Assembly: GCF_900188175.1 (NCBI RefSeq) | Contig: NZ_FZOQ01000003.1 | Coordinates: 1-64,000, forward strand | DNA from: Pontibacter ummariensis | GTDB taxonomy: Bacteria; Bacteroidota; Bacteroidia; Cytophagales; Hymenobacteraceae | Direction of reading: 5' to 3' | DNA length: 64,000 nucleotides | Shown here: positions 1-64,000 of the stretch, in pieces | Numbering within the stretch: position 1 is the stretch's first letter | How the letters are laid out: every line of letters begins with the position of its first letter | Notes under the pieces: generated by a model | Told to the model about the DNA's origin: nothing | What the model saw: the letters and a program-made list of their open reading frames with translations, nothing else | Database searches by the model: none | Position numbers and translations under genes: made by a program

Positions 1-10
1 TTGCGGGCTG

Positions 11-41
11 CAAAGTTCGGTGTTTCTCTCTAAACCACCAA
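11..41 (-). promoter_or_regulatory. Leftward Bacteroidota promoter 1 of a tandem array
   Basis: Read on the minus strand, a weak -7 box GAACTTTG (11-18) lies 20 nt downstream of a TTG -33 element (39-41). It has the same layout as two better promoters 114 and 236 nt upstream in the leftward direction, and the initiation region (gcgggctgcaaag) is nearly identical to that of promoter 2. No target gene is inside the window. Confidence 0.5.
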
Positions 42-124
42 GCTTTTTCTTTTATTTTTTTTCGACCGGCTCTTTCTTTGCCCAAGAAGTGTACCAGGCC
101 TCCCCTTCCTTGTGAAGCGGGCTG

Positions 125-154
125 CAAAGGTAAGAAGAGTTTTTCGTTTTGCAA
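125..154 (-). promoter_or_regulatory. Leftward Bacteroidota promoter 2 of a tandem array
   Basis: On the minus strand a perfect -7 box TACCTTTG (125-132) is preceded by exactly 19 nt and a TTG -33 element (152-154). This is the known primary sigma-factor promoter layout of Bacteroidota. The spacer is AT-rich, and the element repeats the layout of the flanking promoters. Confidence 0.65.
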
Positions 155-246
155 GCACCAGGGGAGAGTTTTTCCTCTTTTCCCTTTGCCTGCTAATGCT
201 CGCTACGGCCCCTGTTATCGCTGCCCCTGTCCTGCCGAAGGGAGCG

Positions 247-276
247 CAAAGGTAGGCAAAGTTTCCCTAGAGGCAA
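247..276 (-). promoter_or_regulatory. Leftward Bacteroidota promoter 3 of a tandem array
   Basis: On the minus strand a perfect -7 box TACCTTTG (247-254) follows a TTG -33 element (274-276) with a 19-nt spacer. It is the most upstream of three promoters spaced 114 and 122 nt apart, all firing out of the left edge of the window. No convincing open reading frame overlaps this region. Confidence 0.65.
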
Positions 277-529
277 GGCCCAAGGGAAGATCAGCGCTAG
301 CAAAAGGCTAAGTGGCTCAGGCAGTGGGAGATTCTTTTTTACCGCCCCCCGGCCCCTATCTTCCTGAGCGGGCGCTAGAGGGTAACAGCCAGAGGACCGG
401 CGGAAGTTCCTATAATAACGTGAGCTCGGGAATTAATCAGGCTTTTACTAAAACAATAAGGCTAAGGATCAGGTAGAACTATTATTTCATGCTTCACCTA
501 ATCCCCTATCCTTATGCACTTTATCATAG

Positions 530-1207
530 GTACTCGAAAAGTGGTTGAAGTGCCAGAGTTACATCGACGACCTCTGCAAGTAAGTCAAAGCTTACTTCTC
601 GTCGCACCCCCTTCCTACAGGACTGATCCAGAAGCACGCTTCGGGAAGGAGGCCCTCTCTTTCCGAGAGTCAGGTCCTGACTGTCCTCACCCTTTACCAC
701 CTGTCTGGCTTTAAGTGCTTTGAGTACTACTATGAGCGCCTGGTTCTAGGGGAGATGAGAAGCTTCTTCCCTAGGGCCTGCTCTTACACCCAATTCCTGG
801 AGCTTGCCCGCCAGGCCTGCTTTCACGCTTTCCTTTTGGCCCAGTGCCGGTGTAGCCTCTCGGAGAAGACCGGCCACTACCACATCGACCCCAAGAAGCT
901 GCCCGTCTGCCACAACCTCCGCATCAGCTCCTACGGGATCTTCGAGGGGGTAGCCTCAAGGGGAAAAGGCTCCACTGGCTGGTTCTTCGGCCTTAAGCGG
1001 CACCCGGTGGTAAACGAGCACGGGCAGCTGGTCCGCCCCCTCCTCACTCCGGCCAACGTGGCTGACAACAACCGCCAGGTGCTAAATTACCTGTTCGAGG
1101 GCCTACAGCGCAAGTGCTACGGGGACAGGGGCTAGCTGTCTTTCTTAATGGAGGAGTTGCTGTCTGGTGCAGCACAGCTTTGCTCTTACGCTTCGACGTT
1201 ATGGTAA
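530..1207 (+). pseudogene. IS982-family transposase pseudogene
   Basis: A single reading frame from 530 to 1207 can be followed through two stop codons. It carries the IS982 signatures YIDDLCK near the N-terminus, SQVLTVLTLYHLSGFK, the catalytic-Asp block HIDPKKLPVCHNLRI, the RGKGSTGWFFGLK block and LTPANVADNN. A TAA at 581-583 interrupts the N-terminal part. A TAG at 1133-1135 sits where the family has Tyr in GD(K/R)GYL, after which LSFLMEELL still reads in frame. The third acidic catalytic residue and C-terminus are lost. The intact stretch 755-1135 would give only a 126-aa fragment, so this is a dead insertion sequence. Terminal inverted repeats were not identified. Confidence 0.8.
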
Positions 1208-1507
1208 CAGGGTTAGCATTAAGGAGTCTTGTTTTCTGGAGCCAGAGAAAGACTACAGAGGGCGTTCGCCGTTTGTTCATGTAGAAAAGCCCTCAACTCT
1301 CGAAACGCTGCAGGAAGACCTCAATATGCTTCGGTTCAACCTTTCTCACAGCAGGCTTGGCATATCCACTGTCCTTGAGGAAACAGGAGAACTCTTTACA
1401 TACGTTCTGTATGTCTCTCCGGTAAGTCTAACTGAAGGACGCGGGTATTGTACGGGCAACTTCTATCAGTTAAGAAAGTACGCCTGTGTCATTAGGCTTA
1501 GTCACGC

Positions 1508-1775
1508 TCTGGTTCGGGGCCCACCCGCGTTGTAGGGCGTATACAGTTCCCGAGCCAATCGCTTCAGCTCTTTTCCTATAGGGAATGGTCTTACAATGGT
1601 TGGGGTTACAGATAATTCTCAAAAGGAATCCGTTGTGGAAACGGTGGCGCTTCCCCTCTAGGTAGACATAAACAAATACTCTCTTGCTGAGCTCGGTGGG
1701 GTTGTAGATACGCGGTTCTGAAAATATATGCAACAGTGGTTGTTGTCTCACCCCGTAAGAAAAGAATGTTTGCAC
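1508..1775 (-). pseudogene. Tyrosine recombinase (integrase) N-terminal fragment
   Basis: The conceptual product from 1775 leftwards resembles the N-terminal SAM-like/arm-binding part of Bacteroidota phage-type integrases. It shows a PRIYNPTELSKR start, a YVYLEGKRHRF beta-hairpin segment, a YRKRAEAI helix and a terminal LQRGWAPN. Homology ends there; the catalytic domain with its Arg-His-Tyr residues is absent and the remainder reads into unrelated sequence (the frame stays open to about 1470). It lies about 60 bp from tRNA-Phe, the usual kind of integration target, so it is likely the relic of an integrated element. The family call rests on pattern resemblance only. Confidence 0.5.
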
Positions 1776-1835
1776 CTTAAAAGTTCCTTGCTACTTTTGC
1801 ATACCCTTGCGGAACAAGGGGACACAACAAGAGCT

Positions 1836-1908
1836 GGTGATGTAGCTCAGTTGGTAGAGCAAAGGACTGAAAATCCTTGTGTCGGTGGTTCGATTCCACT
1901 CATCACCA
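1836..1908 (+). tRNA. tRNA-Phe (GAA anticodon)
   Basis: The 73-nt gene folds as a normal cloverleaf. The acceptor stem GGTGATG (1836-1842) pairs with CATCACC (1901-1907), followed by discriminator A (1908). The D-arm is GCTC/GAGC, the anticodon GAA is at 1869-1871 in loop CTGAAAA, and the T-arm contains GTTCGATTC. The 3' CCA is not encoded. A box TACTTTTG about 45 bp upstream may be its promoter. Confidence 0.95.
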
Positions 1909-1913
1909 CGAAA

Positions 1914-1941
1914 ACCTCTCCTTAACCGGAGAGGTTTTTTT
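1914..1941 (+). terminator. Rho-independent terminator after tRNA-Phe
   Basis: An 8-bp perfect stem ACCTCTCC/GGAGAGGT with a 6-nt loop is followed by a run of seven T. It sits 6 bp after the tRNA. Confidence 0.85.
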
Positions 1942-2068
1942 GTTTCCTCTGCTTTCTCCTTCAACAGGCCCTCTATACTTTATTTCACCGGCAAGGTTCT
2001 AAATCCTCTCCTGCCCGTGAACTTTTAAGCAAAGTTTAATACTTTAGTTTTAGACCAAACCTTGAGGC

Positions 2069-2182
2069 ATGAGAAGGACAACACAATGGAGCGCAATATT
2101 TGCAGGCATGGCAGCGGGCATTGGCACAGTATTGCTGCTCACCCTTATTTACTTTTTCTTTTTCCAAAAGCTAGCGCTGTAA
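2069..2182 (+). CDS. Small predicted membrane protein, 37 aa
   Basis: An ATG at 2069 opens a 37-codon frame ending at TAA 2180-2182, only 7 bp before the TlpA-like gene. The product starts MRRTTQW and then has one long hydrophobic segment (about residues 9-32, ending YFFFFQK), so it would be a single-pass membrane peptide with a basic N-terminus. The tight spacing suggests co-transcription with the thioredoxin gene. No family is recognised. It could be chance, but the frame has a clean start, an amphipathic layout and a short gap to the next gene. Confidence 0.5.
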   Translation: MRRTTQWSAIFAGMAAGIGTVLLLTLIYFFFFQKLAL

Positions 2183-2189
2183 AACAACC

Positions 2190-2696
2190 ATGAGCAGAAG
2201 AAGAATATTTTGGACGGCCTATGCCGTTGGATTCGTAGTAGCTTCCCTGATCGCATCCTTTGCCATCTTCCAGTTCCACAAGCTGGTGCCCCAAAGCGTA
2301 GACTGGCAGGCCCTGCGGCTGTCGGACCTGGAAGGCAAGCCGGTATCGCTGGCAGATTATGAAGACAAAGTGTTGTTGGTGAACGTGTGGGCCACTTGGT
2401 GCAAGCCCTGTATTAAGGAGATGCCCTCTCTGGACGCACTACAGCAGCAGCACTCTGACAAACTGGCTGTGCTTACAATATCAGACGAAGACAAGGACAA
2501 GCTGGAGAAATTCAGGGAAGGGCGTGGTTACAGCATAGACTTTCTGAAGGCGAACGCGCCCCTTACCAGCCAGTCGCTTACGGTTTACCCCACATCATAC
2601 CTTCTTTCTAAAGCAGGGGAAATAGAGGCTATCTACCTGGGAGAGCAGGACTGGAGCAGCCCGAAGATACAGGAAAAGCTACAACAGCTTTTTTAA
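2190..2696 (+). CDS. TlpA-like membrane-anchored thioredoxin
   Basis: This 168-aa protein has an N-terminal signal anchor (residues about 8-28) followed by a thioredoxin-fold domain of the TlpA/ResA type. The active site WCKPC places the redox cysteines at 71 and 74, in the [10 protein letters not shown] context typical of the family, and a cis-Pro motif (YPTSY) lies near the C-terminus. Such proteins reduce disulfides of periplasmic partners, for example in cytochrome c maturation; the partner here is unknown. The gene converges with the DnaJ-like gene, sharing 4 bp at their 3' ends, and follows the 37-aa membrane peptide. Confidence 0.85.
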
Positions 2697-3796
2697 TCCT
2701 GGCAGTTTGCCCGTAGCTCCAGTAAGGCGGCACTATATCCCAACTGGTAGGCATCATTAAAATGTGCGCAGGCAGAATCCGGTTGTTGCTGCTCTATTTC
2801 TGTGCGCCCTAACAGGTAATACAAACGTCCGTTTTCCTTGTCGGCCGCCAACGCCTTCCGGTAGTCCTGCTCCGACCGGGCATAGTCTCCCTGTTTGTAA
2901 TAACCAAAGCCGCGATAGGTCAGCGCGTCCACCTCATTTTGGCAAGCATCGCCACAGTTCGCCAGAAAAGAGGTAAAATCAGCAATAGCATCCTCATACT
3001 CCTTTAGATAGAACAGCCGCACCTCTCCCCTGGCCAGGTGCGCCCGCCACAGCTTTTTGTTTAGCTGTAGCGCCTGCGTCAGGTCCGCTTCCGCCTGCTG
3101 GTATTGGGCCAACTGCTGCAGACTGCGCCCGCGCATGTAAAACGCCTGCGCCGACGGCCGCTCCTGCAGCGCGATTGCCTTGTTCAGGTCGCTCAGGGCA
3201 GAGTTGTAGTTCTCATACACGTCCAACTCTATCATTCCACGCGCTTCGTAAGCAGCCCCATTCTCCGGCATAAAATGGATTGCATCAGACAAAAGCCTGT
3301 GCGCGCTACTGTACTTACCCCCTTCAATATAGGTTAAGGCAGTCCTATACTTGTCCTCCCCGGTAATATGATCCATCACCGTCTTTAACAGAAAGCTGAA
3401 AAGCAACAGGCCGGCTACAAAACTAACGGTAATGTACCAGTCCTTGCGGGAGAAGCGCCTGTTGTTCCGCTTTATGTTGCGGTAATAGCGTTCGGAAACA
3501 CTCGCCGGGGGGCGGGTCTGGTAGTAACGCGTCTCGTGGTGCTGCGGCCGGTACTGGTTCACGGGGCGCTGCAACTCCCGCTGATACTGCAGGCGCAAAT
3601 CGTAGCGCGCGCGCTTATCCGGGTTAGACAGCGTTTGGTAAGCCGTATTCACCAGCTTAAACAGCTCCTCTGCATGCTTGTCACCCGGGTTCCTATCCGG
3701 GTGATACTTTAGCGCGAGCTGCTTATAAGCGGCTTTCACCTCTTTTGCCGTGGCGGTGGGGCTGATACCTAAAACATTATATAAGTTATGCTCCAA
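2693..3796 (-). CDS. J-domain protein with membrane segment and TPR repeats
   Basis: The 367-aa product begins with a complete J-domain (residues 3-66) containing the Hsp70-activating HPD motif at 32-34. It continues through a Tyr/Arg/Gln-rich linker, has one transmembrane segment (about 121-140) and ends with four or five tetratricopeptide repeats (about 150-360). It lacks the Gly/Phe region, zinc finger and C-terminal domains of DnaJ, so it is a specialised co-chaperone probably recruiting DnaK at the membrane. The start is TTG (3794-3796); no in-frame ATG precedes the J-domain. The topology (J-domain inside, TPR outside) is inferred from the single membrane segment. Confidence 0.8.
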
Positions 3797-3953
3797 ACAG
3801 ATGAAATTCAGAAAAAAACAATCTTAAATTTAGCAAAATCCGGACAATATGTAGCAAATTCCGTACTACACACTTACCCTTAGTTTTACTTTTCGTAAAT
3901 TTTTAAATATACCTCCGTATACAGAAAAAGCACTTAAAAAGCTGAAAGAAACT

Positions 3954-4334
3954 ATGGCTATACAAGATAACGGTACGCAGGAGCGGAACACCAGTCTTAT
4001 CGAGAACCTGATGGGGTACATTGATACCCGCATAGATATCATACGTTTAGAAATACAGGAAAAGCTGAAGGCCTCCTTTGTAGGCTTGATGCACGTAGCC
4101 CTGTTAGCATTTGCCGGCTTTATGAGTCTTATTTTTGTTAACATTTTCCTGGGCCTCCTGTTAAACGAACTGTTGGATAGCACCTTCTGGGGGTTCGGCA
4201 TCGTTGCCCTGTTCTATGTACTGCTGCTGGTAGTCCTGCTGATAGGTCTGGACAAGAAAGCGTTCCAGGGCCTAGCTGATAAAACATTTGACAATACTAT
4301 TTATAAGTCTGACAAAAGAGAGCCACACGTATGA
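3954..4334 (+). CDS. Phage-holin-family (PF07332-like) membrane protein
   Basis: The 126-aa product has an N-terminal amphipathic helix (residues 15-43, YIDTRIDIIRLEIQEK) and two transmembrane segments (about 45-70 and 79-98). This is the layout of the 'phage holin family'/superfamily III proteins common on bacterial chromosomes. There is no phage context and no adjacent endolysin, so a lytic role is not supported. In Bacteroidota these genes usually sit next to YtxH-like genes, as here: its stop overlaps the next start by 4 bp (ATGA), implying coupled translation. A box TACTTTTC at about 3887-3894 is a possible promoter. Confidence 0.75.
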   Translation: MAIQDNGTQERNTSLIENLMGYIDTRIDIIRLEIQEKLKASFVGLMHVALLAFAGFMSLIFVNIFLGLLLNELLDSTFWGFGIVALFYVLLLVVLLIGLDKKAFQGLADKTFDNTIYKSDKREPHV

Positions 4335-4927
4335 GCGAGTTATCCAATCCTTTATTTGACAATGAGCGGGAGTTCTTAGAGCGGCAGAAAGAAGAGTACA
4401 AAAACGCCCTGATGGGTGATGTGGACCAGATTAAGGCCCAGGGACAGGAAATGGGCAAGAAAGCCGCCATTGCGGGAGGAGTGCTGCTGGCCGGCTACCT
4501 GCTGAAGTGCCTGTTTAGCAGCAGCGATAAAAAGAAAGAGAAAAAAGAAGCCAAAAAGGAGAAGCACAGCAAAAGCAAGCACCGGAAAGCAAGTGAAACC
4601 ATTCCAGTACAAGCCCCTTTGGTAGCGGTTACCCCACACCTGGGTGCACAGCGGGAGGGTTCCCTGCCTACGTCTGTGCGGGCAGTATACCCACACCCGG
4701 TTCAGACAGCCCCTCCTAGGCAGGAGGCAAAAAAGAGCTTTTTCGAGTCGGATGTGGCTAAGGCACTGACCCAGCAAGTAGTAGCGCTGGCCATGGTCTA
4801 CGCTACAAAAAAGCTGGAGGATTACTTAAGTGGTGTCTCTGAAAATGACGATATTGCAGCTAAGCCAATAGAGGTTACTGAGATAGAGACAACCGAGTAT
4901 ATCATTCCAAAAGAGGATGCCGTTTAA
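4331..4927 (+). CDS. YtxH-like single-pass protein with Lys-rich segment
   Basis: The 198-aa product has an acidic N-terminal helix, a short Gly/Ala-rich hydrophobic segment (about 44-62), a strongly basic Lys/Glu stretch (67-86), a Pro-rich linker and a C-terminal segment with a second mild hydrophobic helix (about 145-160). It overlaps the holin-like gene upstream by 4 bp and GGGP synthase downstream by 11 bp, so the three are one translationally coupled unit. The resemblance to YtxH-type envelope-stress proteins is by layout only; no catalytic motif is seen. Confidence 0.6.
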   Translation: MSELSNPLFDNEREFLERQKEEYKNALMGDVDQIKAQGQEMGKKAAIAGGVLLAGYLLKCLFSSSDKKKEKKEAKKEKHSKSKHRKASETIPVQAPLVAVTPHLGAQREGSLPTSVRAVYPHPVQTAPPRQEAKKSFFESDVAKALTQQVVALAMVYATKKLEDYLSGVSENDDIAAKPIEVTEIETTEYIIPKEDAV

Positions 4928-5678
4928 AGACCTTTGCCAACAAAAAACCACTTCAGGCAGGAAGCACTTTGCAGTTCTGTTAGATCCAGATAACCTTACA
5001 GAGGCCTCCTGCCTGAATCTTTTAACACTTACCGAATCTCATCCTGTTGATTTTTTCTTTGTCGGGGGCAGCCTTGTCACCACAGACCACCAAGCCGGCC
5101 TCATACGGCTTCTAAAGGAACACAGCACAGTCCCCGTTATCCTTTTCCCAAGCAACAGCCTGCACATCGACAAGCAGGCTGACGGCATCCTGCTACTCTC
5201 GCTTATCTCTGGTCGTAACGCTGACTTCCTGATCGGCCAGCATGTGATTGCAGCCCCCATGCTGAAAGCCAGCCAACTGCAGGTGTACCCGACAGGCTAC
5301 ATGCTCGTGGACACCGGACGGCAGACAACAGCGTCTTACATGAGCGGCACTGCGCCTGTCCCTTTCGATAAGCCTGCAATCGCTGCCTGTACCGCCATGG
5401 CGGGAGAACTCCTGGGCCTGCAATACATTTACCTGGACGGTGGAAGCGGCGCCATGAAACCTGTTTCTGCGGAAATGATCGCTGCCGTGCGCGAGGCCGT
5501 GGAGGTGCCCGTGATTGTTGGAGGAGGCATCAACACAACCGAAAAGGCAAAAGCAGCCTTGGATGCGGGCGCAGATGTGCTCGTGGTTGGGAACCATATA
5601 GAAAAAAACCCCGGCTTTTTGGCCGAGGTTTCTAATCTTGTTGCTTCGTATAATGTAGCCTTAGATGTTCATCGCTGA
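4917..5678 (+). CDS. Geranylgeranylglyceryl/heptaprenylglyceryl phosphate synthase
   Basis: The 253-aa TIM-barrel protein transfers a polyprenyl group from its diphosphate to sn-glycerol-1-phosphate, forming the first ether bond of archaeal-type lipids. Family signatures are present: LLDPDN (21-26), FFVGGSLVT (47-55), IYLDGGSGA (171-179, glycerol-1-phosphate binding), VGGGI (201-205) and VVGNHIEK (223-230). GGGPS homologues are known in Bacteroidetes, but the fate of the product there is poorly defined. It is the last gene of the holin-like/YtxH-like operon and converges with the AraC-type gene, overlapping it by 18 bp. A polyprenyl-diphosphate synthetase that could supply substrate lies at 59.3-60.3 kb. 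Confidence 0.88.
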   Translation: MPFKDLCQQKTTSGRKHFAVLLDPDNLTEASCLNLLTLTESHPVDFFFVGGSLVTTDHQAGLIRLLKEHSTVPVILFPSNSLHIDKQADGILLLSLISGRNADFLIGQHVIAAPMLKASQLQVYPTGYMLVDTGRQTTASYMSGTAPVPFDKPAIAACTAMAGELLGLQYIYLDGGSGAMKPVSAEMIAAVREAVEVPVIVGGGINTTEKAKAALDAGADVLVVGNHIEKNPGFLAEVSNLVASYNVALDVHR

Positions 5679-6587
5679 TTCGCGACGACGCATCTTGCCG
5701 GCCGGTATACCGAACATCATCTTAAAGCGGCGGCAGAAGTAAGCTGTGTCTTTATAGCCCACGTCTTTGCCGATCTCACGGATGCTTCTCTTTGTAGTAC
5801 GCAGCAGGAACACGGCGCGCTCCATACGCTGGTACTCGATGTAGTCCTGCGGGTTAATGCCTGTCAGCATTTTGAAGTACTGGCCTACATAGTCCTCAGA
5901 CACGTTCGCCACATTAGAAAGCACCTTGTTCGATAGGTCGCCACCCAGGTTCTCCTTAATGTAGTTGAACAGGTCGATGAGGCGAGGATCTTTGAAGTAA
6001 GTACTGTTTGTCGCCAACTGCTCCACAAACATTCTGTTCTTCAGGATATGACGCACAATCTCCACCACGATCTGCTCTGTGTAGAGGCCGATCAGGCGCT
6101 CTTTGCCTGGCAGGTCCTGCATGCTCTCCTCTACCACCTTGATCACAAGGTTGGCCAACTTGTTATTGTTGGAGATAAGGAACGCCGGCAAGTCCAGCGA
6201 AGCGAAGAAGTTAACGGAGTCGAATACTTTCGCCTCAAAACTCACATAGCTGTGGCTCTCATCCGCGTCACCAATCAGGTCAAGGTCGTTGTTGCTTCTA
6301 AAGAACTTTTCTCTGTTTGTGATCAGGTCATCATTGGTGATGGACTTACCCTCACCAGCAGGACCATACGTAACCTTCGTGCTTCGGCCACCCGGAATGA
6401 ATAGAAGTTCCCCCTCTTCTACCATTTGCTCCTCATCACCGAAAAAGATGCTGCCCTTATGTAGCAGGATCAAATTGTTGCCAACATCGTAGTAGTTGCG
6501 AACAGTAAATGGCTGCTGCAACACTAGATTTTTAGCCTTAATGAACCGCACCCCAAGCGATTCAATAATCTTATTGTAATCTTCCAT
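5661..6587 (-). CDS. AraC-family transcriptional regulator
   Basis: The product (308 aa from the ATG at 6587; an in-frame start four codons upstream gives 312) has a cupin-like N-terminal half with a FIPGG turn. The C-terminal AraC double helix-turn-helix (about residues 205-300) includes SEDYVGQYFKMLTG and the signature GYKDTAYFCRRFKMMFG. A close relative is widely conserved in Cytophagales, but its target genes are not evident here. It ends inside the 3' end of the GGGP synthase gene (convergent). The upstream 150 bp is very AT-rich and divides it from the acyl-CoA dehydrogenase gene. Confidence 0.85.
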   Translation of the reverse strand: MEDYNKIIESLGVRFIKAKNLVLQQPFTVRNYYDVGNNLILLHKGSIFFGDEEQMVEEGELLFIPGGRSTKVTYGPAGEGKSITNDDLITNREKFFRSNNDLDLIGDADESHSYVSFEAKVFDSVNFFASLDLPAFLISNNNKLANLVIKVVEESMQDLPGKERLIGLYTEQIVVEIVRHILKNRMFVEQLATNSTYFKDPRLIDLFNYIKENLGGDLSNKVLSNVANVSEDYVGQYFKMLTGINPQDYIEYQRMERAVFLLRTTKRSIREIGKDVGYKDTAYFCRRFKMMFGIPAGKMRRRESAMNI

Positions 6588-6747
6588 GTGTGTTACCAAC
6601 TAACTTTTATACTATAAACCCTTTAAATTTGGCCTAAAGCTAAGATTAATCTTTATAAAATTCAAAATAAATTTTGAAAATAAATTTTAATTCAATAAAC
6701 CCTATCTATAGCCCAAACGTCACGCAAGCAAGGTTTTGCACCTCATT

Positions 6748-7887
6748 TTACTTCAGTAGTTCTCTCGAAATTACTATTTTCTGTATCTCTGAAGTCCCTT
6801 CATAGATTTGTGTGATTTTTGCATCCCGCATCAAGCGCTCTACATGGTACTCTTTCACGAAACCATATCCCCCATGAATCTGAACAGCCTCTACCGTGGT
6901 ATCCATAGCTACTTTTGATGCAAACAGCTTCGCCATGGCCCCCGACATTGCATAATCCTGGTGCGTGTCTTTATCGTAGGCGGCTTGCAAACAAAGCAAA
7001 CGGGCAGCCTCAATGTTTGTCCCCATGTCCGCCAGCTTAAACTGTATGGCCTGATGTTTTGCAATCTCCACGCCAAAAGCCTTACGCTCCTTAGAATACT
7101 TCAGGGCCAACTCAAAAGCGCCAGAGGCAATGCCTAAAGCCTGCGAAGCGATACCGATACGGCCACCTGCCAAAGTAGACATGGCAAACTTAAAGCCGAA
7201 CCCGTCTTCGCCAATACGGTTCTCCTTTGGTACTTTAACATCAGTAAACATTAAAGAGTGCGTATCGGACCCACGTATCCCTAACTTGTTCTCTTTAGGG
7301 CCTATCGCGAAGCCTTCCATGCCGCGCTCCACGATCAACGCATTGATTCCGCGGTGCCCTTTCTCTGGGTGCGTTTGTGCAATAACCAGATACACAGAGG
7401 CCGTGCTGCCATTCGTGATCCAGTTCTTCGTACCATTCAGCAGGTAATAGTCTCCCTTATCCTCGGCGGTAGTGCGCTGGGAGGTAGCATCAGACCCTGC
7501 CTCCGGCTCCGACAGGCAGAAAGCCCCGATAACCTCACCCGTTGCCAGCTTTGTCAGATACTTTTGCTTTTGCTCTTCTGTACCGTACTTCTCCAGCCCC
7601 CAGCATACCAGGGAATTATTTACAGACATCACCACAGAGGCAGAGGCATCCACTTTGGAGATCTCCTCCATGGCCAAAACATAAGAAATAGTGTCCATAC
7701 CGCCTCCACCGTACTTCGGGTCCACCATCATGCCCAGGAAGCCAAGCTCGCCCATTTTCTTCACCTGCTCAGCCGGAAACTTCTGGTGCTCGTCACGCTC
7801 TATAACGCCAGGGAGTAGTTCTGTCTGTGCAAAATCACGGGCGGCAGCCTGTACTGCCAAATGTTCTTCTGTCAATTGAAAATTCAT
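6748..7887 (-). CDS. Acyl-CoA dehydrogenase (short-chain/butyryl type)
   Basis: The 379-aa protein matches the full length of FAD-dependent acyl-CoA dehydrogenases of beta-oxidation. The FAD and substrate signature FCLSEPEAGSDA is near residue 120-135, and RNAxG-like motifs and the C-terminal IYEGTSEIQ block are present. Glu363 in that block corresponds to the catalytic base of short-chain enzymes. It oxidises acyl-CoA to trans-2-enoyl-CoA and passes electrons to ETF. It appears to be transcribed alone, with an AT-rich leader (7888-7960). The exact chain-length preference cannot be read from the sequence. Confidence 0.9.
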   Translation of the reverse strand: MNFQLTEEHLAVQAAARDFAQTELLPGVIERDEHQKFPAEQVKKMGELGFLGMMVDPKYGGGGMDTISYVLAMEEISKVDASASVVMSVNNSLVCWGLEKYGTEEQKQKYLTKLATGEVIGAFCLSEPEAGSDATSQRTTAEDKGDYYLLNGTKNWITNGSTASVYLVIAQTHPEKGHRGINALIVERGMEGFAIGPKENKLGIRGSDTHSLMFTDVKVPKENRIGEDGFGFKFAMSTLAGGRIGIASQALGIASGAFELALKYSKERKAFGVEIAKHQAIQFKLADMGTNIEAARLLCLQAAYDKDTHQDYAMSGAMAKLFASKVAMDTTVEAVQIHGGYGFVKEYHVERLMRDAKITQIYEGTSEIQKIVISRELLK

Positions 7888-8032
7888 ATTTTTTATCTAA
7901 AGCGGAGTTAAAAAAAGCTTTTAATGGCACAAAACTATCAATTCAGTTGCATTTATTAAACCCTATATTCTAATTATTATTGTACAGGGCCCACTTCTTG
8001 TACTTATTTTATTTGTATTAGTTTTTGTACCA

Positions 8033-8072
8033 CAAAAAAAGTGCCGCCTGCACATGAAGTACAGACGGCACT
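8033..8072 (-). terminator. Rho-independent terminator after the zinc peptidase operon
   Basis: On the minus strand an 11-bp stem (AGTGCCGTCTG pairing with CAGGCGGCACT) is followed by a run of seven T. It lies 28 bp beyond the stop of the zinc metallopeptidase gene. Confidence 0.8.
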
Positions 8073-8099
8073 AACATAATCAGGCAGATTAAGAACTTA

Positions 8100-8780
8100 C
8101 TAGTCGCGACGGCCCATTAAAATAGATACATAATACAACAGGGTAGCCAAAGAGCCCAGCGCTGCAACCACATAGGTAAGGGCTGCCCACTTTAAGGCGT
8201 CTTTCGCCATGCCATGCTCCTGCGGCGTAACTACGCCACGATCACTGATCCAGGCCAACGCGCGCTTACTGGCATCAAACTCCACTGGCAGCGTTACAAA
8301 GCTGAAGATGGTTGTCAGGCCGAATAGCGCCACACCGATGGCAAGCGGCACGGGTGTAGTTTGTATCATCAGGATACCGATCAGGATAATCCACTGCATG
8401 TAACGGGAGGCAATGCTCAGCGCCGGTACCATGGCGGAGCGGAACTTCAGGAAGCTATAGGCCTTCGCGTGCTGCACAGCATGGCCGCATTCGTGTGCCG
8501 CTACGGCCGCCGCGGCAGCGCTTCTCGCCTCGTACACGTACTCACTCAGGTTAACCGTCTTGTCAGCCGGGTTGTAGTGGTCTGTTAAACGACCTGCCAC
8601 CGACATCACGCGCACATCCGTAATGCCATTGTCGTGCAGCATCATTTCAGCAATCTCCCGGCCACTTAGCCCGGAACTGATCGGAGTTTGGGAGTACTCT
8701 TTAAACTTGCTCTTTAAACGCCAACTAACCCCGGCGCTTATAAGCATGAAAACTATACCAATAAAATATATACCTAACAT
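8100..8780 (-). CDS. YugP-like zinc metallopeptidase
   Basis: The 226-aa integral membrane protein belongs to the neutral zinc metallopeptidase family typified by Bacillus YugP (Zn_peptidase_2). The zinc motif HECGH (96-100) is intact. There is an N-terminal transmembrane segment (1-18), a hydrophobic central pair (about 120-165) and a C-terminal one (about 198-220). Its substrate is unknown. It starts 4 bp after the rfaE2 stop and is the last gene of the panD-flippase-rfaE2 operon, ending at a terminator. Confidence 0.85.
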   Translation of the reverse strand: MLGIYFIGIVFMLISAGVSWRLKSKFKEYSQTPISSGLSGREIAEMMLHDNGITDVRVMSVAGRLTDHYNPADKTVNLSEYVYEARSAAAAAVAAHECGHAVQHAKAYSFLKFRSAMVPALSIASRYMQWIILIGILMIQTTPVPLAIGVALFGLTTIFSFVTLPVEFDASKRALAWISDRGVVTPQEHGMAKDALKWAALTYVVAALGSLATLLYYVSILMGRRD

Positions 8781-8784
8781 AGCT

Positions 8785-9285
8785 TTACTTTACTTGTGTT
8801 GTCTTTACTTGCTTCTCTATTTTCTTTACGATATTGGTGGTAGAATAACCGGTAACGAGTGGTACTGTTTTCACCTCTCCGCCCCGGGCCGTCACCACCT
8901 CGTGCCCGATAATCTGCTCGAGGGTATAATCATCGCCTTTTACCAGGACATCTGGTTGCACAGCTTTAATCAGTTCGAGCGGCGTATTATCATCGAAGAG
9001 CACTACTGCATCTATATACAAAAGAGATGCCACAACGCGCGCGCGTGACGTTTCGTCCTGAAGGGGTCTGCTTGGCCCTTTTATACGGCTGACAGAAGCG
9101 TCTGTATTCAAGCCTAAAACAAGCTTATCACCCAGTTGGCTGGCTTTTTCAAGGTAGTCTACATGACCAAGGTGCAGGATATCAAAGCAGCCATTGGTGA
9201 AAACGATTTTACAGCCCTGGCTGCGCCAGCTTTGCAGCTGCTCCTGTAAGGCTGGAAGGGTATAAATCTTATCTGTTGATCTCAT
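8785..9285 (-). CDS. rfaE2: D-glycero-beta-D-manno-heptose 1-phosphate adenylyltransferase
   Basis: The 166-aa nucleotidyltransferase corresponds to the C-terminal domain of HldE. It activates heptose-1-phosphate with ATP to ADP-heptose for the LPS inner core. The cytidylyltransferase-like signature FTNGCFDILHLGH (29-41) with the HxGH nucleotide site (38-41) and LVLGLNTDASV-like block are present. No RfaE1 kinase domain is attached, so that function must be elsewhere. It overlaps the flippase-like gene by 17 bp and is followed after 4 bp by the zinc peptidase gene. Confidence 0.88.
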   Translation of the reverse strand: MRSTDKIYTLPALQEQLQSWRSQGCKIVFTNGCFDILHLGHVDYLEKASQLGDKLVLGLNTDASVSRIKGPSRPLQDETSRARVVASLLYIDAVVLFDDNTPLELIKAVQPDVLVKGDDYTLEQIIGHEVVTARGGEVKTVPLVTGYSTTNIVKKIEKQVKTTQVK

Positions 9286-10315
9286 GGTGGGCTTTCGGGT
9301 TCATTTCGGCAGGCCGTGCCCCCACAGGGCGACGCTTCAGCATGCTTACCATAAAACTAATCACTCCCATCAGAACAACCAAAAGTGTTTGTGAGGTATG
9401 CGCCAGCAGGGCATAGGCCATGCCGCCTTCTTTAGGCACGCCATACAGCAACAGGGTAGCCTGCACCAACAAGTGATAAACGCCTATGCCTCCCTGTACC
9501 GGGGCCGCCATCCCCAGGGTTCCTACCACTAATACAGAGAGCGCAGCCCCCCAGGAGAGCCCGGCGGTAGCGGGCAGGGCGTAAAAGACAACAAGCGAGG
9601 AGCCATAGTACATCAGCCACACGAAGCCTGTATGCCCCCAAAACGCCACTTGGTTGTCTAGCTTTGTGATACTGAAAATACCCCGCAGCGTCCCTTTCAC
9701 AAACAAAACTACTTTTTGGAAATAGCTATTCTGTCGTAACAGGCTCAGATAGCGCAGAAACACTGCCAGTATGACAATACCAGAGCCCAGCAGTATCCAG
9801 AACAGCCAGTAGAAAGAAGTAAAGCTTTGCTCGAGACCTGCATACCTTTCCGAAAACAAATCGAGAAAGAAGCCCCGGATACGGTCGAACTCAACAAGGA
9901 AAGCAAGCGAGGTAACCACCCCAAGCATCAGCATGTCCACCATGCGCTCCGCAATGACAGTACCGAAGCCCGTGTTTACCGGTAAGCCGTCTGTGCGGCG
10001 GAGCATGCTGCAGCGCACTACCTCGCCCATGCGGGGCAGCACCAGGTTAGCCAGGTAGCCTACCATCATGGCGTTATAGGTATTCGTAAGGGTCGGGTGG
10101 TAACCCGTTGGCTTTATCTGCATCCGCCAACGTATGGCCCGGCTCCCATATGCCGAAGCCCCCATCAACACTGAGACCAACACCCATCCATAATCGGCGC
10201 TAAGAAACTCCGCCCACATTTTCTGAAAGTCCAGCTCCTTCAGCGCGTACCACATCAGAAAGACGGACACCCCCAGCAGCAGGACATACTTCAGAAATGA
10301 GAGCAGTTTACTCAT
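9269..10315 (-). CDS. LPG-synthase-TM/UPF0104 flippase-like membrane protein
   Basis: From the ATG at 10315 the product is 348 aa. A longer frame to 10384 would overlap panD, so the shorter start is preferred; it begins 11 bp after the panD stop. It has about seven to eight transmembrane helices and the family landmarks RAIRWR, NLVLPRMGEVVRC and APVQGGIGVYH. This is the membrane domain of MprF/AglD-type proteins without the aminoacyl-transferase half. Homologues are thought to flip or move lipid-linked molecules. Its place between panD and rfaE2 hints at an envelope-glycolipid role, but the substrate is unknown. Confidence 0.82.
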   Translation of the reverse strand: MSKLLSFLKYVLLLGVSVFLMWYALKELDFQKMWAEFLSADYGWVLVSVLMGASAYGSRAIRWRMQIKPTGYHPTLTNTYNAMMVGYLANLVLPRMGEVVRCSMLRRTDGLPVNTGFGTVIAERMVDMLMLGVVTSLAFLVEFDRIRGFFLDLFSERYAGLEQSFTSFYWLFWILLGSGIVILAVFLRYLSLLRQNSYFQKVVLFVKGTLRGIFSITKLDNQVAFWGHTGFVWLMYYGSSLVVFYALPATAGLSWGAALSVLVVGTLGMAAPVQGGIGVYHLLVQATLLLYGVPKEGGMAYALLAHTSQTLLVVLMGVISFMVSMLKRRPVGARPAEMNPKAHHEINR

Positions 10316-10325
10316 GAAGCAAAGG

Positions 10326-10673
10326 CTACACCAAGCGGTTGTGCTGGTCAGGGAAAACAAGCGTAGGGGTATGGCTCTTGGCATCTTCGAACTTAATGCT
10401 GCAGTAAGAGATTACGATCACCACATCGCCTACCTGCACTTTTCGGGCGGCCGGTCCATTCAAGCAAACAGTCCCCGTACCACGCTCGCCCTTGATCACA
10501 TAAGTTTCGAAGCGTTCTCCGTTGTTGATGTTAACAATCTGTACCTTCTCGTTTTCTACGATATTAGCCGCATCCATCAGGTCCTCATCTATGGTAATGC
10601 TACCCACATAGTGTAATTCGGCCTGTGTTACTTTACAACGGTGAATCTTGGATTTTAAAACCTCAATATACAT
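10326..10673 (-). CDS. panD: Aspartate 1-decarboxylase
   Basis: The 115-aa proenzyme decarboxylates L-aspartate to beta-alanine for pantothenate synthesis. The self-cleavage site Gly24-Ser25 in HYVGSITID, which generates the pyruvoyl group, is intact. The conserved NGERFETY and LNGPAAR blocks are also present. It is the first gene of a leftward operon and lies 95 bp from the 3' end of panC, the next step of the pathway. Confidence 0.95.
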
Positions 10674-10768
10674 GATATACTTTTGTAATAGGGCGCAATT
10701 TAGATAATTGGCAGCATATTAACTACCAAAGCCCAAGCCTCCTGAGGGGCTGTTACAGGGCAAACAAT

Positions 10769-11623
10769 CTACGCTTCGTTTAAATTCACCAGCATGTTAT
10801 CAATCAGGCGCACAGGCCCCACAAAGGCTGCTATACACAAGGCTACTTCCTGTTCCCCCTCCAGTTTAGTCAGCGGCTGCAGACTGTCAGGGTTGGCGAT
10901 TTCGAAATACTCTAACTTTACCTGGTCTATGCCTTGCAGGTAAGCGGCTACGTTAGCTTTTATGTCGGCAACTTGTTCCTGCCCCAGCTGCTCTTTGGCG
11001 AGCTGCATTGCCTTATACAGGGAAGTAGCTACTCCGCGCTGCGTAGTATCCAAGCGCTTGTTTCGGGAGGACATCGCCAAGCCATCCGCCTCCCGGACAG
11101 TTGGGTAGCACACCAGTTCCAGGTCAAAGCTCAGGCCCTTTACCAACTGCCGCACAATGGCGACCTGCTGCAGGTCCTTTTGCCCGAAGTAGGCGCGATG
11201 CGGTTGCACGAAATGAAAGAGCTTGCTTACGATCGTGGCTACTCCGTTGAAATGGCCCGGGCGGTGCTCCCCTTCCATCACCTCCTCCAGCGCTCCGAAA
11301 CTAAAATGCAGCAGTGGCTGTTGTGGATATACTTCCTCTGCGTCCGGAGAAAACAGGTAATTACAGCCGGCTATTTCTAACAACTGGATATCCTGCTCTA
11401 AAGTGCGGGGGTAAAGCTTGTAATCGTCGGGATTATTGAACTGTGTGGGATTAACGAAAATGCTGCAGATCGTGATATCGTTTTCGGAGGCTGAGGCACG
11501 CAGCAGTTGCAGGTGCCCCTCGTGCAGTGCCCCCATGGTAGGCACAAAGCCGATACGCTTGCCGCTACAGCGCAGCGATTGCACTGTTTCCCGAATAACA
11601 TGAACCTGCTTTATAACTTCCAT
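10769..11623 (-). CDS. panC: Pantoate-beta-alanine ligase (pantothenate synthetase)
   Basis: The enzyme joins pantoate and beta-alanine using ATP. From ATG 11623 (MEVIKQVHVI) it is 284 aa, the usual family size; a start ten codons upstream would put the initiation codon closer to the -7 box and adds no homologous sequence. Motifs: PTMGALHEGH (28-37, HIGH-like ATP site), FVNPTQF (56-62), FGQKDLQQ and MSSRNKRL. The promoter box TACTTTTG (minus strand, 11661-11668) lies upstream. It is divergent from the starch-synthase-like gene, an arrangement frequent in Cytophagales. Confidence 0.95.
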   Translation of the reverse strand: MEVIKQVHVIRETVQSLRCSGKRIGFVPTMGALHEGHLQLLRASASENDITICSIFVNPTQFNNPDDYKLYPRTLEQDIQLLEIAGCNYLFSPDAEEVYPQQPLLHFSFGALEEVMEGEHRPGHFNGVATIVSKLFHFVQPHRAYFGQKDLQQVAIVRQLVKGLSFDLELVCYPTVREADGLAMSSRNKRLDTTQRGVATSLYKAMQLAKEQLGQEQVADIKANVAAYLQGIDQVKLEYFEIANPDSLQPLTKLEGEQEVALCIAAFVGPVRLIDNMLVNLNEA

Positions 11624-11660
11624 GTCGGTTGTTTTAGTGTTTTGATGATGCAAAAGCCGG

Positions 11661-11716
11661 CAAAAGTAAGTTATAGCGCATAAAATTGAAAATTAGAATA
11701 AAAATTACTAATTTTG
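11661..11716. promoter_or_regulatory. Divergent promoters of panC and the starch-synthase-like gene
   Basis: On the minus strand, TACTTTTG (11661-11668) is the -7 box for panC. On the plus strand, TTG (11686-11688), a 20-nt spacer and TAATTTTG (11709-11716) form a promoter for the gene starting at 11760. The spacers overlap, so the two genes share a compact regulatory region. Confidence 0.65.
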
Positions 11717-11759
11717 CACGTCCCATTACTGTTGCTTATTAAATTTTAACTACATACCC

Positions 11760-12587
11760 ATGTCAAAATTGCGAATCTTATACGCCGCCACCGAGATCAA
11801 TCCTTTCTTGCAAACCACAAAAGTAGCAGAGTTTTTGCAAACCCTGCCACAAGGGATGCAAGAGCGAGGAATGGAGATCCGGATTTTTGTTCCCAGGTTC
11901 GGCCTGATCAATGAGCGCAAAAACCGTTTGCATGAGGTGGTACGCCTTTCGGGCATCAACATCGCCGTTGGCGACGATGAGAAACCTCTTGTGATAAAAG
12001 TGGCTTCCATCCCGAACGCCAAGTTACAGGTATATTTTATTGACAACGAAGACTATTTCCACAGAAAGTCTGTTTTCGTCGACAAGAACAACAAATTTCA
12101 CCAGGATAACGACGAGCGCGCTATCTTCTTCTGTAAAGGAGTGATTGAAACCGTGAAGAAACTGGGCTGGGCTCCGGACATTGTACATTGCAACGACTGG
12201 ATGACAGGCCTAATTCCAATGTATCTGAAGACGACTTACAAGAAGGACCCGATCTTTAAAGACGCTAAGTCCATGTTCACGGTGTATAACCATAACTATA
12301 CACATAAATTCAGCAAGGACCTGCTAGAGAAAGTGAAAATGCTGGACATTGAGGACGAGATGCTGAAACACCTGGAGTCTGCCGACTGCGATGGCTTCAT
12401 TAAATGTGGCATGGAGTATGCTGATGCTGTTATTAAGACGAACGAGAATTTCGGCGACAGCATAAACGCTTTGTTTAATGATTACATGAAAACAAAGAGC
12501 ATTAGCACAGTAGGCGCTGATGACGCCTTGGTAGATAATTACTACAACTTGTACAACGAACTCTGCGGGTCATCAGCAGTAGCTTAG
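11760..12587 (+). CDS. Starch/glycogen-synthase N-domain-like protein, lacking GT domain
   Basis: The 275-aa product resembles only the N-terminal Rossmann domain of glycogen synthase (GT5): RILYAATEINPF start, EIRIFVPRFG, HCNDWMTGLIPMYLK (equivalent to the HxHDW block) and VYNHNYTHKF. Normal enzymes are about 470-500 aa with a second GT1 domain, missing here. The ADP-glucose motif K-x-G-G-L is also missing: the equivalent position reads QTTKVAEFL, without the two glycines. A regulatory or structural role is therefore more likely than glucosyl transfer. Similar short proteins next to panC occur in Cytophagales. Confidence 0.7.
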   Translation: MSKLRILYAATEINPFLQTTKVAEFLQTLPQGMQERGMEIRIFVPRFGLINERKNRLHEVVRLSGINIAVGDDEKPLVIKVASIPNAKLQVYFIDNEDYFHRKSVFVDKNNKFHQDNDERAIFFCKGVIETVKKLGWAPDIVHCNDWMTGLIPMYLKTTYKKDPIFKDAKSMFTVYNHNYTHKFSKDLLEKVKMLDIEDEMLKHLESADCDGFIKCGMEYADAVIKTNENFGDSINALFNDYMKTKSISTVGADDALVDNYYNLYNELCGSSAVA

Positions 12588-12660
12588 TAGAACAAGTTTC
12601 TGTTCAAAGTACTAGTGGCCAAACTACTGTTTTAGGATAGAAAGCATTTCATGCTAGTTG

Positions 12661-12710
12661 CAAAAGCTGCCGTTCACAACCAGGATAACTGGTTTGAGCG
12701 GCAGCTTTTG
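12661..12710 (+). terminator. Hairpin terminator after starch-synthase-like gene
   Basis: A perfect 12-bp stem CAAAAGCTGCCG/CGGCAGCTTTTG encloses a second small stem (AACCAG/CTGGTT). The T-run is weak, but the position 70 bp after the stop fits termination. Confidence 0.65.
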
Positions 12711-12840
12711 CTGTTAAAGATACTTTACCCGAATAAATTCACATTGGGAAGTGTAAATAAATTCACCTTAACTCCGTACCATCAGAAAGATGGACTGAGT
12801 CGTTAATTATCACCTATATATATTATAATCTATAAACAAG

Positions 12841-12848
12841 TACCTTTG
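12841..12848 (+). promoter_or_regulatory. -7 promoter box of glmS
   Basis: A perfect TACCTTTG lies 31 bp ahead of the glmS start codon, behind an AT-rich upstream stretch without a clear TTG element. No glmS ribozyme-like structure is evident in the short leader. Confidence 0.6.
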
Positions 12849-12879
12849 CGGTACTTACTTATTTTACTATAAAGAAATT

Positions 12880-14715
12880 ATGTGTGGAATTGTTGCATAT
12901 GTAGGGCACAGAGAAGCTTGCCCGGTTATTATTAAAGGCCTGAAAAGGCTTGAGTACAGGGGGTACGACAGCGCAGGTATAGCTTTGATGAATGGTTCTT
13001 TGAACGTATATAAGAAAAAAGGAAAGGTAGCAGACTTGGAAGCTGCCCTTGCTGATGTAGATACGCATGGCAACATTGGCATAGGACATACCCGTTGGGC
13101 CACGCATGGGGAGCCGAACGATGTTAATGCACACCCACATTACTCTACGTCCAGAAACATTGCCATTATCCACAATGGTATTATTGAGAACTACGCTTCC
13201 TTAAAGCAACTGCTCATCCAGAAAGGACACACCTTTCAGTCAGAGACGGATTCGGAGGTATTCATTAACCTGATCGAAGACATCCGGGTTAACAATAACT
13301 GCTCATTGCCAGAGGCAGTTCGTTTGGCGATGCACGAAGTAGTAGGCGCTTATGCTATTGTCGTACTCTCTAAAGACACACCCAACCAATTGATCGCAGC
13401 CCGTAAAGGCAGCCCGCTAGTGGTTGGCATCGGCAAAGGAGAATTCTTCCTTGCTTCGGATGCTACGCCGATTATAGAGTATACCAACGAAGTAGTGTAC
13501 CTGAACGATTACGAACTGGCGGTTATCCATGACGGGCAGTTAGATATTCGCACCAAAGAGGACGTGAAAAAGACCCCGTACGTGCAAACACTGGAGATGG
13601 CGCTGGAGTCTATAGAGAAGGGCGGCTATGAGCACTTCATGCTAAAAGAGATCTTTGAGCAGCCTAAGTCTATCCTGGACAGCATGCGCGGACGCATGAT
13701 TGCCGAGAATGACCATTTAATGATGGCTGGCGTACGGGAGTTTGAGAACAAGTTCCAGAACGCTGACCGTATCATCATCGTGGCCTGTGGCACTTCCTGG
13801 CATGCTGGTCTGGTAGCAGAGTACCTGTTCGAGGATTTAGCCCGTATCCCGGTGGAGGTAGAGTATGCGTCAGAATTCCGCTACCGTAACCCAATTATTA
13901 CAGAGAAAGACATTGTGATTGCCATTTCACAATCTGGTGAAACAGCAGACACACTGGCTGCTCTTGAGTTAGCGAAATCGAAAGGCGCAACTATTTTTGG
14001 TGTCTGTAATGTAGTGGGCTCTTCTATTGCCCGTGCTACTGACGCAGGTGCTTATACACATGCTGGCCCTGAAATCGGGGTAGCCAGCACAAAGGCTTTC
14101 ACAGCGCAAGTAACCGTACTTACGCTAATTGCCATGATCATTGGCAAAAAGCGCGGCACCTTGGAAACCACGAAGCTACGCCAGTTGATTGCAGAGATGG
14201 AAAGCATCCCGAGCAAAGTAGAAAAGGCGCTACAACTGAATGAACAGATTATAGGCATTTCTGAAGTCTATAAAGACGCAACAAATTTCCTTTACCTGGG
14301 TCGCGGCTACAACTTCCCGGTTGCCTTGGAGGGCGCCCTTAAACTGAAGGAGATTTCTTATATACACGCTGAGGGCTATCCTGCGGCAGAGATGAAGCAC
14401 GGCCCGATTGCCCTGATCGATGAGCAAATGCCGGTAGTGGTGATCGCGACCAAAGACAGCTCTTATGAGAAAATCGTATCGAATGTACAGGAGGTGCGTG
14501 CCCGTAAGGGTAAAGTAATCGCGGTTGTTACGGAAGGAGACACAACAATTCCTGCCATGGCTGATCATGTGATCGAGATACCAGAGACAAGCGAGCACCT
14601 GGTGCCACTGCTGTCGGTTATCCCGCTGCAGTTACTGTCTTACCACATTGCTGTAATGCGCGGCTGTAACGTAGACCAGCCACGTAACCTGGCGAAGTCT
14701 GTGACAGTAGAATAA
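12880..14715 (+). CDS. glmS: Glutamine-fructose-6-phosphate aminotransferase (isomerizing)
   Basis: The 611-aa enzyme makes glucosamine-6-phosphate for peptidoglycan and LPS. The N-terminal class II glutaminase starts MCGIVAYVGHR, so Cys2 becomes the catalytic N-terminal residue after Met removal, followed by GYDSAG and HTRWATHG. Two SIS sugar-isomerase domains follow (about 285-430 and 455-600) with ACGTSWHAG, SQSGETADT and the C-terminal NLAKSVTVE. It is full length and stands alone between a promoter and a terminator. Confidence 0.97.
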   Translation: MCGIVAYVGHREACPVIIKGLKRLEYRGYDSAGIALMNGSLNVYKKKGKVADLEAALADVDTHGNIGIGHTRWATHGEPNDVNAHPHYSTSRNIAIIHNGIIENYASLKQLLIQKGHTFQSETDSEVFINLIEDIRVNNNCSLPEAVRLAMHEVVGAYAIVVLSKDTPNQLIAARKGSPLVVGIGKGEFFLASDATPIIEYTNEVVYLNDYELAVIHDGQLDIRTKEDVKKTPYVQTLEMALESIEKGGYEHFMLKEIFEQPKSILDSMRGRMIAENDHLMMAGVREFENKFQNADRIIIVACGTSWHAGLVAEYLFEDLARIPVEVEYASEFRYRNPIITEKDIVIAISQSGETADTLAALELAKSKGATIFGVCNVVGSSIARATDAGAYTHAGPEIGVASTKAFTAQVTVLTLIAMIIGKKRGTLETTKLRQLIAEMESIPSKVEKALQLNEQIIGISEVYKDATNFLYLGRGYNFPVALEGALKLKEISYIHAEGYPAAEMKHGPIALIDEQMPVVVIATKDSSYEKIVSNVQEVRARKGKVIAVVTEGDTTIPAMADHVIEIPETSEHLVPLLSVIPLQLLSYHIAVMRGCNVDQPRNLAKSVTVE

Positions 14716-14737
14716 AGAATTACTTAGAAACTGATAG

Positions 14738-14766
14738 AAAGGGAGCCTTGTTAGGTTCCCTTTTTT
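14738..14766 (+). terminator. Rho-independent terminator of glmS
   Basis: The stem AAAGGGAGCC/GGTTCCCTTT (one G-T pair) with a 6-nt loop is followed by a T-run, 23 bp after the glmS stop. Confidence 0.8.
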
Positions 14767-14901
14767 GCTTAGGATTTAGCACCTAAGGGAAGATACGGAT
14801 GCTTCCATGTCGTTTTGATGAAAAGTCATTTGCCCCTGACAGAACAAGCCAGCCTCGGTTTCTGTACCTTTGAATGTAAACACTAATCCAACTTATTCAC
14901 T

Positions 14902-15282
14902 ATGGCACATACCATTATTAATTCCCCGAATGCCCCTGCCCCTATCGGCCCTTACAGCCAGGCCACCATGGCTAACGGCGTGTTGTATGTTTCTGGTCAG
15001 ATAGCATTTGATCCCCAAAGCGGAGACCTGGTAAATGACAGTATCGAGAACGAAACGCATCAGGTGATGAAGAACCTGCAGGCAATTCTGCAAGAGGCGG
15101 GAATGGACTTTGGGAATGTTCTGAAGTGCACCATCTTCGTGAAAGACCTCAATAACTTCGGTCGCATAAACGAAACATACGGCAGCTATTTTAACAGTAA
15201 TCCACCTGCCCGCGAAACGGTAGAGGTTAGCCGTCTCCCAAAAGACGTAAACGTAGAGATTTCTTGTATCGCTGCCAAATAA
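14902..15282 (+). CDS. ridA: RidA family enamine/imine deaminase
   Basis: The 126-aa YjgF/YER057c/UK114 protein hydrolyses reactive 2-aminoacrylate-type intermediates from PLP enzymes. Motifs are APAPIGPYSQA (11-21), YVSGQIA (29-35) and the C-terminal PPARETVEVSRLP, with Arg104 matching the substrate-carboxylate-binding arginine. This supports a catalytically competent RidA subgroup member. A TACCTTTG box lies at 14865-14872, giving a short leader. Confidence 0.92.
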   Translation: MAHTIINSPNAPAPIGPYSQATMANGVLYVSGQIAFDPQSGDLVNDSIENETHQVMKNLQAILQEAGMDFGNVLKCTIFVKDLNNFGRINETYGSYFNSNPPARETVEVSRLPKDVNVEISCIAAK

Positions 15283-15296
15283 CCTTTACATGATGA

Positions 15297-15334
15297 AGGA
15301 ACAAAGGCAGCCCTTATTTTCTGTCTTTGTTCCT
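15297..15334 (+). terminator. Terminator after ridA
   Basis: A 14-bp stem (AGGAACAAAGGCAG pairing with CTGTCTTTGTTCCT, one G-T pair) and 10-nt loop lies 15 bp after the stop, followed by T-rich sequence. Confidence 0.6.
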
Positions 15335-15393
15335 TTGTCTCTCTTTATCCCCCTTTAGCAGGTATGGGCAGGGTAAAAGATCCCTTACTAGGT

Positions 15394-16416
15394 TTAGATG
15401 TTTGCTCCTTTTGTTGCTTCCCCCTCATCGCCCTCTTTTACCTCTTCCCCTTCTATATTACCATACACTTCGCGCTCGTGCTTGCCGGGTTCTGCGTTCA
15501 CTGCCGAGTTGCCTACCTCTACCTCCTGCCGTATTACGCGCACGGCATAGTCCGAAGGGTAAATATTGTAGCCGTATTTGCGGGAGTACACAAAGGTAAA
15601 AACAGCCCCAAAGAAGATGATCTGGGAAGTAAAGAACACCCAGGTCAGAATTACCACCACAGAGCCGGCAGCCCCATAGACCGAGCCAACATCGTTTTTG
15701 CCAAGATAGAAGCCAATCAGCCCCCGGAACAGCACAAACAGCAGTGAGGTCACGAAGGCGCCAATACTCACGTCCCGCCATCGTATCTTCGCATCGGGTA
15801 AGAACTTGTAAATGCAGGCAAACAGAAAGGACATGAGTAGAAAGGCCGACAGGAAGTTAGCGGCATGCAATACATAAATTACCCAACCGGAAAAGCGCGC
15901 CGTCAGGAAGTCTCCTATGGCTACTAAAAGCGTGTTGGCGAGCAAGGAGAGGAGAAGTACGATGGCTACTGCCAGGATCATCCCGAAGGAGAGGATTCTG
16001 TCCAGCAGCAGCTTCAGATAGCCCCGCTTGGGCACCGGCTTTACGTACCAGATATCGTTCAAAGAATTCTGCAGTGAGATAAAAACGCCCGTGGCTGCCA
16101 CAAACAGGGCAATGGCACCCACCAGGGCCGCCCAGCTCAGGTCGCTGAACTCGTTCACATTCTCCACCATCTTCTGCACAGCATAGGCCCCTTCCGTCCC
16201 GATTAGCTCCTTGATGCGGTAATAAATCTCCCCAGACACAGCCTGCTTTCCGAAGAAGTAGCCAGCAGCGCTGATGATGATAATCAGCATGGGGGGTAGC
16301 GAGAAAATGGTATAGTACGCCAGGGCTGCTCCCTTCTGAAAGGAGTTGTTATCAATAAACTCAAGAGTAGTCTCTTTTAATAAGCACCAGGCTATCCATA
16401 GTCGCTTTCGTACCAT
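15394..16416 (-). CDS. YihY/BrkB family membrane protein
   Basis: The 340-aa product is a six-helix membrane protein of the YihY (formerly 'ribonuclease BN'/BrkB) family. It has the N-terminal KGAALAYYTIFSLPP signature (about 28-42), the ATGVFISLQNSLNDIW segment and the VTWVFFTSQI-like FGAVF helix near 275-290. The last 50 residues are a hydrophilic acidic tail. The old RNase BN assignment for this family is known to be wrong; the true role is undefined. It is divergent from gltX, sharing a 180-bp intergenic region. Confidence 0.85.
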   Translation of the reverse strand: MVRKRLWIAWCLLKETTLEFIDNNSFQKGAALAYYTIFSLPPMLIIIISAAGYFFGKQAVSGEIYYRIKELIGTEGAYAVQKMVENVNEFSDLSWAALVGAIALFVAATGVFISLQNSLNDIWYVKPVPKRGYLKLLLDRILSFGMILAVAIVLLLSLLANTLLVAIGDFLTARFSGWVIYVLHAANFLSAFLLMSFLFACIYKFLPDAKIRWRDVSIGAFVTSLLFVLFRGLIGFYLGKNDVGSVYGAAGSVVVILTWVFFTSQIIFFGAVFTFVYSRKYGYNIYPSDYAVRVIRQEVEVGNSAVNAEPGKHEREVYGNIEGEEVKEGDEGEATKGANI

Positions 16417-16555
16417 TGCGAGCAGCTTTCATTCTATTTAGCAGATACGGAAATATCTGATTATGTTTATAATAAGCTAACCAACAGCGCCTTTGCTTGT
16501 TTTAAGCCTTCCGGGCTTAAAGGAGGTAGGTCTTACCGATACAAACTTTATTTCG

Positions 16556-16563
16556 TACCTTTG
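16556..16563 (+). promoter_or_regulatory. -7 promoter box of gltX
   Basis: A perfect TACCTTTG is placed so that transcription would start near 16568-16570. This excludes the in-frame GTG at 16563 as the gltX start and supports ATG 16599. Confidence 0.6.
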
Positions 16564-16598
16564 TGCCGAATTTGACAGATCTGAATCAGACTTTATAC

Positions 16599-18140
16599 AT
16601 GGAAAGAGAAGTTAGAGTACGCTTTGCCCCAAGCCCAACCGGGCCTCTCCATATTGGTGGTGTCCGCACTGCCCTTTATAACTTCCTGCTGGCCAGGAAA
16701 ACCGGGGGAAAGATGATCCTCCGCATCGAAGACACCGACCAGACGCGCTTTGTACCTGGTGCCGAGGACTATATCCGCGAGTCGCTGGAGTGGTGTGGCA
16801 TTGAGTTAGACGAAAGCCCCTGGAATGGAGGCCCCTACGCCCCCTATCGCCAGTCGGAGCGCAAGCCTATGTACATGCAGTACGCATTGCAGTTGGTAGA
16901 GGCAGGTCATGCCTACTATGCTTTTGATACAGCGGAGGAACTGGAGGCCATGCGTGAGCGATTGAAGGCAGCCAAGGTAGCCACACCGCAGTACAATGCC
17001 ATCACCCGTGCCACCATGAAGAACTCCCTTACCCTTCCTGAGGATGAGGTAAAGCGTCGCCTGGAGTCCAGGGAGCCTTATGTTATTCGCCTGAAGGTGC
17101 CCCGTAAGGAGGAAGTACGCCTGAAAGACCTGATCCGTGGCTGGGTAATGGTGCACTCTTCTGCCATCGATGATAAAGTACTGATGAAGTCAGACGGAAT
17201 GCCAACCTATCACTTGGCGAACATTGTGGACGATCACCTGATGAAGATCACGCACGTTATCCGCGGCGAAGAGTGGCTTCCATCTGCGCCGCTGCACGTG
17301 CTGCTGTATCGTTACCTGGGCTGGGAAGATACGATGCCGGAGTTTGCCCACCTGCCACTACTCCTGAAACCAGACGGAAACGGCAAACTGAGCAAGCGCG
17401 ACGGCGATAAGTTAGGCTTCCCGGTATTCCCGCTTCGCTGGACTGACCCTAATACAGGCGAGGTATCCTCTGGCTACCGTGAGAGCGGCTACTTACCGGA
17501 AGCATTCACCAACTTCCTGGCTTTCCTGGGCTGGAATCCTGGCACGCAGCAGGAACTGTTCTCCATGGACGAATTGATACAGGAGTTTTCTGTGGAGCGC
17601 ATCGGTAAATCCGGTACCCGCTTCGACATACAGAAGGCCCGCTGGTTTAACGAGCAGTACCTGCGCGCCAAACCGGACAACGAGTTAGCAGGTTACCTGA
17701 TCAAGGCACTGGCGGAGCATAACATCACCACGACAGTAGACAAAGCCGAGAAGATTGCCGGGCTCATGAAAGAGCGCGTAAGCTTCCCGCAGGATTTCTG
17801 GCAGGAGGCGAAGTACTTCTTTGTGGCCCCTACGGAATACAACGAGAAGGTAGCCTCCAAGAAGTGGAACAGCCAGGCCGTGGCTGTGTTCGAGGACTTT
17901 AAAAATGAGTTACCATCACTGGAGAACTTTAATGCCGATGCCGTAAAAGATTTGTTAATGAGTATCCTGGAGCGCCGCGGCATGAAGATCGGTCAGGTAC
18001 TACAGGCTCTTCGGCTAGCCGTTACCGGTGCGGAGGCTGGTCCTGACCTGATGCAGATTATCGAGGTGATTGGCCGCGAGGAAACCATTCAGCGCATCGA
18101 AACAGCTATAGAAAAGTTAAGCGCTTATGCATCAGCATAG
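16599..18140 (+). CDS. gltX: Glutamyl-tRNA synthetase
   Basis: The 513-aa class I synthetase charges tRNA-Glu. The N-terminal VRFAPSPTGPLHIGG contains the HIGH-equivalent HIGG (18-21), and KLSKR is at 263-267. The Rossmann catalytic domain fills the first 320 residues and the helical anticodon-binding region the rest. The KLSKR loop is followed by a Bacteroidota-style insertion (GFPVFPLRW). A GTG 12 codons upstream lies inside the promoter box and was rejected as start. Confidence 0.95.
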   Translation: MEREVRVRFAPSPTGPLHIGGVRTALYNFLLARKTGGKMILRIEDTDQTRFVPGAEDYIRESLEWCGIELDESPWNGGPYAPYRQSERKPMYMQYALQLVEAGHAYYAFDTAEELEAMRERLKAAKVATPQYNAITRATMKNSLTLPEDEVKRRLESREPYVIRLKVPRKEEVRLKDLIRGWVMVHSSAIDDKVLMKSDGMPTYHLANIVDDHLMKITHVIRGEEWLPSAPLHVLLYRYLGWEDTMPEFAHLPLLLKPDGNGKLSKRDGDKLGFPVFPLRWTDPNTGEVSSGYRESGYLPEAFTNFLAFLGWNPGTQQELFSMDELIQEFSVERIGKSGTRFDIQKARWFNEQYLRAKPDNELAGYLIKALAEHNITTTVDKAEKIAGLMKERVSFPQDFWQEAKYFFVAPTEYNEKVASKKWNSQAVAVFEDFKNELPSLENFNADAVKDLLMSILERRGMKIGQVLQALRLAVTGAEAGPDLMQIIEVIGREETIQRIETAIEKLSAYASA

Positions 18141-18163
18141 GCTAAAACACCAATAAAAAGCGC

Positions 18164-18194
18164 AAAAGGCTAGCCTCTCCGGCTGGCCTTTTTT
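18164..18194 (+). terminator. Rho-independent terminator of gltX
   Basis: The stem AAAGGCTAGCC/GGCTGGCCTTT with a 5-nt loop (TCTCC) runs into six T, 24 bp after the gltX stop. Confidence 0.85.
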
Positions 18195-18271
18195 GTTGCC
18201 TAACTGTTTGGCCTTGCAACAAATTGTAGCCACAACGCTTATACAAAGAGAGAATTTAACGTTGAAAGATC

Positions 18272-18643
18272 ATGGCCAAGAATAAGAAAGAAGGTAAAAA
18301 CGCTAAAAAGAAGTCACGGGTACACAAAGACCTGGAGGGCTTTGAGATAAAGGTGAACGAGCATGGGGAGATCATCTCGAACTATAGCATCGATAAGATA
18401 AACGAGTTCCTGAACAGCAACGTGGAGGATAAGAAACTGATGAAGCGCGATGCTGCTGAGCGGGCCAAGCGCGAGGAAGAAGAGGCCTACCACGTGGAGG
18501 AGAACGAAGAACCGGAAGAAACAGACGAGGACTTCGTTCGCAACACCAGCGGCACCTCCGACGAGGAAGAGGACGAGAACCTACCCAAGGCACGCCGCCG
18601 CAGAAAAGGAGAGGAAGATGACGAGGAAGACGATGAGGACTAA
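18272..18643 (+). CDS. Conserved hypothetical acidic protein
   Basis: The 123-aa product has a basic Lys-rich N-terminus, a short folded-looking core (HKDLEGFEIKVNEHGEIISN, residues about 19-38, then YSIDKINEFLN) and a disordered Asp/Glu-rich tail broken by a RRRRK cluster. The core pattern is conserved in Cytophagales in my recollection, but no function is assigned. It is bounded by the gltX terminator and its own strong terminator, so it is monocistronic. The charge pattern might suit a nucleic-acid or ribosome-associated role; this is speculation. Confidence 0.7.
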   Translation: MAKNKKEGKNAKKKSRVHKDLEGFEIKVNEHGEIISNYSIDKINEFLNSNVEDKKLMKRDAAERAKREEEEAYHVEENEEPEETDEDFVRNTSGTSDEEEDENLPKARRRRKGEEDDEEDDED

Positions 18644-18670
18644 TATCCTGCAAGAGCTTGCATAAGAGAT

Positions 18671-18722
18671 AAAAGGCAGAAGGGGCAGCTAAGGCACAAC
18701 TAGCTGCCCCTTCTGCCTTTTT
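18671..18722 (+). terminator. Strong rho-independent terminator after the acidic protein gene
   Basis: A 20-bp perfect stem (starting AAAAGGCAGAAGG and closing with its complement) with an 11-nt loop is followed by T residues, 27 bp after the stop. Confidence 0.85.
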
Positions 18723-18771
18723 CTTAAATTTTGGCTATCTTTCTACTGTCACAAACCATATCAGCAAAACT

Positions 18772-19539
18772 ATGAAGAACTCACACGAAGTAGACTACAA
18801 GATCTTTGGCAACGACATCCAAGTGCTGGAGATAGAACTGGATCCAAACGAGACGGTAATTGCAGAAGCCGGGGCCATGGTGTACATGGAGGAAGGCATT
18901 GACTTTCAGACTAAAATGGGTGATGGCTCTAACCCTACTCAAGGGTTCCTGGGTAAGCTGGTATCGGCGGGTACGCGTATGCTGACCGGAGAGTCTCTGT
19001 TCATGACGCACTTTACGCACCGTGGGCAGGGCAAAAGCCGGGTCGCCTTCTCCGCCCCCTACCCTGGCACCATCCTCCCCATCGATCTTAGCACCACCCG
19101 CAACAACAGCCTGATTACCCAAAAAGATGCTTTCCTGGCTGCAGCCCTGGGCACTAAACTAAGCATCCATTTCAATCAGCGGCTGGGTTCTGGCTTTTTT
19201 AGCGGCGAGGGCTTTATCTTACAGCGCATGCAGGGCGATGGCCTTGCCTTCGTGCACGCCGGCGGTACCATTGTAGAAAAGCAACTGGATAATGAGACGC
19301 TACGCGTGGATACAGGCTGTGTGGTAGCCTTTGAGGAAGGCATAGACTTTAGTGTACAGCGCGCAGGAGGACTCAAGTCGATGGTTTTTGGCGGCGAGGG
19401 CTTGTTCCTGGCTACGCTCCGTGGCACAGGCAAGGTATGGCTGCAGTCTATGCCCGTGAAGAAGCTGATTGAGGCATTGATGCCACGCGGAGAAAACGCA
19501 AACAAGGAAGGCGGCATGTTCAGCAGTTTCATGGAGTAG
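18772..19539 (+). CDS. TIGR00266/AIM24 family protein
   Basis: The 255-aa protein belongs to the AIM24 (TIGR00266) beta-sandwich family. It shows the [17 protein letters not shown] segment (29-45), [23 protein letters not shown] and the C-terminal [18 protein letters not shown] and [11 protein letters not shown] blocks. The molecular function of bacterial members is not established. A TATCTTTC box at 18736-18743 is a candidate promoter; the gene is monocistronic. Confidence 0.85.
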
Positions 19540-19603
19540 ATGAAGCTACCTGCTCAATTGTAAACTGAGTTTATGTGTAGAATCTACCTTAGATAAACCT
19601 GCT

Positions 19604-19648
19604 AAAGCAAGAGCCCCGACAGATTAAACCTATCGGGGCTTTTGCTTT
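19604..19648 (+). terminator. Terminator after AIM24-family gene
   Basis: A long stem (AAAGCAA..AGCCCCGA pairing with TCGGGGCT..TTGCTTT) lies 65 bp after the stop. The remaining 19,650-19,957 shows no supported gene. Confidence 0.8.
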
Positions 19649-19957
19649 AAGCATTCAACTTTATTCTATTAAGATCTGTTGTTTTTAAAGGCTCTTCTGT
19701 TGTTGCAGTAACTTGCGTTCGCCTATCCATAGTAGAACAATTCAGGGAACGATTGGAAGCGTTATTCCTAAGACGAGCCAAAGCCAGAAAGACCGGTTGT
19801 AGCAATGAGCCCCATATGGCCTGTTAACAGAGGTACGCCAAGACGGTACCCAGTAAGCTAATAAAACGTCTAATCTAAGGTCATCCCGTTATTCTATTCG
19901 GCAAAAGGCATCCTCAATTTTTACTTTATTTACAGGAGCTTGGTCTAAAAAGCTCTT

Positions 19958-21469
19958 TCAGACTAACGCCATAATCTCCTCCAGGTACTCTCTCGTGTTT
20001 GACAGGCGGGGCACTTTATGCTGCCCTCCCAGCTTTCCTTTTTTACGGAGCCAGCCGATGAAAGTACCGTGCGGCACGGCATGTACGATGGGGGCCTGCA
20101 GGGCAATATCTTTCTCGCGCTTGGCATCGTAGTCAGAGTTTATCTCCCGCAAGGTATTATCCAGCACCTGTGTGAACCGCTCTAAGCTGTCGGGCTCCTT
20201 CTCAAACTCAATAAGCCACTCATGGCCACCACGCTTGCCGCTTTCCATATATACAGGCGCTGCGGTAAAGTTATAGATAATGGCACCCGTCTCTTTGCAA
20301 GCCTGCGTTACGGCCACCTCTGCGTTCTCCACAATTACCTCTTCTCCGAAAGCATTGATAAAGTGTTTGGTGCGACCCGATATTTTAATCCGGTAAGGGC
20401 TAAGACTGGTAAAACGAACCGTATCCCCTAGCTTATAGCGCCACAAGCCAGCATTGGTCGAAATCACCAGCGCGTAGTTCTTGCCCAACTCCACCTGGTC
20501 CAGGGTCAGTGCCTTCGGCTGTTCTTCGTTGAACTGGCCTGCGGGAATGAACTCGTAGTACACCCCGTAGTCCAGCATCAACAGCATCTCGTCCTCCGTG
20601 TCGCGCTGGTCCTGTATGCCGAAGAAGCCCTCGGAGGCACTGTAAATCTCCAGGTAGTTCATCTTATCAGAGGGAATGAGCTCCCGGAACAGTTGCCTGT
20701 AAGGTCCGAAAGCCACGGCACCGTGGGCAAACAGCTCCAGGTTAGGCCATACCTCCAAAATGTTGTTTTTTCCTGTTACCTCCAGAATACGCTTCAGCAG
20801 CACGTAGGTCCAGGTAGGCACGCCTGATAAGCTGGTCACATTCTCCGGCACAGTCACCTCCACCATCTTCTCTATTTTCTCCTCCCACTTGTCCATCAGA
20901 GCAACTTTCAGCGGAGGGGTACGCATGGCCTCCGCCCATATCGGCAGGTTCTGCATGATCACCGCCGAAACATCGCCACAGGAGATGTTCGGATTAAACT
21001 CGCTGGGGCGATGGCTCCCCCCGATAGAAAGCCCTTTACCTTTAAACAGCTTAGATTCCGGATAAAGGTTCACGTAGATAGAAAGCAGGTCCTTGCCCCC
21101 TTTGTAATGGCAGTCTTCCAGAGACTCTGGAGTAACAGGGATAAACTTGCTGCGGGCATTGGTGGTGCCGGAAGATTTCGCAAACCACTCCACCTTGCTG
21201 GGCCACAGCAGGTTCCGTTCCCCCTTTAGCGTACGCTCTATGTAAGGGTACAACTGCTCGTAGGCACTTATCGGTACCCGCTCCTGAAACTCCTGGATAG
21301 AGTTAATGTCAGCATAGCCGTACTTCCTGCCCCACTCCGTTGCCTTAGCCGTGTGGATCAGGTTCTGAAACAGCTCCTCCTGCACCTCGTGCGGGTATTT
21401 CCGAAACAGATCGATCTGGTGAATCCGCTTCTTCATCACCCACGTCACTATAGAATTAAATATCATCAA
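19958..21469 (-). CDS. GH3 auxin-responsive-promoter family protein
   Basis: The 503-aa product is an ANL-superfamily adenylating enzyme of the GH3 family, which in plants conjugates amino acids to acyl acids. Motifs include AKSSGTTNARSKFIPVT (ATP loop, about 113-129), a EIYSASEGFFG block and KLGDTVRF followed by SGRTKHFINAFGEE. Bacterial members are common in Bacteroidota but have no assigned substrate. Its start lies 19 bp beyond the lptB-gene region stop side (lptB ends up at 22219 and reads into this gene), so the order lptB then GH3 suggests co-transcription. Confidence 0.85.
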   Translation of the reverse strand: MMIFNSIVTWVMKKRIHQIDLFRKYPHEVQEELFQNLIHTAKATEWGRKYGYADINSIQEFQERVPISAYEQLYPYIERTLKGERNLLWPSKVEWFAKSSGTTNARSKFIPVTPESLEDCHYKGGKDLLSIYVNLYPESKLFKGKGLSIGGSHRPSEFNPNISCGDVSAVIMQNLPIWAEAMRTPPLKVALMDKWEEKIEKMVEVTVPENVTSLSGVPTWTYVLLKRILEVTGKNNILEVWPNLELFAHGAVAFGPYRQLFRELIPSDKMNYLEIYSASEGFFGIQDQRDTEDEMLLMLDYGVYYEFIPAGQFNEEQPKALTLDQVELGKNYALVISTNAGLWRYKLGDTVRFTSLSPYRIKISGRTKHFINAFGEEVIVENAEVAVTQACKETGAIIYNFTAAPVYMESGKRGGHEWLIEFEKEPDSLERFTQVLDNTLREINSDYDAKREKDIALQAPIVHAVPHGTFIGWLRKKGKLGGQHKVPRLSNTREYLEEIMALV

Positions 21470-21487
21470 GGCTAATAAAGCATCAGG

Positions 21488-22219
21488 TTAGATCTTTCGC
21501 TTCAGCTCGAAGTGTTTACCCAGGTACACGCGCCTTACTTGTTCGTCGGCGGCCAGCTCTTCGGCGGTACCGGACTTCAGGATTTTACCCTCAAACAGAA
21601 GGTAGGCACGGTCGGTGATGGAGAGTGTCTCGTTCACGTTGTGGTCGGTGATGAGGATACCGATGTTCTTGCTCTTCAGCTTCGCCACAATACTCTGGAT
21701 CTCCTCCACTGCGATGGGGTCTACCCCTGCAAAAGGCTCATCCAGCAGTACGAATTTAGGGTCTACGGCCAGAGCACGGGCAATCTCGGTCCGGCGGCGT
21801 TCCCCACCAGATAACACAATGCCTTTGTTCTTGCGCACATGCGTTAAAGAGAACTCCTCCAGCAAACTCTCCACCTTTTCATGCTGCTCCTTTTTAGGCA
21901 GCTTCGTCATCTCCAGCACCGATAGGATATTCTCCTCTACTGTCAGTTGCCGGAAAACAGACGCCTCCTGAGCCAGGTACCCTACGCCTCGCTTGGCGCG
22001 CTTGTACATGGGCAAATCAGTGATGTCCTCCTGATCCAGGAATATTTTGCCCCTGTTAGGCTTCACCAAACCCACGATCATGTAAAACGAAGTGGTTTTA
22101 CCAGCACCGTTTGGCCCTAGCAAGCCCACGATCTCGCCTTGATTCACCTCCACGCTCACGTCGTTCACAACGGTGCGCGCTTTGTACTTCTTTATCAGGT
22201 TTTCTGCTCTCAGTATCAT
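21488..22219 (-). CDS. lptB: LPS export ABC transporter ATPase LptB
   Basis: From the ATG at 22219 ([12 protein letters not shown]) the ATPase is 243 aa, the normal LptB length; a longer frame to 22282 adds unrelated residues. Walker [12 protein letters not shown], the Q-loop region, the signature [16 protein letters not shown] and Walker [14 protein letters not shown] are intact. The [10 protein letters not shown] form and the C-terminal region are typical of LptB, which powers LPS extraction from the inner membrane with LptFG and LptC. LptC is encoded about 9 kb away; lptFG are not in the window. Confidence 0.92.
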
Positions 22220-22416
22220 CGTGGCTAAATTACGCATAAAGGCGCCATCCTGCAACGGATTGGGTCCAGCTAGAGGCGTCACGTTCTCAGGATCTTATAT
22301 ATTAATTTCGCTATTAAAACTTAACCAACAATCTGTTTAATCCTTTTTATCTACTGTTGTATAAGCCGGGATTAATATTTAATTTGAATCTCGCTTCATC
22401 TCAAATCCTTGTTTTT

Positions 22417-23232
22417 ATGCCATTACCCCTGTTTATCTCGACTTGTCAGAAACTGGCATTTTCGGGCTTGCTGCTGCTGTCCGGATATCCCGGCTTTGGT
22501 TTAGATACGACAGAACCTGTGAACAACGACCCGAAAGCAGCAAGCACAAACAGCGTGGAGAGATCTTCGATAAAAGGCATCGACGTGTCGCGGTGGCAAA
22601 AGGAAGTAGACTGGTCACTTGTGCGGGAAACAGATGTTGCGTTTGCCTTTATAAAGGCCTCCCAAGGGGAATTCCGCATAGATCCCTACTTTGCCCGCAA
22701 CTGGGAAGAAACCAAACGCCACGGTATTAAGCGCGGTGCTTATCATTACTTTAAACCAGAGGCCCCTGCTCTGTGTCAGGTGGAGCTGTTTAAGAGCATC
22801 GTAACCCTGGAACCAGGCGACCTGCCCCCTGTATTGGACGTGGAGGTAGTGGAACCAGGGATGAAGGGCGAAGAGCTACGACGAAATATAAAAGTTTGGC
22901 TAGAGGAAATCACTGCCCATTACGGTGTTAAGCCCATCATTTATACCAGCCAGAACTATTACCGCAGATGGTTGCAGGGGCACTTCCAGGAGTACCATTT
23001 CTGGATCGCCCGCTATAGCGACAACAAGCCTGAGCTGCACCAGGCAGACAGCTGGATGTTTTGGCAGCATACCGACCGAGGAAGGGTTACAGGTATCAAT
23101 GCAGCAGTAGACATGAACTTCTTTATGGGAGACTTAGAAACGCTGAACCAGCTGTGCCTGCCCGAAATTGTGGCACAGAAAGAACAGGTGAGCCCGCTCT
23201 CCCAATTAAAGCACATGTATCCTTTGCCGTAG
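22417..23232 (+). CDS. GH25 family lysozyme
   Basis: The product (271 aa from ATG 22417; an in-frame TTG at 22357 is less likely) has an N-terminal signal peptide, a Ser/Asn-rich linker and a glycoside hydrolase family 25 muramidase domain. Key motifs are GIDVSRWQ, FAFIKASQG, GAYHYFKP and the catalytic Asp-x-Glu in PPVLDVEVVE, with IYTSQNYY and the closing DMNFF. It would cleave the muramic acid-GlcNAc bond in peptidoglycan, outside the inner membrane. It converges with recJ across a perfect palindromic terminator. Confidence 0.9.
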   Translation: MPLPLFISTCQKLAFSGLLLLSGYPGFGLDTTEPVNNDPKAASTNSVERSSIKGIDVSRWQKEVDWSLVRETDVAFAFIKASQGEFRIDPYFARNWEETKRHGIKRGAYHYFKPEAPALCQVELFKSIVTLEPGDLPPVLDVEVVEPGMKGEELRRNIKVWLEEITAHYGVKPIIYTSQNYYRRWLQGHFQEYHFWIARYSDNKPELHQADSWMFWQHTDRGRVTGINAAVDMNFFMGDLETLNQLCLPEIVAQKEQVSPLSQLKHMYPLP

Positions 23233-23274
23233 TATAACAAGGTACACAGCTAAAGACACAGGGTATGTACCCAA

Positions 23275-23310
23275 CAGGAAGAGGAGGCTTGGTTAAGCCT
23301 CCTCTTCCTG
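23275..23310. terminator. Bidirectional terminator between GH25 and recJ
   Basis: A perfect 16-bp stem (CAGGAAGAGGAGGCTT and its complement) with a 4-nt loop GGTT sits between convergent stops, followed by TTT on the plus strand. Confidence 0.8.
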
Positions 23311-23336
23311 TTTATAGCAATGCTTGCAGCATTGCG

Positions 23337-25043
23337 TTATTTCATTCTGATATCCTTGATACGGAGTTGCAGGGTGGTTACTCCCCTGTAAACGTTCTCT
23401 TCGATCGTGTAGCACAAGTCAAAGGGGATGCCTTTGGAGATAGGCTTATAAAAATCACTCAAGCCGAAGCCAATGGCATCGATGCTATAAAAGCCATCCT
23501 GCGTCAGGCGCAGCTTCAGGTGCGAATCCCCCACCACGCGTACACTACCTGTATCATACACACACTCCGACACAAACACAGGGCGCATGTTACCGGGGCC
23601 GAAGGGCTCCATCTGTCGCACGATGTTGTAGAAGTTACGCGTGATCTGTTTGAGGTCGATCTTCGCGTCTATCTCTATCTGCGGGATCTTTTGCTCTTTA
23701 GTAATTGTGTTGCTTACCACCTCCTCAAAGCGCTTTATAAAGGCAGGGACGTTCTCCACAGGCAAGGTGAGGCCTGCAGCGTACATGTGACCGCCAAACT
23801 GCTCTAAGAGGTCTGAGCAGCTCTCAATGGCACTGTGCACGTTAAAGCCATGCACAGAGCGGGCCGAGCCAGAGGCTTTGCCGTTGGACTGTGTCAGAAT
23901 AATGGTGGGGCGGTAATATTTTTCAATGCAGCGGGAGGCCACAATACCAATCACCCCTTTATGCCAGGTCTCCTTAAACAACACGGTAGAGTTTGCCGTC
24001 CGCAAAAAGTCATCCGCCTCTATCATCTGCAGGGCTTCCTTGGTGATGTTCGTGTCCTTGGTGCGCCGCTCTTTATTCGACTCGTTGATGATGTCGGCCA
24101 TCCGGAAGGCGTCCTCTTTCGTCTGAGCCAGGAGCATGCGCACAGAGTTCTTGGCATCGCCCATACGGCCCGCCGCATTAATACGGGGGGCAAAACCAAA
24201 CACAATGCTGGTGATATCCATCTCTCCGGTAATGCCAGCCAGTTCCTTCAACGCATCTAGCCCGGGGCGCATGGGCTGGGGCCCGTTCAAGTGCTGCAAG
24301 CCATAGTAAGCCAGGATGCGGTTTTCGCCGGTGATGGGCACGATATCAGCAGCGATACTTACAACGAGCAGGTCCAGTAGTTTGTAAGCTTCCTCCTGTG
24401 CAATATCATTCTGCATACAGAAAGCCTGTATCAGCTTAAAACCCACTCCACAGCCCGACAACTCTTTGTAAGGATAAGGACAATCCACTTGCTTGGGGTC
24501 CAGTACAGCCACTGCCTTGGGAATGTCCTCGTCAGGTAAGTGGTGATCGCAGATAATAAAGTCAATGCCTTTCCCGGAGGCGTAGGCCACTTTATCCGCT
24601 GACTTAATGCCACAGTCCAGGCTGATGATCAGGCTAAAACCATGTTCCGCTGCCCAGTCTATGCCCTGGCTCGAAACGCCGTAGCCCTCTTTGTACCTGT
24701 CCGGGATGTAGAAATCAATTTGATGGGTGTAGTTGCGGAGAAAGCCGTACATGAGGGCCACGGAGGTAGTCCCGTCTACGTCGTAGTCGCCGTACACCAG
24801 TACTTTCTCGCCCTTGTGCAGGGCCTGGTTCAGACGGTCTACAGCTTGCCCCATGTCCTTCATGAGGAAGGGGTCGTGCAAATCACTGAGGCTGGGGCGG
24901 AAGAAGCGCCGAGCTTCTTCAAAAGTGCAGATACCGCGTTGGCAGAGGATGCCGGTTAGCGTTGGGCTGATTTTAAGCGCCTGTGCAAGGTTCTCAACTA
25001 CCTCCGCTGGCGACTCCTGATTGTGTACCCACCTTTTCTCCAT
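23337..25043 (-). CDS. recJ: Single-stranded-DNA-specific exonuclease RecJ
   Basis: The 568-aa protein is a full-length DHH/DHHA1 exonuclease that degrades 5' single-stranded ends in recombination and repair. Metal-binding motifs are VYGDYDVDGTTS (about 80-91), SLDCGIK, CDHHLPDE and the DP motif after it. The DHHA1 domain shows GKASGSARS and EQFGGHMYAAGL. The C-terminal OB-like domain is present. The minus-strand box TACCTTTG (25075-25082) gives a short leader. Confidence 0.95.
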   Translation of the reverse strand: MEKRWVHNQESPAEVVENLAQALKISPTLTGILCQRGICTFEEARRFFRPSLSDLHDPFLMKDMGQAVDRLNQALHKGEKVLVYGDYDVDGTTSVALMYGFLRNYTHQIDFYIPDRYKEGYGVSSQGIDWAAEHGFSLIISLDCGIKSADKVAYASGKGIDFIICDHHLPDEDIPKAVAVLDPKQVDCPYPYKELSGCGVGFKLIQAFCMQNDIAQEEAYKLLDLLVVSIAADIVPITGENRILAYYGLQHLNGPQPMRPGLDALKELAGITGEMDITSIVFGFAPRINAAGRMGDAKNSVRMLLAQTKEDAFRMADIINESNKERRTKDTNITKEALQMIEADDFLRTANSTVLFKETWHKGVIGIVASRCIEKYYRPTIILTQSNGKASGSARSVHGFNVHSAIESCSDLLEQFGGHMYAAGLTLPVENVPAFIKRFEEVVSNTITKEQKIPQIEIDAKIDLKQITRNFYNIVRQMEPFGPGNMRPVFVSECVYDTGSVRVVGDSHLKLRLTQDGFYSIDAIGFGLSDFYKPISKGIPFDLCYTIEENVYRGVTTLQLRIKDIRMK

Positions 25044-25147
25044 ATGCTTCTGCTACACTACAATTGTTCGGTTGCAAAGGTAGCCAATTTAAGGTACTTT
25101 TCGTGGCAGGGCCGAAAGGCTTCCTTTAGCCTAGCTCCAAAAATTCG

Positions 25148-25155
25148 TACTTTTG
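25148..25155 (+). promoter_or_regulatory. -7 promoter box of the 36-aa membrane peptide gene
   Basis: TACTTTTG with a TTT element 19 nt upstream lies 22 bp before an ATG. It supports transcription of the small frame that follows. Confidence 0.55.
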
Positions 25156-25177
25156 CAGTGCTACAACAGGAGAACGT

Positions 25178-25288
25178 ATGAAACGATTCAGAGAGCTTTT
25201 CGAAAAGTATAAGAATTATTCCCTGGACCTGATCATGTACGGGTTCTTTATTCTCTTTCTACTTATCCTCTTTATCTTTTTCGGCTAA
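25178..25288 (+). CDS. Small predicted membrane protein, 36 aa
   Basis: An ATG at 25178 opens a 36-codon frame ending TAA at 25286-25288. The product has a charged amphipathic N-terminus (MKRFRELFEKYKNYS) and one transmembrane segment (about 19-35, ending FIFFG). A -7 promoter box lies just upstream and an AGGAGA-like purine stretch precedes the ATG. It is squeezed between recJ (divergent) and a convergent TPR gene. The function is unknown. Confidence 0.6.
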   Translation: MKRFRELFEKYKNYSLDLIMYGFFILFLLILFIFFG

Positions 25289-25295
25289 GCCTGCC

Positions 25296-27110
25296 TTAGT
25301 TCAGGGTATCGCCCCGCAACTTCCGGAACCGCTTGCGCGCCTCTGCTGCATACACACTACCGGCATGCTTCACCAGCAGGTCGTTGTACAGTTGCTGTGC
25401 CTTTTCCTTCTCCTGCAAACTCTCCTCATAGATAAAGGCCATCCTGTACAAGGCATCATCACTCAGGATATCGAACTGCGGGTTACCCACGATCTTTTGC
25501 AGGTTCTCTACGGCCTTCTCAAAATTACCTGTACGCTCGTAGATATTGGCCTTCTGAAAAAATATCTCATCGGTTAGGCTATGCCCCGGGTACTTCTGCA
25601 GCATGCTGTCCAGGCCCTCTAAGGCCTCATCCAGCTTGTTCTGGAACACCAGCAGCTCGATGGCCGCATAGGCTTCCATGGCCACGGTAGAGGTGTCCAG
25701 ACCCGTGTTATCCGTAATCAGCAGGCTCAGGTCCATAGCGTCATTGGCGATCTCCCGACTGGTGGCTAATTTCAGGATGTCGAGGTGTGCCTGTGCCAGC
25801 TCGAAGTCTCCCTTATAGTAGTTGAGGCGGGCGTTACGGAGCTTGGCCTCGTGCCCGATAGGGGTCTCCTTGTGCGACTTCTCTACCTGTGAGTACAGCA
25901 GGGTACTCTCCCATGGCTCTCCCTTTAGCAGGTAAATATCCCCCAGCGTTAGTTTGGCATCAGCAACCAGATCAGGATTAGCACGGGGCATGGCAATCGC
26001 TTCCTGCAACAGGGCAATGGCCTTTTCTTTATCATCCAAATAAAAGGCGTATAAGTTGGCCATGTGCTGCAGCACCTCTACTGTTTGCGGGCTACGCCCT
26101 ACCTCGTTCAGCAGCGCCTCATAATCAGTCAGCAGGGCACGTATCTTCTCGGCGCTCACCGGGAAAGTGTTTTGTACCTGTTCTTCACGGGCGTTGATAA
26201 GCCGCTGCCGCGCTAAGAGGTAGTATGGGCCCTCCGGGTACTCCTGCACGATGTACTCATAGGCCTCGATGGCCCCCTGGTAATCTTTATTTTCGAGGCT
26301 GATACCACCCAGCTCCATCACCCGCATACCGCCGCTGCGCGTTCGCTTGTCTACTGCCCGTGCCTGCATCAGGGCTCCGTAAAAATCCCGCCGCTGTACA
26401 TACAGCCAGATCAATAATTCGTTGTAGGAAAGCTTATCAGGGTTCTGCTGTACGCGCAAAATCAGCTCCTTTTCTAAAGCATCAAAGTTCTTGTCTTCCC
26501 GCAGCGTATTCTGCAGCATGTTCTGCACGTACCCTAGTTCCTGTTCATTAGCCTGCAGCATGTTAAGCACCTCGGGTATCAGGCGCTCTGTTTCCTGCCG
26601 GTAGGCGTACAGGGCAATAAGTGAACGGTTATACGCAAGCGGGTCATTGCCCAGCTGCCTGCCGCGCAGGTAAGCCTTCTCGGCATAGTCGTACAGTTCG
26701 TTTTGCATAAAAGCGCTGGCCACCACAATCACGGCCTCTGGCTTCAGGTTCTCCAGTAGCTTGTTAAACTGCTTCTCGGCGGAGGCTTTATCCCCCGAAG
26801 CCTGGTACACCTTTCCCAAATCCACTTCGTACCCCGGGTTATCGGGATAGCGCTTAACCGATTTCTTCACCAGCTTCTCGGCCTCCTTGTAGTTTCGTTG
26901 CGCCAGGAGGACCTTCAGGTAATCGGGATACACCACGTGGAACAAGCGCTGTTCATTTATCAATTTGCTGTACAGCGACTCGGCCTTGTCGTAATTACCC
27001 TGGCTATAGTACTCTCTTGCCAGCTCCAGGTCTTGTTGCTGGGCATAGGCCGCTGGCATCGCAAACAGCAACAGCAGCGAAAGCAGAAAGGGAAAGTATC
27101 TTTTCAGCAT
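25296..27110 (-). CDS. Secreted TPR-repeat protein
   Basis: From ATG 27110 the product is 604 aa with a clear signal peptide (MLKRYFPFLLSLLLLFAMPAAYAQQ). It then consists almost entirely of tetratricopeptide-like helical hairpins, including several BamD/YbgF-like repeats with YPGHSLTDEIFFQKANIY-type segments in the C-terminal third. It is probably a periplasmic scaffold; no enzymatic motif is seen. The gene order with the downstream envelope genes is common in Bacteroidota, although a terminator separates it from the PpiD-like gene. Confidence 0.8.
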   Translation of the reverse strand: MLKRYFPFLLSLLLLFAMPAAYAQQQDLELAREYYSQGNYDKAESLYSKLINEQRLFHVVYPDYLKVLLAQRNYKEAEKLVKKSVKRYPDNPGYEVDLGKVYQASGDKASAEKQFNKLLENLKPEAVIVVASAFMQNELYDYAEKAYLRGRQLGNDPLAYNRSLIALYAYRQETERLIPEVLNMLQANEQELGYVQNMLQNTLREDKNFDALEKELILRVQQNPDKLSYNELLIWLYVQRRDFYGALMQARAVDKRTRSGGMRVMELGGISLENKDYQGAIEAYEYIVQEYPEGPYYLLARQRLINAREEQVQNTFPVSAEKIRALLTDYEALLNEVGRSPQTVEVLQHMANLYAFYLDDKEKAIALLQEAIAMPRANPDLVADAKLTLGDIYLLKGEPWESTLLYSQVEKSHKETPIGHEAKLRNARLNYYKGDFELAQAHLDILKLATSREIANDAMDLSLLITDNTGLDTSTVAMEAYAAIELLVFQNKLDEALEGLDSMLQKYPGHSLTDEIFFQKANIYERTGNFEKAVENLQKIVGNPQFDILSDDALYRMAFIYEESLQEKEKAQQLYNDLLVKHAGSVYAAEARKRFRKLRGDTLN

Positions 27111-27289
27111 AGTATAAGTCAAACGGTCAGAAAGCCTCTACAGGTATGTGTGTCTATCTCTTAACTATGAATATACGGAATCAGTTTAGAACCTGCGGAA
27201 GAAAGGCCCAACCAAAGCTGGTAGTAAAGCAAACAGCGAAGGCCGCTCCGATCCCTTTAAGAGTCTGGAACTCCTACTTAACAGCCTTA

Positions 27290-27328
27290 AAAACAAAAGA
27301 GCCGCTCTGTGGGAGCGGCTCTTTTGTT
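27290..27328 (-). terminator. Terminator after the PpiD-like gene
   Basis: A perfect 16-bp stem (AACAAAAGAGCCGCTC and its complement) with a 5-nt loop lies 17 bp beyond the PpiD-like stop on the minus strand and ends in T residues. Confidence 0.8.
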
Positions 27329-27344
27329 CTGTATCTGGTATGGA

Positions 27345-29456
27345 TTAAAAGAATCTCACACGGTTATCTTTGATATCAGCTTTCTCTTTGATCGCCTCAA
27401 ACGCGTTGTTTGTTACCTGGTTGCTGCGGGTAGAGACAAGCTGCTGCTTTACGTTGGAGAGATCGTTGATCTCTGGTGCCTCATCCAATGCTACCAGTTC
27501 TACAATCATTACACCACCTTGTCCTTCAAACGGAGCGGTGCGGGCGCCTGGCTTTAAGCCAAAGGCCTTGCCTACAGCCACGGGCTCTACGCCCAAGCCT
27601 GGGATTGTTCCGGAAGCGAACGTTACGTTATCAGCCGTTCTAACCATGGCATCAGAACCATAGCTGGCGGCAATCTGATCCAGCGATCCTTTCTGTCCTT
27701 TCAGCTTGGCGATGATCTGCTCTGCCTTTACTTCGTTACGCACAGCTGCTGTCAACTCATCGCGTACATCCTCAATAGAAGCATAACCTTTCTCACGCTC
27801 GCCTGTCAGAACAGCTACCACAAACTGGTCATCAATTTCAAACACTGGCGACACATCCCCAACTTCTGTATCCTGTGCATAAGCCCAGCGAACCAGTTCA
27901 CGGGCATTGTTCAGGTTATTTACAAGCACGTTGTTTTTGCCGATGTTCTTCGCCTCTTCTCTTACCAGTGCCTCGTTTGCGGTTACGTTCTCCCTGAATT
28001 CTTCCAGGTTACCGCTTGTACCAGCCAACTGATCGGCAACGGTATAAGCAGCATCACGGGATGTTTCGCTTGGCTCAATCACACGCTGTACGGCAGCAAC
28101 CTGGTATGTTTGATTTGTCTTAGGCTCTGTTACCTTTATAATGTGGTAGCCATACTCCGTTTCTACCAGGTTAGGCAGCACGCCAGTGCCTGAGAAGCCG
28201 AAAACAGCCTCTTCAAACGCAGGCACCATTTGTCCTTCCGGGAACCAGCCTAAGTCACCTCCTGCGGCAGCGGTACCGTCAGACCCATGCTGTGCAGCTA
28301 ACTTAGCAAAGTCAGCGCCACCTTTTATCTGGCTCAGTATATCCTGTGCCTTCGCCTTGGCGGCAGCCTTGGCCTCTGGGGTGTCATTCTCAGGTCGGAT
28401 CAGGATATGGCTGGCTCTTAGGGCACTCTTGTCACTTTCTTTGGCGTCAGTTACCTTGTACACCGCAGTGGCTCCGTTTTCTGTGTATGGCCCGTATACC
28501 TGACCTTCCTGCAGGGGAAGCTGCTTGCGAAGTTGCTCTGGCAGTTCGCCTGGGGTACGGTACGTACCGTCGAACGGTACATCTGAATTAATATTTACGA
28601 AAACAGAGTCGTTGTTAGCATTGGCGAACTGCTGCGTAATGTTCGCAAACTCCTCTTTATAGTAAGTACTGTCTTCTTTAGAAACGGCAACAGGAATGGT
28701 TACATACTCCACAGAACGACCGGCCTCTACCTTATAGCGTTCTTTGTTGCGGTTGTAGTAGTCCTGCAGCTGCGCATCTGTTACCTGCACGGCAGAGTCA
28801 GAAACGGTGAAGAAAGGTACGTACAGCACTTTTAAATCAGCAGCCGCATTCTGGGCCTTGTAGAAGTTCTTCGCCTCTGCTGACGTTATATACACTGTTT
28901 TATTTAGCAGGTTCGCATACTTAGACTGCAGGCGATCAGACAGGATATTCTGCTCGAAGTTCACCCACATAGGGCGTGCCTCCGGGCCCATCTGGTCCAG
29001 GTTCTGCAGGTACTGCACCACCTGGTTGCGGTCGAACTCGCCTGTCTGCGGGTTAGTGAAAGCCTGTCTTACGGCAGGGTGAATGTTGTTACCCTGTACC
29101 ATGTCGGCCAGTTCATCCTCTGTCACCTCTAAGCCCAGGCGGTCATACTCCTTTTGCAGGGCAATTTTAAAGATCAGCTGGTTCCAGGCCTGCTCGCGCA
29201 GCATGGCTAGCTCCCCTTCATTTGCAGCACGGCCTACACGGTTCTCGTAGTCAGCCTTTACCTGCTGCAACACCAGGTCAAACTCCTGAAAGTCGATTTC
29301 TTCACCGGCTATCTCGCCAACTGTATTTGCATCGTTACCCAAAAGTCTTGAGTTTGGCCCTAGCAGGTCACCGCCCACTACAAACACGCCGAGCCCTATG
29401 GCAATGGCGCCTACAGCCCAACCAGACTTTTCTCTAATCTTGTTAATTAATGCCAT
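27345..29456 (-). CDS. PpiD/SurA-like peptidylprolyl isomerase
   Basis: The 703-aa membrane-anchored periplasmic foldase begins with one transmembrane segment (about 12-34). A SurA_N/PpiD chaperone domain follows (about 45-230), then a parvulin domain (about 340-450: RASHILIRPEN, GADFAKLA, GGDLGWFPEGQMVPAFE, ETEYGYHIIKV), then a long C-terminal helical region. It assists folding of outer-membrane proteins. It is the last gene of a leftward run with gldE, the 56-aa peptide gene and lptC. Confidence 0.9.
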   Translation of the reverse strand: MALINKIREKSGWAVGAIAIGLGVFVVGGDLLGPNSRLLGNDANTVGEIAGEEIDFQEFDLVLQQVKADYENRVGRAANEGELAMLREQAWNQLIFKIALQKEYDRLGLEVTEDELADMVQGNNIHPAVRQAFTNPQTGEFDRNQVVQYLQNLDQMGPEARPMWVNFEQNILSDRLQSKYANLLNKTVYITSAEAKNFYKAQNAAADLKVLYVPFFTVSDSAVQVTDAQLQDYYNRNKERYKVEAGRSVEYVTIPVAVSKEDSTYYKEEFANITQQFANANNDSVFVNINSDVPFDGTYRTPGELPEQLRKQLPLQEGQVYGPYTENGATAVYKVTDAKESDKSALRASHILIRPENDTPEAKAAAKAKAQDILSQIKGGADFAKLAAQHGSDGTAAAGGDLGWFPEGQMVPAFEEAVFGFSGTGVLPNLVETEYGYHIIKVTEPKTNQTYQVAAVQRVIEPSETSRDAAYTVADQLAGTSGNLEEFRENVTANEALVREEAKNIGKNNVLVNNLNNARELVRWAYAQDTEVGDVSPVFEIDDQFVVAVLTGEREKGYASIEDVRDELTAAVRNEVKAEQIIAKLKGQKGSLDQIAASYGSDAMVRTADNVTFASGTIPGLGVEPVAVGKAFGLKPGARTAPFEGQGGVMIVELVALDEAPEINDLSNVKQQLVSTRSNQVTNNAFEAIKEKADIKDNRVRFF

Positions 29457-29531
29457 TCTTTATTTAAATATAAAAAGGATTGTGCAAAATAAGGTTAATA
29501 GTGCTGAAAATCAAAATTTTTATACTCCAGT

Positions 29532-30833
29532 TTAGGTTTCAGCATCTACCTGAATATCTGTGTTTTTAACCAGCTTCACGGCTCCCACCCGATTCTCTTC
29601 CATTGTTAGCACGGTTAACGTGTAGGGCAAAACCTCCACCTGGTCGCCGGGCTGCGGGATCTCTCCGTACACTGAAAGGATAAGTCCTCCCAACGTTTCA
29701 TAATCCCCCTCCGGCAGGTCTAACTCATATTTCTCATTCAGGTAGTCGATCTCGTGGCGTGCACTGAACAGGTAAACGCCCTTACCAGGGATGGCCTGCT
29801 CCAGCAAGGCTGTGTTCACGTCATATTCATCTTCTATCTCTCCAAAAATTTCTTCTATCACATCCTCTACAGTAACTATGCCAGAAGTGCCGCCAAACTC
29901 ATCCACGACCACGGCCACGCTGCGGTGCTCCGAAATAAGCTTTACGAACAGCTCACTGGCCAGCATGCTCTCGGGCACCAAACTAACCGGCGAAATGATC
30001 TCGGAGATGTTCCGGGGCTGTTTGAACATGGCCAATTGATGGCAATAGCCAATGATGTTATCGATGGTATCCTCGTAAACCAATATTTTGGAATGGCCTG
30101 TCTGGATGAACGCCTGTCGCAACGCCTCAATCGATTCCTCTACCTCCACTGCCTCTATCTCGGTACGAGGTACCATGCACTCGCGCACCTTCACGGTTTT
30201 AAAGTCCAGGGCATTATGGAAGATAAGAGAATCCACTTCGGGGGCATCTTTCTGTTCCGGATAGTAGAGACGATTCTTAATAAAGGCGTTCAGATCGGTG
30301 AAGCCGAAAACGGGCTTTTCCTCCGAAAACTCGATCTTGAACACTTTCTCGGCTACCCACTTGCTCAGGCCCACGATCAGGTACACCACCGGGTACAGCA
30401 AGTAGTAGATCACCAGGATGGGTACTGCCAGCAGTTGCAGCATCCGGTTCGGGTTGATGGCAAACAGGCTACGGGGCAGGAACTCGGCCGTGAGTAAGAC
30501 CACCACCGAGGCAATAAAAATCTGCAGCAACAGGATCAGGAAGGTAAACTGCAGCGGCTCGGGCAAATAAAAGCTCAGGAGCTTGCTAAGCACTCCGGCG
30601 ATAGCGAAACCGTACAGCACCAAGGCCAGTGTATTGCCTATCAGCGCTGTGCCTAACAGGCGCGCCGGTTGCCGTAACAGGAAGGCCAGAATACGCCCCG
30701 AGAGCACACCATTCTTCTCGCTCAGTTCGATCTGTATCTTGTTTGCCGCCATAAAGGCCATCTCTATGCCCGAGAAAAAGGCAGAGAACAGCAGGGCTAC
30801 AAATAAAACAACGATCTGACTCGGGTCTATCAT
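29532..30833 (-). CDS. GldE-like CBS/CorC membrane protein
   Basis: The 433-aa protein has an N-terminal DUF21 (CNNM) membrane domain (SAFFSGIEMAFMAANK, about 17-32, plus three to four helices). A tandem CBS pair follows (about 215-340) with VRECMVPRTEIEAV and VVVDEFGGTSGIVTVEDVIEEIFGE-type blocks, then a C-terminal CorC/HlyC domain. The family includes gliding-motility GldE of Bacteroidota and magnesium exporters. No other gld genes are in the window, so GldE is an inference from family and gene order. Confidence 0.85.
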   Translation of the reverse strand: MIDPSQIVVLFVALLFSAFFSGIEMAFMAANKIQIELSEKNGVLSGRILAFLLRQPARLLGTALIGNTLALVLYGFAIAGVLSKLLSFYLPEPLQFTFLILLLQIFIASVVVLLTAEFLPRSLFAINPNRMLQLLAVPILVIYYLLYPVVYLIVGLSKWVAEKVFKIEFSEEKPVFGFTDLNAFIKNRLYYPEQKDAPEVDSLIFHNALDFKTVKVRECMVPRTEIEAVEVEESIEALRQAFIQTGHSKILVYEDTIDNIIGYCHQLAMFKQPRNISEIISPVSLVPESMLASELFVKLISEHRSVAVVVDEFGGTSGIVTVEDVIEEIFGEIEDEYDVNTALLEQAIPGKGVYLFSARHEIDYLNEKYELDLPEGDYETLGGLILSVYGEIPQPGDQVEVLPYTLTVLTMEENRVGAVKLVKNTDIQVDAET

Positions 30834-30855
30834 AGGTTAAGTTGATCCAAATTAA

Positions 30856-31026
30856 TCAGGCGCCTTTCTTTTTGCGGTAGTAGTACAGCATAAACAGTAC
30901 AAGGCCCACCATGTAGAGCCAATAATTACCGATGATGTCGTCTTCCACCAGGCTGCGGTGTACGCCAATCACCATCACCACAAACGACAACGCTAATAGA
31001 ATAACGTTTATAAGTTTTTGGTTCAT
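30856..31026 (-). CDS. Small two-helix membrane protein, 56 aa
   Basis: A 56-codon frame starts with an ATG that overlaps the lptC stop by one base (TAATG) and ends TGA at 30856-30858, 22 bp before gldE. The product has two transmembrane segments (about 5-21 and 35-50) separated by a short HRSLVEDD loop and ends in a basic tail (YYYRKKKGA). Overlap with lptC implies translational coupling, strongly supporting a real gene. The function is unknown; the context points to LPS export or envelope assembly. Confidence 0.8.
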   Translation of the reverse strand: MNQKLINVILLALSFVVMVIGVHRSLVEDDIIGNYWLYMVGLVLFMLYYYRKKKGA

Positions 31027-31562
31027 TATTCCTTTAAGTCAAAAGTACCGGTAGGGTTCGTGATCTTGTACCAGGAGAAGTCTTGGTTTGCGCGCAAGCC
31101 TTTTCCCATCAGAACTTCCTCGGCCGTGGTGATTTTAACGAACTTGTCTGTGTAGATCTCCGCCTTGCTTCTGTCCCAGAAAAGCTCCTCTGTCTCCAGT
31201 GTCTCCTGCTTCACCAGGTTCTTCACCACCACGTTACCCCGTGCCAGGAACAGGTTCTCTGACCTGTTCTGCTTACCATAATTAGCGCGCAAGGTGGACG
31301 TTACCTGCCCGGGCTTCTCAAAGAACTCCACATAAAGCCCTTCCGGGAAAACCCCATCGCCGCTCTCAAACTCCTGCTGCACAGGAGCCTGTAACTTTAT
31401 CAGCAGACGGGCAGAGTCGCTGTACAGCGTAATGACATCGTGGTTTTCCAGCGTTGGCCCTTTGTACTTCTGCTCCTCATCCGGGTCTTTCAGTTCTTTC
31501 TGGCAACTGAATCCAACAAAGGACATACAAGCCAGTAGCCCGACAATCCAAGCTTTTTGCAT
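31026..31562 (-). CDS. lptC: LPS export periplasmic protein LptC
   Basis: The 178-aa product has a lipoprotein-type signal (lipobox GFSC, Cys about 20) followed by the LptC beta-jellyroll pattern: an N-terminal DVITLYSDSARLLIKLQAP strand pair, YVEFFEK, LRANYGKQN and a DKFVKITT segment. LptC bridges the LptBFG complex to LptA during LPS transport; a lipid anchor in place of the transmembrane helix is typical of Bacteroidota. It is followed without gap by the 56-aa membrane protein and gldE. Confidence 0.85.
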   Translation of the reverse strand: MQKAWIVGLLACMSFVGFSCQKELKDPDEEQKYKGPTLENHDVITLYSDSARLLIKLQAPVQQEFESGDGVFPEGLYVEFFEKPGQVTSTLRANYGKQNRSENLFLARGNVVVKNLVKQETLETEELFWDRSKAEIYTDKFVKITTAEEVLMGKGLRANQDFSWYKITNPTGTFDLKE

Positions 31563-31640
31563 TCTTTAGCGTAATCCGGTTAAGTGAAGTTAATAAATTT
31601 ATAGTTAAAGCCTGACAGCACCCTGTGGTGCAATTATCAC

Positions 31641-31669
31641 AAAAAAGGCCGCTTCAAGAAACGGCCTTC
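31641..31669 (-). terminator. Terminator after the outer-membrane protein gene
   Basis: The stem AAGGCCG/CGGCCTT with a 10-nt loop is followed on the minus strand by six T, 27 bp after the stop of the 428-aa protein gene. It separates the coaX unit from lptC. Confidence 0.75.
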
Positions 31670-31695
31670 TGCAACTCAGGAAATAATGCTCTTGT

Positions 31696-32982
31696 TTACT
31701 CGATCCTACGTTTAATAAACCAGCGGCTATTCACTGTAAAACCGGCCCCGAACAGAAAATAGTTCTCTTCAACAAGTCCATTCTCTACAGTGCCCCTTTG
31801 CCCGTAGCCCATGTAAAGGTTTAGCAGGTACAAATCATAAACCGAGGCCCGGCCAATTGGCAGCGTACCGCCAACAGTAACACCCTTATCTGTTATTTGC
31901 TTGCCGTTTAGCACGTAGGGTGTCTCCCCATAATACAGGCCGGCACGGTAGGTAATGCGTTCAAAGTAACTGTCGATAGAGGCTGCATTAGGCGTATACT
32001 CTCCTCCCACAGCTACGCGGTAGGTATCCTCTAACTCGCCTTGCTGCCCCTCAAAGTTCCTGTAGTCAGACCACTTCTGCATGGCAACATCTGCCGCCAG
32101 CGTCAGGTTAGAACCATTATCTAGGCTTATGCCCGCACGATAGCCCGCTGGCAAAACAACACTGCTTTCAGCGCTATCAGCCAACAAAGGAGTAGAACCG
32201 GTAATAAGAGGACGGTCGTAGGAGGTCTTGCGCTCTGCCTCCAGTTCTGTTTCGAAGGTATACACACCGCCGGCACTTATAAACAACTTGTCCTTTAGCT
32301 TCTGCCTGTAGTTTACTCCGGCCCTAAACAGGAAGTCTCTGTAGGTGGTGTTGTTGAGCACGGTTACTTCCTGCACGCCTACGGCTGGAAAAGCTGGGTC
32401 TTGTATGGCGCTGGAAACCTCATTGGCAATATTGCCAAAAATATAAGAGGCGCTGCCTCCTACCGAAAGGCCCCCTACTACCCGCACCCCATGTGCAAAG
32501 TACACCTCAGACAGGCCTCCTGTGCCTTCATACCTTCTGACAAAAGTTGCCTCGGGGTTTCCCGCTACTTCCTTAGAGGCTCCAATCTCGTAATTAACGG
32601 TAGAATAAGGGCGAAGACCCACCGCTGAGCTCCAGCGCTTAGACACCGGCACCACCAGCGACAGGTTATAAAGGCTGGCGTTGGAATCCCATTGCGACTC
32701 GTTTCCATCGCTCAAAGACTTTACTTGCCCCGCAACCCCCATGTTAAAGTTTGTGATGCTGTTGTAGTACAGCAGGGCAGGGTTTGCAGTGTTTGCCTGG
32801 TAACTGTTGGCGGCACTAACGCCTACACCAGCCATACCCAAGTTGCGGATATTCCCTAGGTTCTCGTTTATCTCGCCCAGTCCAAAACGGGAGTACGGTG
32901 TGTTGCTGATAACCTGTGCCTGTGTGGCATGCGCCAAGCACAGTGCAGCAAAGCCTACCAGTACGCGAAGTGTCTTATACAT
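31696..32982 (-). CDS. Outer-membrane beta-barrel protein
   Basis: The 428-aa product has a signal peptide (residues 1-22, ending THAQA-like) and a repeated pattern of short amphipathic beta strands ending in a C-terminal aromatic-rich segment (SRWFIKRRIE). The early PYSRFGLGEIN and NMGVAGVGVSAAN motifs are those of a Bacteroidota family of about 430 aa often annotated as FadL/aromatic-hydrocarbon transport-like or hypothetical. Transport substrate is unknown. Its start overlaps coaX by 8 bp, so they share a transcript. Confidence 0.75.
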   Translation of the reverse strand: MYKTLRVLVGFAALCLAHATQAQVISNTPYSRFGLGEINENLGNIRNLGMAGVGVSAANSYQANTANPALLYYNSITNFNMGVAGQVKSLSDGNESQWDSNASLYNLSLVVPVSKRWSSAVGLRPYSTVNYEIGASKEVAGNPEATFVRRYEGTGGLSEVYFAHGVRVVGGLSVGGSASYIFGNIANEVSSAIQDPAFPAVGVQEVTVLNNTTYRDFLFRAGVNYRQKLKDKLFISAGGVYTFETELEAERKTSYDRPLITGSTPLLADSAESSVVLPAGYRAGISLDNGSNLTLAADVAMQKWSDYRNFEGQQGELEDTYRVAVGGEYTPNAASIDSYFERITYRAGLYYGETPYVLNGKQITDKGVTVGGTLPIGRASVYDLYLLNLYMGYGQRGTVENGLVEENYFLFGAGFTVNSRWFIKRRIE

Positions 32983-33694
32983 TATGTGTCAATATTCTGT
33001 GAAGCCCGATTAAGACCAGTTCAGGAATTACAAAGATGCGTCCTTTTAATTTACTTTCAAAAAATCCAGCGTCGCCCCCACAAAGTATCACCACCAGGTC
33101 GGCTGCGTTTTCTGTATAAGCGCGGATCAAACCGTTCAATTCGGCCACGCTACCGGCCAGTACGCCACTTAGTATAGACTCCTGGGTAGTTTGGCCTGTT
33201 AGCGGAAATTCGTCATCTGTTCGCTGTACTAACGGCAGCCTCCCGGTAAAAGTATGCAAGGCCCTGAATTTCATGTTCAGGCCCGGTGCAATTCCGCCCC
33301 CATGGTAATTGCCAACACTGTCCAAAAAGTCGTGCGTAATGCAGGTGCCTGCATCAAATACCAGGCAATTGCGGTTCGGGAAAAAGTAATGGGCCCCTAC
33401 CACGGCGGCAATTCGGTCGGCACCCAGCGTTTGGGGCGTTTTGTACAGGTTAGAAACAGGCAAGGCTGTCTGTGGGGTAAGCTCCAGGAACTTACCCCTA
33501 ACAGACAGCCTTTGCTGTATCGTTTCTGCGCTTTGTGCTACTGTGGCAACTATGGCATGGTCAAAAGCTTCGCTTAACAATTCTTGCGGCAGGGTATCCT
33601 GCCCCTCAAAATAGCCTTGCTTTACCAGTACGTCCTCTTCAAAGATGCCATACTTGGTGCCGGTGTTTCCAATGTCAATGGCAACGCTGCGCAT
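32975..33694 (-). CDS. coaX: Type III pantothenate kinase
   Basis: The 239-aa ASKHA-fold kinase phosphorylates pantothenate, the first committed step of CoA synthesis. The motifs IDIGNTGTKYGIF (phosphate 1, residues 6-18), LGADRIAAVVGA (pantothenate site), VFDAGTCITHDFL (phosphate 2) and GGIAPGLNMKFRALHTFTGRLP are intact. Together with panC and panD the window encodes three CoA-pathway steps. It is followed by the outer-membrane gene (8-bp overlap) and lies 4 bp after the pseudouridine synthase gene. Confidence 0.94.
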   Translation of the reverse strand: MRSVAIDIGNTGTKYGIFEEDVLVKQGYFEGQDTLPQELLSEAFDHAIVATVAQSAETIQQRLSVRGKFLELTPQTALPVSNLYKTPQTLGADRIAAVVGAHYFFPNRNCLVFDAGTCITHDFLDSVGNYHGGGIAPGLNMKFRALHTFTGRLPLVQRTDDEFPLTGQTTQESILSGVLAGSVAELNGLIRAYTENAADLVVILCGGDAGFFESKLKGRIFVIPELVLIGLHRILTHNV

Positions 33695-33698
33695 GAGC

Positions 33699-35297
33699 TT
33701 ACATAAAGTATTTCAGGCGAACGACTTCTTTCTCGGTTAAATAACGCCAGTTACCACGCGGCAGGTCCTTTTTAGTAAGGCCTGCATACTGTACCCTGTC
33801 CAGCGTTACTACCTCGTAGCCCAGGTGCTCGAAAATACGGCGCACAATGCGGTTACGGCCAATATGGATCTCCAGGCCCAGGAACTTATTAGATTCCCCT
33901 AGCAGGGCCACATCATCCACCTCTGCTTTTCCGTCCTCCAGTTCCACACCTTCGGCCACTTGCTGAAAATCAGCTTTGGTGATCGGCTTGTCCAGCTCCA
34001 CCTGATAGATCTTCTTGATGCCGTTGGAAGGGTGCGTCAGCTTTTGCGCCAGCTCCCCGTCGTTTGTAAACAATAACAGGCCTGTTGTATTGCGGTCCAG
34101 CCTTCCTACCGGAAAGATGCGCTCACTGGAGGCACTGCTCACGAGGTCCATCACCGTTTTGCGCCCTTCCGGATCGTCTGTGGTAGTCAGGAAGTCCTTC
34201 GGCTTGTTCAGCAGCACGTATACCAGCTTCTCACGGTTCAGGATTTTCTTACCGTACTGTATCGTATCAGTAGGCTGTACTTTAAAGCCCATCTCCGTTA
34301 CCACTTCGCCATTTACCTTTATCTCCCCGGCTTCGATCAAACTGTCGGCCTCGCGGCGGGAGCAGATGCCGGCATTGGCGATAAAGCGGTTTAGGCGAAT
34401 CGTGCCGTCATCCTCTTTGTCGCGCTCAGATTTCTTAATGCGTGGGTTGTCCTTATAGCGGCTCAGGTTATAGGTGGGTGCTTCCTGCTCAGGGCCTGCC
34501 TCTTTGTTACGGTCGGCAAAGCGGCTGCGGCTAGGAGCCTGCTTGCCTAACCTTTCCTGCCTGTTTTCCCTATAAGGCTTTCTGTCGCCACCAAAGCTAC
34601 GGCGTTCGCCTTCGTCTCTCCTGGGGCGATCAGAGTTGAAAGAACGTCTCTCGCCGCCGTCTCTTCTGTCGTTATCTCTTCTGTCAGGCTTGTCGGAGTT
34701 GAAACGGCGCTCTCCGCCTTCTCTGTTATAGCGCTGGATCCTGTCTTCACCGAAAGATCTGCGCTCACCCCCGCGACGGTCGTCTCTCTTGTCGAACTTG
34801 TAACCGCCTCTGTCGCTGCTGCGCCTTTCGGGTCTGTCTCCATTAAACGGACGACGTTCGCCTCCTTCTCTTTTGTCTCCGAAAGAACGTCTTTCACCAC
34901 CTTCGCGGCGCTCCGTTCTCTCCGAGTTAAACGGGCGACGGTCTCTGTCATCTCTTCTCGGGCGATCGCTGTTAAATGAACGCCTTTCGCCGCCGTCTCT
35001 TCTGTCAGCCCTATCAGCGTTAAACGGACGGTCTCCGCCCTCGCGCCGTGGTCGGTCACTGTTAAACGGGCGGCGCTCTCCGCCTTCCCTTCTATCGTTG
35101 TCTCTTCTGTCAGAGCCAAAGGAACGACGCTCACTGCGCTCTCCCCTGCCTTCTGATCTGTCGTATTTATCTCTTCTGTTAAAAATCTTTTTACCGTCTC
35201 GGTCACTGTTGAACGGTCTGCCAGGGTTTCTTCTGTCAGAGCCTCTTCTGCCTTCGCCTGCGTCACCGCGGTCAGGTCTTTCGTTGTCTCTTGCCAT
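33699..35297 (-). CDS. RluB-type pseudouridine synthase with Arg/Asp-rich repeat extension
   Basis: The 532-aa product has two parts. Residues 1 to about 295 are a low-complexity tail built from at least eleven imperfect copies of a GGERRSFNSDRP-like unit, rich in Arg, Asp, Gly and Ser. From about 298 there is an S4 RNA-binding domain (IRLNRFIANAGICSRREADSLI) and an RsuA/RluB catalytic domain with the GRLDRNTTGLLLFTNDG block holding the catalytic Asp. It probably modifies 23S rRNA. The extension is likely disordered and RNA-binding. It lies 4 bp ahead of coaX. Confidence 0.92.
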   Translation of the reverse strand: MARDNERPDRGDAGEGRRGSDRRNPGRPFNSDRDGKKIFNRRDKYDRSEGRGERSERRSFGSDRRDNDRREGGERRPFNSDRPRREGGDRPFNADRADRRDGGERRSFNSDRPRRDDRDRRPFNSERTERREGGERRSFGDKREGGERRPFNGDRPERRSSDRGGYKFDKRDDRRGGERRSFGEDRIQRYNREGGERRFNSDKPDRRDNDRRDGGERRSFNSDRPRRDEGERRSFGGDRKPYRENRQERLGKQAPSRSRFADRNKEAGPEQEAPTYNLSRYKDNPRIKKSERDKEDDGTIRLNRFIANAGICSRREADSLIEAGEIKVNGEVVTEMGFKVQPTDTIQYGKKILNREKLVYVLLNKPKDFLTTTDDPEGRKTVMDLVSSASSERIFPVGRLDRNTTGLLLFTNDGELAQKLTHPSNGIKKIYQVELDKPITKADFQQVAEGVELEDGKAEVDDVALLGESNKFLGLEIHIGRNRIVRRIFEHLGYEVVTLDRVQYAGLTKKDLPRGNWRYLTEKEVVRLKYFM

Positions 35298-35394
35298 TAT
35301 AATAAATTTATAGATGCAGTATCGCTACTGTACCTGTTTACGTGCAGTATTAATTCGGAATCGTAGAATGTGGGTTTAATTGTTGCCGAACGCA

Positions 35395-35958
35395 CTAGTC
35401 GGCCACTTCACCAATGGTATTTTCTTCGGTGGCGAAGTCTTTCAGTTGAGGGAGGTCCTTGATATGGTTGATACCAAAGTAATCCATGAATTTCTGAGAG
35501 GTACCATAGAGCACAGGGCGGCCAATGGTATCGGCTTTTCCCTTTATCTCTATCAGCTCTTTCTCTAGCAACTTATGAATGGCATAGTCGCACCCCACAC
35601 CACGAATTTGCTCGATGGCCGAGCGCGTGATCGGTTGCTTGTAGGCGATAATTGTCAGCGTCTCTAAAGAAGACGCTGACAACTTCTTCTTTGTCTTATG
35701 CTTGAGGTAAGTACTTACCGTATCCTGGTACTCCGGTTTGGTGAGAAACTGGTATCCTCCTCCGATCGCATAGATCTGGAAGGCAAATCCCTCCTCCAAC
35801 AACCGCTCGTTTATGCCTTCAATGGCTTCCAGCACATCGCTTACAAGTAACTCTTCCATGCCAAGTGCCTCCTGAAGGCAACGCTGGATTTCTTCGATAC
35901 TAATTGGCGACTGGGCACAGAAAACAAGTGCCTGAATATGGTTTTGTAGAATATTCAA
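35395..35958 (-). CDS. scpB: Segregation and condensation protein B
   Basis: The 187-aa protein matches ScpB, the winged-helix kleisin-associated subunit of the SMC-ScpAB condensin. Motifs: QALVFCAQSPISIEEIQ (9-25), LSASSLETLTIIAYKQPITRSAIEQIRGV and the closing ELIEIKGKADTIGRPVLYGTS-type second winged helix. ScpA is not adjacent. It lies 12 bp downstream of the DksA-like gene on the same strand. Confidence 0.93.
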   Translation of the reverse strand: MNILQNHIQALVFCAQSPISIEEIQRCLQEALGMEELLVSDVLEAIEGINERLLEEGFAFQIYAIGGGYQFLTKPEYQDTVSTYLKHKTKKKLSASSLETLTIIAYKQPITRSAIEQIRGVGCDYAIHKLLEKELIEIKGKADTIGRPVLYGTSQKFMDYFGINHIKDLPQLKDFATEENTIGEVAD

Positions 35959-35970
35959 GTGGTAAAAGTA

Positions 35971-36360
35971 CTAGTCGTTACGCTGAAGTTTTGCTTCAAT
36001 TGAGTGTTGCGTGTGCGGTACGGCACGCAGTCTTTCTTTCGGAATCAGTTTGCCTGTAACAATGCAAACCCCGTAAGTGCCATTCTTAATGCGGATCAGG
36101 GCGTTCTCCAGCTGCTGCATGAACTTCATCTGGCGTGAAGCCAGCTGGTTCAGGCTTTCTTTCTCAGCCGTATCAGCGCCGTCCTCCAATACTTTGGTAG
36201 GGGATGCTGTGTTATCAGTTCCTGAATCGTTACGGCGGCTCAGGGTTTCCTTAATAAAGGCCACTTCCTTGCGCGCATTCGTCAACTTCTCCTGAATGAT
36301 GTTTTCGAACTCCAATAACTCCTCTCTGGAATAACGCTGTTTTTCTTCGTTTGTGCTCAT
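35971..36360 (-). CDS. DksA/TraR-like protein without zinc cysteines
   Basis: The 129-aa product has the coiled-coil pair and C-terminal globular domain of DksA/TraR family transcription factors. An acidic tip (DGADTA, near 60) and the GTYGVCIVTGKLIPKERLRAVPH C-terminal block (split here by the Cys at about 98) are visible. Classical DksA has four zinc-binding cysteines; here only one Cys is present. Such cysteine-poor forms are usual in Bacteroidota. It may bind the RNA polymerase secondary channel. It sits upstream of scpB. Confidence 0.82.
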   Translation of the reverse strand: MSTNEEKQRYSREELLEFENIIQEKLTNARKEVAFIKETLSRRNDSGTDNTASPTKVLEDGADTAEKESLNQLASRQMKFMQQLENALIRIKNGTYGVCIVTGKLIPKERLRAVPHTQHSIEAKLQRND

Positions 36361-36800
36361 TCTACTATTAGAACTTAATTATAGCTTTAACCCCTGTTGT
36401 GGCAAACTAAACTATAACTCTAAGTTAATTTTCAGGCACATAACACACGTGCACGATTTTAAGTTTAGTTTGCAAGTACTCTTTTAAATGCTTAGCCAGA
36501 TTTGCAGTAGTATGTGGTGGTCAGGCTAAAATTTGTGCAAAAATAACAGATATCTGAATACTTTACTATTTATAACTATAAATAAACCCTTTTTGTCCCA
36601 ACCAATTGCCTCATTTTCTGATAATAGTAGACCAAGTCTCCCCTTTCGCTGTTTATAGCTCTTTGAAACCCCTGTCTGTGTTTAAACAATTGTTATCTGC
36701 CTCCTACCTCGCCTTGTCTGACAGGCAGCAACTGGAAACATTTGGGTAACACAGGTAGAGCATTACTAAGGCTCTAAATCTCATCAGCTAAAAAAACGCA
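36361..36800. other. AT-rich intergenic region without supported gene
   Basis: This 440-bp stretch between the DksA-like gene and the ribH terminator holds no open frame with coding features. The first 250 bp is AT-rich and probably contains the promoter of the DksA-like gene and scpB. Nothing else is recognised. Confidence 0.6.
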
Positions 36801-36839
36801 AAAGCGGGCAGGCTCCTACTACAGGAGCCTGCCCGCTTT
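36801..36839 (-). terminator. Rho-independent terminator of ribH
   Basis: A perfect 16-bp stem (AAAGCGGGCAGGCTCC and its complement) with a 7-nt loop lies 19 bp after the ribH stop on the minus strand, followed by TTTTGCGTTTTTT. Confidence 0.85.
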
Positions 36840-36857
36840 GTTTAACCTGTCTTTATC

Positions 36858-37334
36858 TTAGAAGCTCAGCATCCGGACAGCGGCCGCTGCGGCCTCTACG
36901 CCCTTGTTACCGTGCTTGCCTCCTGCCCTATCCAGCGCCTGCTCCAGTGTATTGGTGGTCACAAGGCCAAAGGACACCGGCTTGTTGTACTTCATGGACA
37001 CATGGGTGATGCCCTGCGCTACAGCATGGTTGATGTAGTCGTCGTGCTTAGTGTCGCCCTTAATAACAACCCCAATGCAAATCACTGCATCAATCTCTTC
37101 CTGCTGTGCCAGAAACTGCGCCCCTAGCGTCAGCTCAAAGCTGCCAGGCACGGTATTGATGAAGATATTCTCTTTCCTGGCTCCATGCTCCAGCAAGGTG
37201 TCTACAGCTCCCTGGCAGAGGGTACCGGTAATATCATCGTGCCATTCCGAAACAACTATCCCGAACATCTTCTCAGAGATGTCAGCCAGGTTTTCCTTGT
37301 TGTACTCGCTCAGGTTTTTAAGTGATGTCGCCAT
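36858..37334 (-). CDS. ribH: 6,7-dimethyl-8-ribityllumazine synthase
   Basis: The 158-aa protein makes the lumazine precursor of riboflavin. Family blocks are VSEWHDDIT, VPGSFELTLGAQFLA (substrate loop), VICIGVVIKGDTKHDDYI (phosphate-binding, with the catalytic His) and FGLVTTNTLEQALDRAGG. Its length is normal and it is monocistronic between two terminators. No FMN-riboswitch-like structure is evident in the short upstream region. Confidence 0.95.
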   Translation of the reverse strand: MATSLKNLSEYNKENLADISEKMFGIVVSEWHDDITGTLCQGAVDTLLEHGARKENIFINTVPGSFELTLGAQFLAQQEEIDAVICIGVVIKGDTKHDDYINHAVAQGITHVSMKYNKPVSFGLVTTNTLEQALDRAGGKHGNKGVEAAAAAVRMLSF

Positions 37335-37380
37335 GCTTTGTTTCGTTATTCATTAATCGTTTTACGCCATGTCCAAATAA

Positions 37381-37422
37381 AAAAGCGCTTTTGCCTGGCT
37401 TACCAGCACAAAAGCGCTTTTT
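37381..37422 (-). terminator. Terminator after the 239-aa TPR gene
   Basis: The stem AAAAGCGCTTTTG/CAAAAGCGCTTTT with a loop of about 14 nt lies 19 bp beyond the stop, with T residues on the minus strand. Confidence 0.75.
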
Positions 37423-37440
37423 AAAGAAGGCCAGGGCCTT

Positions 37441-38160
37441 CTATTCTGCTTGGTTGCCGCCTGCCAGTAGTTCGGCACGGGCTTTATACTTTTTGGCGTC
37501 TGCTACCTCGGCCGAGGTCACAAAATCCGTGATGATCTCTTCATACACTTCTACAGCCGCGGCATAATTGTTATCAGCCTCGTAAGCGATACCTGCTTTC
37601 ATCAGGTACTGCGGCGAAAAGTACGGGTTCGGGTTGTAGTTAGCCGCTTTGATATACAGCTCAGCAGCCTCTTGGTTCTTGCCTTGCTCCAACAGGGCAT
37701 CGCCTGTCAGGCTATAGGCACGGGCCTGCAGCAGGTAATCATCCGACTCAAACTCCTGTAAACGCGCTACGGCTGCCTCGTACTGTCCTTGCTTCAGCAA
37801 CGCTACGCCGGCGTAGAAATTAGCTAAGTTACCAGCCTCTGTACCGCTGTACTCATCTGCGATCTGCAATAAGCCTTCATACTGGCCATCGCCCTCCAGG
37901 GCTTTGCTCAGGGAGTCGGCTTCAAAGTAATAAACCGCCTGAAACATAGCCTGCTGAGCTTCCCGGTTCTGGGTGCTACGGTAGTTGTAATACAAAAAGC
38001 CAGCCACGATAAGTGCAGCGATAGCGGCAAAGACAACGAGCAGCTTTGTTTTGTTTCTCTTTACGAAATCCTCTGACTGTGTCAAACGGTCTGCCAATGC
38101 ATCCGGATTCTCCACCAGCTCCTCAAACTCGTTGTGCTTCTTAACTGATTCTTTTGCCAT
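37441..38160 (-). CDS. YfgM-like membrane-anchored TPR protein
   Basis: The 239-aa product has a hydrophilic N-terminus (1-37), one transmembrane helix (about 39-58, KLLVVFAAIAALIVAGFLYY) and then four or five tetratricopeptide-type hairpins to the C-terminus. The layout resembles YfgM/TPR_21 proteins that assist periplasmic chaperones. The gene lies alone, with an AT-rich leader upstream and a terminator downstream; it follows pdhA in the same orientation. Confidence 0.78.
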   Translation of the reverse strand: MAKESVKKHNEFEELVENPDALADRLTQSEDFVKRNKTKLLVVFAAIAALIVAGFLYYNYRSTQNREAQQAMFQAVYYFEADSLSKALEGDGQYEGLLQIADEYSGTEAGNLANFYAGVALLKQGQYEAAVARLQEFESDDYLLQARAYSLTGDALLEQGKNQEAAELYIKAANYNPNPYFSPQYLMKAGIAYEADNNYAAAVEVYEEIITDFVTSAEVADAKKYKARAELLAGGNQAE

Positions 38161-38278
38161 TAGTATTAGTGAAATGATAAATTCAAAATTAGGAATTAAA
38201 AATGGTTTTAAGCAATATTCCTAATGCCTGAACATCAAAATAATATTTTTTAATTCCTAACTCTGAAATATTTGTGAC

Positions 38279-39325
38279 TTAATCCATTATGTATGGATAG
38301 TCGCTCTCCACATAGATGTCTGTGTAAAGCTCTGAAGGATCTGGGTAAGGAGAGTCTTCTGCAAACTGCACCGCATCAGCTACACGCTGCTTCACTTGCT
38401 CGTCGATCTGCTCGAGTTCTTCTTCTGTTGCCCAGTTGTTTTCCAGGATAGTTGCTCGTACAGCCTCGATCGGGTCTTTGCCTTTGTAATCTTCCAGTTC
38501 CTCTTTCGTTCTGTACTTGGCAGGGTCAGACATAGAGTGCCCTTTGTAGCGGTAAGTCCTGAACTCCAGCAAGGTTGGGCCTTCGCCGGCACGCGCACGC
38601 TCAGCAGCTCTTGCTACCGCCTCATGCACATCCTCCACGCTCATGGCGTTTACAGGCTCAGATGGCATGTCGTACGCCTCGCCTAAGGTGTAAAGATCAG
38701 TGACGTTAGAAGTACGCTGTACCGAAGTACCCATGGCGTACCCGTTGTTTTCGATCACGAAGATCACTGGCAGTTTCCAGGTCATGGCCATGTTCAGGGC
38801 CTCGTGGAAGGCACCCTGACGCACCGCGCCGTCGCCCATAGAGCACACACACAGGTTGCCTGTCTTATTGTATTTCTCAGCAAAGGCAATACCAGCGCCC
38901 ATTGGCACCTGAGCACCCACAATACCGTGGCCACCCATAAAGTTTACTTCTTTATCGAAGATGTGCATGGAGCCGCCTTTCCCTTTAGAACAGCCAGTCG
39001 CTTTGGCAAACAACTCTGCCATTACTGCACCCGGGTCTGTACCTAAGGCCAGTGGGTGTGCATGATCGCGGTAAGCCGTGATCCACTTATCGTCTTTTGT
39101 AAGCGCACTTACAGCACCGGCAGCACAAGCTTCCTGTCCTATGTACAGGTGACAAAAGCCCTTGATTTTCTGCTGGCCATACAGCTGGCCTGCTTTCTCC
39201 TCGAAGCGGCGCATGAGTTTCATCGACTCAAACCACTGCATGTAGGTTTCTTTTGAAAACTTTGGCTCAGCCTGTACCTTTGCTTTCGCCGACTTCGCTT
39301 TTGCCTTTTCTTTCGTATCAGCCAT
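38279..39325 (-). CDS. pdhA: Pyruvate dehydrogenase E1 alpha subunit
   Basis: The 348-aa thiamine-diphosphate enzyme subunit decarboxylates pyruvate for acetyl-CoA formation. The ThDP/Mg motif GDGAVRQGAFHEALN...ENN is intact, preceded by GGHGIVGAQVPMGAG and followed by the phosphorylation-loop-like RYKGHSMSDP block. The N-terminus has a short Lys/Ala extension (KEKAKAKSAKAKVQ). The E1 beta and E2 genes are not adjacent. A minus-strand box TATATTTG (39395-39402) is the likely promoter. Confidence 0.93.
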   Translation of the reverse strand: MADTKEKAKAKSAKAKVQAEPKFSKETYMQWFESMKLMRRFEEKAGQLYGQQKIKGFCHLYIGQEACAAGAVSALTKDDKWITAYRDHAHPLALGTDPGAVMAELFAKATGCSKGKGGSMHIFDKEVNFMGGHGIVGAQVPMGAGIAFAEKYNKTGNLCVCSMGDGAVRQGAFHEALNMAMTWKLPVIFVIENNGYAMGTSVQRTSNVTDLYTLGEAYDMPSEPVNAMSVEDVHEAVARAAERARAGEGPTLLEFRTYRYKGHSMSDPAKYRTKEELEDYKGKDPIEAVRATILENNWATEEELEQIDEQVKQRVADAVQFAEDSPYPDPSELYTDIYVESDYPYIMD

Positions 39326-39460
39326 GAGTAATAGTCTATGCGTTTTTAAGATGTCCGTTTATACTTCGCGGCATATAACCGCTTAGTCCTGCGGCAAATA
39401 TAAGCCACAGACGGTTTTAGCATGCGAAATTAAGGAAAAAGATATCAAAGTAGAAATTAA

Positions 39461-40570
39461 ATGCTCCTCGAAAATCTCAGTTTGCTGTTCTTCAAGAACT
39501 ATGAAGAAGCGTCCCTTAGCTTCTCGGAGCATATCAACTGCTTTATTGGCGATAACGGCAGCGGTAAAACGAATTTACTGGACGCCATTTATTACCTCTC
39601 TATGACCAGGAGCGCCTTTCCGGGCACAGAGGCTCAGAGCGTAAAGCAGGGCGAGGACTTCTTTATGGTGAAGGGCCGTTTTGAGGTGGAAGGCAGCAAG
39701 CACACGGTGCAGGTAAGCCTGAAGCAAGGCCAGAAAAAGACCGTAATGCATAACAAGGTGTTGTACGAAAAGATGAGCGAGCACATTGGCCGTTTTCCGG
39801 TCGTACTCATCTCCCCTTACGACACCGACCTGATCCGGGAGGGCAGCGAAGAACGCCGCAGGTACTTTGACAGCCTAATCTCGCAGCTAAACCATGCTTA
39901 CCTGGAGCAGCTGATCCAGTACAACCACATCCTGAAGCAGCGCAACTCCCTGCTGAAGCAGTTTGCCGAGCGCCACTACTACGACCAGGAGTACCTGCAG
40001 GTATTGAATGAACAACTCGTACCCCTCGGCGAACAATTGGCGCAGGAGCGGCAGAACTTCCTGCAGGAGTTCATTCCTATCTTTCAGAAGCACTACCACC
40101 ACATCTCGGGCAGTAGCGAAGAAGTGAGCCTGACCTACAAAAGCCAGCTGGAGGAAGACGGTTTTGCCCAGAAACTTCGGCAAGCAGAGCGTAAAGACCT
40201 GGCCCTGCAGCGCACTACCGTAGGCCCGCACAAAGATGACTTCGTTTTCCTGATGGACGGTAACCCTGTGAAGAGCTTCGGTTCGCAGGGGCAGCAAAAA
40301 AGCTACGTTATCGCCCTGAAGCTGGCCCACTTTGAGGTGGTGGACCAACGGCAGCACCACAAGCCCCTGCTCCTGCTCGACGATATCTTCGACCGCCTGG
40401 ATGAGAAGCGCATTACGCAACTCATGCAAATGGTGGCCGCCCACACCTTCGGCCAGATCTTCCTGACAGACACCCACCTGGAGCGCACCGACAAAATTTT
40501 AGAGGGCCTCTCGGAGAGTATCCGTAGATTTGAGGTGAAGGAAGGAACGGTAAAGGTGATAAGGGATTGA
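39461..40570 (+). CDS. recF: DNA replication and repair protein RecF
   Basis: The 369-aa SMC-like ATPase loads RecA at gaps. Walker A GDNGSGKTN is at 30-38, the ABC-type signature SQGQQKSY lies in the C-terminal third, and Walker B LLLLDDIFDRLD follows. Full family length. It is followed by a DUF1643 gene and DUF721; recF next to a DUF721 gene is common in Bacteroidota, so the DUF1643 gene looks like an insertion. Confidence 0.94.
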   Translation: MLLENLSLLFFKNYEEASLSFSEHINCFIGDNGSGKTNLLDAIYYLSMTRSAFPGTEAQSVKQGEDFFMVKGRFEVEGSKHTVQVSLKQGQKKTVMHNKVLYEKMSEHIGRFPVVLISPYDTDLIREGSEERRRYFDSLISQLNHAYLEQLIQYNHILKQRNSLLKQFAERHYYDQEYLQVLNEQLVPLGEQLAQERQNFLQEFIPIFQKHYHHISGSSEEVSLTYKSQLEEDGFAQKLRQAERKDLALQRTTVGPHKDDFVFLMDGNPVKSFGSQGQQKSYVIALKLAHFEVVDQRQHHKPLLLLDDIFDRLDEKRITQLMQMVAAHTFGQIFLTDTHLERTDKILEGLSESIRRFEVKEGTVKVIRD

Positions 40571-40621
40571 TCTTTGTCGTCCGCCCTTTCAAATACTGTT
40601 TCAGTGTAGGCTTACCTCTAA

Positions 40622-41143
40622 ATGGGAATATCTCAAGTAGACTTATATCAGATCAATTCAGACAACACCCTAAGGTTTGTTTTAGGGAAAAAGGGGGTAA
40701 AACCTCTTGTTGCTGTTGGGCTAAACCCAAGCACAACAGATCATAACATGACTGTTTCTAAAGTTGCCGGTTTCGCACAGCGGAACGGGTACGACAGTTT
40801 TATCATGTTAAATCTCTATCCTCAGCGGTCAACGTCCCCCAATGGCATGGACCTTATGCTAAATTCCGAGCACCATGCAGCGAACCTAAAAGCAATAGTG
40901 GAGTGCCTGCAACAGTATAAACAGGTTGACCTTTTAGCCGCCTGGGGAGAGCCGATAAAAGCAAGACGGTTCTTGGTCACCTGCCTTTCGGAAATAAATG
41001 CTTCGGTTAGTGATTTAAACGTAAAATGGTGGCAAATTGGAAGGATGACGAAAAGTGGTCACCCGAGGCATCCTTCCCGGGCTAGTTACAGCGCCGGAAT
41101 GCAAAACCTTTGTATCGCCAGCTATTTAGCAGCTATCAAGTAA
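40622..41143 (+). CDS. DUF1643 domain protein
   Basis: The 173-aa product matches the DUF1643 family. Early blocks are VAVGLNPSTTDHN (32-44) and KVAGFAQRNGYDSF, then MLNLYPQRST, then LLAAWGEPIKARRFL, then the C-terminal GHPRHPSRASY. No function is assigned to the family; members often occur in mobile or accessory loci. Base composition is visibly more AT-rich than the flanking recF and DUF721 genes, which suggests recent acquisition. Confidence 0.85.
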   Translation: MGISQVDLYQINSDNTLRFVLGKKGVKPLVAVGLNPSTTDHNMTVSKVAGFAQRNGYDSFIMLNLYPQRSTSPNGMDLMLNSEHHAANLKAIVECLQQYKQVDLLAAWGEPIKARRFLVTCLSEINASVSDLNVKWWQIGRMTKSGHPRHPSRASYSAGMQNLCIASYLAAIK

Positions 41144-41259
41144 CTAACATATTTTCCAAAAGCCGGGCAGCAGAAGCCAATAAAGGTTAACTTGACGCGC
41201 TTTTGAATGTACTCAGCTTATTCACTCGTTCAAAATTCATTTAATTAAAATTCCCACAC

Positions 41260-41583
41260 GTGCGCTACTACAAGAAGAAAGAGGAGATTGACAGACGGAA
41301 AGCCGACATACAGCCGATCGGGGAAAGCCTGAAGGCACTGATGAAGGCTTACCGGCTGCAGGGCAAGCTGAGCGAAGTGCATATTGTGCAGAGTTGGGAA
41401 AAGATCATGGGCAAGCCTATTGCCCTGAAGACGCAGGAGCTTTACTTTAAGGATCATAAGCTGTTCGTGCGCCTTACCTCGGCCCCCCTAAAGCACGAAC
41501 TCAATATGTCGAAAAAAAAGGTGATCGAGCTGCTGAACCTGGAGGTGGGCGACGAGATCGTGAAGGATGTGATCTTCCTGTAA
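41260..41583 (+). CDS. DUF721/DciA-like protein
   Basis: The 107-aa protein starts at GTG 41260 and matches DUF721, a family that includes the replicative-helicase loader DciA. The core is SLKALMKAYRLQGKLSEVHI followed by VQSWEKIMGKPIA and the C-terminal strand pair VRLTSAPLKHEL. In Bacteroidota it typically lies next to recF, consistent with a replication role. Here it is 690 bp from recF because of the DUF1643 gene. Confidence 0.82.
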   Translation: MRYYKKKEEIDRRKADIQPIGESLKALMKAYRLQGKLSEVHIVQSWEKIMGKPIALKTQELYFKDHKLFVRLTSAPLKHELNMSKKKVIELLNLEVGDEIVKDVIFL

Positions 41584-41646
41584 GCGCAACAGCCAAAAGG
41601 GTATCACAGTATAGCTTATACATTCACGTGAAACTATACTTTAACT

Positions 41647-42201
41647 ATGGCTATTCCTGCCTTCCGCCCCGTTTCTTACTCCTGCACGACCCTCACAGAG
41701 CTCATGATTCCGAGCTATGCCAACTTCGGGGGGAAAATACACGGCGGCACCCTGCTCTCCCTCATGGACAAGGTAGCCTATGCCTGCGCCGCAAAGCATG
41801 CCGGCAACTACTGCGTTACGGTATCGGTGCATGGGGTAAACTTTCTGCAACCAGTTGAGGTGGGAGAGCTCGTGTCGCTATTGGCCTCGGTGAACTATGT
41901 AGGCAACACCTCGCTGATGGTAGGTATAAAAGTGATCTCTGAAAACGTAAAGTCCGGCTTCGTGAAGCATACCAACACCTCCTACTTTACCATGGTGGCC
42001 AAGGGGGATGACGACAAGCCCGCGAAAGTGCCGGGCCTGACCCTGGAGACCCGCGAAGACGCCCGGCGTTTTCTGGAGGCGATCAAACGCAAAGAGCTCT
42101 CCAAGCGCTACCAGATCGAACTGGACAACACCAAGACCATCCTGCATGTAGACGAGGAGCTGCACTTGCTGCAGCAGGAACGCTGCAAGCTGGCCTTCTA
42201 G
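41647..42201 (+). CDS. Acyl-CoA thioesterase (hotdog fold)
   Basis: The 184-aa protein has a 4HBT hotdog domain of the YciA/BACH type. It shows PSYANFGGKIHGGTLLSLMD (24-43) with the conserved Gly-His-Gly-Gly turn, VSVHGVNFLQPVEVGELV, and a helical C-terminal extension. It hydrolyses acyl-CoA to fatty acid and CoA. Chain-length preference is not readable. The nucleotide-binding or dimer residues cannot be confirmed by eye. Confidence 0.85.
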   Translation: MAIPAFRPVSYSCTTLTELMIPSYANFGGKIHGGTLLSLMDKVAYACAAKHAGNYCVTVSVHGVNFLQPVEVGELVSLLASVNYVGNTSLMVGIKVISENVKSGFVKHTNTSYFTMVAKGDDDKPAKVPGLTLETREDARRFLEAIKRKELSKRYQIELDNTKTILHVDEELHLLQQERCKLAF

Positions 42202-42351
42202 GTTTACTGTAAGAAAGTTCTGCTTGTTTGGCCCTTGTAGCACGGCTTATATAACATAAGACAGTACAGAGCGCCTCATAACTGTCAGCACAATGACTTT
42301 TGGCCGGTATTTTGTATCTTTAGGGTTTACTACTCTTACCTTAAATACAAG

Positions 42352-43734
42352 ATGACCTATAAATCAAACCTCACCCGACTGCTGGCGCCCGTAATGCTGG
42401 CAGGTTTACTTTTTACCAACCCTCTCCAAAGCAAGGCACAGGAAGTAGTGCCACAGGACGATGAGATCAAGCAGATGGTTGACCAGATCTCTGCGAAGAA
42501 CCTGAGAGATTTGGTGCAAAAAATGGAGAACTTTGGCACCCGCCACTCGCTTAGCACCACGACCAGCAAAAAGGAAGGCATTGGCGCTGCCCGCGAGTGG
42601 GTAAAGTCTGAGTTCGAGAAATACGCTAAAAACTCCAACGGCCGCATGACCGTGGAGATGGACCGTTACATTGTGAAAGCAGACGGACGCCGTATCCCGC
42701 AAGACGTGGAAATGGCCAACGTGATGGCGATACTAAAAGGTACTGACCCGAACGATGACCGTGTGATTATTGTAGGTGGCCACCTCGATTCGCGTGCTAC
42801 CGACGTGATGGATGCCAAAAGCAAAGCACCGGGCGCCAACGACGATGCCTCAGGGGTAGCCATGGTGATGGAAATGGCCCGCATTATGGCCTCCAAAGAT
42901 TTCCCGGCAACGTTGGTGTTCGTGGCCTTCCAGGGGGAAGAACAAGGGCTCTACGGCTCCCGCCATTTAGCAGAGCGTGCCAAAAAAGAGAACTGGAACC
43001 TGGTGGCTATGCTCAACAACGATATTGTAGGTAACTCTTACTCTGCGGAAACCGGCCTGCACGACAACACCACCGTACGCGTGTTCAGCGAAGGCACCCC
43101 AGCAAATGAGACAGAAGAGCAGGCACGCCTGCGAAAACTCCTGGGCGCTGAGAACGACAGCCCGAGCCGTAATCTGGCCCGCTATATGGAGAACACCGGC
43201 GAGAAATACGTTGACCAAATGGATGTAGTGTTGGTGCACCGCACAGACCGCTTCCTGCGCGGCGGCGACCATACGCCTTTTAACCAGAATGGCTTTGCGG
43301 CCGTGCGCATGAGCGAAACCAATGAGGACTTCGACCACCAGCACCAGGATGTGCGCAAGGAAGACGGCAAGCAGTACGGCGACCTGATCGAGTATATGGA
43401 CTTTGAGTACCTGCGCAAGAACACAGGCGTGAACCTGGCCACCATGGCAAGCCTTGGCTGGGCACCGGCTGCCCCAGAGGAAGTAGGGGTGATCACCTCT
43501 AACCTTACAAACAAGACAGACCTTAAGTGGAAAGCACCGAGTAAAGGACAAAAGCCGGCAGGTTATTACGTGCTGATGCGCGAAACCAACAGTCCTGCCT
43601 GGGAAAAGAAATTCTTTGTAAAAGACACCAAAGCAACCCTCCCTTACTCAAAAGACAATTACTTCTTCGCCGTACAGGCGGTAGATGCAGAAGGACACGC
43701 TAGCCTTCCAGTATTACCTGTACCAGTACGTTAA
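42352..43734 (+). CDS. Secreted M28-family zinc aminopeptidase
   Basis: The 460-aa product has a signal peptide (about 1-29, ending NPLQSKAQ) and an M28 peptidase domain with two-zinc ligands in order: GGHLDSR (His), GANDDASG (Asp), FQGEEQGLYGS (Glu base and Glu ligand), NNDIVGNS (Asp) and GGDHTPFNQ (His). The last 90 residues look like a fibronectin type III-like beta domain. It is a periplasmic or exported exopeptidase. A TATCTTTA box at about 42315 may be its promoter. Confidence 0.9.
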   Translation: MTYKSNLTRLLAPVMLAGLLFTNPLQSKAQEVVPQDDEIKQMVDQISAKNLRDLVQKMENFGTRHSLSTTTSKKEGIGAAREWVKSEFEKYAKNSNGRMTVEMDRYIVKADGRRIPQDVEMANVMAILKGTDPNDDRVIIVGGHLDSRATDVMDAKSKAPGANDDASGVAMVMEMARIMASKDFPATLVFVAFQGEEQGLYGSRHLAERAKKENWNLVAMLNNDIVGNSYSAETGLHDNTTVRVFSEGTPANETEEQARLRKLLGAENDSPSRNLARYMENTGEKYVDQMDVVLVHRTDRFLRGGDHTPFNQNGFAAVRMSETNEDFDHQHQDVRKEDGKQYGDLIEYMDFEYLRKNTGVNLATMASLGWAPAAPEEVGVITSNLTNKTDLKWKAPSKGQKPAGYYVLMRETNSPAWEKKFFVKDTKATLPYSKDNYFFAVQAVDAEGHASLPVLPVPVR

Positions 43735-43751
43735 GCAGCAGTAGACTTTTC

Positions 43752-43796
43752 AAAAAAGAAGGGGCCGTACAGCTTGTACCGGCCCCTTCTTTTTTG
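43752..43796. terminator. Bidirectional terminator after M28 peptidase
   Basis: The stem AAAAAAGAAGGGGCCG (complement in the descending arm) with a short loop lies between convergent genes and gives T-runs on both strands. Confidence 0.8.
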
Positions 43797-43806
43797 CTTA
43801 ACCCTC

Positions 43807-44073
43807 TTAGTCTTCCCGGCTCACCAGCTTGCTGAACACGCCGTCCGGCTCGTGCAGCAAGGCCAGCTTGCTGTGTTCGAACTCCTTAAAGAACTCTTCC
43901 CAGCTAATCTCTTTCAGGTCATCGTCATTGCTCTTCTCAGGGAAGTGGATGCGCAGCAGCCCCAGGCCCTCGCCATCATCCTCGGTCCCTTTCACAATGG
44001 CGGGCACACCACCCTGTTCCTTCGCCCACTTCTTTATCTCTTCATGATCGGTTGTTTTCTTCGCAGTACTCAT
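43807..44073 (-). CDS. Conserved hypothetical protein, 88 aa
   Basis: The 88-aa product (MSTAKKTTDHEEIKKWAKEQ start) contains a HEEIKKWAEEQGG-like motif, a VKGTEDDGEGLGLLRIHFP segment and a SWEEFFKEFE helix. It matches a small conserved family in Bacteroidota and other bacteria that is sometimes mislabelled 1,4-alpha-glucan branching enzyme. Nothing here supports enzyme activity. No signal peptide is present, so it is cytoplasmic. Confidence 0.75.
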   Translation of the reverse strand: MSTAKKTTDHEEIKKWAKEQGGVPAIVKGTEDDGEGLGLLRIHFPEKSNDDDLKEISWEEFFKEFEHSKLALLHEPDGVFSKLVSRED

Positions 44074-44156
44074 AGTTTTATCGTTTTAGGTCGTTCATTT
44101 TCTGCTTTTACCTATACGGGGTGCTGTTAGTAAAGGATAGATAGCCATACAGACAT

Positions 44157-44187
44157 AAAAAAGCAGCCTTTATGAAAGGCTGCTTTT
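44157..44187 (-). terminator. Terminator after DUF2807 gene
   Basis: The stem AAAAGCAGCCTTT/AAAGGCTGCTTTT with a 4-nt loop lies about 22 bp beyond the DUF2807 stop, with a T-run on the minus strand. Confidence 0.8.
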
Positions 44188-44209
44188 CTGAGCTTATGTT
44201 ATCAGGTGC

Positions 44210-44935
44210 TTATTTAATCCTTGATATTCTGGCGGCCGCCGATGTTTCGGAGGTGATGCTAGGGGTGCCCTTGTAATAGACAGCCGAAGCGCCTGAGGCG
44301 TCAATATCCAGCGCCTCTGTAGCATACACCCTTGCTTTGCTCGCACCGCTTGACTCTATCTTTACTCGGCTGGCCTGCAAATCGGCTGCGTTAACGTTAG
44401 AAGCACCCGAAACGTCCATAACCACTTCACCGGCTTTTCCACTCAGCGCCACTTTGCTGGCTCCGCTTAAATTACCAAGCAACTCCCGCGTGTCGAGGGT
44501 TAATTTAATGTCTGAGCCTCCGCTCGCGTCCAGCCTGAGTGCATTAGGCGTAAAGGTAGAGTTACCGATTACCTTCACGCCACCACTAATGTCCAGGTTG
44601 TTCAGTTCCTCTACTGTCACATAAGCTTTCATAGCTTTAGAGGTGGTAACACCCTTCTCATTGTAGATATGCAGCACACCATCCCGCACCTCTGTTCTGA
44701 TGTTGTCCAGCAGGTTCTCATCAGCTTCCAGCCTTACGCCCTCATTGCTTCCTTTTGTAACCTCTACAATAAAACCGCCACTCACATCCAACCCGTTAAA
44801 ATTAGACACCCTTCTGGACTCGGTCTTAATGTTCCCGTTGCCCCTGAGCTGCTGTGCCACAGCCGGCAGGTTTACCAGTAAAAAGCTCATCAGAAAAACA
44901 GCCAGGGCAGTCGTGTAAAATTTGATATTCTTCAT
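44210..44935 (-). CDS. Head-GIN-domain (DUF2807) exported protein
   Basis: The 241-aa product has a signal peptide (about 1-27, ending AVAQQ) and a putative auto-transporter adhesin head GIN domain. This is a beta-helix-like repeat in which NFNGLDVSGGFIVEV, LDISGGVKVIG, LDASGGSDIKL, VDVSGASNVNA-type units recur. The repeated (L/V)D(I/A/V)SG(G/A) motif is visible from about residue 48 to 225. Surface or periplasmic location is expected; function is unknown. Confidence 0.88.
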   Translation of the reverse strand: MKNIKFYTTALAVFLMSFLLVNLPAVAQQLRGNGNIKTESRRVSNFNGLDVSGGFIVEVTKGSNEGVRLEADENLLDNIRTEVRDGVLHIYNEKGVTTSKAMKAYVTVEELNNLDISGGVKVIGNSTFTPNALRLDASGGSDIKLTLDTRELLGNLSGASKVALSGKAGEVVMDVSGASNVNAADLQASRVKIESSGASKARVYATEALDIDASGASAVYYKGTPSITSETSAAARISRIK

Positions 44936-45136
44936 AGTTCTAGGTATTAGTTTCGATTCATTTGTCTTTTCGCCAGGTGTTCCTGGCTACTCTTTGACTA
45001 AAAGATGCAGTAAAAAAGGAAAGGTTGCCTCGCGGACGAAAAAAAATTACCGGAACGCTTGCTGCAACGGCCTTTCGCCTCCAACAACTCCTGCCACGAA
45101 GCCGCACGAATACAACCAAAGACAAGGCTTGCTTAC

Positions 45137-45508
45137 TTATGTTACGAGGTTTGGCTTGTTTATACTGAAATGAAAGACAAGAGCACCCAGCGCATAGGCT
45201 AAAATGTCCCAGGCATCGGCTGTATAGCGCGAAGAGAACAAGGGCAATAAACCTTCAAACACCAGGCTAAAAAGCAGTACAGCCAGCAAGACGTACTGCC
45301 ACGGCAATACAAAGCCTGAATCCTGAAAGTATAGCCGCTCAGCCGCCAGCACAATAGTTAGCGACACAGGCAGGCAGAGCAGGTTATCCAGGTAAGCATG
45401 CAGGGGCCAGAGATAGCGGTTCGACAGCTCCAGCAACTGGTTCAGGCAGAACAGCAGCAAACTAACCAGGAAAACAGGGTGGCGCAGGGTTTGAAGGCCC
45501 GGTATCAT
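45137..45508 (-). CDS. Four-helix membrane protein, function unknown
   Basis: The 123-aa product is almost entirely hydrophobic, with about four transmembrane segments and a conserved-looking LWPLHAYLDNLLCLP turn and a C-terminal SRYTADAWDILAYALGALVF segment. Homologues in Hymenobacteraceae are variously called magnesium-citrate secondary transporter, but nothing here proves transport; the terminal segment recalls VanZ-like proteins. It overlaps the zinc-ribbon gene by 4 bp, so they are co-translated. Confidence 0.65.
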   Translation of the reverse strand: MIPGLQTLRHPVFLVSLLLFCLNQLLELSNRYLWPLHAYLDNLLCLPVSLTIVLAAERLYFQDSGFVLPWQYVLLAVLLFSLVFEGLLPLFSSRYTADAWDILAYALGALVFHFSINKPNLVT

Positions 45509-45717
45509 ACAGCCACTAATCCTACTAAGAGCATAATAGTACCCAGCACGATCAGAAAGATCTCCCCGGCCGTTAAGTCCGAAAAGTTAAACTTCCACTC
45601 CTTTTCAGGCTGGGGCAGGTATTCGCCGCAATAAGGGCACCGTTTATCGGACGCGGGTACTAGCCGCTTGCAGTTTGGGCAGGTTATAAGTTGCTCGTTT
45701 GTGTCTTCGCTTGCCAA
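45505..45717 (-). CDS. Zinc-ribbon membrane protein, 70 aa
   Basis: The 70-aa product has a two-knuckle zinc ribbon (CPNCKRLVPASDKRCPYCGE, Cys 13, 16, 28 and 31) followed by an amphipathic stretch and one C-terminal transmembrane helix (about 50-68). It resembles small membrane-tethered zinc-ribbon proteins. It overlaps the following four-helix gene by 4 bp, suggesting a joint function. Confidence 0.75.
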   Translation of the reverse strand: MASEDTNEQLITCPNCKRLVPASDKRCPYCGEYLPQPEKEWKFNFSDLTAGEIFLIVLGTIMLLVGLVAV

Positions 45718-45758
45718 TTCGCTTTGGTTGATGTTGGTTTCTTATACGCAACATTTGG

Positions 45759-47339
45759 CTACCTGTCTTTTTTGGTAGTAATAAGCACAGCCCCGTTAGC
45801 CCCATCCGCTCCGAAGGCAGCAACGGCCTGAGGCTCCTGGAGCACCTCCATGCTTTCTATGTCATCAGGGGACAGGGTCAGGAGTTCTTCCGGCATATTT
45901 GCCTTGTCGCCATGCCCTACTTTTACGCCGTCCACCACGTACAGGGGCTGTCCAGAAGCGTTCTCTGAACTGCTGTCTGCTCCTTGCTCAAGCCCTCCGC
46001 CTTCCCGGGCCTCGTTCTGGCGGGCAATCTCACTGGCTTTGCCATTGCGCAGGCCCTGTAAGTAATAGTTGATAGCCTGCAGCAACTGTTGCTGTTCCGG
46101 ATTCAGGAGCGGGCGTTCATGCAACAGGTCATCCCGCAGCATTTCAAAAGACTTTTTGCGCAGGCGCACATAATCCAGCAGTACGCTTACTTTATCGCGC
46201 TGCTCTCCCTCCACGTCATCTATGCCTTCCAGCAGCTGCTCACTCTCCTCCCACAGTACGATCCCTTGCGCCAGCGGCTGTTCAAAATCTGTCGCCTTTG
46301 CCTGCTCCCCCTCTTTTGCCAATGCCTGCATCACCTGCATGGCCTGTTCTTCTTTTTGCCCCACCTGATCCAGCACGTAAGCAAAACGTGCTTCCCCCGT
46401 AAGCGGGATCTGCATGTAAAACAGCAGCAGAAACACAACCCCAGCTCCCGCCATCAATGCATTTCCTACTACACTATAGCTTTGGGTGATTTGCCTGCGG
46501 GATCGGAACATCAGCACCGCTCCTAAAACCGCACCAGCTAGTAGTCCGCCGCTGTGAGCGGCATTGTCGATCCCCTCCTGCATGCCATAGCCCAGGTTCA
46601 TGGCAATGATAAAGGCCATGTTCAGCAACATCGCTTTTTTCTCTTGCCAGGACATCCGCCGCTCTAACAGGAGCACAACGAGCAACATGCCGAACATGCC
46701 AAAGATGGCCCCGGAGGCTCCCACTCCTACCCGCGTGCTCTCCCACCACAGGCTTGCCAGGCTACCAGCCAGCCCACAAAGCACATACACAATCAGGAAA
46801 GGGACTCGCCCCACGAGGGGCTCCAACTGTCGCCCAATAGATACCAGCGCCAGCGTATTGAACAGCAGGTGCAGGATGCCGCCATGTAAAAAAGTGCAGG
46901 TAAGTAAGCGCCACCACTCACCTGACAGGGTCAGTGGGCCAAAGTTGGCCCCCAGGACTATCAAACTGCCAACTTCGGGGCTAAGTGGGTTAACACCGGC
47001 CATTACCATCACAAGGAACACAGCCAGGTTAATGTTCAGCAAAATAGGAGTCACGTAATAGTGAGGCTGGGGCACAAAGACCTGCAGGAAGCCTTTCACC
47101 TTTTCAAAGAAAGAGAGCGGTTCAGCGGCTTCCTCAGCTGCAGGCACCGGCTGCTCTTCCAGTCTTTGCGTTACTTCTGACCGCAACTGCTCCAGATCCG
47201 GAACAGGAAGCCCCCTCTTTTGTGCTTCATCTACAACAGCAAGTATCGCTTCCTCTTCGTATTTGCCGTACTCCTGCAGTATCTCGATCAACTGCCCGTC
47301 TTCTTTTTCAGCTACAACAGCTGCGTATTTGTTTTCCAT
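45759..47339 (-). CDS. Rhomboid protease fused to a TonB-plug-like C-terminal domain
   Basis: From the ATG at 47339 the product is 526 aa (an in-frame start at 47474 is less likely). Parts in order: cytoplasmic N-terminus (1-95); rhomboid domain (about 96-280) with FLHGGILHLLFN, catalytic Ser209 in GASGAIFG and His262 in NAAHSGG; a seventh transmembrane helix (about 292-312); a helical region with no recognised domain (315-460). The last 62 residues (465-526) read like a TonB-receptor plug: PLYVVDGVKV, then SPDDIESMEVLQEP, then AAFGADGANGAVLITTK. With seven helices the tail should be periplasmic. Rhomboids cleave membrane-embedded substrates. Confidence 0.85.
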   Translation of the reverse strand: MENKYAAVVAEKEDGQLIEILQEYGKYEEEAILAVVDEAQKRGLPVPDLEQLRSEVTQRLEEQPVPAAEEAAEPLSFFEKVKGFLQVFVPQPHYYVTPILLNINLAVFLVMVMAGVNPLSPEVGSLIVLGANFGPLTLSGEWWRLLTCTFLHGGILHLLFNTLALVSIGRQLEPLVGRVPFLIVYVLCGLAGSLASLWWESTRVGVGASGAIFGMFGMLLVVLLLERRMSWQEKKAMLLNMAFIIAMNLGYGMQEGIDNAAHSGGLLAGAVLGAVLMFRSRRQITQSYSVVGNALMAGAGVVFLLLFYMQIPLTGEARFAYVLDQVGQKEEQAMQVMQALAKEGEQAKATDFEQPLAQGIVLWEESEQLLEGIDDVEGEQRDKVSVLLDYVRLRKKSFEMLRDDLLHERPLLNPEQQQLLQAINYYLQGLRNGKASEIARQNEAREGGGLEQGADSSSENASGQPLYVVDGVKVGHGDKANMPEELLTLSPDDIESMEVLQEPQAVAAFGADGANGAVLITTKKDR

Positions 47340-47465
47340 TTGCAAATGTGCCTTGGTAAAGATAAGCATGTACCCGCCAACCCCAAAACTACATTTAGCT
47401 ACTACAACAGCAGGATAACCTTCGGTAGCTGTACAAGGTACATCCTTAGCAAGAACACACAGGCT

Positions 47466-48272
47466 ATGACACAAACAAAAATAGATACGCTTTACTATAC
47501 CTTAACCCGTGGCGACAGCCCTTTGGTAGCGGCAGCCATTCATAACGGGCACGAAGTGCGCCACGATCTTAAAGACCTGTTTTACCTAACCCCTGATGAG
47601 CGGCTCCGGCAGGAGAATCCTTATACGGGCAGGTGGGCGAACCTGACAGATAACCAGATTATCGCCTACTATTCCCGCTTTGAACTGGACCTGAACCGCC
47701 CGCCGGAGAAAGCCGTTTACCGCAAGCCTGAAGACGCCTGGGGGCTGCAAGTGTGGAAAGAGGAACTGCCAGAGGAAATGGTGGAGGAGTCGGTGGGGCG
47801 CTATGAGCGGTTTTATAAGGATGTAAAGCAGATGCTGACAAAACTGGTGAAGGACCATGGCTGCCTTATCGTCTATGATCTGCACACTTACAACCATAAA
47901 CCCGAAGGCCCGGAGGGCAAAGCAGCCGACCCGGACGAGAACCCGGAGGTAAACATTGGCACCAGCAACATGAATCGGGAGAAATGGGCTCCGGTGGTAG
48001 AGGCCCTGACCCACAGCCTTAGCTCCTATAACTACAGGGGGCGCCACCTAGACGTGCGCGAAAACGTCAAATTTAAAGGGGGCCATTTTGTGCACTGGAT
48101 ACATGATCTCTTTGGGGATGACGTCTGTGCCATGAGCATTTCCTTTAAGAAGTTCTTTATGGATGAGTGGACAGGTGAGCCAGACGAGATACAGGTGCAC
48201 GAAATAAAAGCGGCCCTGGAACAGACGACCAAACCTGTACTAAAGGCTTTAACGGAAGTTTGCCAGGTTTAA
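47466..48272 (+). CDS. N-formylglutamate amidohydrolase family protein
   Basis: From the ATG at 47466 (MTQTKIDTLYY) the product is 268 aa; a longer frame to 47220 overlaps the divergent rhomboid gene's start and adds no homology. It matches the N-formylglutamate amidohydrolase family: AAAIHNGHEVRHDL (zinc-site-like), NPYTGRWANLTDNQI, LIVYDLHTYN and NIGTSN. This family releases formate from N-formylglutamate, but relatives act on other substrates, so only the family is claimed. No histidine-degradation genes are nearby. Confidence 0.82.
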   Translation: MTQTKIDTLYYTLTRGDSPLVAAAIHNGHEVRHDLKDLFYLTPDERLRQENPYTGRWANLTDNQIIAYYSRFELDLNRPPEKAVYRKPEDAWGLQVWKEELPEEMVEESVGRYERFYKDVKQMLTKLVKDHGCLIVYDLHTYNHKPEGPEGKAADPDENPEVNIGTSNMNREKWAPVVEALTHSLSSYNYRGRHLDVRENVKFKGGHFVHWIHDLFGDDVCAMSISFKKFFMDEWTGEPDEIQVHEIKAALEQTTKPVLKALTEVCQV

Positions 48273-48529
48273 AGGCGACACAGGCTTAGCAAACCAGGGA
48301 TGAATGAAGCAACAACTGGTGCGGACCTATTTTCTTTCAACCTGAAGGGCGGTAAAGACAGCCAGAACGGAACTCTTTATGGAAGTAGCAGCCCCAGCAC
48401 AAAGAACTGTAAAAACAAATACGGTTCCCCTATAAGGATAAGTAGTTGAAGGAAAGCAAGTTGTATTATAATAAGAGAAATGACAAAAATATTCAGCCTG
48501 ATTTCTTTTAAAATAAGAAACCAATCTAG

Positions 48530-48793
48530 TACTTTTGCGCCCGAATTAAGGGAAACATATTTGCGGAAGGCTAATATAGATAGCCTGGCTTTAACTTCCA
48601 AATAGAAGCAGAAATTTTTTCTGATTATTTCCTTTTTTCCCTGTTTAATAAAGTACAGCAGATAAAGCAAGCGCTTGGCTGTATGCTAAGAAAGAAGTTT
48701 AAAGACTAAAGATAAGGTTAGATAAAGTTTAGATTAGTTTAGTTTGTTTTAAGGTGAGAGAAAGCCCTGGCCATTTTGGCGGGGCTTTTCTCA
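48530..48793 (+). ncRNA. Candidate small RNA or leader with promoter and terminator
   Basis: A -7 box TACTTTTG (48530-48537) is followed by about 210 nt of AT-rich sequence containing a hairpin AGGCTA/TAGCCT nested in GGAAG/CTTCC and an AAGCGCTT palindrome. An imperfect terminator-like hairpin follows (48757-48793). No conserved RNA family was recognised. A minus-strand frame (48377-48670) crosses the region but looks spurious. Alternative: the upstream part of the receptor operon leader. Confidence 0.3.
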
Positions 48794-48960
48794 TTTAGAA
48801 TGGTTGCGTCCTGCAGGGGGTGCCCCTCTTACTAAGATGATATTGCTATAGCTGCTAAACTACGTCCTGTGTTTGTGCGGGTTTATACATAAAACCAGCA
48901 CGTTCATATAAAAACACGACAAACTAAATCAGCCCCTCTTTCCGCAAAGAAAAGAATAGC

Positions 48961-48968
48961 TAATTTTG
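48961..48968 (+). promoter_or_regulatory. -7 promoter box of the TonB-dependent receptor operon
   Basis: TAATTTTG lies 119 bp upstream of the receptor start with a weak TTT element about 20 nt earlier. The leader after it is AT-rich. The rest of 48800-49086 shows no other feature. Confidence 0.5.
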
Positions 48969-49086
48969 CAACCGTTTTAATACCGGCACAAAAACGGAAA
49001 GCTAATATATAGAAAAGTCTATTATTAAGCAAACGTTACGGAAAGGTTATTAAAATATAACTACGCTACAAAACCTAAATAAAACT

Positions 49087-51429
49087 ATGAGATTACCATT
49101 CGTAAAGGGCTACGTAGGGCTACTCCTGCTATGCTTGCTTGCCCTTCCTTCCCTGGCGCAGGAGAAAGTCACTTTGAGCGGCTACGTGAAAGACGGCTCC
49201 TCGGGCGAGGGGCTGATCGGGGCCTCGGTGAGCGTGCAGGAGCTGCCGGGCGTGGGCGTGGGCACCAACGAGTACGGCTTCTACTCCCTGACCCTGCCCA
49301 AGGGCTCCTACACCCTACTCTACAGCTACCTGGGCTACGTCACCCTCTCTAAGGAAGTGGTGCTTGCCGCCGGCCAGAAGCTGGACGCGGAGCTGAGCCA
49401 GAACGCCACCGCCCTCCAGGAAGTGGAGATCTCCACCCGCAAGGAGGACGAGAACGTGCGCTCGATGGAGATGAGCACCCTGAAGATGCAGGTGGCCGAG
49501 ATCAAGGGCATGCCGGCCCTCTTGGGCGAGGTCGACATCGTGAAGGCTATCCAGATGACGCCGGGCGTGCAGACAGCTGGCGAGGGTACCTCCGGCTTCT
49601 ACGTGCGCGGCGGCGGGGTGGACCAGAACCTCATCCTCCTGGACGAGGCCCCGGTCTACAACGCCTCTCACCTGATGGGCTTCTTCTCCGTCTTCAACGC
49701 CGACGCCATCAAGGACGTGCAGCTCTACAAGGGGGGCATCCCGGCCCAGCACGGCGGCAGGCTCTCCTCTCTGCTCGACATCAGGATGAAGGAGGGCAAC
49801 AGCAAGAAGCTGGCCGTCTCGGGCGGCATCGGTACTATCTCCAGCCGCCTGACGGTAGAGGCTCCGATCATCGAGGACAAGAGCTCCTTTATCCTCTCGG
49901 GCCGCAGGACCTACGCCGACGTGTTCTTCGGGCTGAGCGGCGACGAGAACATCAAGGACAACCAGCTCTACTTCTACGACCTCAACGCCAAGGTCAACTA
50001 CACTTTAAACGAGAAGAACAGGCTATTCGTGTCGGGCTACTTCGGCCGCGACATGGCCGGCAGCAAGAGCTTTATGATGGACTGGGGCAACGCCACGGCC
50101 ACCCTGCGCTGGAACCACCTCTTTAGTGACAGGCTCTTTAGTAACACCACCCTCATCTTCTCTGACTTCGACTACGCCCTGGGCTCCAGAGAGAAGGAGT
50201 CGGAGTTCACCTGGAAGTCCCGCATCCGCGACTATGGCCTCAAGAACGACTACACCTACTTTTTAAGCCCCAACAGCCAGCTGCGCTTCGGCCTGCAGGC
50301 CACCTACCACAACTTCATGCCTGCTGAGGTAAAGCCGGGGCCGGAGTCCTACGTCAACAACCTTAAGCTCAACTCCACCAGCGCCCTGGAGGGGGCCCTG
50401 TACCTGAGCAACGAGCACCGGATAACAGACCGCCTGACGCTGGACTACGGCCTGCGCCTCTCCAGCTTCACCAACATGGGGCCGGGCAAGGTGTATACCT
50501 ACGACGAGGCCTTCGAGACACCCATTGACACACTGGAGTACGGAAGGTTCGAGAAGATCAAAAGCTACGGGGGGCTGGAGCCGCGCCTCTCTGCCAAGTA
50601 CGAGCTCAACGACATGAGCTCCATCAAGGCTTCCTATAACCGCACTTTACAGTACCTGCACTTGGTGTCTAACTCCACCTCCTCGCTACCCTTCGACGTG
50701 TGGATCCCGAGCAGCACCTACGTGAAGCCCCAGGTGGCAGACCAGGTGGCGGCCGGCTACTTTCGAAATTTTAAGGACAACACCTATGAGGGCTCCGTGG
50801 AGGTCTACTACAAGTGGATGGACAACCAGATCGACTACAAGGACTACGCGGAGATCTTCCTCAACGAGCGCCTGGAGACAGAGCTTCTGACAGGGACAGG
50901 TGAAGCCTACGGGGCCGAATTCTACCTCCGCAAGCAGAAGGGACTTCTGACGGGCTGGGTGAGCTACACGCTGGCTAAGACTGAGCGCACGGTGCCAGGC
51001 ATCAACGGAGGGAAGGCTTACCCGCTGCGCTACGACCGCCGCCACTCGGGCAACCTGGTGCTGGCCTACCAGTTCAGCCCGAGCATCAGCCTGGGGGCCA
51101 GCTGGACCTATGCCACGGGCGGAGCCATCACCATGCCGGTGGGCCGCTACGAGTACAACGGCAAGACTTACCCGGTGTACTCGGAGCGCAACGGCTACCG
51201 CCTGCCCGACTACCACCGCCTGGACCTGTCGGCCACCTATGAGAAGCCGAAAAACGAGTTCAAGAAGTACAACAGCAGCTGGACGCTCTCTGTCTACAAC
51301 GCCTACAACCGTAAGAACGCCTTCTCGATTTACTTCCGCGAAAGCGAGGACGACAGAACGAGAACAGAGGCCGTGAAGACCTACCTGTTCGGCATTATCC
51401 CCTCCCTCTCCTACAACTTCAACTTCTAA
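49087..51429 (+). CDS. TonB-dependent receptor with carboxypeptidase-like domain
   Basis: The 780-aa outer-membrane receptor has a signal peptide (1-24) and a CarboxypepD-regulatory-like beta domain (about 27-105, VTLSGYVKDGSSGEGLIGASV). A plug follows (about 130-230, with FYVRGGGVDQNLILLDEAPVYN cut by Gly-rich turns and AQHGGRLSSLLDIR), then a 22-strand-type barrel ending in YNFNF. It imports an unknown ligand with TonB energy. Third codon positions are strikingly C/G-biased compared with neighbours. It is followed 21 bp later by a DUF4249 lipoprotein. Confidence 0.92.
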   Translation: MRLPFVKGYVGLLLLCLLALPSLAQEKVTLSGYVKDGSSGEGLIGASVSVQELPGVGVGTNEYGFYSLTLPKGSYTLLYSYLGYVTLSKEVVLAAGQKLDAELSQNATALQEVEISTRKEDENVRSMEMSTLKMQVAEIKGMPALLGEVDIVKAIQMTPGVQTAGEGTSGFYVRGGGVDQNLILLDEAPVYNASHLMGFFSVFNADAIKDVQLYKGGIPAQHGGRLSSLLDIRMKEGNSKKLAVSGGIGTISSRLTVEAPIIEDKSSFILSGRRTYADVFFGLSGDENIKDNQLYFYDLNAKVNYTLNEKNRLFVSGYFGRDMAGSKSFMMDWGNATATLRWNHLFSDRLFSNTTLIFSDFDYALGSREKESEFTWKSRIRDYGLKNDYTYFLSPNSQLRFGLQATYHNFMPAEVKPGPESYVNNLKLNSTSALEGALYLSNEHRITDRLTLDYGLRLSSFTNMGPGKVYTYDEAFETPIDTLEYGRFEKIKSYGGLEPRLSAKYELNDMSSIKASYNRTLQYLHLVSNSTSSLPFDVWIPSSTYVKPQVADQVAAGYFRNFKDNTYEGSVEVYYKWMDNQIDYKDYAEIFLNERLETELLTGTGEAYGAEFYLRKQKGLLTGWVSYTLAKTERTVPGINGGKAYPLRYDRRHSGNLVLAYQFSPSISLGASWTYATGGAITMPVGRYEYNGKTYPVYSERNGYRLPDYHRLDLSATYEKPKNEFKKYNSSWTLSVYNAYNRKNAFSIYFRESEDDRTRTEAVKTYLFGIIPSLSYNFNF

Positions 51430-51450
51430 CGCATAAACCGCATCAAGACT

Positions 51451-52248
51451 ATGAACAAGACATTTCTGTATTTGCTGGCCATGCTAGTCTTAGGCCTGAC
51501 CAGCTGTGAGGAGGTAATCGACTACGAGCTGGACACAGCTGAGACGAAGCTGGTGGTGGAAGGCCTGATTACTGACCAGCCGGGGCCCTACCAGGTGAGG
51601 CTCTCCAACACGAAAGGCTACCTGGATGAGGGAAGGACGCCGGGGGTGAACGGGGCGCTGGTCATCGTCTCCGACAACAAGGGGACAGTAGATACCCTGG
51701 AGCAAATAAGCGAGGGCGTTTACCAGACCACCAAGCTGCAGGGCCAGGCGGGCAACACCTACTTCCTGAGGGCTGTGGTGAGCGGCAAGGAGTACACCGC
51801 CCAGAGCTTTATGCCAGCTGTTACTCCCATTGACTCCCTGACCTTCGTGTACAAGCACTCGGCAGACGAGGATGACGACGGATACCACCCTTACATTCAT
51901 TTCCGTGACCCGGCGGGCCGGGGCAACTACTACCGCTGGAACGTGTTCATAAACGGGGTGCTGGCCCCGGACGAGCTGGTGGTGCTCAACGATGACCTGT
52001 ACGACGGCAACTACGGCCACGCCGACATGGGTTTCGCCCTGAAGAAGGGAGACAAACTGAAAGCGGAGCTCTACGCTGTGGACAAGCCGGCCTACGAGTT
52101 CTGGACGGCGCTGGTAAACCAGCAGAACAGCAGCGGTGGTCCCTTTGAGAGTACACCGGCCAATGCCCCAACCAACATCAGCAACGGGGCCATCGGCTAC
52201 TTCGGTGCCTCTGCCGTATCGGCAATGGAAGCAGAAGTAAAAGAATAA
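51451..52248 (+). CDS. DUF4249 lipoprotein, receptor partner
   Basis: The 265-aa product has a lipoprotein signal with Cys at about 19 (GLTSCEE) followed by the DUF4249 pattern: LVVEGLITDQPGPYQVRLS and a first Ig-like beta domain, then a FWTALVNQQNSSGGPFES segment with a C-terminal GYFGASAVS. DUF4249 proteins accompany TonB-dependent receptors as surface lipoproteins, probably binding the ligand. It shares the receptor's C/G-biased codon use and ends at a terminator. Confidence 0.88.
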   Translation: MNKTFLYLLAMLVLGLTSCEEVIDYELDTAETKLVVEGLITDQPGPYQVRLSNTKGYLDEGRTPGVNGALVIVSDNKGTVDTLEQISEGVYQTTKLQGQAGNTYFLRAVVSGKEYTAQSFMPAVTPIDSLTFVYKHSADEDDDGYHPYIHFRDPAGRGNYYRWNVFINGVLAPDELVVLNDDLYDGNYGHADMGFALKKGDKLKAELYAVDKPAYEFWTALVNQQNSSGGPFESTPANAPTNISNGAIGYFGASAVSAMEAEVKE

Positions 52249-52262
52249 ACAAAACAACGTAT

Positions 52263-52302
52263 AAAAGCAGAAGTCCCGGCGTTTGCCGGGGCTTCTGCTT
52301 TT
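52263..52302 (+). terminator. Terminator of the receptor-DUF4249 operon
   Basis: The stem AAAAGCAGAAG(T)CCCGGC and its complement, 4-nt loop, lies 15 bp after the DUF4249 stop and ends in TTTT. Confidence 0.8.
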
Positions 52303-52324
52303 ACAATTAAGGACAGGAGCTCTC

Positions 52325-52783
52325 TTAGAGCTTCGGCTCTACTATTAACCAGGCAGCAAGCACAGCTAAGGGTAGCAGGGTGAGCAGAATCTTCAAAAAC
52401 AAACCCGGAGCCGTAGTGCCTGACCTCCAGGAGCCCCTGCTAAAAGCATAGCGCAGGCTGACAACGAGAGCAACCAGCACCAGCCCCGACAGCACACCGT
52501 GTACAATTAATATAACCTGTGCAAGAGCAGCCTCCAGTTCTGCTATTCTTATCCAGGCTCTGAAAAGCCAGGGCACCATGGTGAGCAGGCTCAGCAGCGC
52601 CAGCAAAGTTCCTGCTTTTACATTAAACAGGGTTAGCCACGTAGCCATACTAAACAAAACCATGGCAGCCACCAAAGCAGCGTCAGAGTAGGCAGACTGA
52701 GGTACAGACGCATAGCCTCTGAAGAACAGGATTACGGTGGCAACGGCAAAACCAGTCAGGAAGTACAGCAGATACCTCGTCAT
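52325..52783 (-). CDS. Four-helix membrane protein, function unknown
   Basis: The 152-aa product is hydrophobic with about four transmembrane segments (about 4-20, 32-52, 57-75, 88-110 and a C-terminal helix 126-148). It has no recognised motif and a hydrophilic turn near 112-125. No family is recognised. It lies between the receptor operon terminator and the TonB pseudogene, in leftward orientation. Confidence 0.55.
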   Translation of the reverse strand: MTRYLLYFLTGFAVATVILFFRGYASVPQSAYSDAALVAAMVLFSMATWLTLFNVKAGTLLALLSLLTMVPWLFRAWIRIAELEAALAQVILIVHGVLSGLVLVALVVSLRYAFSRGSWRSGTTAPGLFLKILLTLLPLAVLAAWLIVEPKL

Positions 52784-52833
52784 AGTGGTATCATACTGGA
52801 TTCGGGCTGTTTCAGATACTCCTGCTGCTTACT

Positions 52834-53130
52834 TTAGTTAATCTTAAAGCTTACCGGCAAGAAATACTGAACAACTGCCAACTCTCCCTCAAAAGTGCCA
52901 GGCTTCCACTTTGGCATGTTTGCACCACCCTTACAGCCTCTGCATCCAGCGCCTTACTCCCTGCACTACACGCAAATCCGTTATACTACCGACTCTGTCT
53001 ATCAAAAAGGGCAGCAGCACCACACCTTGTACACCCCTCTTGGCACTAGCTGCGGGGTAATGTATGTGTTCTTACAGGTACTTTAATGTTCCCTGTGCCC
53101 CCTCGCCACAGCAACATATCCATCCCATCT
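52834..53130 (-). pseudogene. Energy transducer TonB C-terminal domain, decayed
   Basis: Read leftwards, three frames joined by disruptions give a TonB C-terminal domain: TLKYL, then TAA in place of a Gln/sense codon, then EHIHYPAASAKRGVQG, VVLLPFLIDRVGSITDLRVV, a frameshift near an AGT repeat, SKALDAEAVRVVQ, another shift, then MPKWKPGTFEGELAVVQYF and PVSFKIN ending at TAA 52834-52836. These are the conserved TonB blocks YP.AA, G.V.....ID..G.I, EA.RVV..MP.W.PG and V.Y.LPV.F. No complete ORF exists; only a shadow frame on the other strand spans it. Confidence 0.78.
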
Positions 53131-53216
53131 ACAGCCGCCGCATCTTTAAACAAAACCACCAGTCACCTGTATAGCTACTTGGGACTGCCGTGATCAAGCA
53201 CCCAACCTATTACCCT

Positions 53217-55076
53217 ATGAGCAAAGCAAGGAAAGGAACAAGAGACATAGCGAGCAAGCAGCAGGACAAGGAGAAAAAAAGTTTTAAAGAGCAGGTGGGA
53301 GCACTAAGGAACCTCCCTAAGTTCTTCAGGCTGATTTGGGAGACGAGCAAGAGCATGACCATCAGCAACCTGCTGCTTCGCCTGGTAAAGGCGGCCCTGC
53401 CGTTAGCCATGCTATATGTGGGCAAGCTGATCATCGACGAGGTGATCCGGCTGATCGACGTGGTGGGCGAGCGGGACCTGAGTTACCTCTGGCTGCTGGT
53501 GGCCCTGGAGCTGGGGCTGGCGGTGGTGTCGGATATCATTAACCGGGGCATTACGCTCATGGACAGCCTGCTGGGCGATCTTTTCTCGAACCGTACCTCC
53601 GTGGCCCTAATAGAGCATGCAGCCAAACTGGACCTGGCACAGTTCGAGGACGCCACCTTTTACGACAAGCTGGAGCGGGCCCGCCGGCAAACAGTAACAC
53701 GGGTAGTACTCATGTCGCAGGTACTCACCCAGGTGCAGGACATCGTAACCATTGCTTTTCTGGCAGCCGGCCTGATCGCCTTTAATCCCTGGCTTATCCT
53801 GATCCTGCTTATTGCTGTGATCCCGTCCTTCCTGGGCGAAACACACTTTAACGAGCGCAGCTACTCCCTCTCCCGCTCCTGGACTCCAGAACGAAGAGAG
53901 CTGGACTACCTGCGCTACATTGGGGCCTCCGACGAGACAGCCAAAGAGATCAAAACCTTTAACCTCTCCGGCTTTCTGGCAGGTCGCTTTCGGGAGTTGT
54001 CCGACAGGTATTATATGCTGAACAAGGGGATTACCGTGAAACGGGCCGTCTGGGGCAGCACCCTTTCTGCCTTAGGTACCCTTGCTTACTATGGGGCTTA
54101 TGTCTTTATCCTGTTCCAGACTGTGGCCGGCGCCATCACTGTCGGCAGCCTTACCTTCCTGGCCGGTTCCTTCAGCAACATGCGCAGTTTACTACAAGGC
54201 ATTATGACGCGTTTCTCGCAGATAGCAGAAAGCGCCCTCTACCTGCAGGACCTGTTCGATTTCCTGGAGCTACAGCCACAAATCCTACCCCCGGCCAGTC
54301 CGCTACCGGTACCGCGGCCTATCCAGCAGGGCTTTACCTTTGAGAACGTCGGGTTTAAGTATCATAATTCAGAGAAGTGGGCCGTGCGGCACCTGTCTTT
54401 CCATTTAAGAGCCGGCGAAAAACTGGCTCTCGTTGGAGAGAATGGGGCCGGCAAAACAACGCTGGTTAAGCTGCTGGCCCGGTTATATGAGCCTACCGAA
54501 GGGCGCATTTTACTGGATGGCGTGGACCTGCGCGAGTATGACCTGAACGACCTGCGCCACCAGGTGGGCATTATCTTTCAGGACTACGTGCGCTTCCAGA
54601 TGACAGCCTCTGACAACATTGCCATCGGCCAGATCAGTAACATTTCGGATAAAGCGCGGATACAGGGCTCTGCCCAGAAAAGCCTCGCTGACCTGGTGAT
54701 CCAGCGCCTACCCGAAAAGTACGAGCAGGTGCTGGGCAAGCGCTTCAACAACGGAGTAGATTTATCGGGAGGCGAGTGGCAGAAGGTGGCCCTGGCCCGC
54801 GCCTATATGCGGGACGCCCAGCTGTTGATCCTGGATGAACCTACCTCGGCATTGGATGCCCGCGCCGAGCACGAGGTGTTCCTGCGCTTTTCGGAGTTAA
54901 TAGAAGGCAAGACCGCCGTCCTTATCTCCCACCGCTTCTCCACGGTGCGCATGGCCGACCGGATTCTGTTCCTGGAGCAAGGGCAACTAAAAGAGTTGGG
55001 CTCGCATGAAGAACTGCTGGCGCAGAACGGCAAGTATGCAGAGCTGTTCTTGCTGCAGGCAAAGGGCTATTTGTAA
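53217..55076 (+). CDS. ABC transporter, fused permease and ATPase
   Basis: From ATG 53217 the product is 619 aa (a GTG nine codons earlier is also possible). The hydrophilic basic N-terminus leads into a type I exporter membrane domain (about 45-345) and an ATPase domain with Walker A GENGAGKTT, signature LSGGEWQKVALARAYM, Walker B LLILDEPTSALD and switch His in LISHRFSTV. It is a half-size exporter that would dimerise; substrate unknown. It is isolated, with no obvious partner gene adjacent. Confidence 0.9.
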   Translation: MSKARKGTRDIASKQQDKEKKSFKEQVGALRNLPKFFRLIWETSKSMTISNLLLRLVKAALPLAMLYVGKLIIDEVIRLIDVVGERDLSYLWLLVALELGLAVVSDIINRGITLMDSLLGDLFSNRTSVALIEHAAKLDLAQFEDATFYDKLERARRQTVTRVVLMSQVLTQVQDIVTIAFLAAGLIAFNPWLILILLIAVIPSFLGETHFNERSYSLSRSWTPERRELDYLRYIGASDETAKEIKTFNLSGFLAGRFRELSDRYYMLNKGITVKRAVWGSTLSALGTLAYYGAYVFILFQTVAGAITVGSLTFLAGSFSNMRSLLQGIMTRFSQIAESALYLQDLFDFLELQPQILPPASPLPVPRPIQQGFTFENVGFKYHNSEKWAVRHLSFHLRAGEKLALVGENGAGKTTLVKLLARLYEPTEGRILLDGVDLREYDLNDLRHQVGIIFQDYVRFQMTASDNIAIGQISNISDKARIQGSAQKSLADLVIQRLPEKYEQVLGKRFNNGVDLSGGEWQKVALARAYMRDAQLLILDEPTSALDARAEHEVFLRFSELIEGKTAVLISHRFSTVRMADRILFLEQGQLKELGSHEELLAQNGKYAELFLLQAKGYL

Positions 55077-55108
55077 GCCTTCCTTTCAAGAGCAGCTTTT
55101 GTAAGCGC

Positions 55109-55876
55109 CTATATTTCTACATCAGCCTCCTTGCGTTTCAGGTCAAGCTTATGACTCACGATCAGGCGAATAATGTCCCGGTCATAAAACTGGTTGCCGG
55201 ATGCTCTTTGCTGAAACCACTTCAGGTAGCCTGCCTCTACGCTCACGTTTTTATGTACGGGATAACTTAGGCCGGCATACAGTCTGTTCTGGTCAAACCA
55301 GTTATGCGTTATCCTTTCGCCGGCGTTAACCATGATCTCATCACTTAACTTCCCCTTCAAACGCTGTTGCCCAAGCTTTACCAGGGGATATTCCAGGCCC
55401 AGACGATACCTGAAACGGTAGTTGGCAGTATAGCCGTCTGCCAGTTCCCCACCAGCCGTGTTCCTGAAAAAGCGCCTTTCAGCCCGGTAACGGTGCGTGA
55501 TCATTAGCTTCTCGAGGGGCTGCTTATAATCCAGCTGTATGTGCAGCCGAAGCTCTGGCACTACCAGCACTTCTGTGGCAAAAGGGTTATGCGGGCTCTG
55601 CAGAAAATAAGCAAAGCCACCCACTGCATCCCAGTTCTTCCCTAAGGCATGTCGTACTTGCCCCCTCGCCAGGAACTGGTGTTGCCTGTCCGGGTTTATA
55701 AAGCGCCTCTCCTCCACCTCAAAGTTCAGCGACCATCCCTTGTTCAACTCCAGGGTGCTATGGTATCCAACCCATATCAGTTGCTGATCTGTCACCTCTC
55801 TACCCGTGCTCTGTGCCCACAGTAAGGGAGCAGAAATAAGGCACCACAACATCAAATAAACCCTTCTTGCATTCAT
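55109..55876 (-). CDS. DUF2490 outer-membrane-like protein
   Basis: The 255-aa product has a signal peptide (about 1-23, LLWAQS) and then regular amphipathic beta strands typical of the DUF2490 family (early QLIWVGYHSTLELNKGW, mid RAERRF, YRFRYRLGLEYPL). It is probably an outer-membrane beta-barrel. The minus-strand -7 box TATCTTTG (55882-55889) ends only 5 nt before the ATG, so the transcript would be leaderless, unless the true start is the internal ATG nine codons in. Confidence 0.82.
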   Translation of the reverse strand: MNARRVYLMLWCLISAPLLWAQSTGREVTDQQLIWVGYHSTLELNKGWSLNFEVEERRFINPDRQHQFLARGQVRHALGKNWDAVGGFAYFLQSPHNPFATEVLVVPELRLHIQLDYKQPLEKLMITHRYRAERRFFRNTAGGELADGYTANYRFRYRLGLEYPLVKLGQQRLKGKLSDEIMVNAGERITHNWFDQNRLYAGLSYPVHKNVSVEAGYLKWFQQRASGNQFYDRDIIRLIVSHKLDLKRKEADVEI

Positions 55877-55960
55877 ACCTGCAAAGATAGCGCTGCCAGG
55901 ATTAGCATAAATGAACCCGTCTTATTTTAAATTAAAGTAATCCACGTGGAACACGTTCTG

Positions 55961-57739
55961 TTATAGCGGAAAGAAGAGTGGAATGATGAGCGATGCCAGC
56001 AACCATAAGATCAGGTTCAGCGGAGTGCCTACTTTCAGATAGTCGGAAAAGCGGTAATTACCGGGGCCGTAGATCATGGTGTTCGTCTGGTAGCCCATGG
56101 GCGTCATAAAGCTAAGAGAGGCCGCGTAGGCAACAGCCATTAAAAAGGGCCTGTGGTTCACTCCGAGTTCTTCGGCCGTCACAATGGCAATAGGGGCCAG
56201 CAGTGCCGCCGTGGCATTGTTCGACATAAAGTTAGTCGTCATAAAGGTGATAAAGAAGAACACCGAGAGCAGGGCATGGGGGCCATACCCTCCCACCCAT
56301 TCGATCAGAAAGTCTGCCAAGAGTTTTGCCGCTCCGGTTTTTTGAAGAGCAGCTCCCATCGACAGTACCCCTGCCAGCATAAAAACCACCTTCCAGTCTA
56401 TTGCTTTGTAAGCCTCTTCTACCCTGATGCAGCGGGTGAGGATGAGTAATACAACTCCTACCAGGGCACTCAGTACGATAGGCACCAAATCCAAAGCAGC
56501 TGCCGCCACCACGCCAACGCTGATAGCCATCACGGGAATTATTTTGCTGTAGTTATAAGGGCTCCGCTCGGTTTGGGAGATGATGAGGATGTCTTCGTTC
56601 TGCCGTAGCTTTTGGGCCTGGTAGGGGTCTGCGGCAATTAGCAACACGTCCCCCGATGACAGTTTGACGTGGGTAGGCTTCTCGTGCACGATCTCGTCGC
56701 GGTGGCGAATTGCCAAGACCGAAGCTCCGTAGTTGTATGCCCTGAAGTTCAGCTCTTTGAGTGTTTTCCCCTCTAAATAAGAGTTAGGGGTGATGATGGC
56801 TTCAAAGAGCTTGCTGTCGTTGATCCGCAGGTCCTCGTCCCGAAACCTGCGCTCCGACTTTAGCTTAATGCCTTTCTCCTCCTTCAGCTTTTTCAGTTTC
56901 TCCACCCCGCATCGTACTTTTAACACATCGTTTGCCCGGAGTATCAACGAGGGAAACACCTGTATCTTCTCCTTGTGGCGGGTTACCTGCATTACCTCTA
57001 TATCCAGGTGCTGCACCAGCCCGGAGTCCTTAAGGGGTACACCAACGGAGGGAGACTCTGGCAACAAGACAAGTTCTGTGAGGTACTCGCCCAGGTCAAA
57101 GTTCTCTGTAAGGTCTGTAGCTAGTTTCCGGTTCGGCAACAGGTGCCGGCCAATAAAGAACATGTACAGGACGCCCACCAGCAGAAACCAGATGCCGGCT
57201 GGTGTAAAGTCAAACATCTCGAGCGGGGCTACGCCCTGTGCCTCTGCTATACCGCTTACCAGAATGTTAGTGGAAGTACCGATTAGGGTGCAGACCCCGC
57301 CCATCAGCGCCCCAAAAGAAAGTGGAATAAGTAACTTGGAGGGGCTTACCTTTATGTCCTGGCTCACCTGTATCATCACTGGCATTAACAGGGCTACTAC
57401 CGCTGTATCGTTGATAAAGGCAGAAAGCCCCCCGGAGATAAGCATCAACGACAACAGGCAAAGCAAATAGTTCTTACGGCCGATGCGGGTAAGGGCGGCC
57501 CCCACACTGCTTAAGGCGCCGGATTTAAAGATGGCAGAGCTGATGACGAACATGCTGGCTACTGTTATAGTGGCCGCATTGCTAAAGCCGGCAAAGCCTT
57601 CGGCAGGGGTCAGGATGCCAGTGAGCATAAACAGCACCATCGTCAGAATGGCTACTGTGTCAATAGAAAAGCGCTCGGTCACGAACAGTATAACTGCCAG
57701 TATAATAATCCCTAATACAACAGCTATCTCGAACGTCAT
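55961..57739 (-). CDS. SLC13-family transporter with two TrkA-C domains
   Basis: From ATG 57739 the product is 592 aa (a GTG two codons upstream is also in frame). It has about five N-terminal helices, a soluble middle with two TrkA_C regulatory domains (about 205-290 and 300-380, the latter starting SPNSYLEGKTLKELNFRAYN) and a C-terminal helical bundle. The SNNATAALLAPIAI and AYAASLSFMTPMGYQTN blocks are typical of SLC13/divalent anion transporters. It may move sulfate or dicarboxylates; substrate is undetermined. Confidence 0.88.
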   Translation of the reverse strand: MTFEIAVVLGIIILAVILFVTERFSIDTVAILTMVLFMLTGILTPAEGFAGFSNAATITVASMFVISSAIFKSGALSSVGAALTRIGRKNYLLCLLSLMLISGGLSAFINDTAVVALLMPVMIQVSQDIKVSPSKLLIPLSFGALMGGVCTLIGTSTNILVSGIAEAQGVAPLEMFDFTPAGIWFLLVGVLYMFFIGRHLLPNRKLATDLTENFDLGEYLTELVLLPESPSVGVPLKDSGLVQHLDIEVMQVTRHKEKIQVFPSLILRANDVLKVRCGVEKLKKLKEEKGIKLKSERRFRDEDLRINDSKLFEAIITPNSYLEGKTLKELNFRAYNYGASVLAIRHRDEIVHEKPTHVKLSSGDVLLIAADPYQAQKLRQNEDILIISQTERSPYNYSKIIPVMAISVGVVAAAALDLVPIVLSALVGVVLLILTRCIRVEEAYKAIDWKVVFMLAGVLSMGAALQKTGAAKLLADFLIEWVGGYGPHALLSVFFFITFMTTNFMSNNATAALLAPIAIVTAEELGVNHRPFLMAVAYAASLSFMTPMGYQTNTMIYGPGNYRFSDYLKVGTPLNLILWLLASLIIPLFFPL

Positions 57740-57911
57740 AAGCACAGGGCTCCTCCGCTGCCTGCAACAGAACTACACTAGCAAGAAGGGGCAGCCAAGT
57801 GCTTTTATATTTGATGCGGGCAACAACAAGTAAAACATGGTTTACATGCCTGCATACGGTAAGTTCACCAAAAAGCTTTATTAAAGCACTGAAGATGTGC
57901 CAAATACAGAA

Positions 57912-58343
57912 CTAGTAAACGTTGTCCAGCCAAGCGTCCGCCTCCTCATAAGAGTCGAACCGGCTAAACGGCGTCTGGCTTTGGCTGATGATCTCGTCTA
58001 ACTGAAGTGTGGCAATGCGGTCGGTAGGCACAATGGTGGCTGCGCGGGCTAAACCTGCTTCTTTTATCTGCCGTTGTACTTCTACGTGCAGTTTATTCAG
58101 GCGTTGGGGATGGGTGATCATAGCGCCATAATCTGCCAGGAGTGTAAAGGCAGGGTTTACTAACTGCAAGGCCTTTCGTACATCGCTTAGCAGTTCCGGC
58201 ACGGCATCCATGCTCTTCCAAAAGCCCTTTATGGTCAGGTATAGTCTGTTTGATTCGGAATGATACAGCAACTCATAGCACTGATTTTTAGCGATCAGCG
58301 TATTTATCTTAGTGGAGGCGGTATCTTTATCTGTGCTGTACAT
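57912..58343 (-). CDS. SpoIIAA-like (STAS-fold) protein
   Basis: The 143-aa product has the spacing of SpoIIAA-like/STAS domains: strand LYLTIKGFWKSMDAV (about 37-51), an ALLADYGAM-like core and an amphipathic C-terminus ending with a YEEADAWLDNVY helix. No enzyme motif is seen. It is separated from the transporter by 170 bp of AT-rich sequence and stands alone. The family call is by pattern, moderate confidence. Confidence 0.6.
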   Translation of the reverse strand: MYSTDKDTASTKINTLIAKNQCYELLYHSESNRLYLTIKGFWKSMDAVPELLSDVRKALQLVNPAFTLLADYGAMITHPQRLNKLHVEVQRQIKEAGLARAATIVPTDRIATLQLDEIISQSQTPFSRFDSYEEADAWLDNVY

Positions 58344-58590
58344 ATCTAGTACATTCTACGGAGATCGGGTACAGCTGCCTTTCACCCTGTTAAGTTTTTA
58401 TTAAATTTTTAGCCGATTCAGTAGCTTTTGGAGCAACAAGAGAGCTAGAAAGTGTACAATAAATGACGGTAAGTTCATTTGTACTGTTGGCGAAGCCTGC
58501 TCTTCGCTCTTCTGTTCCACAGTCCTGCATTTTACCATAAGCTACTGTACTACAAGAGAGGTTTTTACAAGTACACCCTTACAGATTCAC

Positions 58591-59214
58591 TTAAAATAAG
58601 CTCCAGTTACTGATCTGCTCGAAGAAGAGTGGCAAAGCCCGTGGCACCAGCACAATGCTCAACAGAAAGCCATAAACCGCCCCATACAAGTGCGCATCGT
58701 GGTTAATGTTGTCGCCCATGCGCTTCCCGGAGAAGTAAGAGTACATGATGTACAGCACGCCCAGGATAAAGCCCGGAATACAGAGCAGGCCATAAAGGCA
58801 GATGTCCTGAGTAGGATAAAACAAAATGCTGGAGAACACGACAGAAGATACCCCCCCGGATGCACCCAGGGCCCTGTAAGGCGGATCGTTGCGGTGTTTG
58901 AGGAAGGTAGGAATATCCGATACAATAATGCCGCCTAGGTAAATAAGCAGGAACAGCAGGATTCCCGTCAGGGGGCCAAACACGTAGATAAAGGTTTGCT
59001 CCACCGCCTGCCCGAAAAAGTAAAACGTGAACATGTTAAAAAGCAGGTGCGTGAAATCAGCGTGCAGAAAGCCGGAAGTAATAAAGCGGTACCACGAGTT
59101 ATCGCGCTGTACAGCGTATGGCTGAAAGATCCACTTGTGCATCAGGCTCTCGTTTTGCCACGCGTACAGCGAAATACCTACTGTAATAATGATAAGGATG
59201 ATGGTAACGCTCAT
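58591..59214 (-). CDS. Rhomboid-family intramembrane serine protease
   Basis: The 207-aa protein is a plain six-helix rhomboid. It has WYRFITSGFLHADFTHLLFN (41-60), the catalytic Ser119 in GASGGVSS and His175 in the NHDAHLYGAVYG helix. It would cleave membrane substrates at the outer leaflet. It is a second rhomboid beside the large fused one at 45.8 kb. Confidence 0.9.
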   Translation of the reverse strand: MSVTIILIIITVGISLYAWQNESLMHKWIFQPYAVQRDNSWYRFITSGFLHADFTHLLFNMFTFYFFGQAVEQTFIYVFGPLTGILLFLLIYLGGIIVSDIPTFLKHRNDPPYRALGASGGVSSVVFSSILFYPTQDICLYGLLCIPGFILGVLYIMYSYFSGKRMGDNINHDAHLYGAVYGFLLSIVLVPRALPLFFEQISNWSLF

Positions 59215-59255
59215 TTGCTAAACTTTGAAGATTGGATTCTGAATGAGTGAATTGG

Positions 59256-59303
59256 AAAAAAGACAAAAGGCTCACACTCTGAGCAAGCACCTTTGTCTTT
59301 TTT
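59256..59303 (-). terminator. Terminator of the polyprenyl synthetase unit
   Basis: A long stem (AAAAAAGACAAAGG and its near-complement AAAAGGCTC..) with T-runs lies 23 bp after the synthetase stop on the minus strand. Confidence 0.75.
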
Positions 59304-59325
59304 CTTGGTTTATGTACACAGGCAC

Positions 59326-60300
59326 TTAGTTGTCCCGCTCCATGAGCTGCATAGCCAGCCCCCTGATCGTTGCCTTGCGCGCTTCCGGCAGTTGTATCGC
59401 ATTTAGGTGGTGCAGCGCTTTCTGAAAATAAAGGTCTATCTGCTGTTCTGTCTGATAGCGGATATTGAGCTGATCGTATACGGCTGTTACAGCCCTCACT
59501 TTTTCCTCTGCTATGCTCTCATCTGTCTTATCGCGCCAGCCGATGATGGTCTGCAACTGCTCGGAGCTTGCCTGCTCCAGTGCCGTCAGCATCAGGAAGG
59601 TCTTTTTGTCGGAGAGGATGTCCCCCCCTACCTGCTTCCCGAACTTGGTTTGGTCACCGTACACGTCCAGCAGGTCATCGCGCAGCTGAAAAGCAATCCC
59701 CACGTTATTCCCGAAAGCCTTCAGGTGCTCGGCATCTGCCTCGGGTGCTCCCTGTAGCACAGCACCCAGCTCTAGGCTGAAGCCCAGCAACACGGCTGTC
59801 TTCAGCGTGATCATCTGGATGTACTCCTGAATACTCACCCGCTCCCGGCGCTCAAAGTTCATGTCCAGTTGCTGCCCCTCGCACACCTCGGCGGCTGCCC
59901 GGCTAAACAGGCGCAGCACCTTTGCCAGCTTGTCCGGCGCTACGTCCAGCAAGAGCTCGTAAGCACGCACTAGCATCACATCCCCGCTGAGGATGGCGTT
60001 GTTGGCATTCCACTTCTCATGCACCGTCTGTTGTCCTCTTCGCAGCGGCGCCTTGTCCATGATGTCGTCGTGCATGAGCGTGAAGTTGTGGAAAACCTCT
60101 ACTGCCGCTGCCGGCAAAAGGGCCTTTTCCACATCCTCATCATACATCTTAGCTGCCAAAAGTACTAATAAAGGCCGTACCCGCTTTCCGCCTAGGGCCA
60201 TGATGTAGCGGATCGGCTCGTATAGTTCCACAGGGCTTTCGCCGTAGCGGAGTGAAGACAGGGTATTGTTAATCTTATCAGAAAGGGTGCTGATATCCAC
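59326..60300 (-). CDS. Polyprenyl diphosphate synthetase
   Basis: The 324-aa all-helical prenyltransferase carries the first Asp-rich motif in MHDDIMDKAPLRRGQ and the second in FQLRDDLLDVYGD. It condenses isopentenyl diphosphate onto an allylic diphosphate in quinone or lipid precursor synthesis; chain length is not readable by eye. It ends just before a terminator and follows rnr by 7 bp, so they are probably co-transcribed. Confidence 0.9.
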   Translation of the reverse strand: MDISTLSDKINNTLSSLRYGESPVELYEPIRYIMALGGKRVRPLLVLLAAKMYDEDVEKALLPAAAVEVFHNFTLMHDDIMDKAPLRRGQQTVHEKWNANNAILSGDVMLVRAYELLLDVAPDKLAKVLRLFSRAAAEVCEGQQLDMNFERRERVSIQEYIQMITLKTAVLLGFSLELGAVLQGAPEADAEHLKAFGNNVGIAFQLRDDLLDVYGDQTKFGKQVGGDILSDKKTFLMLTALEQASSEQLQTIIGWRDKTDESIAEEKVRAVTAVYDQLNIRYQTEQQIDLYFQKALHHLNAIQLPEARKATIRGLAMQLMERDN

Positions 60301-60307
60301 AGGGTAA

Positions 60308-62587
60308 TTAGTGTTGTTTAAGGGTTTCTGTTAACTCCAGGTCGATGGTGCGGTCGTTCAGGTTGGCGCTTTTCACTTCTACCAGCACCTCATCGCCAAA
60401 CGAAATAATGCGTTTGCTCTGCCGTCCGATGATGCGGTAGTTGTTAGCGTCCAGCTCGTAGTAGTCGTCGTTCAGGTCAGACAGACGTACCATGCCCTCA
60501 CACTTGTTTTCTTCGATCTCCACAAAGATACCCCATTCTGTGACACCAGACACAATGCCCTTGTACTGGTTGCCAATGGTGTCCTTCATAAACTCAACCT
60601 GCTTGTACTTAATAGAGGCACGCTCCGCGTCTGCAGCACGCTTCTCCATCTCTGAGGAGTGGCGGCAACGCTCTTCATACTCTTCCTTGTCCTCCGACTT
60701 ACCGCCATCCAAGTAGTGCTGCAACAGGCGGTGCGCCATCATGTCCGGGTAGCGGCGGATAGGCGAGGTAAAGTGCGAATAGTGATCAAAGGCCAAACCA
60801 AAGTGCCCCTCGGGCTCAGTGCTGTATTTGGCTTTGGCCATGGTGCGGATAGCCAGGTTCTGTAGCACGCTTTGCTCCGGCTTGCCCTCAATCTCCTCTG
60901 TCAGGTTATTCAGCTCCTCCGAAATGTCTCCGTCCGGGTCTACTTTATAGCCGAACTTGCGGGCAAAGAGCGAGAAAGTACTGAGCTTTTCAGGGTCTGG
61001 TGAGCCGTGGGTACGGTATACCATGGTAGGGCGTCTTTTGCCTTTGCCAAGGTTGTACACGTACTCTGCCACTTTTTTATTTGCTAGCAACATGAACTCC
61101 TCGATCAGCTTGTGCGCGTCTTTGCGCTCTTTTACATAGATATAAAGTGGCTTGCCGTTTTCGTCCAGCTTAAACTTAACCTCTGTGGTTTCGAAACTAA
61201 TGGCACCGTTCTTAAAGCGCTTGTCTTTGAGTTTCTTGGCGATGTTGTTCAGGATGTTGATTTCCTCTGCGAAGTCGCCTTCGCCTGTCTCGATGCGTTC
61301 CTGCGCCTCTTCATAGGCAAACCGGCGATCCGAGTAAATGACCGTGCGGCCAAACCAGGAGTCATAGAGCTTGCCATTGTCATCCAGCTCAAACACAGCC
61401 GAGAAGGTAAGCTTCTCCTCATGCGGCCGCAGGGAGCACAATCCGTTAGAGAGGCGCTCCGGCAGCATCGGGATGGTTCTGTCCACCAGGTACACCGACG
61501 TGGCGCGGTGGAAGGCTTCTTTTTCTAATATACTCTTAGGCGTTACATAATGCGTTACATCGGCAATGTGCACGCCAATCTCCCAGTTACCGTTCTCCAG
61601 CTTTTGGATAGACAGGGCATCGTCAAAATCTTTGGCGTCGGCAGGGTCGATGGTAAAGGTCGTCACATCGCGGAAGTCGCGACGCTTACCAATCTCTGCC
61701 TCCGTTATTTTATCTGAAATGCTTTCGGCTTCCTCCTCCACTGTTTCGGGGAACTCGAAAGGCAGGCCAAACTCGGCCATGATGGAATGTATCTCGGCCT
61801 CATGCTCTCCTGCCGGACCGAATACACGAACCACCTCCCCGGTCGGGTTCTTTCCGTGAGTCTTTGGCCACTCTACTATCTTCACCAGTACTTTGTCACC
61901 TGCCTGGGCCCCGTTCAGGCCGCTTTCTCCCACAAACACGTCAAAGTAAAGCTTCTTGAAATCGGGCACCACGAAACCGAAGTTCTTCGATAGCTCCATA
62001 ATGCCTACGAGTTCAGTCCGTGTGCGCTCCAGCACTTCTACCACGATCCCTTCGGCACGGCCTCCGCGCACGGTTGGCAGCACTTCTACCTTCACCAAGT
62101 CGCCGTCCATGGCATAATTCAGGTGCTCCCGAAATACACGCACGTCCTCCTCTGTTTCTTCCGACACAATGTAAGCGTACTTGCTGTTAGCTAAGTCCAC
62201 ACGACCCGTGATAATGTTCACGCGCAGGTTCAGCATGTATTTGTCACTGTCAACCGATAACAGCTTGTTCTCACGCACCAGGTCCTTTAGAATATCCGTC
62301 ACTGTTTCGCGGCCTTTTTTATCCACTATCCCCAAACGGCGGTAGATCTGCCGCATCGTAAAGACAGTGTCCGGGCTATCGGAGAAAGATTCCAGTACAA
62401 TGGTTTTCGCTGACTTACGCTCCCGTTCGCGGGACCTTTCTTTTCTGGAGGATGACTCTCTTCTGGATGAGGACTCGCCCCTTGTAGATGAACTTCTTTT
62501 AGAAGAAGAGCTTCCTCTGCGGGAACCGCTTCTTTCGCTACGGCCCTCTTTGTCCTGACCGCTCTTGTTGTTGTTTTTGCTTCTCAT
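60308..62587 (-). CDS. rnr: Ribonuclease R
   Basis: The 759-aa exoribonuclease has an N-terminal Ser/Arg-rich disordered stretch (about 1-60), cold-shock-like domains (about 65-280), and an RNB catalytic domain with TIDPADAKDFDDALS and the RPTMVYRTHGSPDPEKL region. A C-terminal S1 domain follows (about 665-745). It degrades structured RNA 3' to 5'. The stop lies 7 bp before the polyprenyl synthetase gene. Confidence 0.93.
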   Translation of the reverse strand: MRSKNNNKSGQDKEGRSERSGSRRGSSSSKRSSSTRGESSSRRESSSRKERSRERERKSAKTIVLESFSDSPDTVFTMRQIYRRLGIVDKKGRETVTDILKDLVRENKLLSVDSDKYMLNLRVNIITGRVDLANSKYAYIVSEETEEDVRVFREHLNYAMDGDLVKVEVLPTVRGGRAEGIVVEVLERTRTELVGIMELSKNFGFVVPDFKKLYFDVFVGESGLNGAQAGDKVLVKIVEWPKTHGKNPTGEVVRVFGPAGEHEAEIHSIMAEFGLPFEFPETVEEEAESISDKITEAEIGKRRDFRDVTTFTIDPADAKDFDDALSIQKLENGNWEIGVHIADVTHYVTPKSILEKEAFHRATSVYLVDRTIPMLPERLSNGLCSLRPHEEKLTFSAVFELDDNGKLYDSWFGRTVIYSDRRFAYEEAQERIETGEGDFAEEINILNNIAKKLKDKRFKNGAISFETTEVKFKLDENGKPLYIYVKERKDAHKLIEEFMLLANKKVAEYVYNLGKGKRRPTMVYRTHGSPDPEKLSTFSLFARKFGYKVDPDGDISEELNNLTEEIEGKPEQSVLQNLAIRTMAKAKYSTEPEGHFGLAFDHYSHFTSPIRRYPDMMAHRLLQHYLDGGKSEDKEEYEERCRHSSEMEKRAADAERASIKYKQVEFMKDTIGNQYKGIVSGVTEWGIFVEIEENKCEGMVRLSDLNDDYYELDANNYRIIGRQSKRIISFGDEVLVEVKSANLNDRTIDLELTETLKQH

Positions 62588-62813
62588 GTATGATTGGTAT
62601 CTCCGTAGTGAGCCACTAATAGGTAAGCTCTACTTAAATTCCTTAACCTTATTGTTTAGATACTATACGCCTACGAGAGTGGCTTAGGTTAAGGGAAGAG
62701 AGAATTTGAGGTGAATTTATATAGAAAAAGCTATATACTAACTATAAAGCCCTTGATTTCTAGTGTTGTCGGAAGAGGACATGCTAAAAGTATACTACGC
62801 TGCATTTCCTCTA

Positions 62814-64000
62814 CTAGCGCATGACACCTGCCTTTATTGCCTCCCGCTTTTCCTGTGCTGCGATAATATCTCCGGGCTCCCCTTTAGGGATAGCATCGAT
62901 AAGGGCTTTGGTGTAGTCCTGCTGCGGATTCAAAAAGAGCTGCTCTGGCGTACCGCTCTCTACCACCTTGCCTTTATGCATGACCAGGATGCGGTCCGAA
63001 AGGTACTTGGCAACGGAGAGATCGTGGGTAATGAAGAGGAAGCTTATCCCTAGCTCATGTTTCAACTGATTCAGCAGGTTTAGAATCTGAGCTTGTACGG
63101 ACACATCCAGAGCAGACACGGCTTCGTCACAAATGATACACTTGGGTTGCAAGGCAAGCGCCCGTGCAATACAAACACGTTGCCGCTGCCCTCCGGAAAA
63201 CTCGTGTGGATAACGCTCAAAGTGCTCTGGCAAAAGACCTACTTTATCAAGCAGTTGCAAGGCTTTTGCACGTCGTTCCCTATCGTTTTTGTAAAGCTTA
63301 TGCACACGCATCGGCTCCATAATGGCCTCCCCTACAGGGTACATAGGGTTAAGAGAAGCATAGGGATCCTGGAAGACCATCTGGAAATCGTGGCGGCTTT
63401 TGCGCAACTCCTCTGCAGAGAGGCTGACCAGGTCCCTGCCCTGGAAGATAACATGCCCCGCTGTTGGCTCTATCAGTCGCAATAAGGCGCGCCCCAGCGT
63501 TGTTTTTCCGCAGCCGGATTCCCCAACCAATCCTAAGGTTTCGCCGGCGTGCACCTCAAAGCTAACGCCGTCCACCGCTCTTACATGATCAACCGTGCGG
63601 GAAAAGAACCCTTTCCTGATCGGAAAATACACTTTCAGGTTTTCGACTTGCAGCAAGGGAGGCTTTTGTTTGTTCTCCTGCTCTCGCTTCGTTTGGGTAA
63701 CAGTCCATGAAGACTCATTGACCACATCCGTAAAGGATGACTGGTGTGCCTGCTCCTTCTTTTCAAATATATTTCCGAACACATCCTCCTGCAAAAAATC
63801 AGAAACGGTAGGAAGGACTATCTGGTAATTAGCTGAAAGCTTAGGTCGGCAGGCTAAAAGCCCTTTGGTATACGGGTGTTGTGGACTGGTGAAGACATCC
63901 AATACCCTGCCTTGTTCCACCAGTCTGCCCTTGTACATCACCAGCACCCTATCGGCTATCTCGGCAACCACGCCTAGATCGTGCGTGATAAACAGCACCG
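62814..64000 (-). CDS. Dipeptide/oligopeptide ABC transporter ATPase, partial (fused)
   Basis: The gene runs off the right edge. The visible 394 residues contain the end of a first ATPase domain (FITHDLGVVAEIADRVLVMYKG with C-terminal oligopeptide segment HPYTKGLLACRP) and a complete second ATPase with Walker A GESGCGKTTLG, signature SGGQRQRVCIARALALQPK, Walker B ICDEAVSALDVS and a QDYTKALIDAIP tail. Both are OppD/OppF-like, so this is a fused OppDF or DppDF-type protein. Substrate-binding and permease genes lie outside the window. Confidence 0.85.
   Translation of the reverse strand, partial: VLFITHDLGVVAEIADRVLVMYKGRLVEQGRVLDVFTSPQHPYTKGLLACRPKLSANYQIVLPTVSDFLQEDVFGNIFEKKEQAHQSSFTDVVNESSWTVTQTKREQENKQKPPLLQVENLKVYFPIRKGFFSRTVDHVRAVDGVSFEVHAGETLGLVGESGCGKTTLGRALLRLIEPTAGHVIFQGRDLVSLSAEELRKSRHDFQMVFQDPYASLNPMYPVGEAIMEPMRVHKLYKNDRERRAKALQLLDKVGLLPEHFERYPHEFSGGQRQRVCIARALALQPKCIICDEAVSALDVSVQAQILNLLNQLKHELGISFLFITHDLSVAKYLSDRILVMHKGKVVESGTPEQLFLNPQQDYTKALIDAIPKGEPGDIIAAQEKREAIKAGVMR

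Follow-up and report, generated by a model that had tools for sequence, protein, structure and literature searches.

For most bacterial rhomboids, neither a natural substrate nor a regulator is known to date. The described rhomboids closest to the protein analyzed here are GlpG, Rhom7, and YqgP, which share with it the core helices and the catalytic serine and histidine, whereas the present protein adds a seventh helix, a helical region, and a C-terminal tail related to half of a receptor plug (hereafter, half-plug). YqgP offers a precedent for extramembrane control of a rhomboid (PMC7231995), and the removal of orphan membrane proteins by bacterial rhomboids has been described (PMC7232013). 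The second point of comparison is the SusC/RagA receptors (TIGR04056; PDB 6SLI, 8YPT, and 5FQ6): in alignments, the tail corresponds to the second half of the receptor plug, whereas the fusion, which has neither a barrel nor the first plug half, carries the tail on a rhomboid. No description of a rhomboid/half-plug fusion was found in the open-access literature, the body of work covered by the search, nor did this search turn up a paper on plug domains in M56 (BlaR1-type) peptidases. Term searches of the available text of a 2025 rhomboid review (PMC12615303) returned neither "TonB" nor "plug", and those of the available text of a 2025 paper on TonB/TolA evolution (PMC12204202) returned neither "rhomboid" nor "M56".

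The fusion is encoded in the window, a stretch of 64,000 nucleotides from Pontibacter ummariensis, on the minus strand from 47339 to 45759 (Table 1). The plus-strand translation of this interval is interrupted by stops, and its reverse complement yields 526 amino acids and a stop, a continuous minus-strand frame at exactly the coordinates given in the initial annotation, with PLYVVDG at residue 465 where that annotation had placed it. The start codon is in register with the ortholog starts in the alignment. A frameshift or assembly artefact was rejected, because nothing interrupts the frame and the same fusion is seen in 22 genomes.

Table 1. Coordinates in the window of the fusion gene, the parts of its product, and the two genes next to it
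Feature	Coordinates	Strand	Remarks
Rhomboid/half-plug fusion protein, 526 aa	45759..47339	minus	start ATG 47337-47339, stop codon 45759-45761
N-terminal region, residues 1-95, probably cytoplasmic	47055..47339	minus	positive-inside rule
Seven-helix rhomboid region, ~residues 96-308 (Pfam Rhomboid 140-276)	46416..47054	minus	Pfam, hydropathy, invariant residues
Helical region, ~residues 315-432, probably periplasmic	46044..46397	minus	
Variable linker, residues 433-462	45954..46043	minus	mean pairwise identity 19%, 22 proteins
C-terminal half-plug, residues 456-526	45762..45974	minus	homology to second half of SusC/RagA plugs
Zinc-ribbon protein, 70 aa, one hydrophobic C-terminal stretch	45505..45717	minus	just downstream of fusion
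123-aa protein, ~four hydrophobic stretches by eye	45137..45508	minus	no Pfam match

The Pfam Rhomboid profile (PF01694) matched the protein with E=3.3e-35 and 121.8 bits, against a gathering score of 22.6. The catalytic GxSG serine, the TM6 histidine, and the histidine and asparagine of TM2 are all present, and all 22 tailed proteins share S209 (within GASG), H262, H157, and N161 without exception. These conserved catalytic residues predict proteolytic activity for what looks like an active rhomboid serine protease of the inner membrane. Its score is far below the NCBIfam equivalog cut-off for GlpG (46.5 of 250 bits) and also below that for rhombosortase (47.6 of 84 bits).

Hydropathy averaged over the 22 tailed proteins revealed the rhomboid helices followed by a seventh hydrophobic stretch that peaks near residue 304, so that the seventh helix predicted in the initial annotation corresponds to a real feature; the tail contains no transmembrane stretch. 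In the same proteins, the mean number of lysines plus arginines alternates from one loop to the next (2.5 before TM1, 0.2 in TM1-2, 1.8 in TM2-3, 0.8 in TM3-4, 3.8 in TM4-5, 0.5 in TM5-6, and 2.3 in TM6-7). Because of this alternation, the positive-inside rule probably places the N-terminus inside and everything after TM7, including the tail, in the periplasm, as had been proposed, and a cytoplasmic tail is disfavored. The 35 residues that follow TM7 are not poor in lysine and arginine (mean 3.8, with 5.9 aspartates plus glutamates), which counts against the periplasmic placement. The predicted architecture is thus probably 6+1, with six core helices, a seventh, and the C-terminal ~215 residues in the periplasm. 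The helical region, which makes up approximately the first 120 of these residues, is matched by homologous stretches in rhomboids that lack the tail and come from other families of the order and class, and it is old in this rhomboid subfamily. Helices in the N-terminal region were seen in a low-confidence model alone; single-sequence AlphaFold, given no alignment, reached a mean pLDDT of 48.1 for the whole protein and 48.4 for the tail alone.

Three kinds of searches connect the tail to receptor plugs. The Pfam Plug profile (PF07715), which the initial annotation had named as the appropriate check, matched residues 456-517 with 25.8 bits, above the gathering cut-off of 23.9, and the match covers only positions 55-107 of the 107 in the profile, that is, the second half of the plug. 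In NCBIfam, the SusC/RagA model TIGR04056 aligned with residues 457-524 (E=1e-17, 63.8 bits) over profile positions 146-205 of 981 only; a fragment would not be expected to reach the whole-protein cut-off of 368 bits, and this one does not. The 31-residue signature TIGR04057 matched the tail at 42.0 bits (E=5.7e-11), slightly below its cut-off of 46.2. Among structures in the PDB, RagA was matched over residues 457-525 by the single sequence (E=4.9e-6), and with a profile of the 22 tails, SusC/RagA receptors came first (best E=8.3e-17). Because the Pfam, NCBIfam, and PDB matches agree, the tail, a module of ~62 residues, is judged to be related to the second half of the SusC/RagA receptor plug, and the proposed union of a rhomboid and a plug-derived tail in one protein holds.

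The similarity is also far above noise. Against a profile of the 21 other tails, from which its own was excluded, the tail from the window scored 81.4 bits, compared to a best score of 8.8 bits for shuffled tails (1938 scored rows of 2000 shuffles); when the same profile was run against the 788 stop-to-stop frames of at least 40 residues in the window, this gene alone fell below E=1 (E=9.9e-23). Chance similarity was rejected on the strength of the PDB search, the NCBIfam matches, and this shuffle control. The protein shares the plug-profile match of TonB-dependent receptors, yet with the second half alone: the first half, before which a TonB box would lie, is absent from both the Pfam and the TIGR04056 alignments, and the protein stops after the half-plug, with neither a complete plug nor an outer-membrane barrel. 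The tail from the window is the most receptor-like among the Pfam-scanned rhomboids; the one ortholog scanned with Pfam (L031) scored 13.8 bits for Plug, below the cut-off. At the sequence level, both the plug ancestry of the tail and the architecture of the fusion are secure, but its function is tentative.

Searches with the full protein drew receptors among the first-look candidates, few of which were scored per genome, and were repeated with residues 1-440. With this query, 28 of the 50 genomes of the genus produced a match at 1e-20, and 22 did not. In 26 of the 28, the match is an ortholog (E at or below 2e-129); the remaining two genomes (G119 and G131) contain a more distant rhomboid only. 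Of the 26 orthologs, 22 end in the tail and four lack it (G073, G097, G038, and G121). Therefore, neither the tail nor the rhomboid is essential, and the four tail-less orthologs constitute a natural experiment on how extramembrane domains affect a rhomboid. The tail-less ortholog of G121 (L032/L058) contains an in-frame stop near its start and is perhaps a decaying gene. A scan of the named genomes found no relative of the rhomboid, the only frame returned (L038) resembling a SusC-type receptor.

A rhomboid tree was constructed from 35 rows, with the tail columns left out and the G121 row represented by its shortened frame. The 26 orthologs form one group (support 100/100), and the fusion is old and vertically inherited in the genus. 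The history of the tail requires at least four changes on this tree, namely, a single gain and three losses provided that L027, the most basal row, was tail-less from the outset; the fork that separates L027 is weakly supported (84/45), the outgroup branch is long, and one gain with four losses is possible instead. Selection was assessed in nine hand-chosen close pairs, which share members, with ratios calculated by hand. In the seven pairs in which tail dS is defined, dN/dS of the tail was 0.07-0.25, whereas the core gave ~0.02-0.08 and the linker 0.12-0.63, and in two of the seven, the value for the tail was not below that for the linker. Mean pairwise identity across the 22 proteins was 45% in the tail versus 19% in the linker. 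Because its dN/dS is well below 1 yet above that of the core, the tail is judged to be maintained by selection, although under weaker constraint than the core. In all seven pairs with a defined value, tail dS exceeds core dS, which hints at duplication and exchange of tails, with the caveat that 58-61 codons are few. In one relative (L021), the rhomboid stop codon is followed immediately, without a change of frame, by the remnant of a second half-plug (E=1.5e-16), which suggests a tandem duplication of the tail.

These data bear on whether the tail could be a near-neutral appendage, a C-terminal cap that is easily gained and lost and merely stabilizes the end of the protein. Three or four losses within one genus, evolution faster than that of the core, the two pairs in which dN/dS does not fall below the linker value, and the L021 remnant, with its suggestion that tails are duplicated and shed, all speak for such a cap. 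A dN/dS well below 1, six tail residues that are invariant across the 22 proteins, and a second independent capture by rhomboids, also probably periplasmic (see below), speak against it, and we consider a near-neutral cap unlikely, while granting it an appreciable chance.

Rhomboids outside this ortholog group were represented by 85 frames, 71 of them with at least 400 residues, which were chiefly long open frames chosen from among the matches rather than all of them; two (L081 and L132) run off the contig at the end. A C-terminal half-plug was found in none of the 83 frames with the C-terminus in view. The tails of these proteins differ, consisting of TPR repeats in one case (L080), of MORN repeats and TonB_C in others, and of no recognized domain after the rhomboid in L035. 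L080 is a rhomboid of ~900 residues with a long TPR array after the protease, and L082 and L087 are of similar length. In two rhomboids from another family of the order (L095 and L096), MORN repeats are followed by TonB_C above the Pfam cut-off; like the fusion, these proteins end in a module derived from the TonB system, which in them is TonB_C in place of the half-plug. TonB_C scored below the Pfam cut-off in the MORN-type rhomboids L099 and L101, and L140 showed no TonB_C match. Pfam served as the test for TonB_C, the profile made for TonB_C-like ends being circular. The window itself contains a second rhomboid-like frame (58642-59214, minus strand), which is a distant one (E=0.001, 25% identity).

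The survey for further rhomboid-plug fusions suggested in the initial annotation did recover the half-plug elsewhere, at an internal site. In two rhomboids that belong to a different genus within the family, the half-plug lies at approximately residues 190-250, with E-values of 1.6e-15 (L084) and 1.3e-13 (L103) against the tail profile (A2), and a protein from elsewhere in the class (L125) produced a weak match at about the same residues (E=0.007 and 0.0043 in two A2-profile runs). The A2 scores alone count, because these three proteins were in the training set of the A3 profile, which renders its scores for them circular. L084 additionally matched TIGR04056 (E=6.6e-11, NCBIfam); with Pfam Plug, it scored 12.5 bits, below the cut-off, and L103 and L125 showed no match. 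An alignment with seven relatives that lack the insert indicates that the half-plug of L084 and L103 replaces a short loop within a long inter-helix stretch placed in the periplasm by its charges. Because both the rhomboid subfamily and the site differ, this is an independent acquisition, and rhomboids have therefore taken up the half-plug at least two times, both on the probable periplasmic side.

The half-plug extends beyond rhomboids. Run against the genome from which the window comes, the tail profile matched 46 places at E up to 10, of which 43 are in frames of 768-1176 residues (receptor-sized by length) and the other three are in the fusion gene itself and a pair of shorter frames (177 and 183 residues). 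The latter encode small proteins with signal-like N-termini, the first scoring 14.8 bits for Pfam Plug. One small protein of this genome (L147:1826-2317:-) and L222 each have a signal-like start, one half-plug, and perhaps, by eye, a second degenerate copy.

The statement in the initial annotation that plug-like tails occur on M56 peptidases was confirmed. Like the fusion, some M56 (BlaR1-type) peptidases of the order are membrane proteases with a half-plug, internal or C-terminal, although they belong to an unrelated metalloprotease family. Thirty M56 loci, taken from 34 matches in 12 genomes, were examined; the half-plug sits on four of them, a lower bound given the 1.5 kb flanks, and on none of the three that come from the window's own genome, within the same flanks. 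A tail-profile search of five genomes, from which 12 places were picked for reading among the matches listed, yielded two more such peptidases (L216 and L217), L224, L225, L215, four small proteins with signal-like starts, and three receptor-like proteins or receptor fragments. L217 (377-1852, plus strand) carries TonB_C, in a further difference from the fusion, and a C-terminal half-plug scoring 23.2 bits for Plug, slightly under the cut-off of 23.9; the corresponding score was 20.1 bits for another M56 peptidase (L180), and L216 had none. L215 is a 214-residue protein with two half-plug copies. L224 (585-6491, plus strand) is of the alpha-2-macroglobulin type, with a carboxypeptidase-regulatory domain followed by a match to Plug profile positions 22-107, which is longer than half, and L225 resembles it by eye. 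With the second half of the plug present on rhomboids, M56 peptidases, and small secreted proteins, none of them receptors, the half-plug looks like a reusable part, not an accident. Half of a receptor's plug has been reused on two families of membrane proteases and on small secreted proteins, and annotation pipelines may mislabel such proteins as pieces of TonB receptors.

A binding module is the simplest reading of the tail, because it accounts for a part that unrelated membrane proteases have captured repeatedly, that is conserved, and that is nevertheless dispensable. The second half of a SusC/RagA plug was captured by a rhomboid as a ~62-residue module that, without the first half and without a barrel, is incapable of plugging. 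It could instead act in the periplasm, on the active-site side of the membrane, as a binding module (an exosite or a sensor) that delivers a partner or substrate to the active site within the membrane or alters access to it, comparable to the regulation of YqgP by an extramembrane domain. We favor, with moderate confidence, an inner-membrane 6+1 rhomboid in which a periplasmic half-plug binding module recruits a partner or substrate or regulates the protease; that the half-plug binds a partner is our hypothesis.

The initial annotation had instead tied the tail to TonB-dependent uptake, which it would sense or regulate; a direct effect would involve the tail touching TonB or a receptor. The plug ancestry of the tail is in line with this proposal, as are the TonB_C ends of other rhomboids (L095 and L096, above the Pfam cut-off) and the joint presence of TonB_C and a half-plug on the M56 peptidase L217. 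However, the second half of the plug is the only one present, and half-plugs also occur on small secreted proteins without an evident role in uptake. In receptors, the TonB box is N-terminal of the plug, and direct TonB gating by the tail is unlikely because the protein has neither a barrel nor the first plug half. Receptor-like candidates are not more common in genomes with the ortholog: the first-look candidates obtained with the full-length query, mostly receptors, numbered ~27 on average in the 26 genomes with an ortholog versus ~38 in 20 of the 22 without one, these means being crude, calculated by hand, and uncorrected for ancestry. The lower number in genomes with the ortholog counts against a role in receptor surveillance. 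Taken together, the half-plug without a barrel, the small-protein carriers, and the lack of a candidate excess leave the direct tie to TonB-dependent uptake unsupported, and we regard it as rather improbable.

A more novel idea, decidedly doubtful in our assessment, is that the half-plug is a so far unrecognized, autonomous periplasmic domain by which rhomboids and M56 peptidases, two unrelated kinds of membrane protease, watch SusC-type receptors. It would mimic the second half of the plug, pair with the exposed first half in an unassembled or open receptor, and thereby start or stop the cleavage of a partner in the inner membrane.

The rhomboid might also have its own tail as a substrate or inhibitor, one that is cut or displaced to switch the protease on. 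The tail is tethered by a variable linker, probably on the active-site side, as this would demand. Known rhomboid substrates are mostly single-pass transmembrane proteins, according to the rhomboid review (PMC12615303), unlike the tail, which has no transmembrane stretch, and four of the 26 natural orthologs do without it, making self-cleavage or self-inhibition highly improbable. A binding module that recruits a partner or controls the protease remains the reading we prefer.

Around the fusion gene, a gene (49087-51429, plus strand) whose product, by eye, resembles a TonB-dependent receptor lies ~1.7 kb away on the opposite strand; its product was not matched by the tail profile. Next to it, the frame at 51451-52248 (plus strand) appears, by eye, to encode a lipoprotein-like protein. 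Directly downstream of the fusion and on the same strand are the genes for a zinc-ribbon protein and a protein with several hydrophobic stretches (Table 1), as the initial annotation had indicated. Within flanks of ~1.5 kb, a homolog of the 123-aa protein was found beside 15 of the 26 orthologs, one of these matches being weak. A zinc-ribbon homolog likewise accompanies 15 of the 26 within such flanks, and as these include three of the four tail-less orthologs, the zinc-ribbon gene does not track the tail and was rejected as a tail-linked partner.
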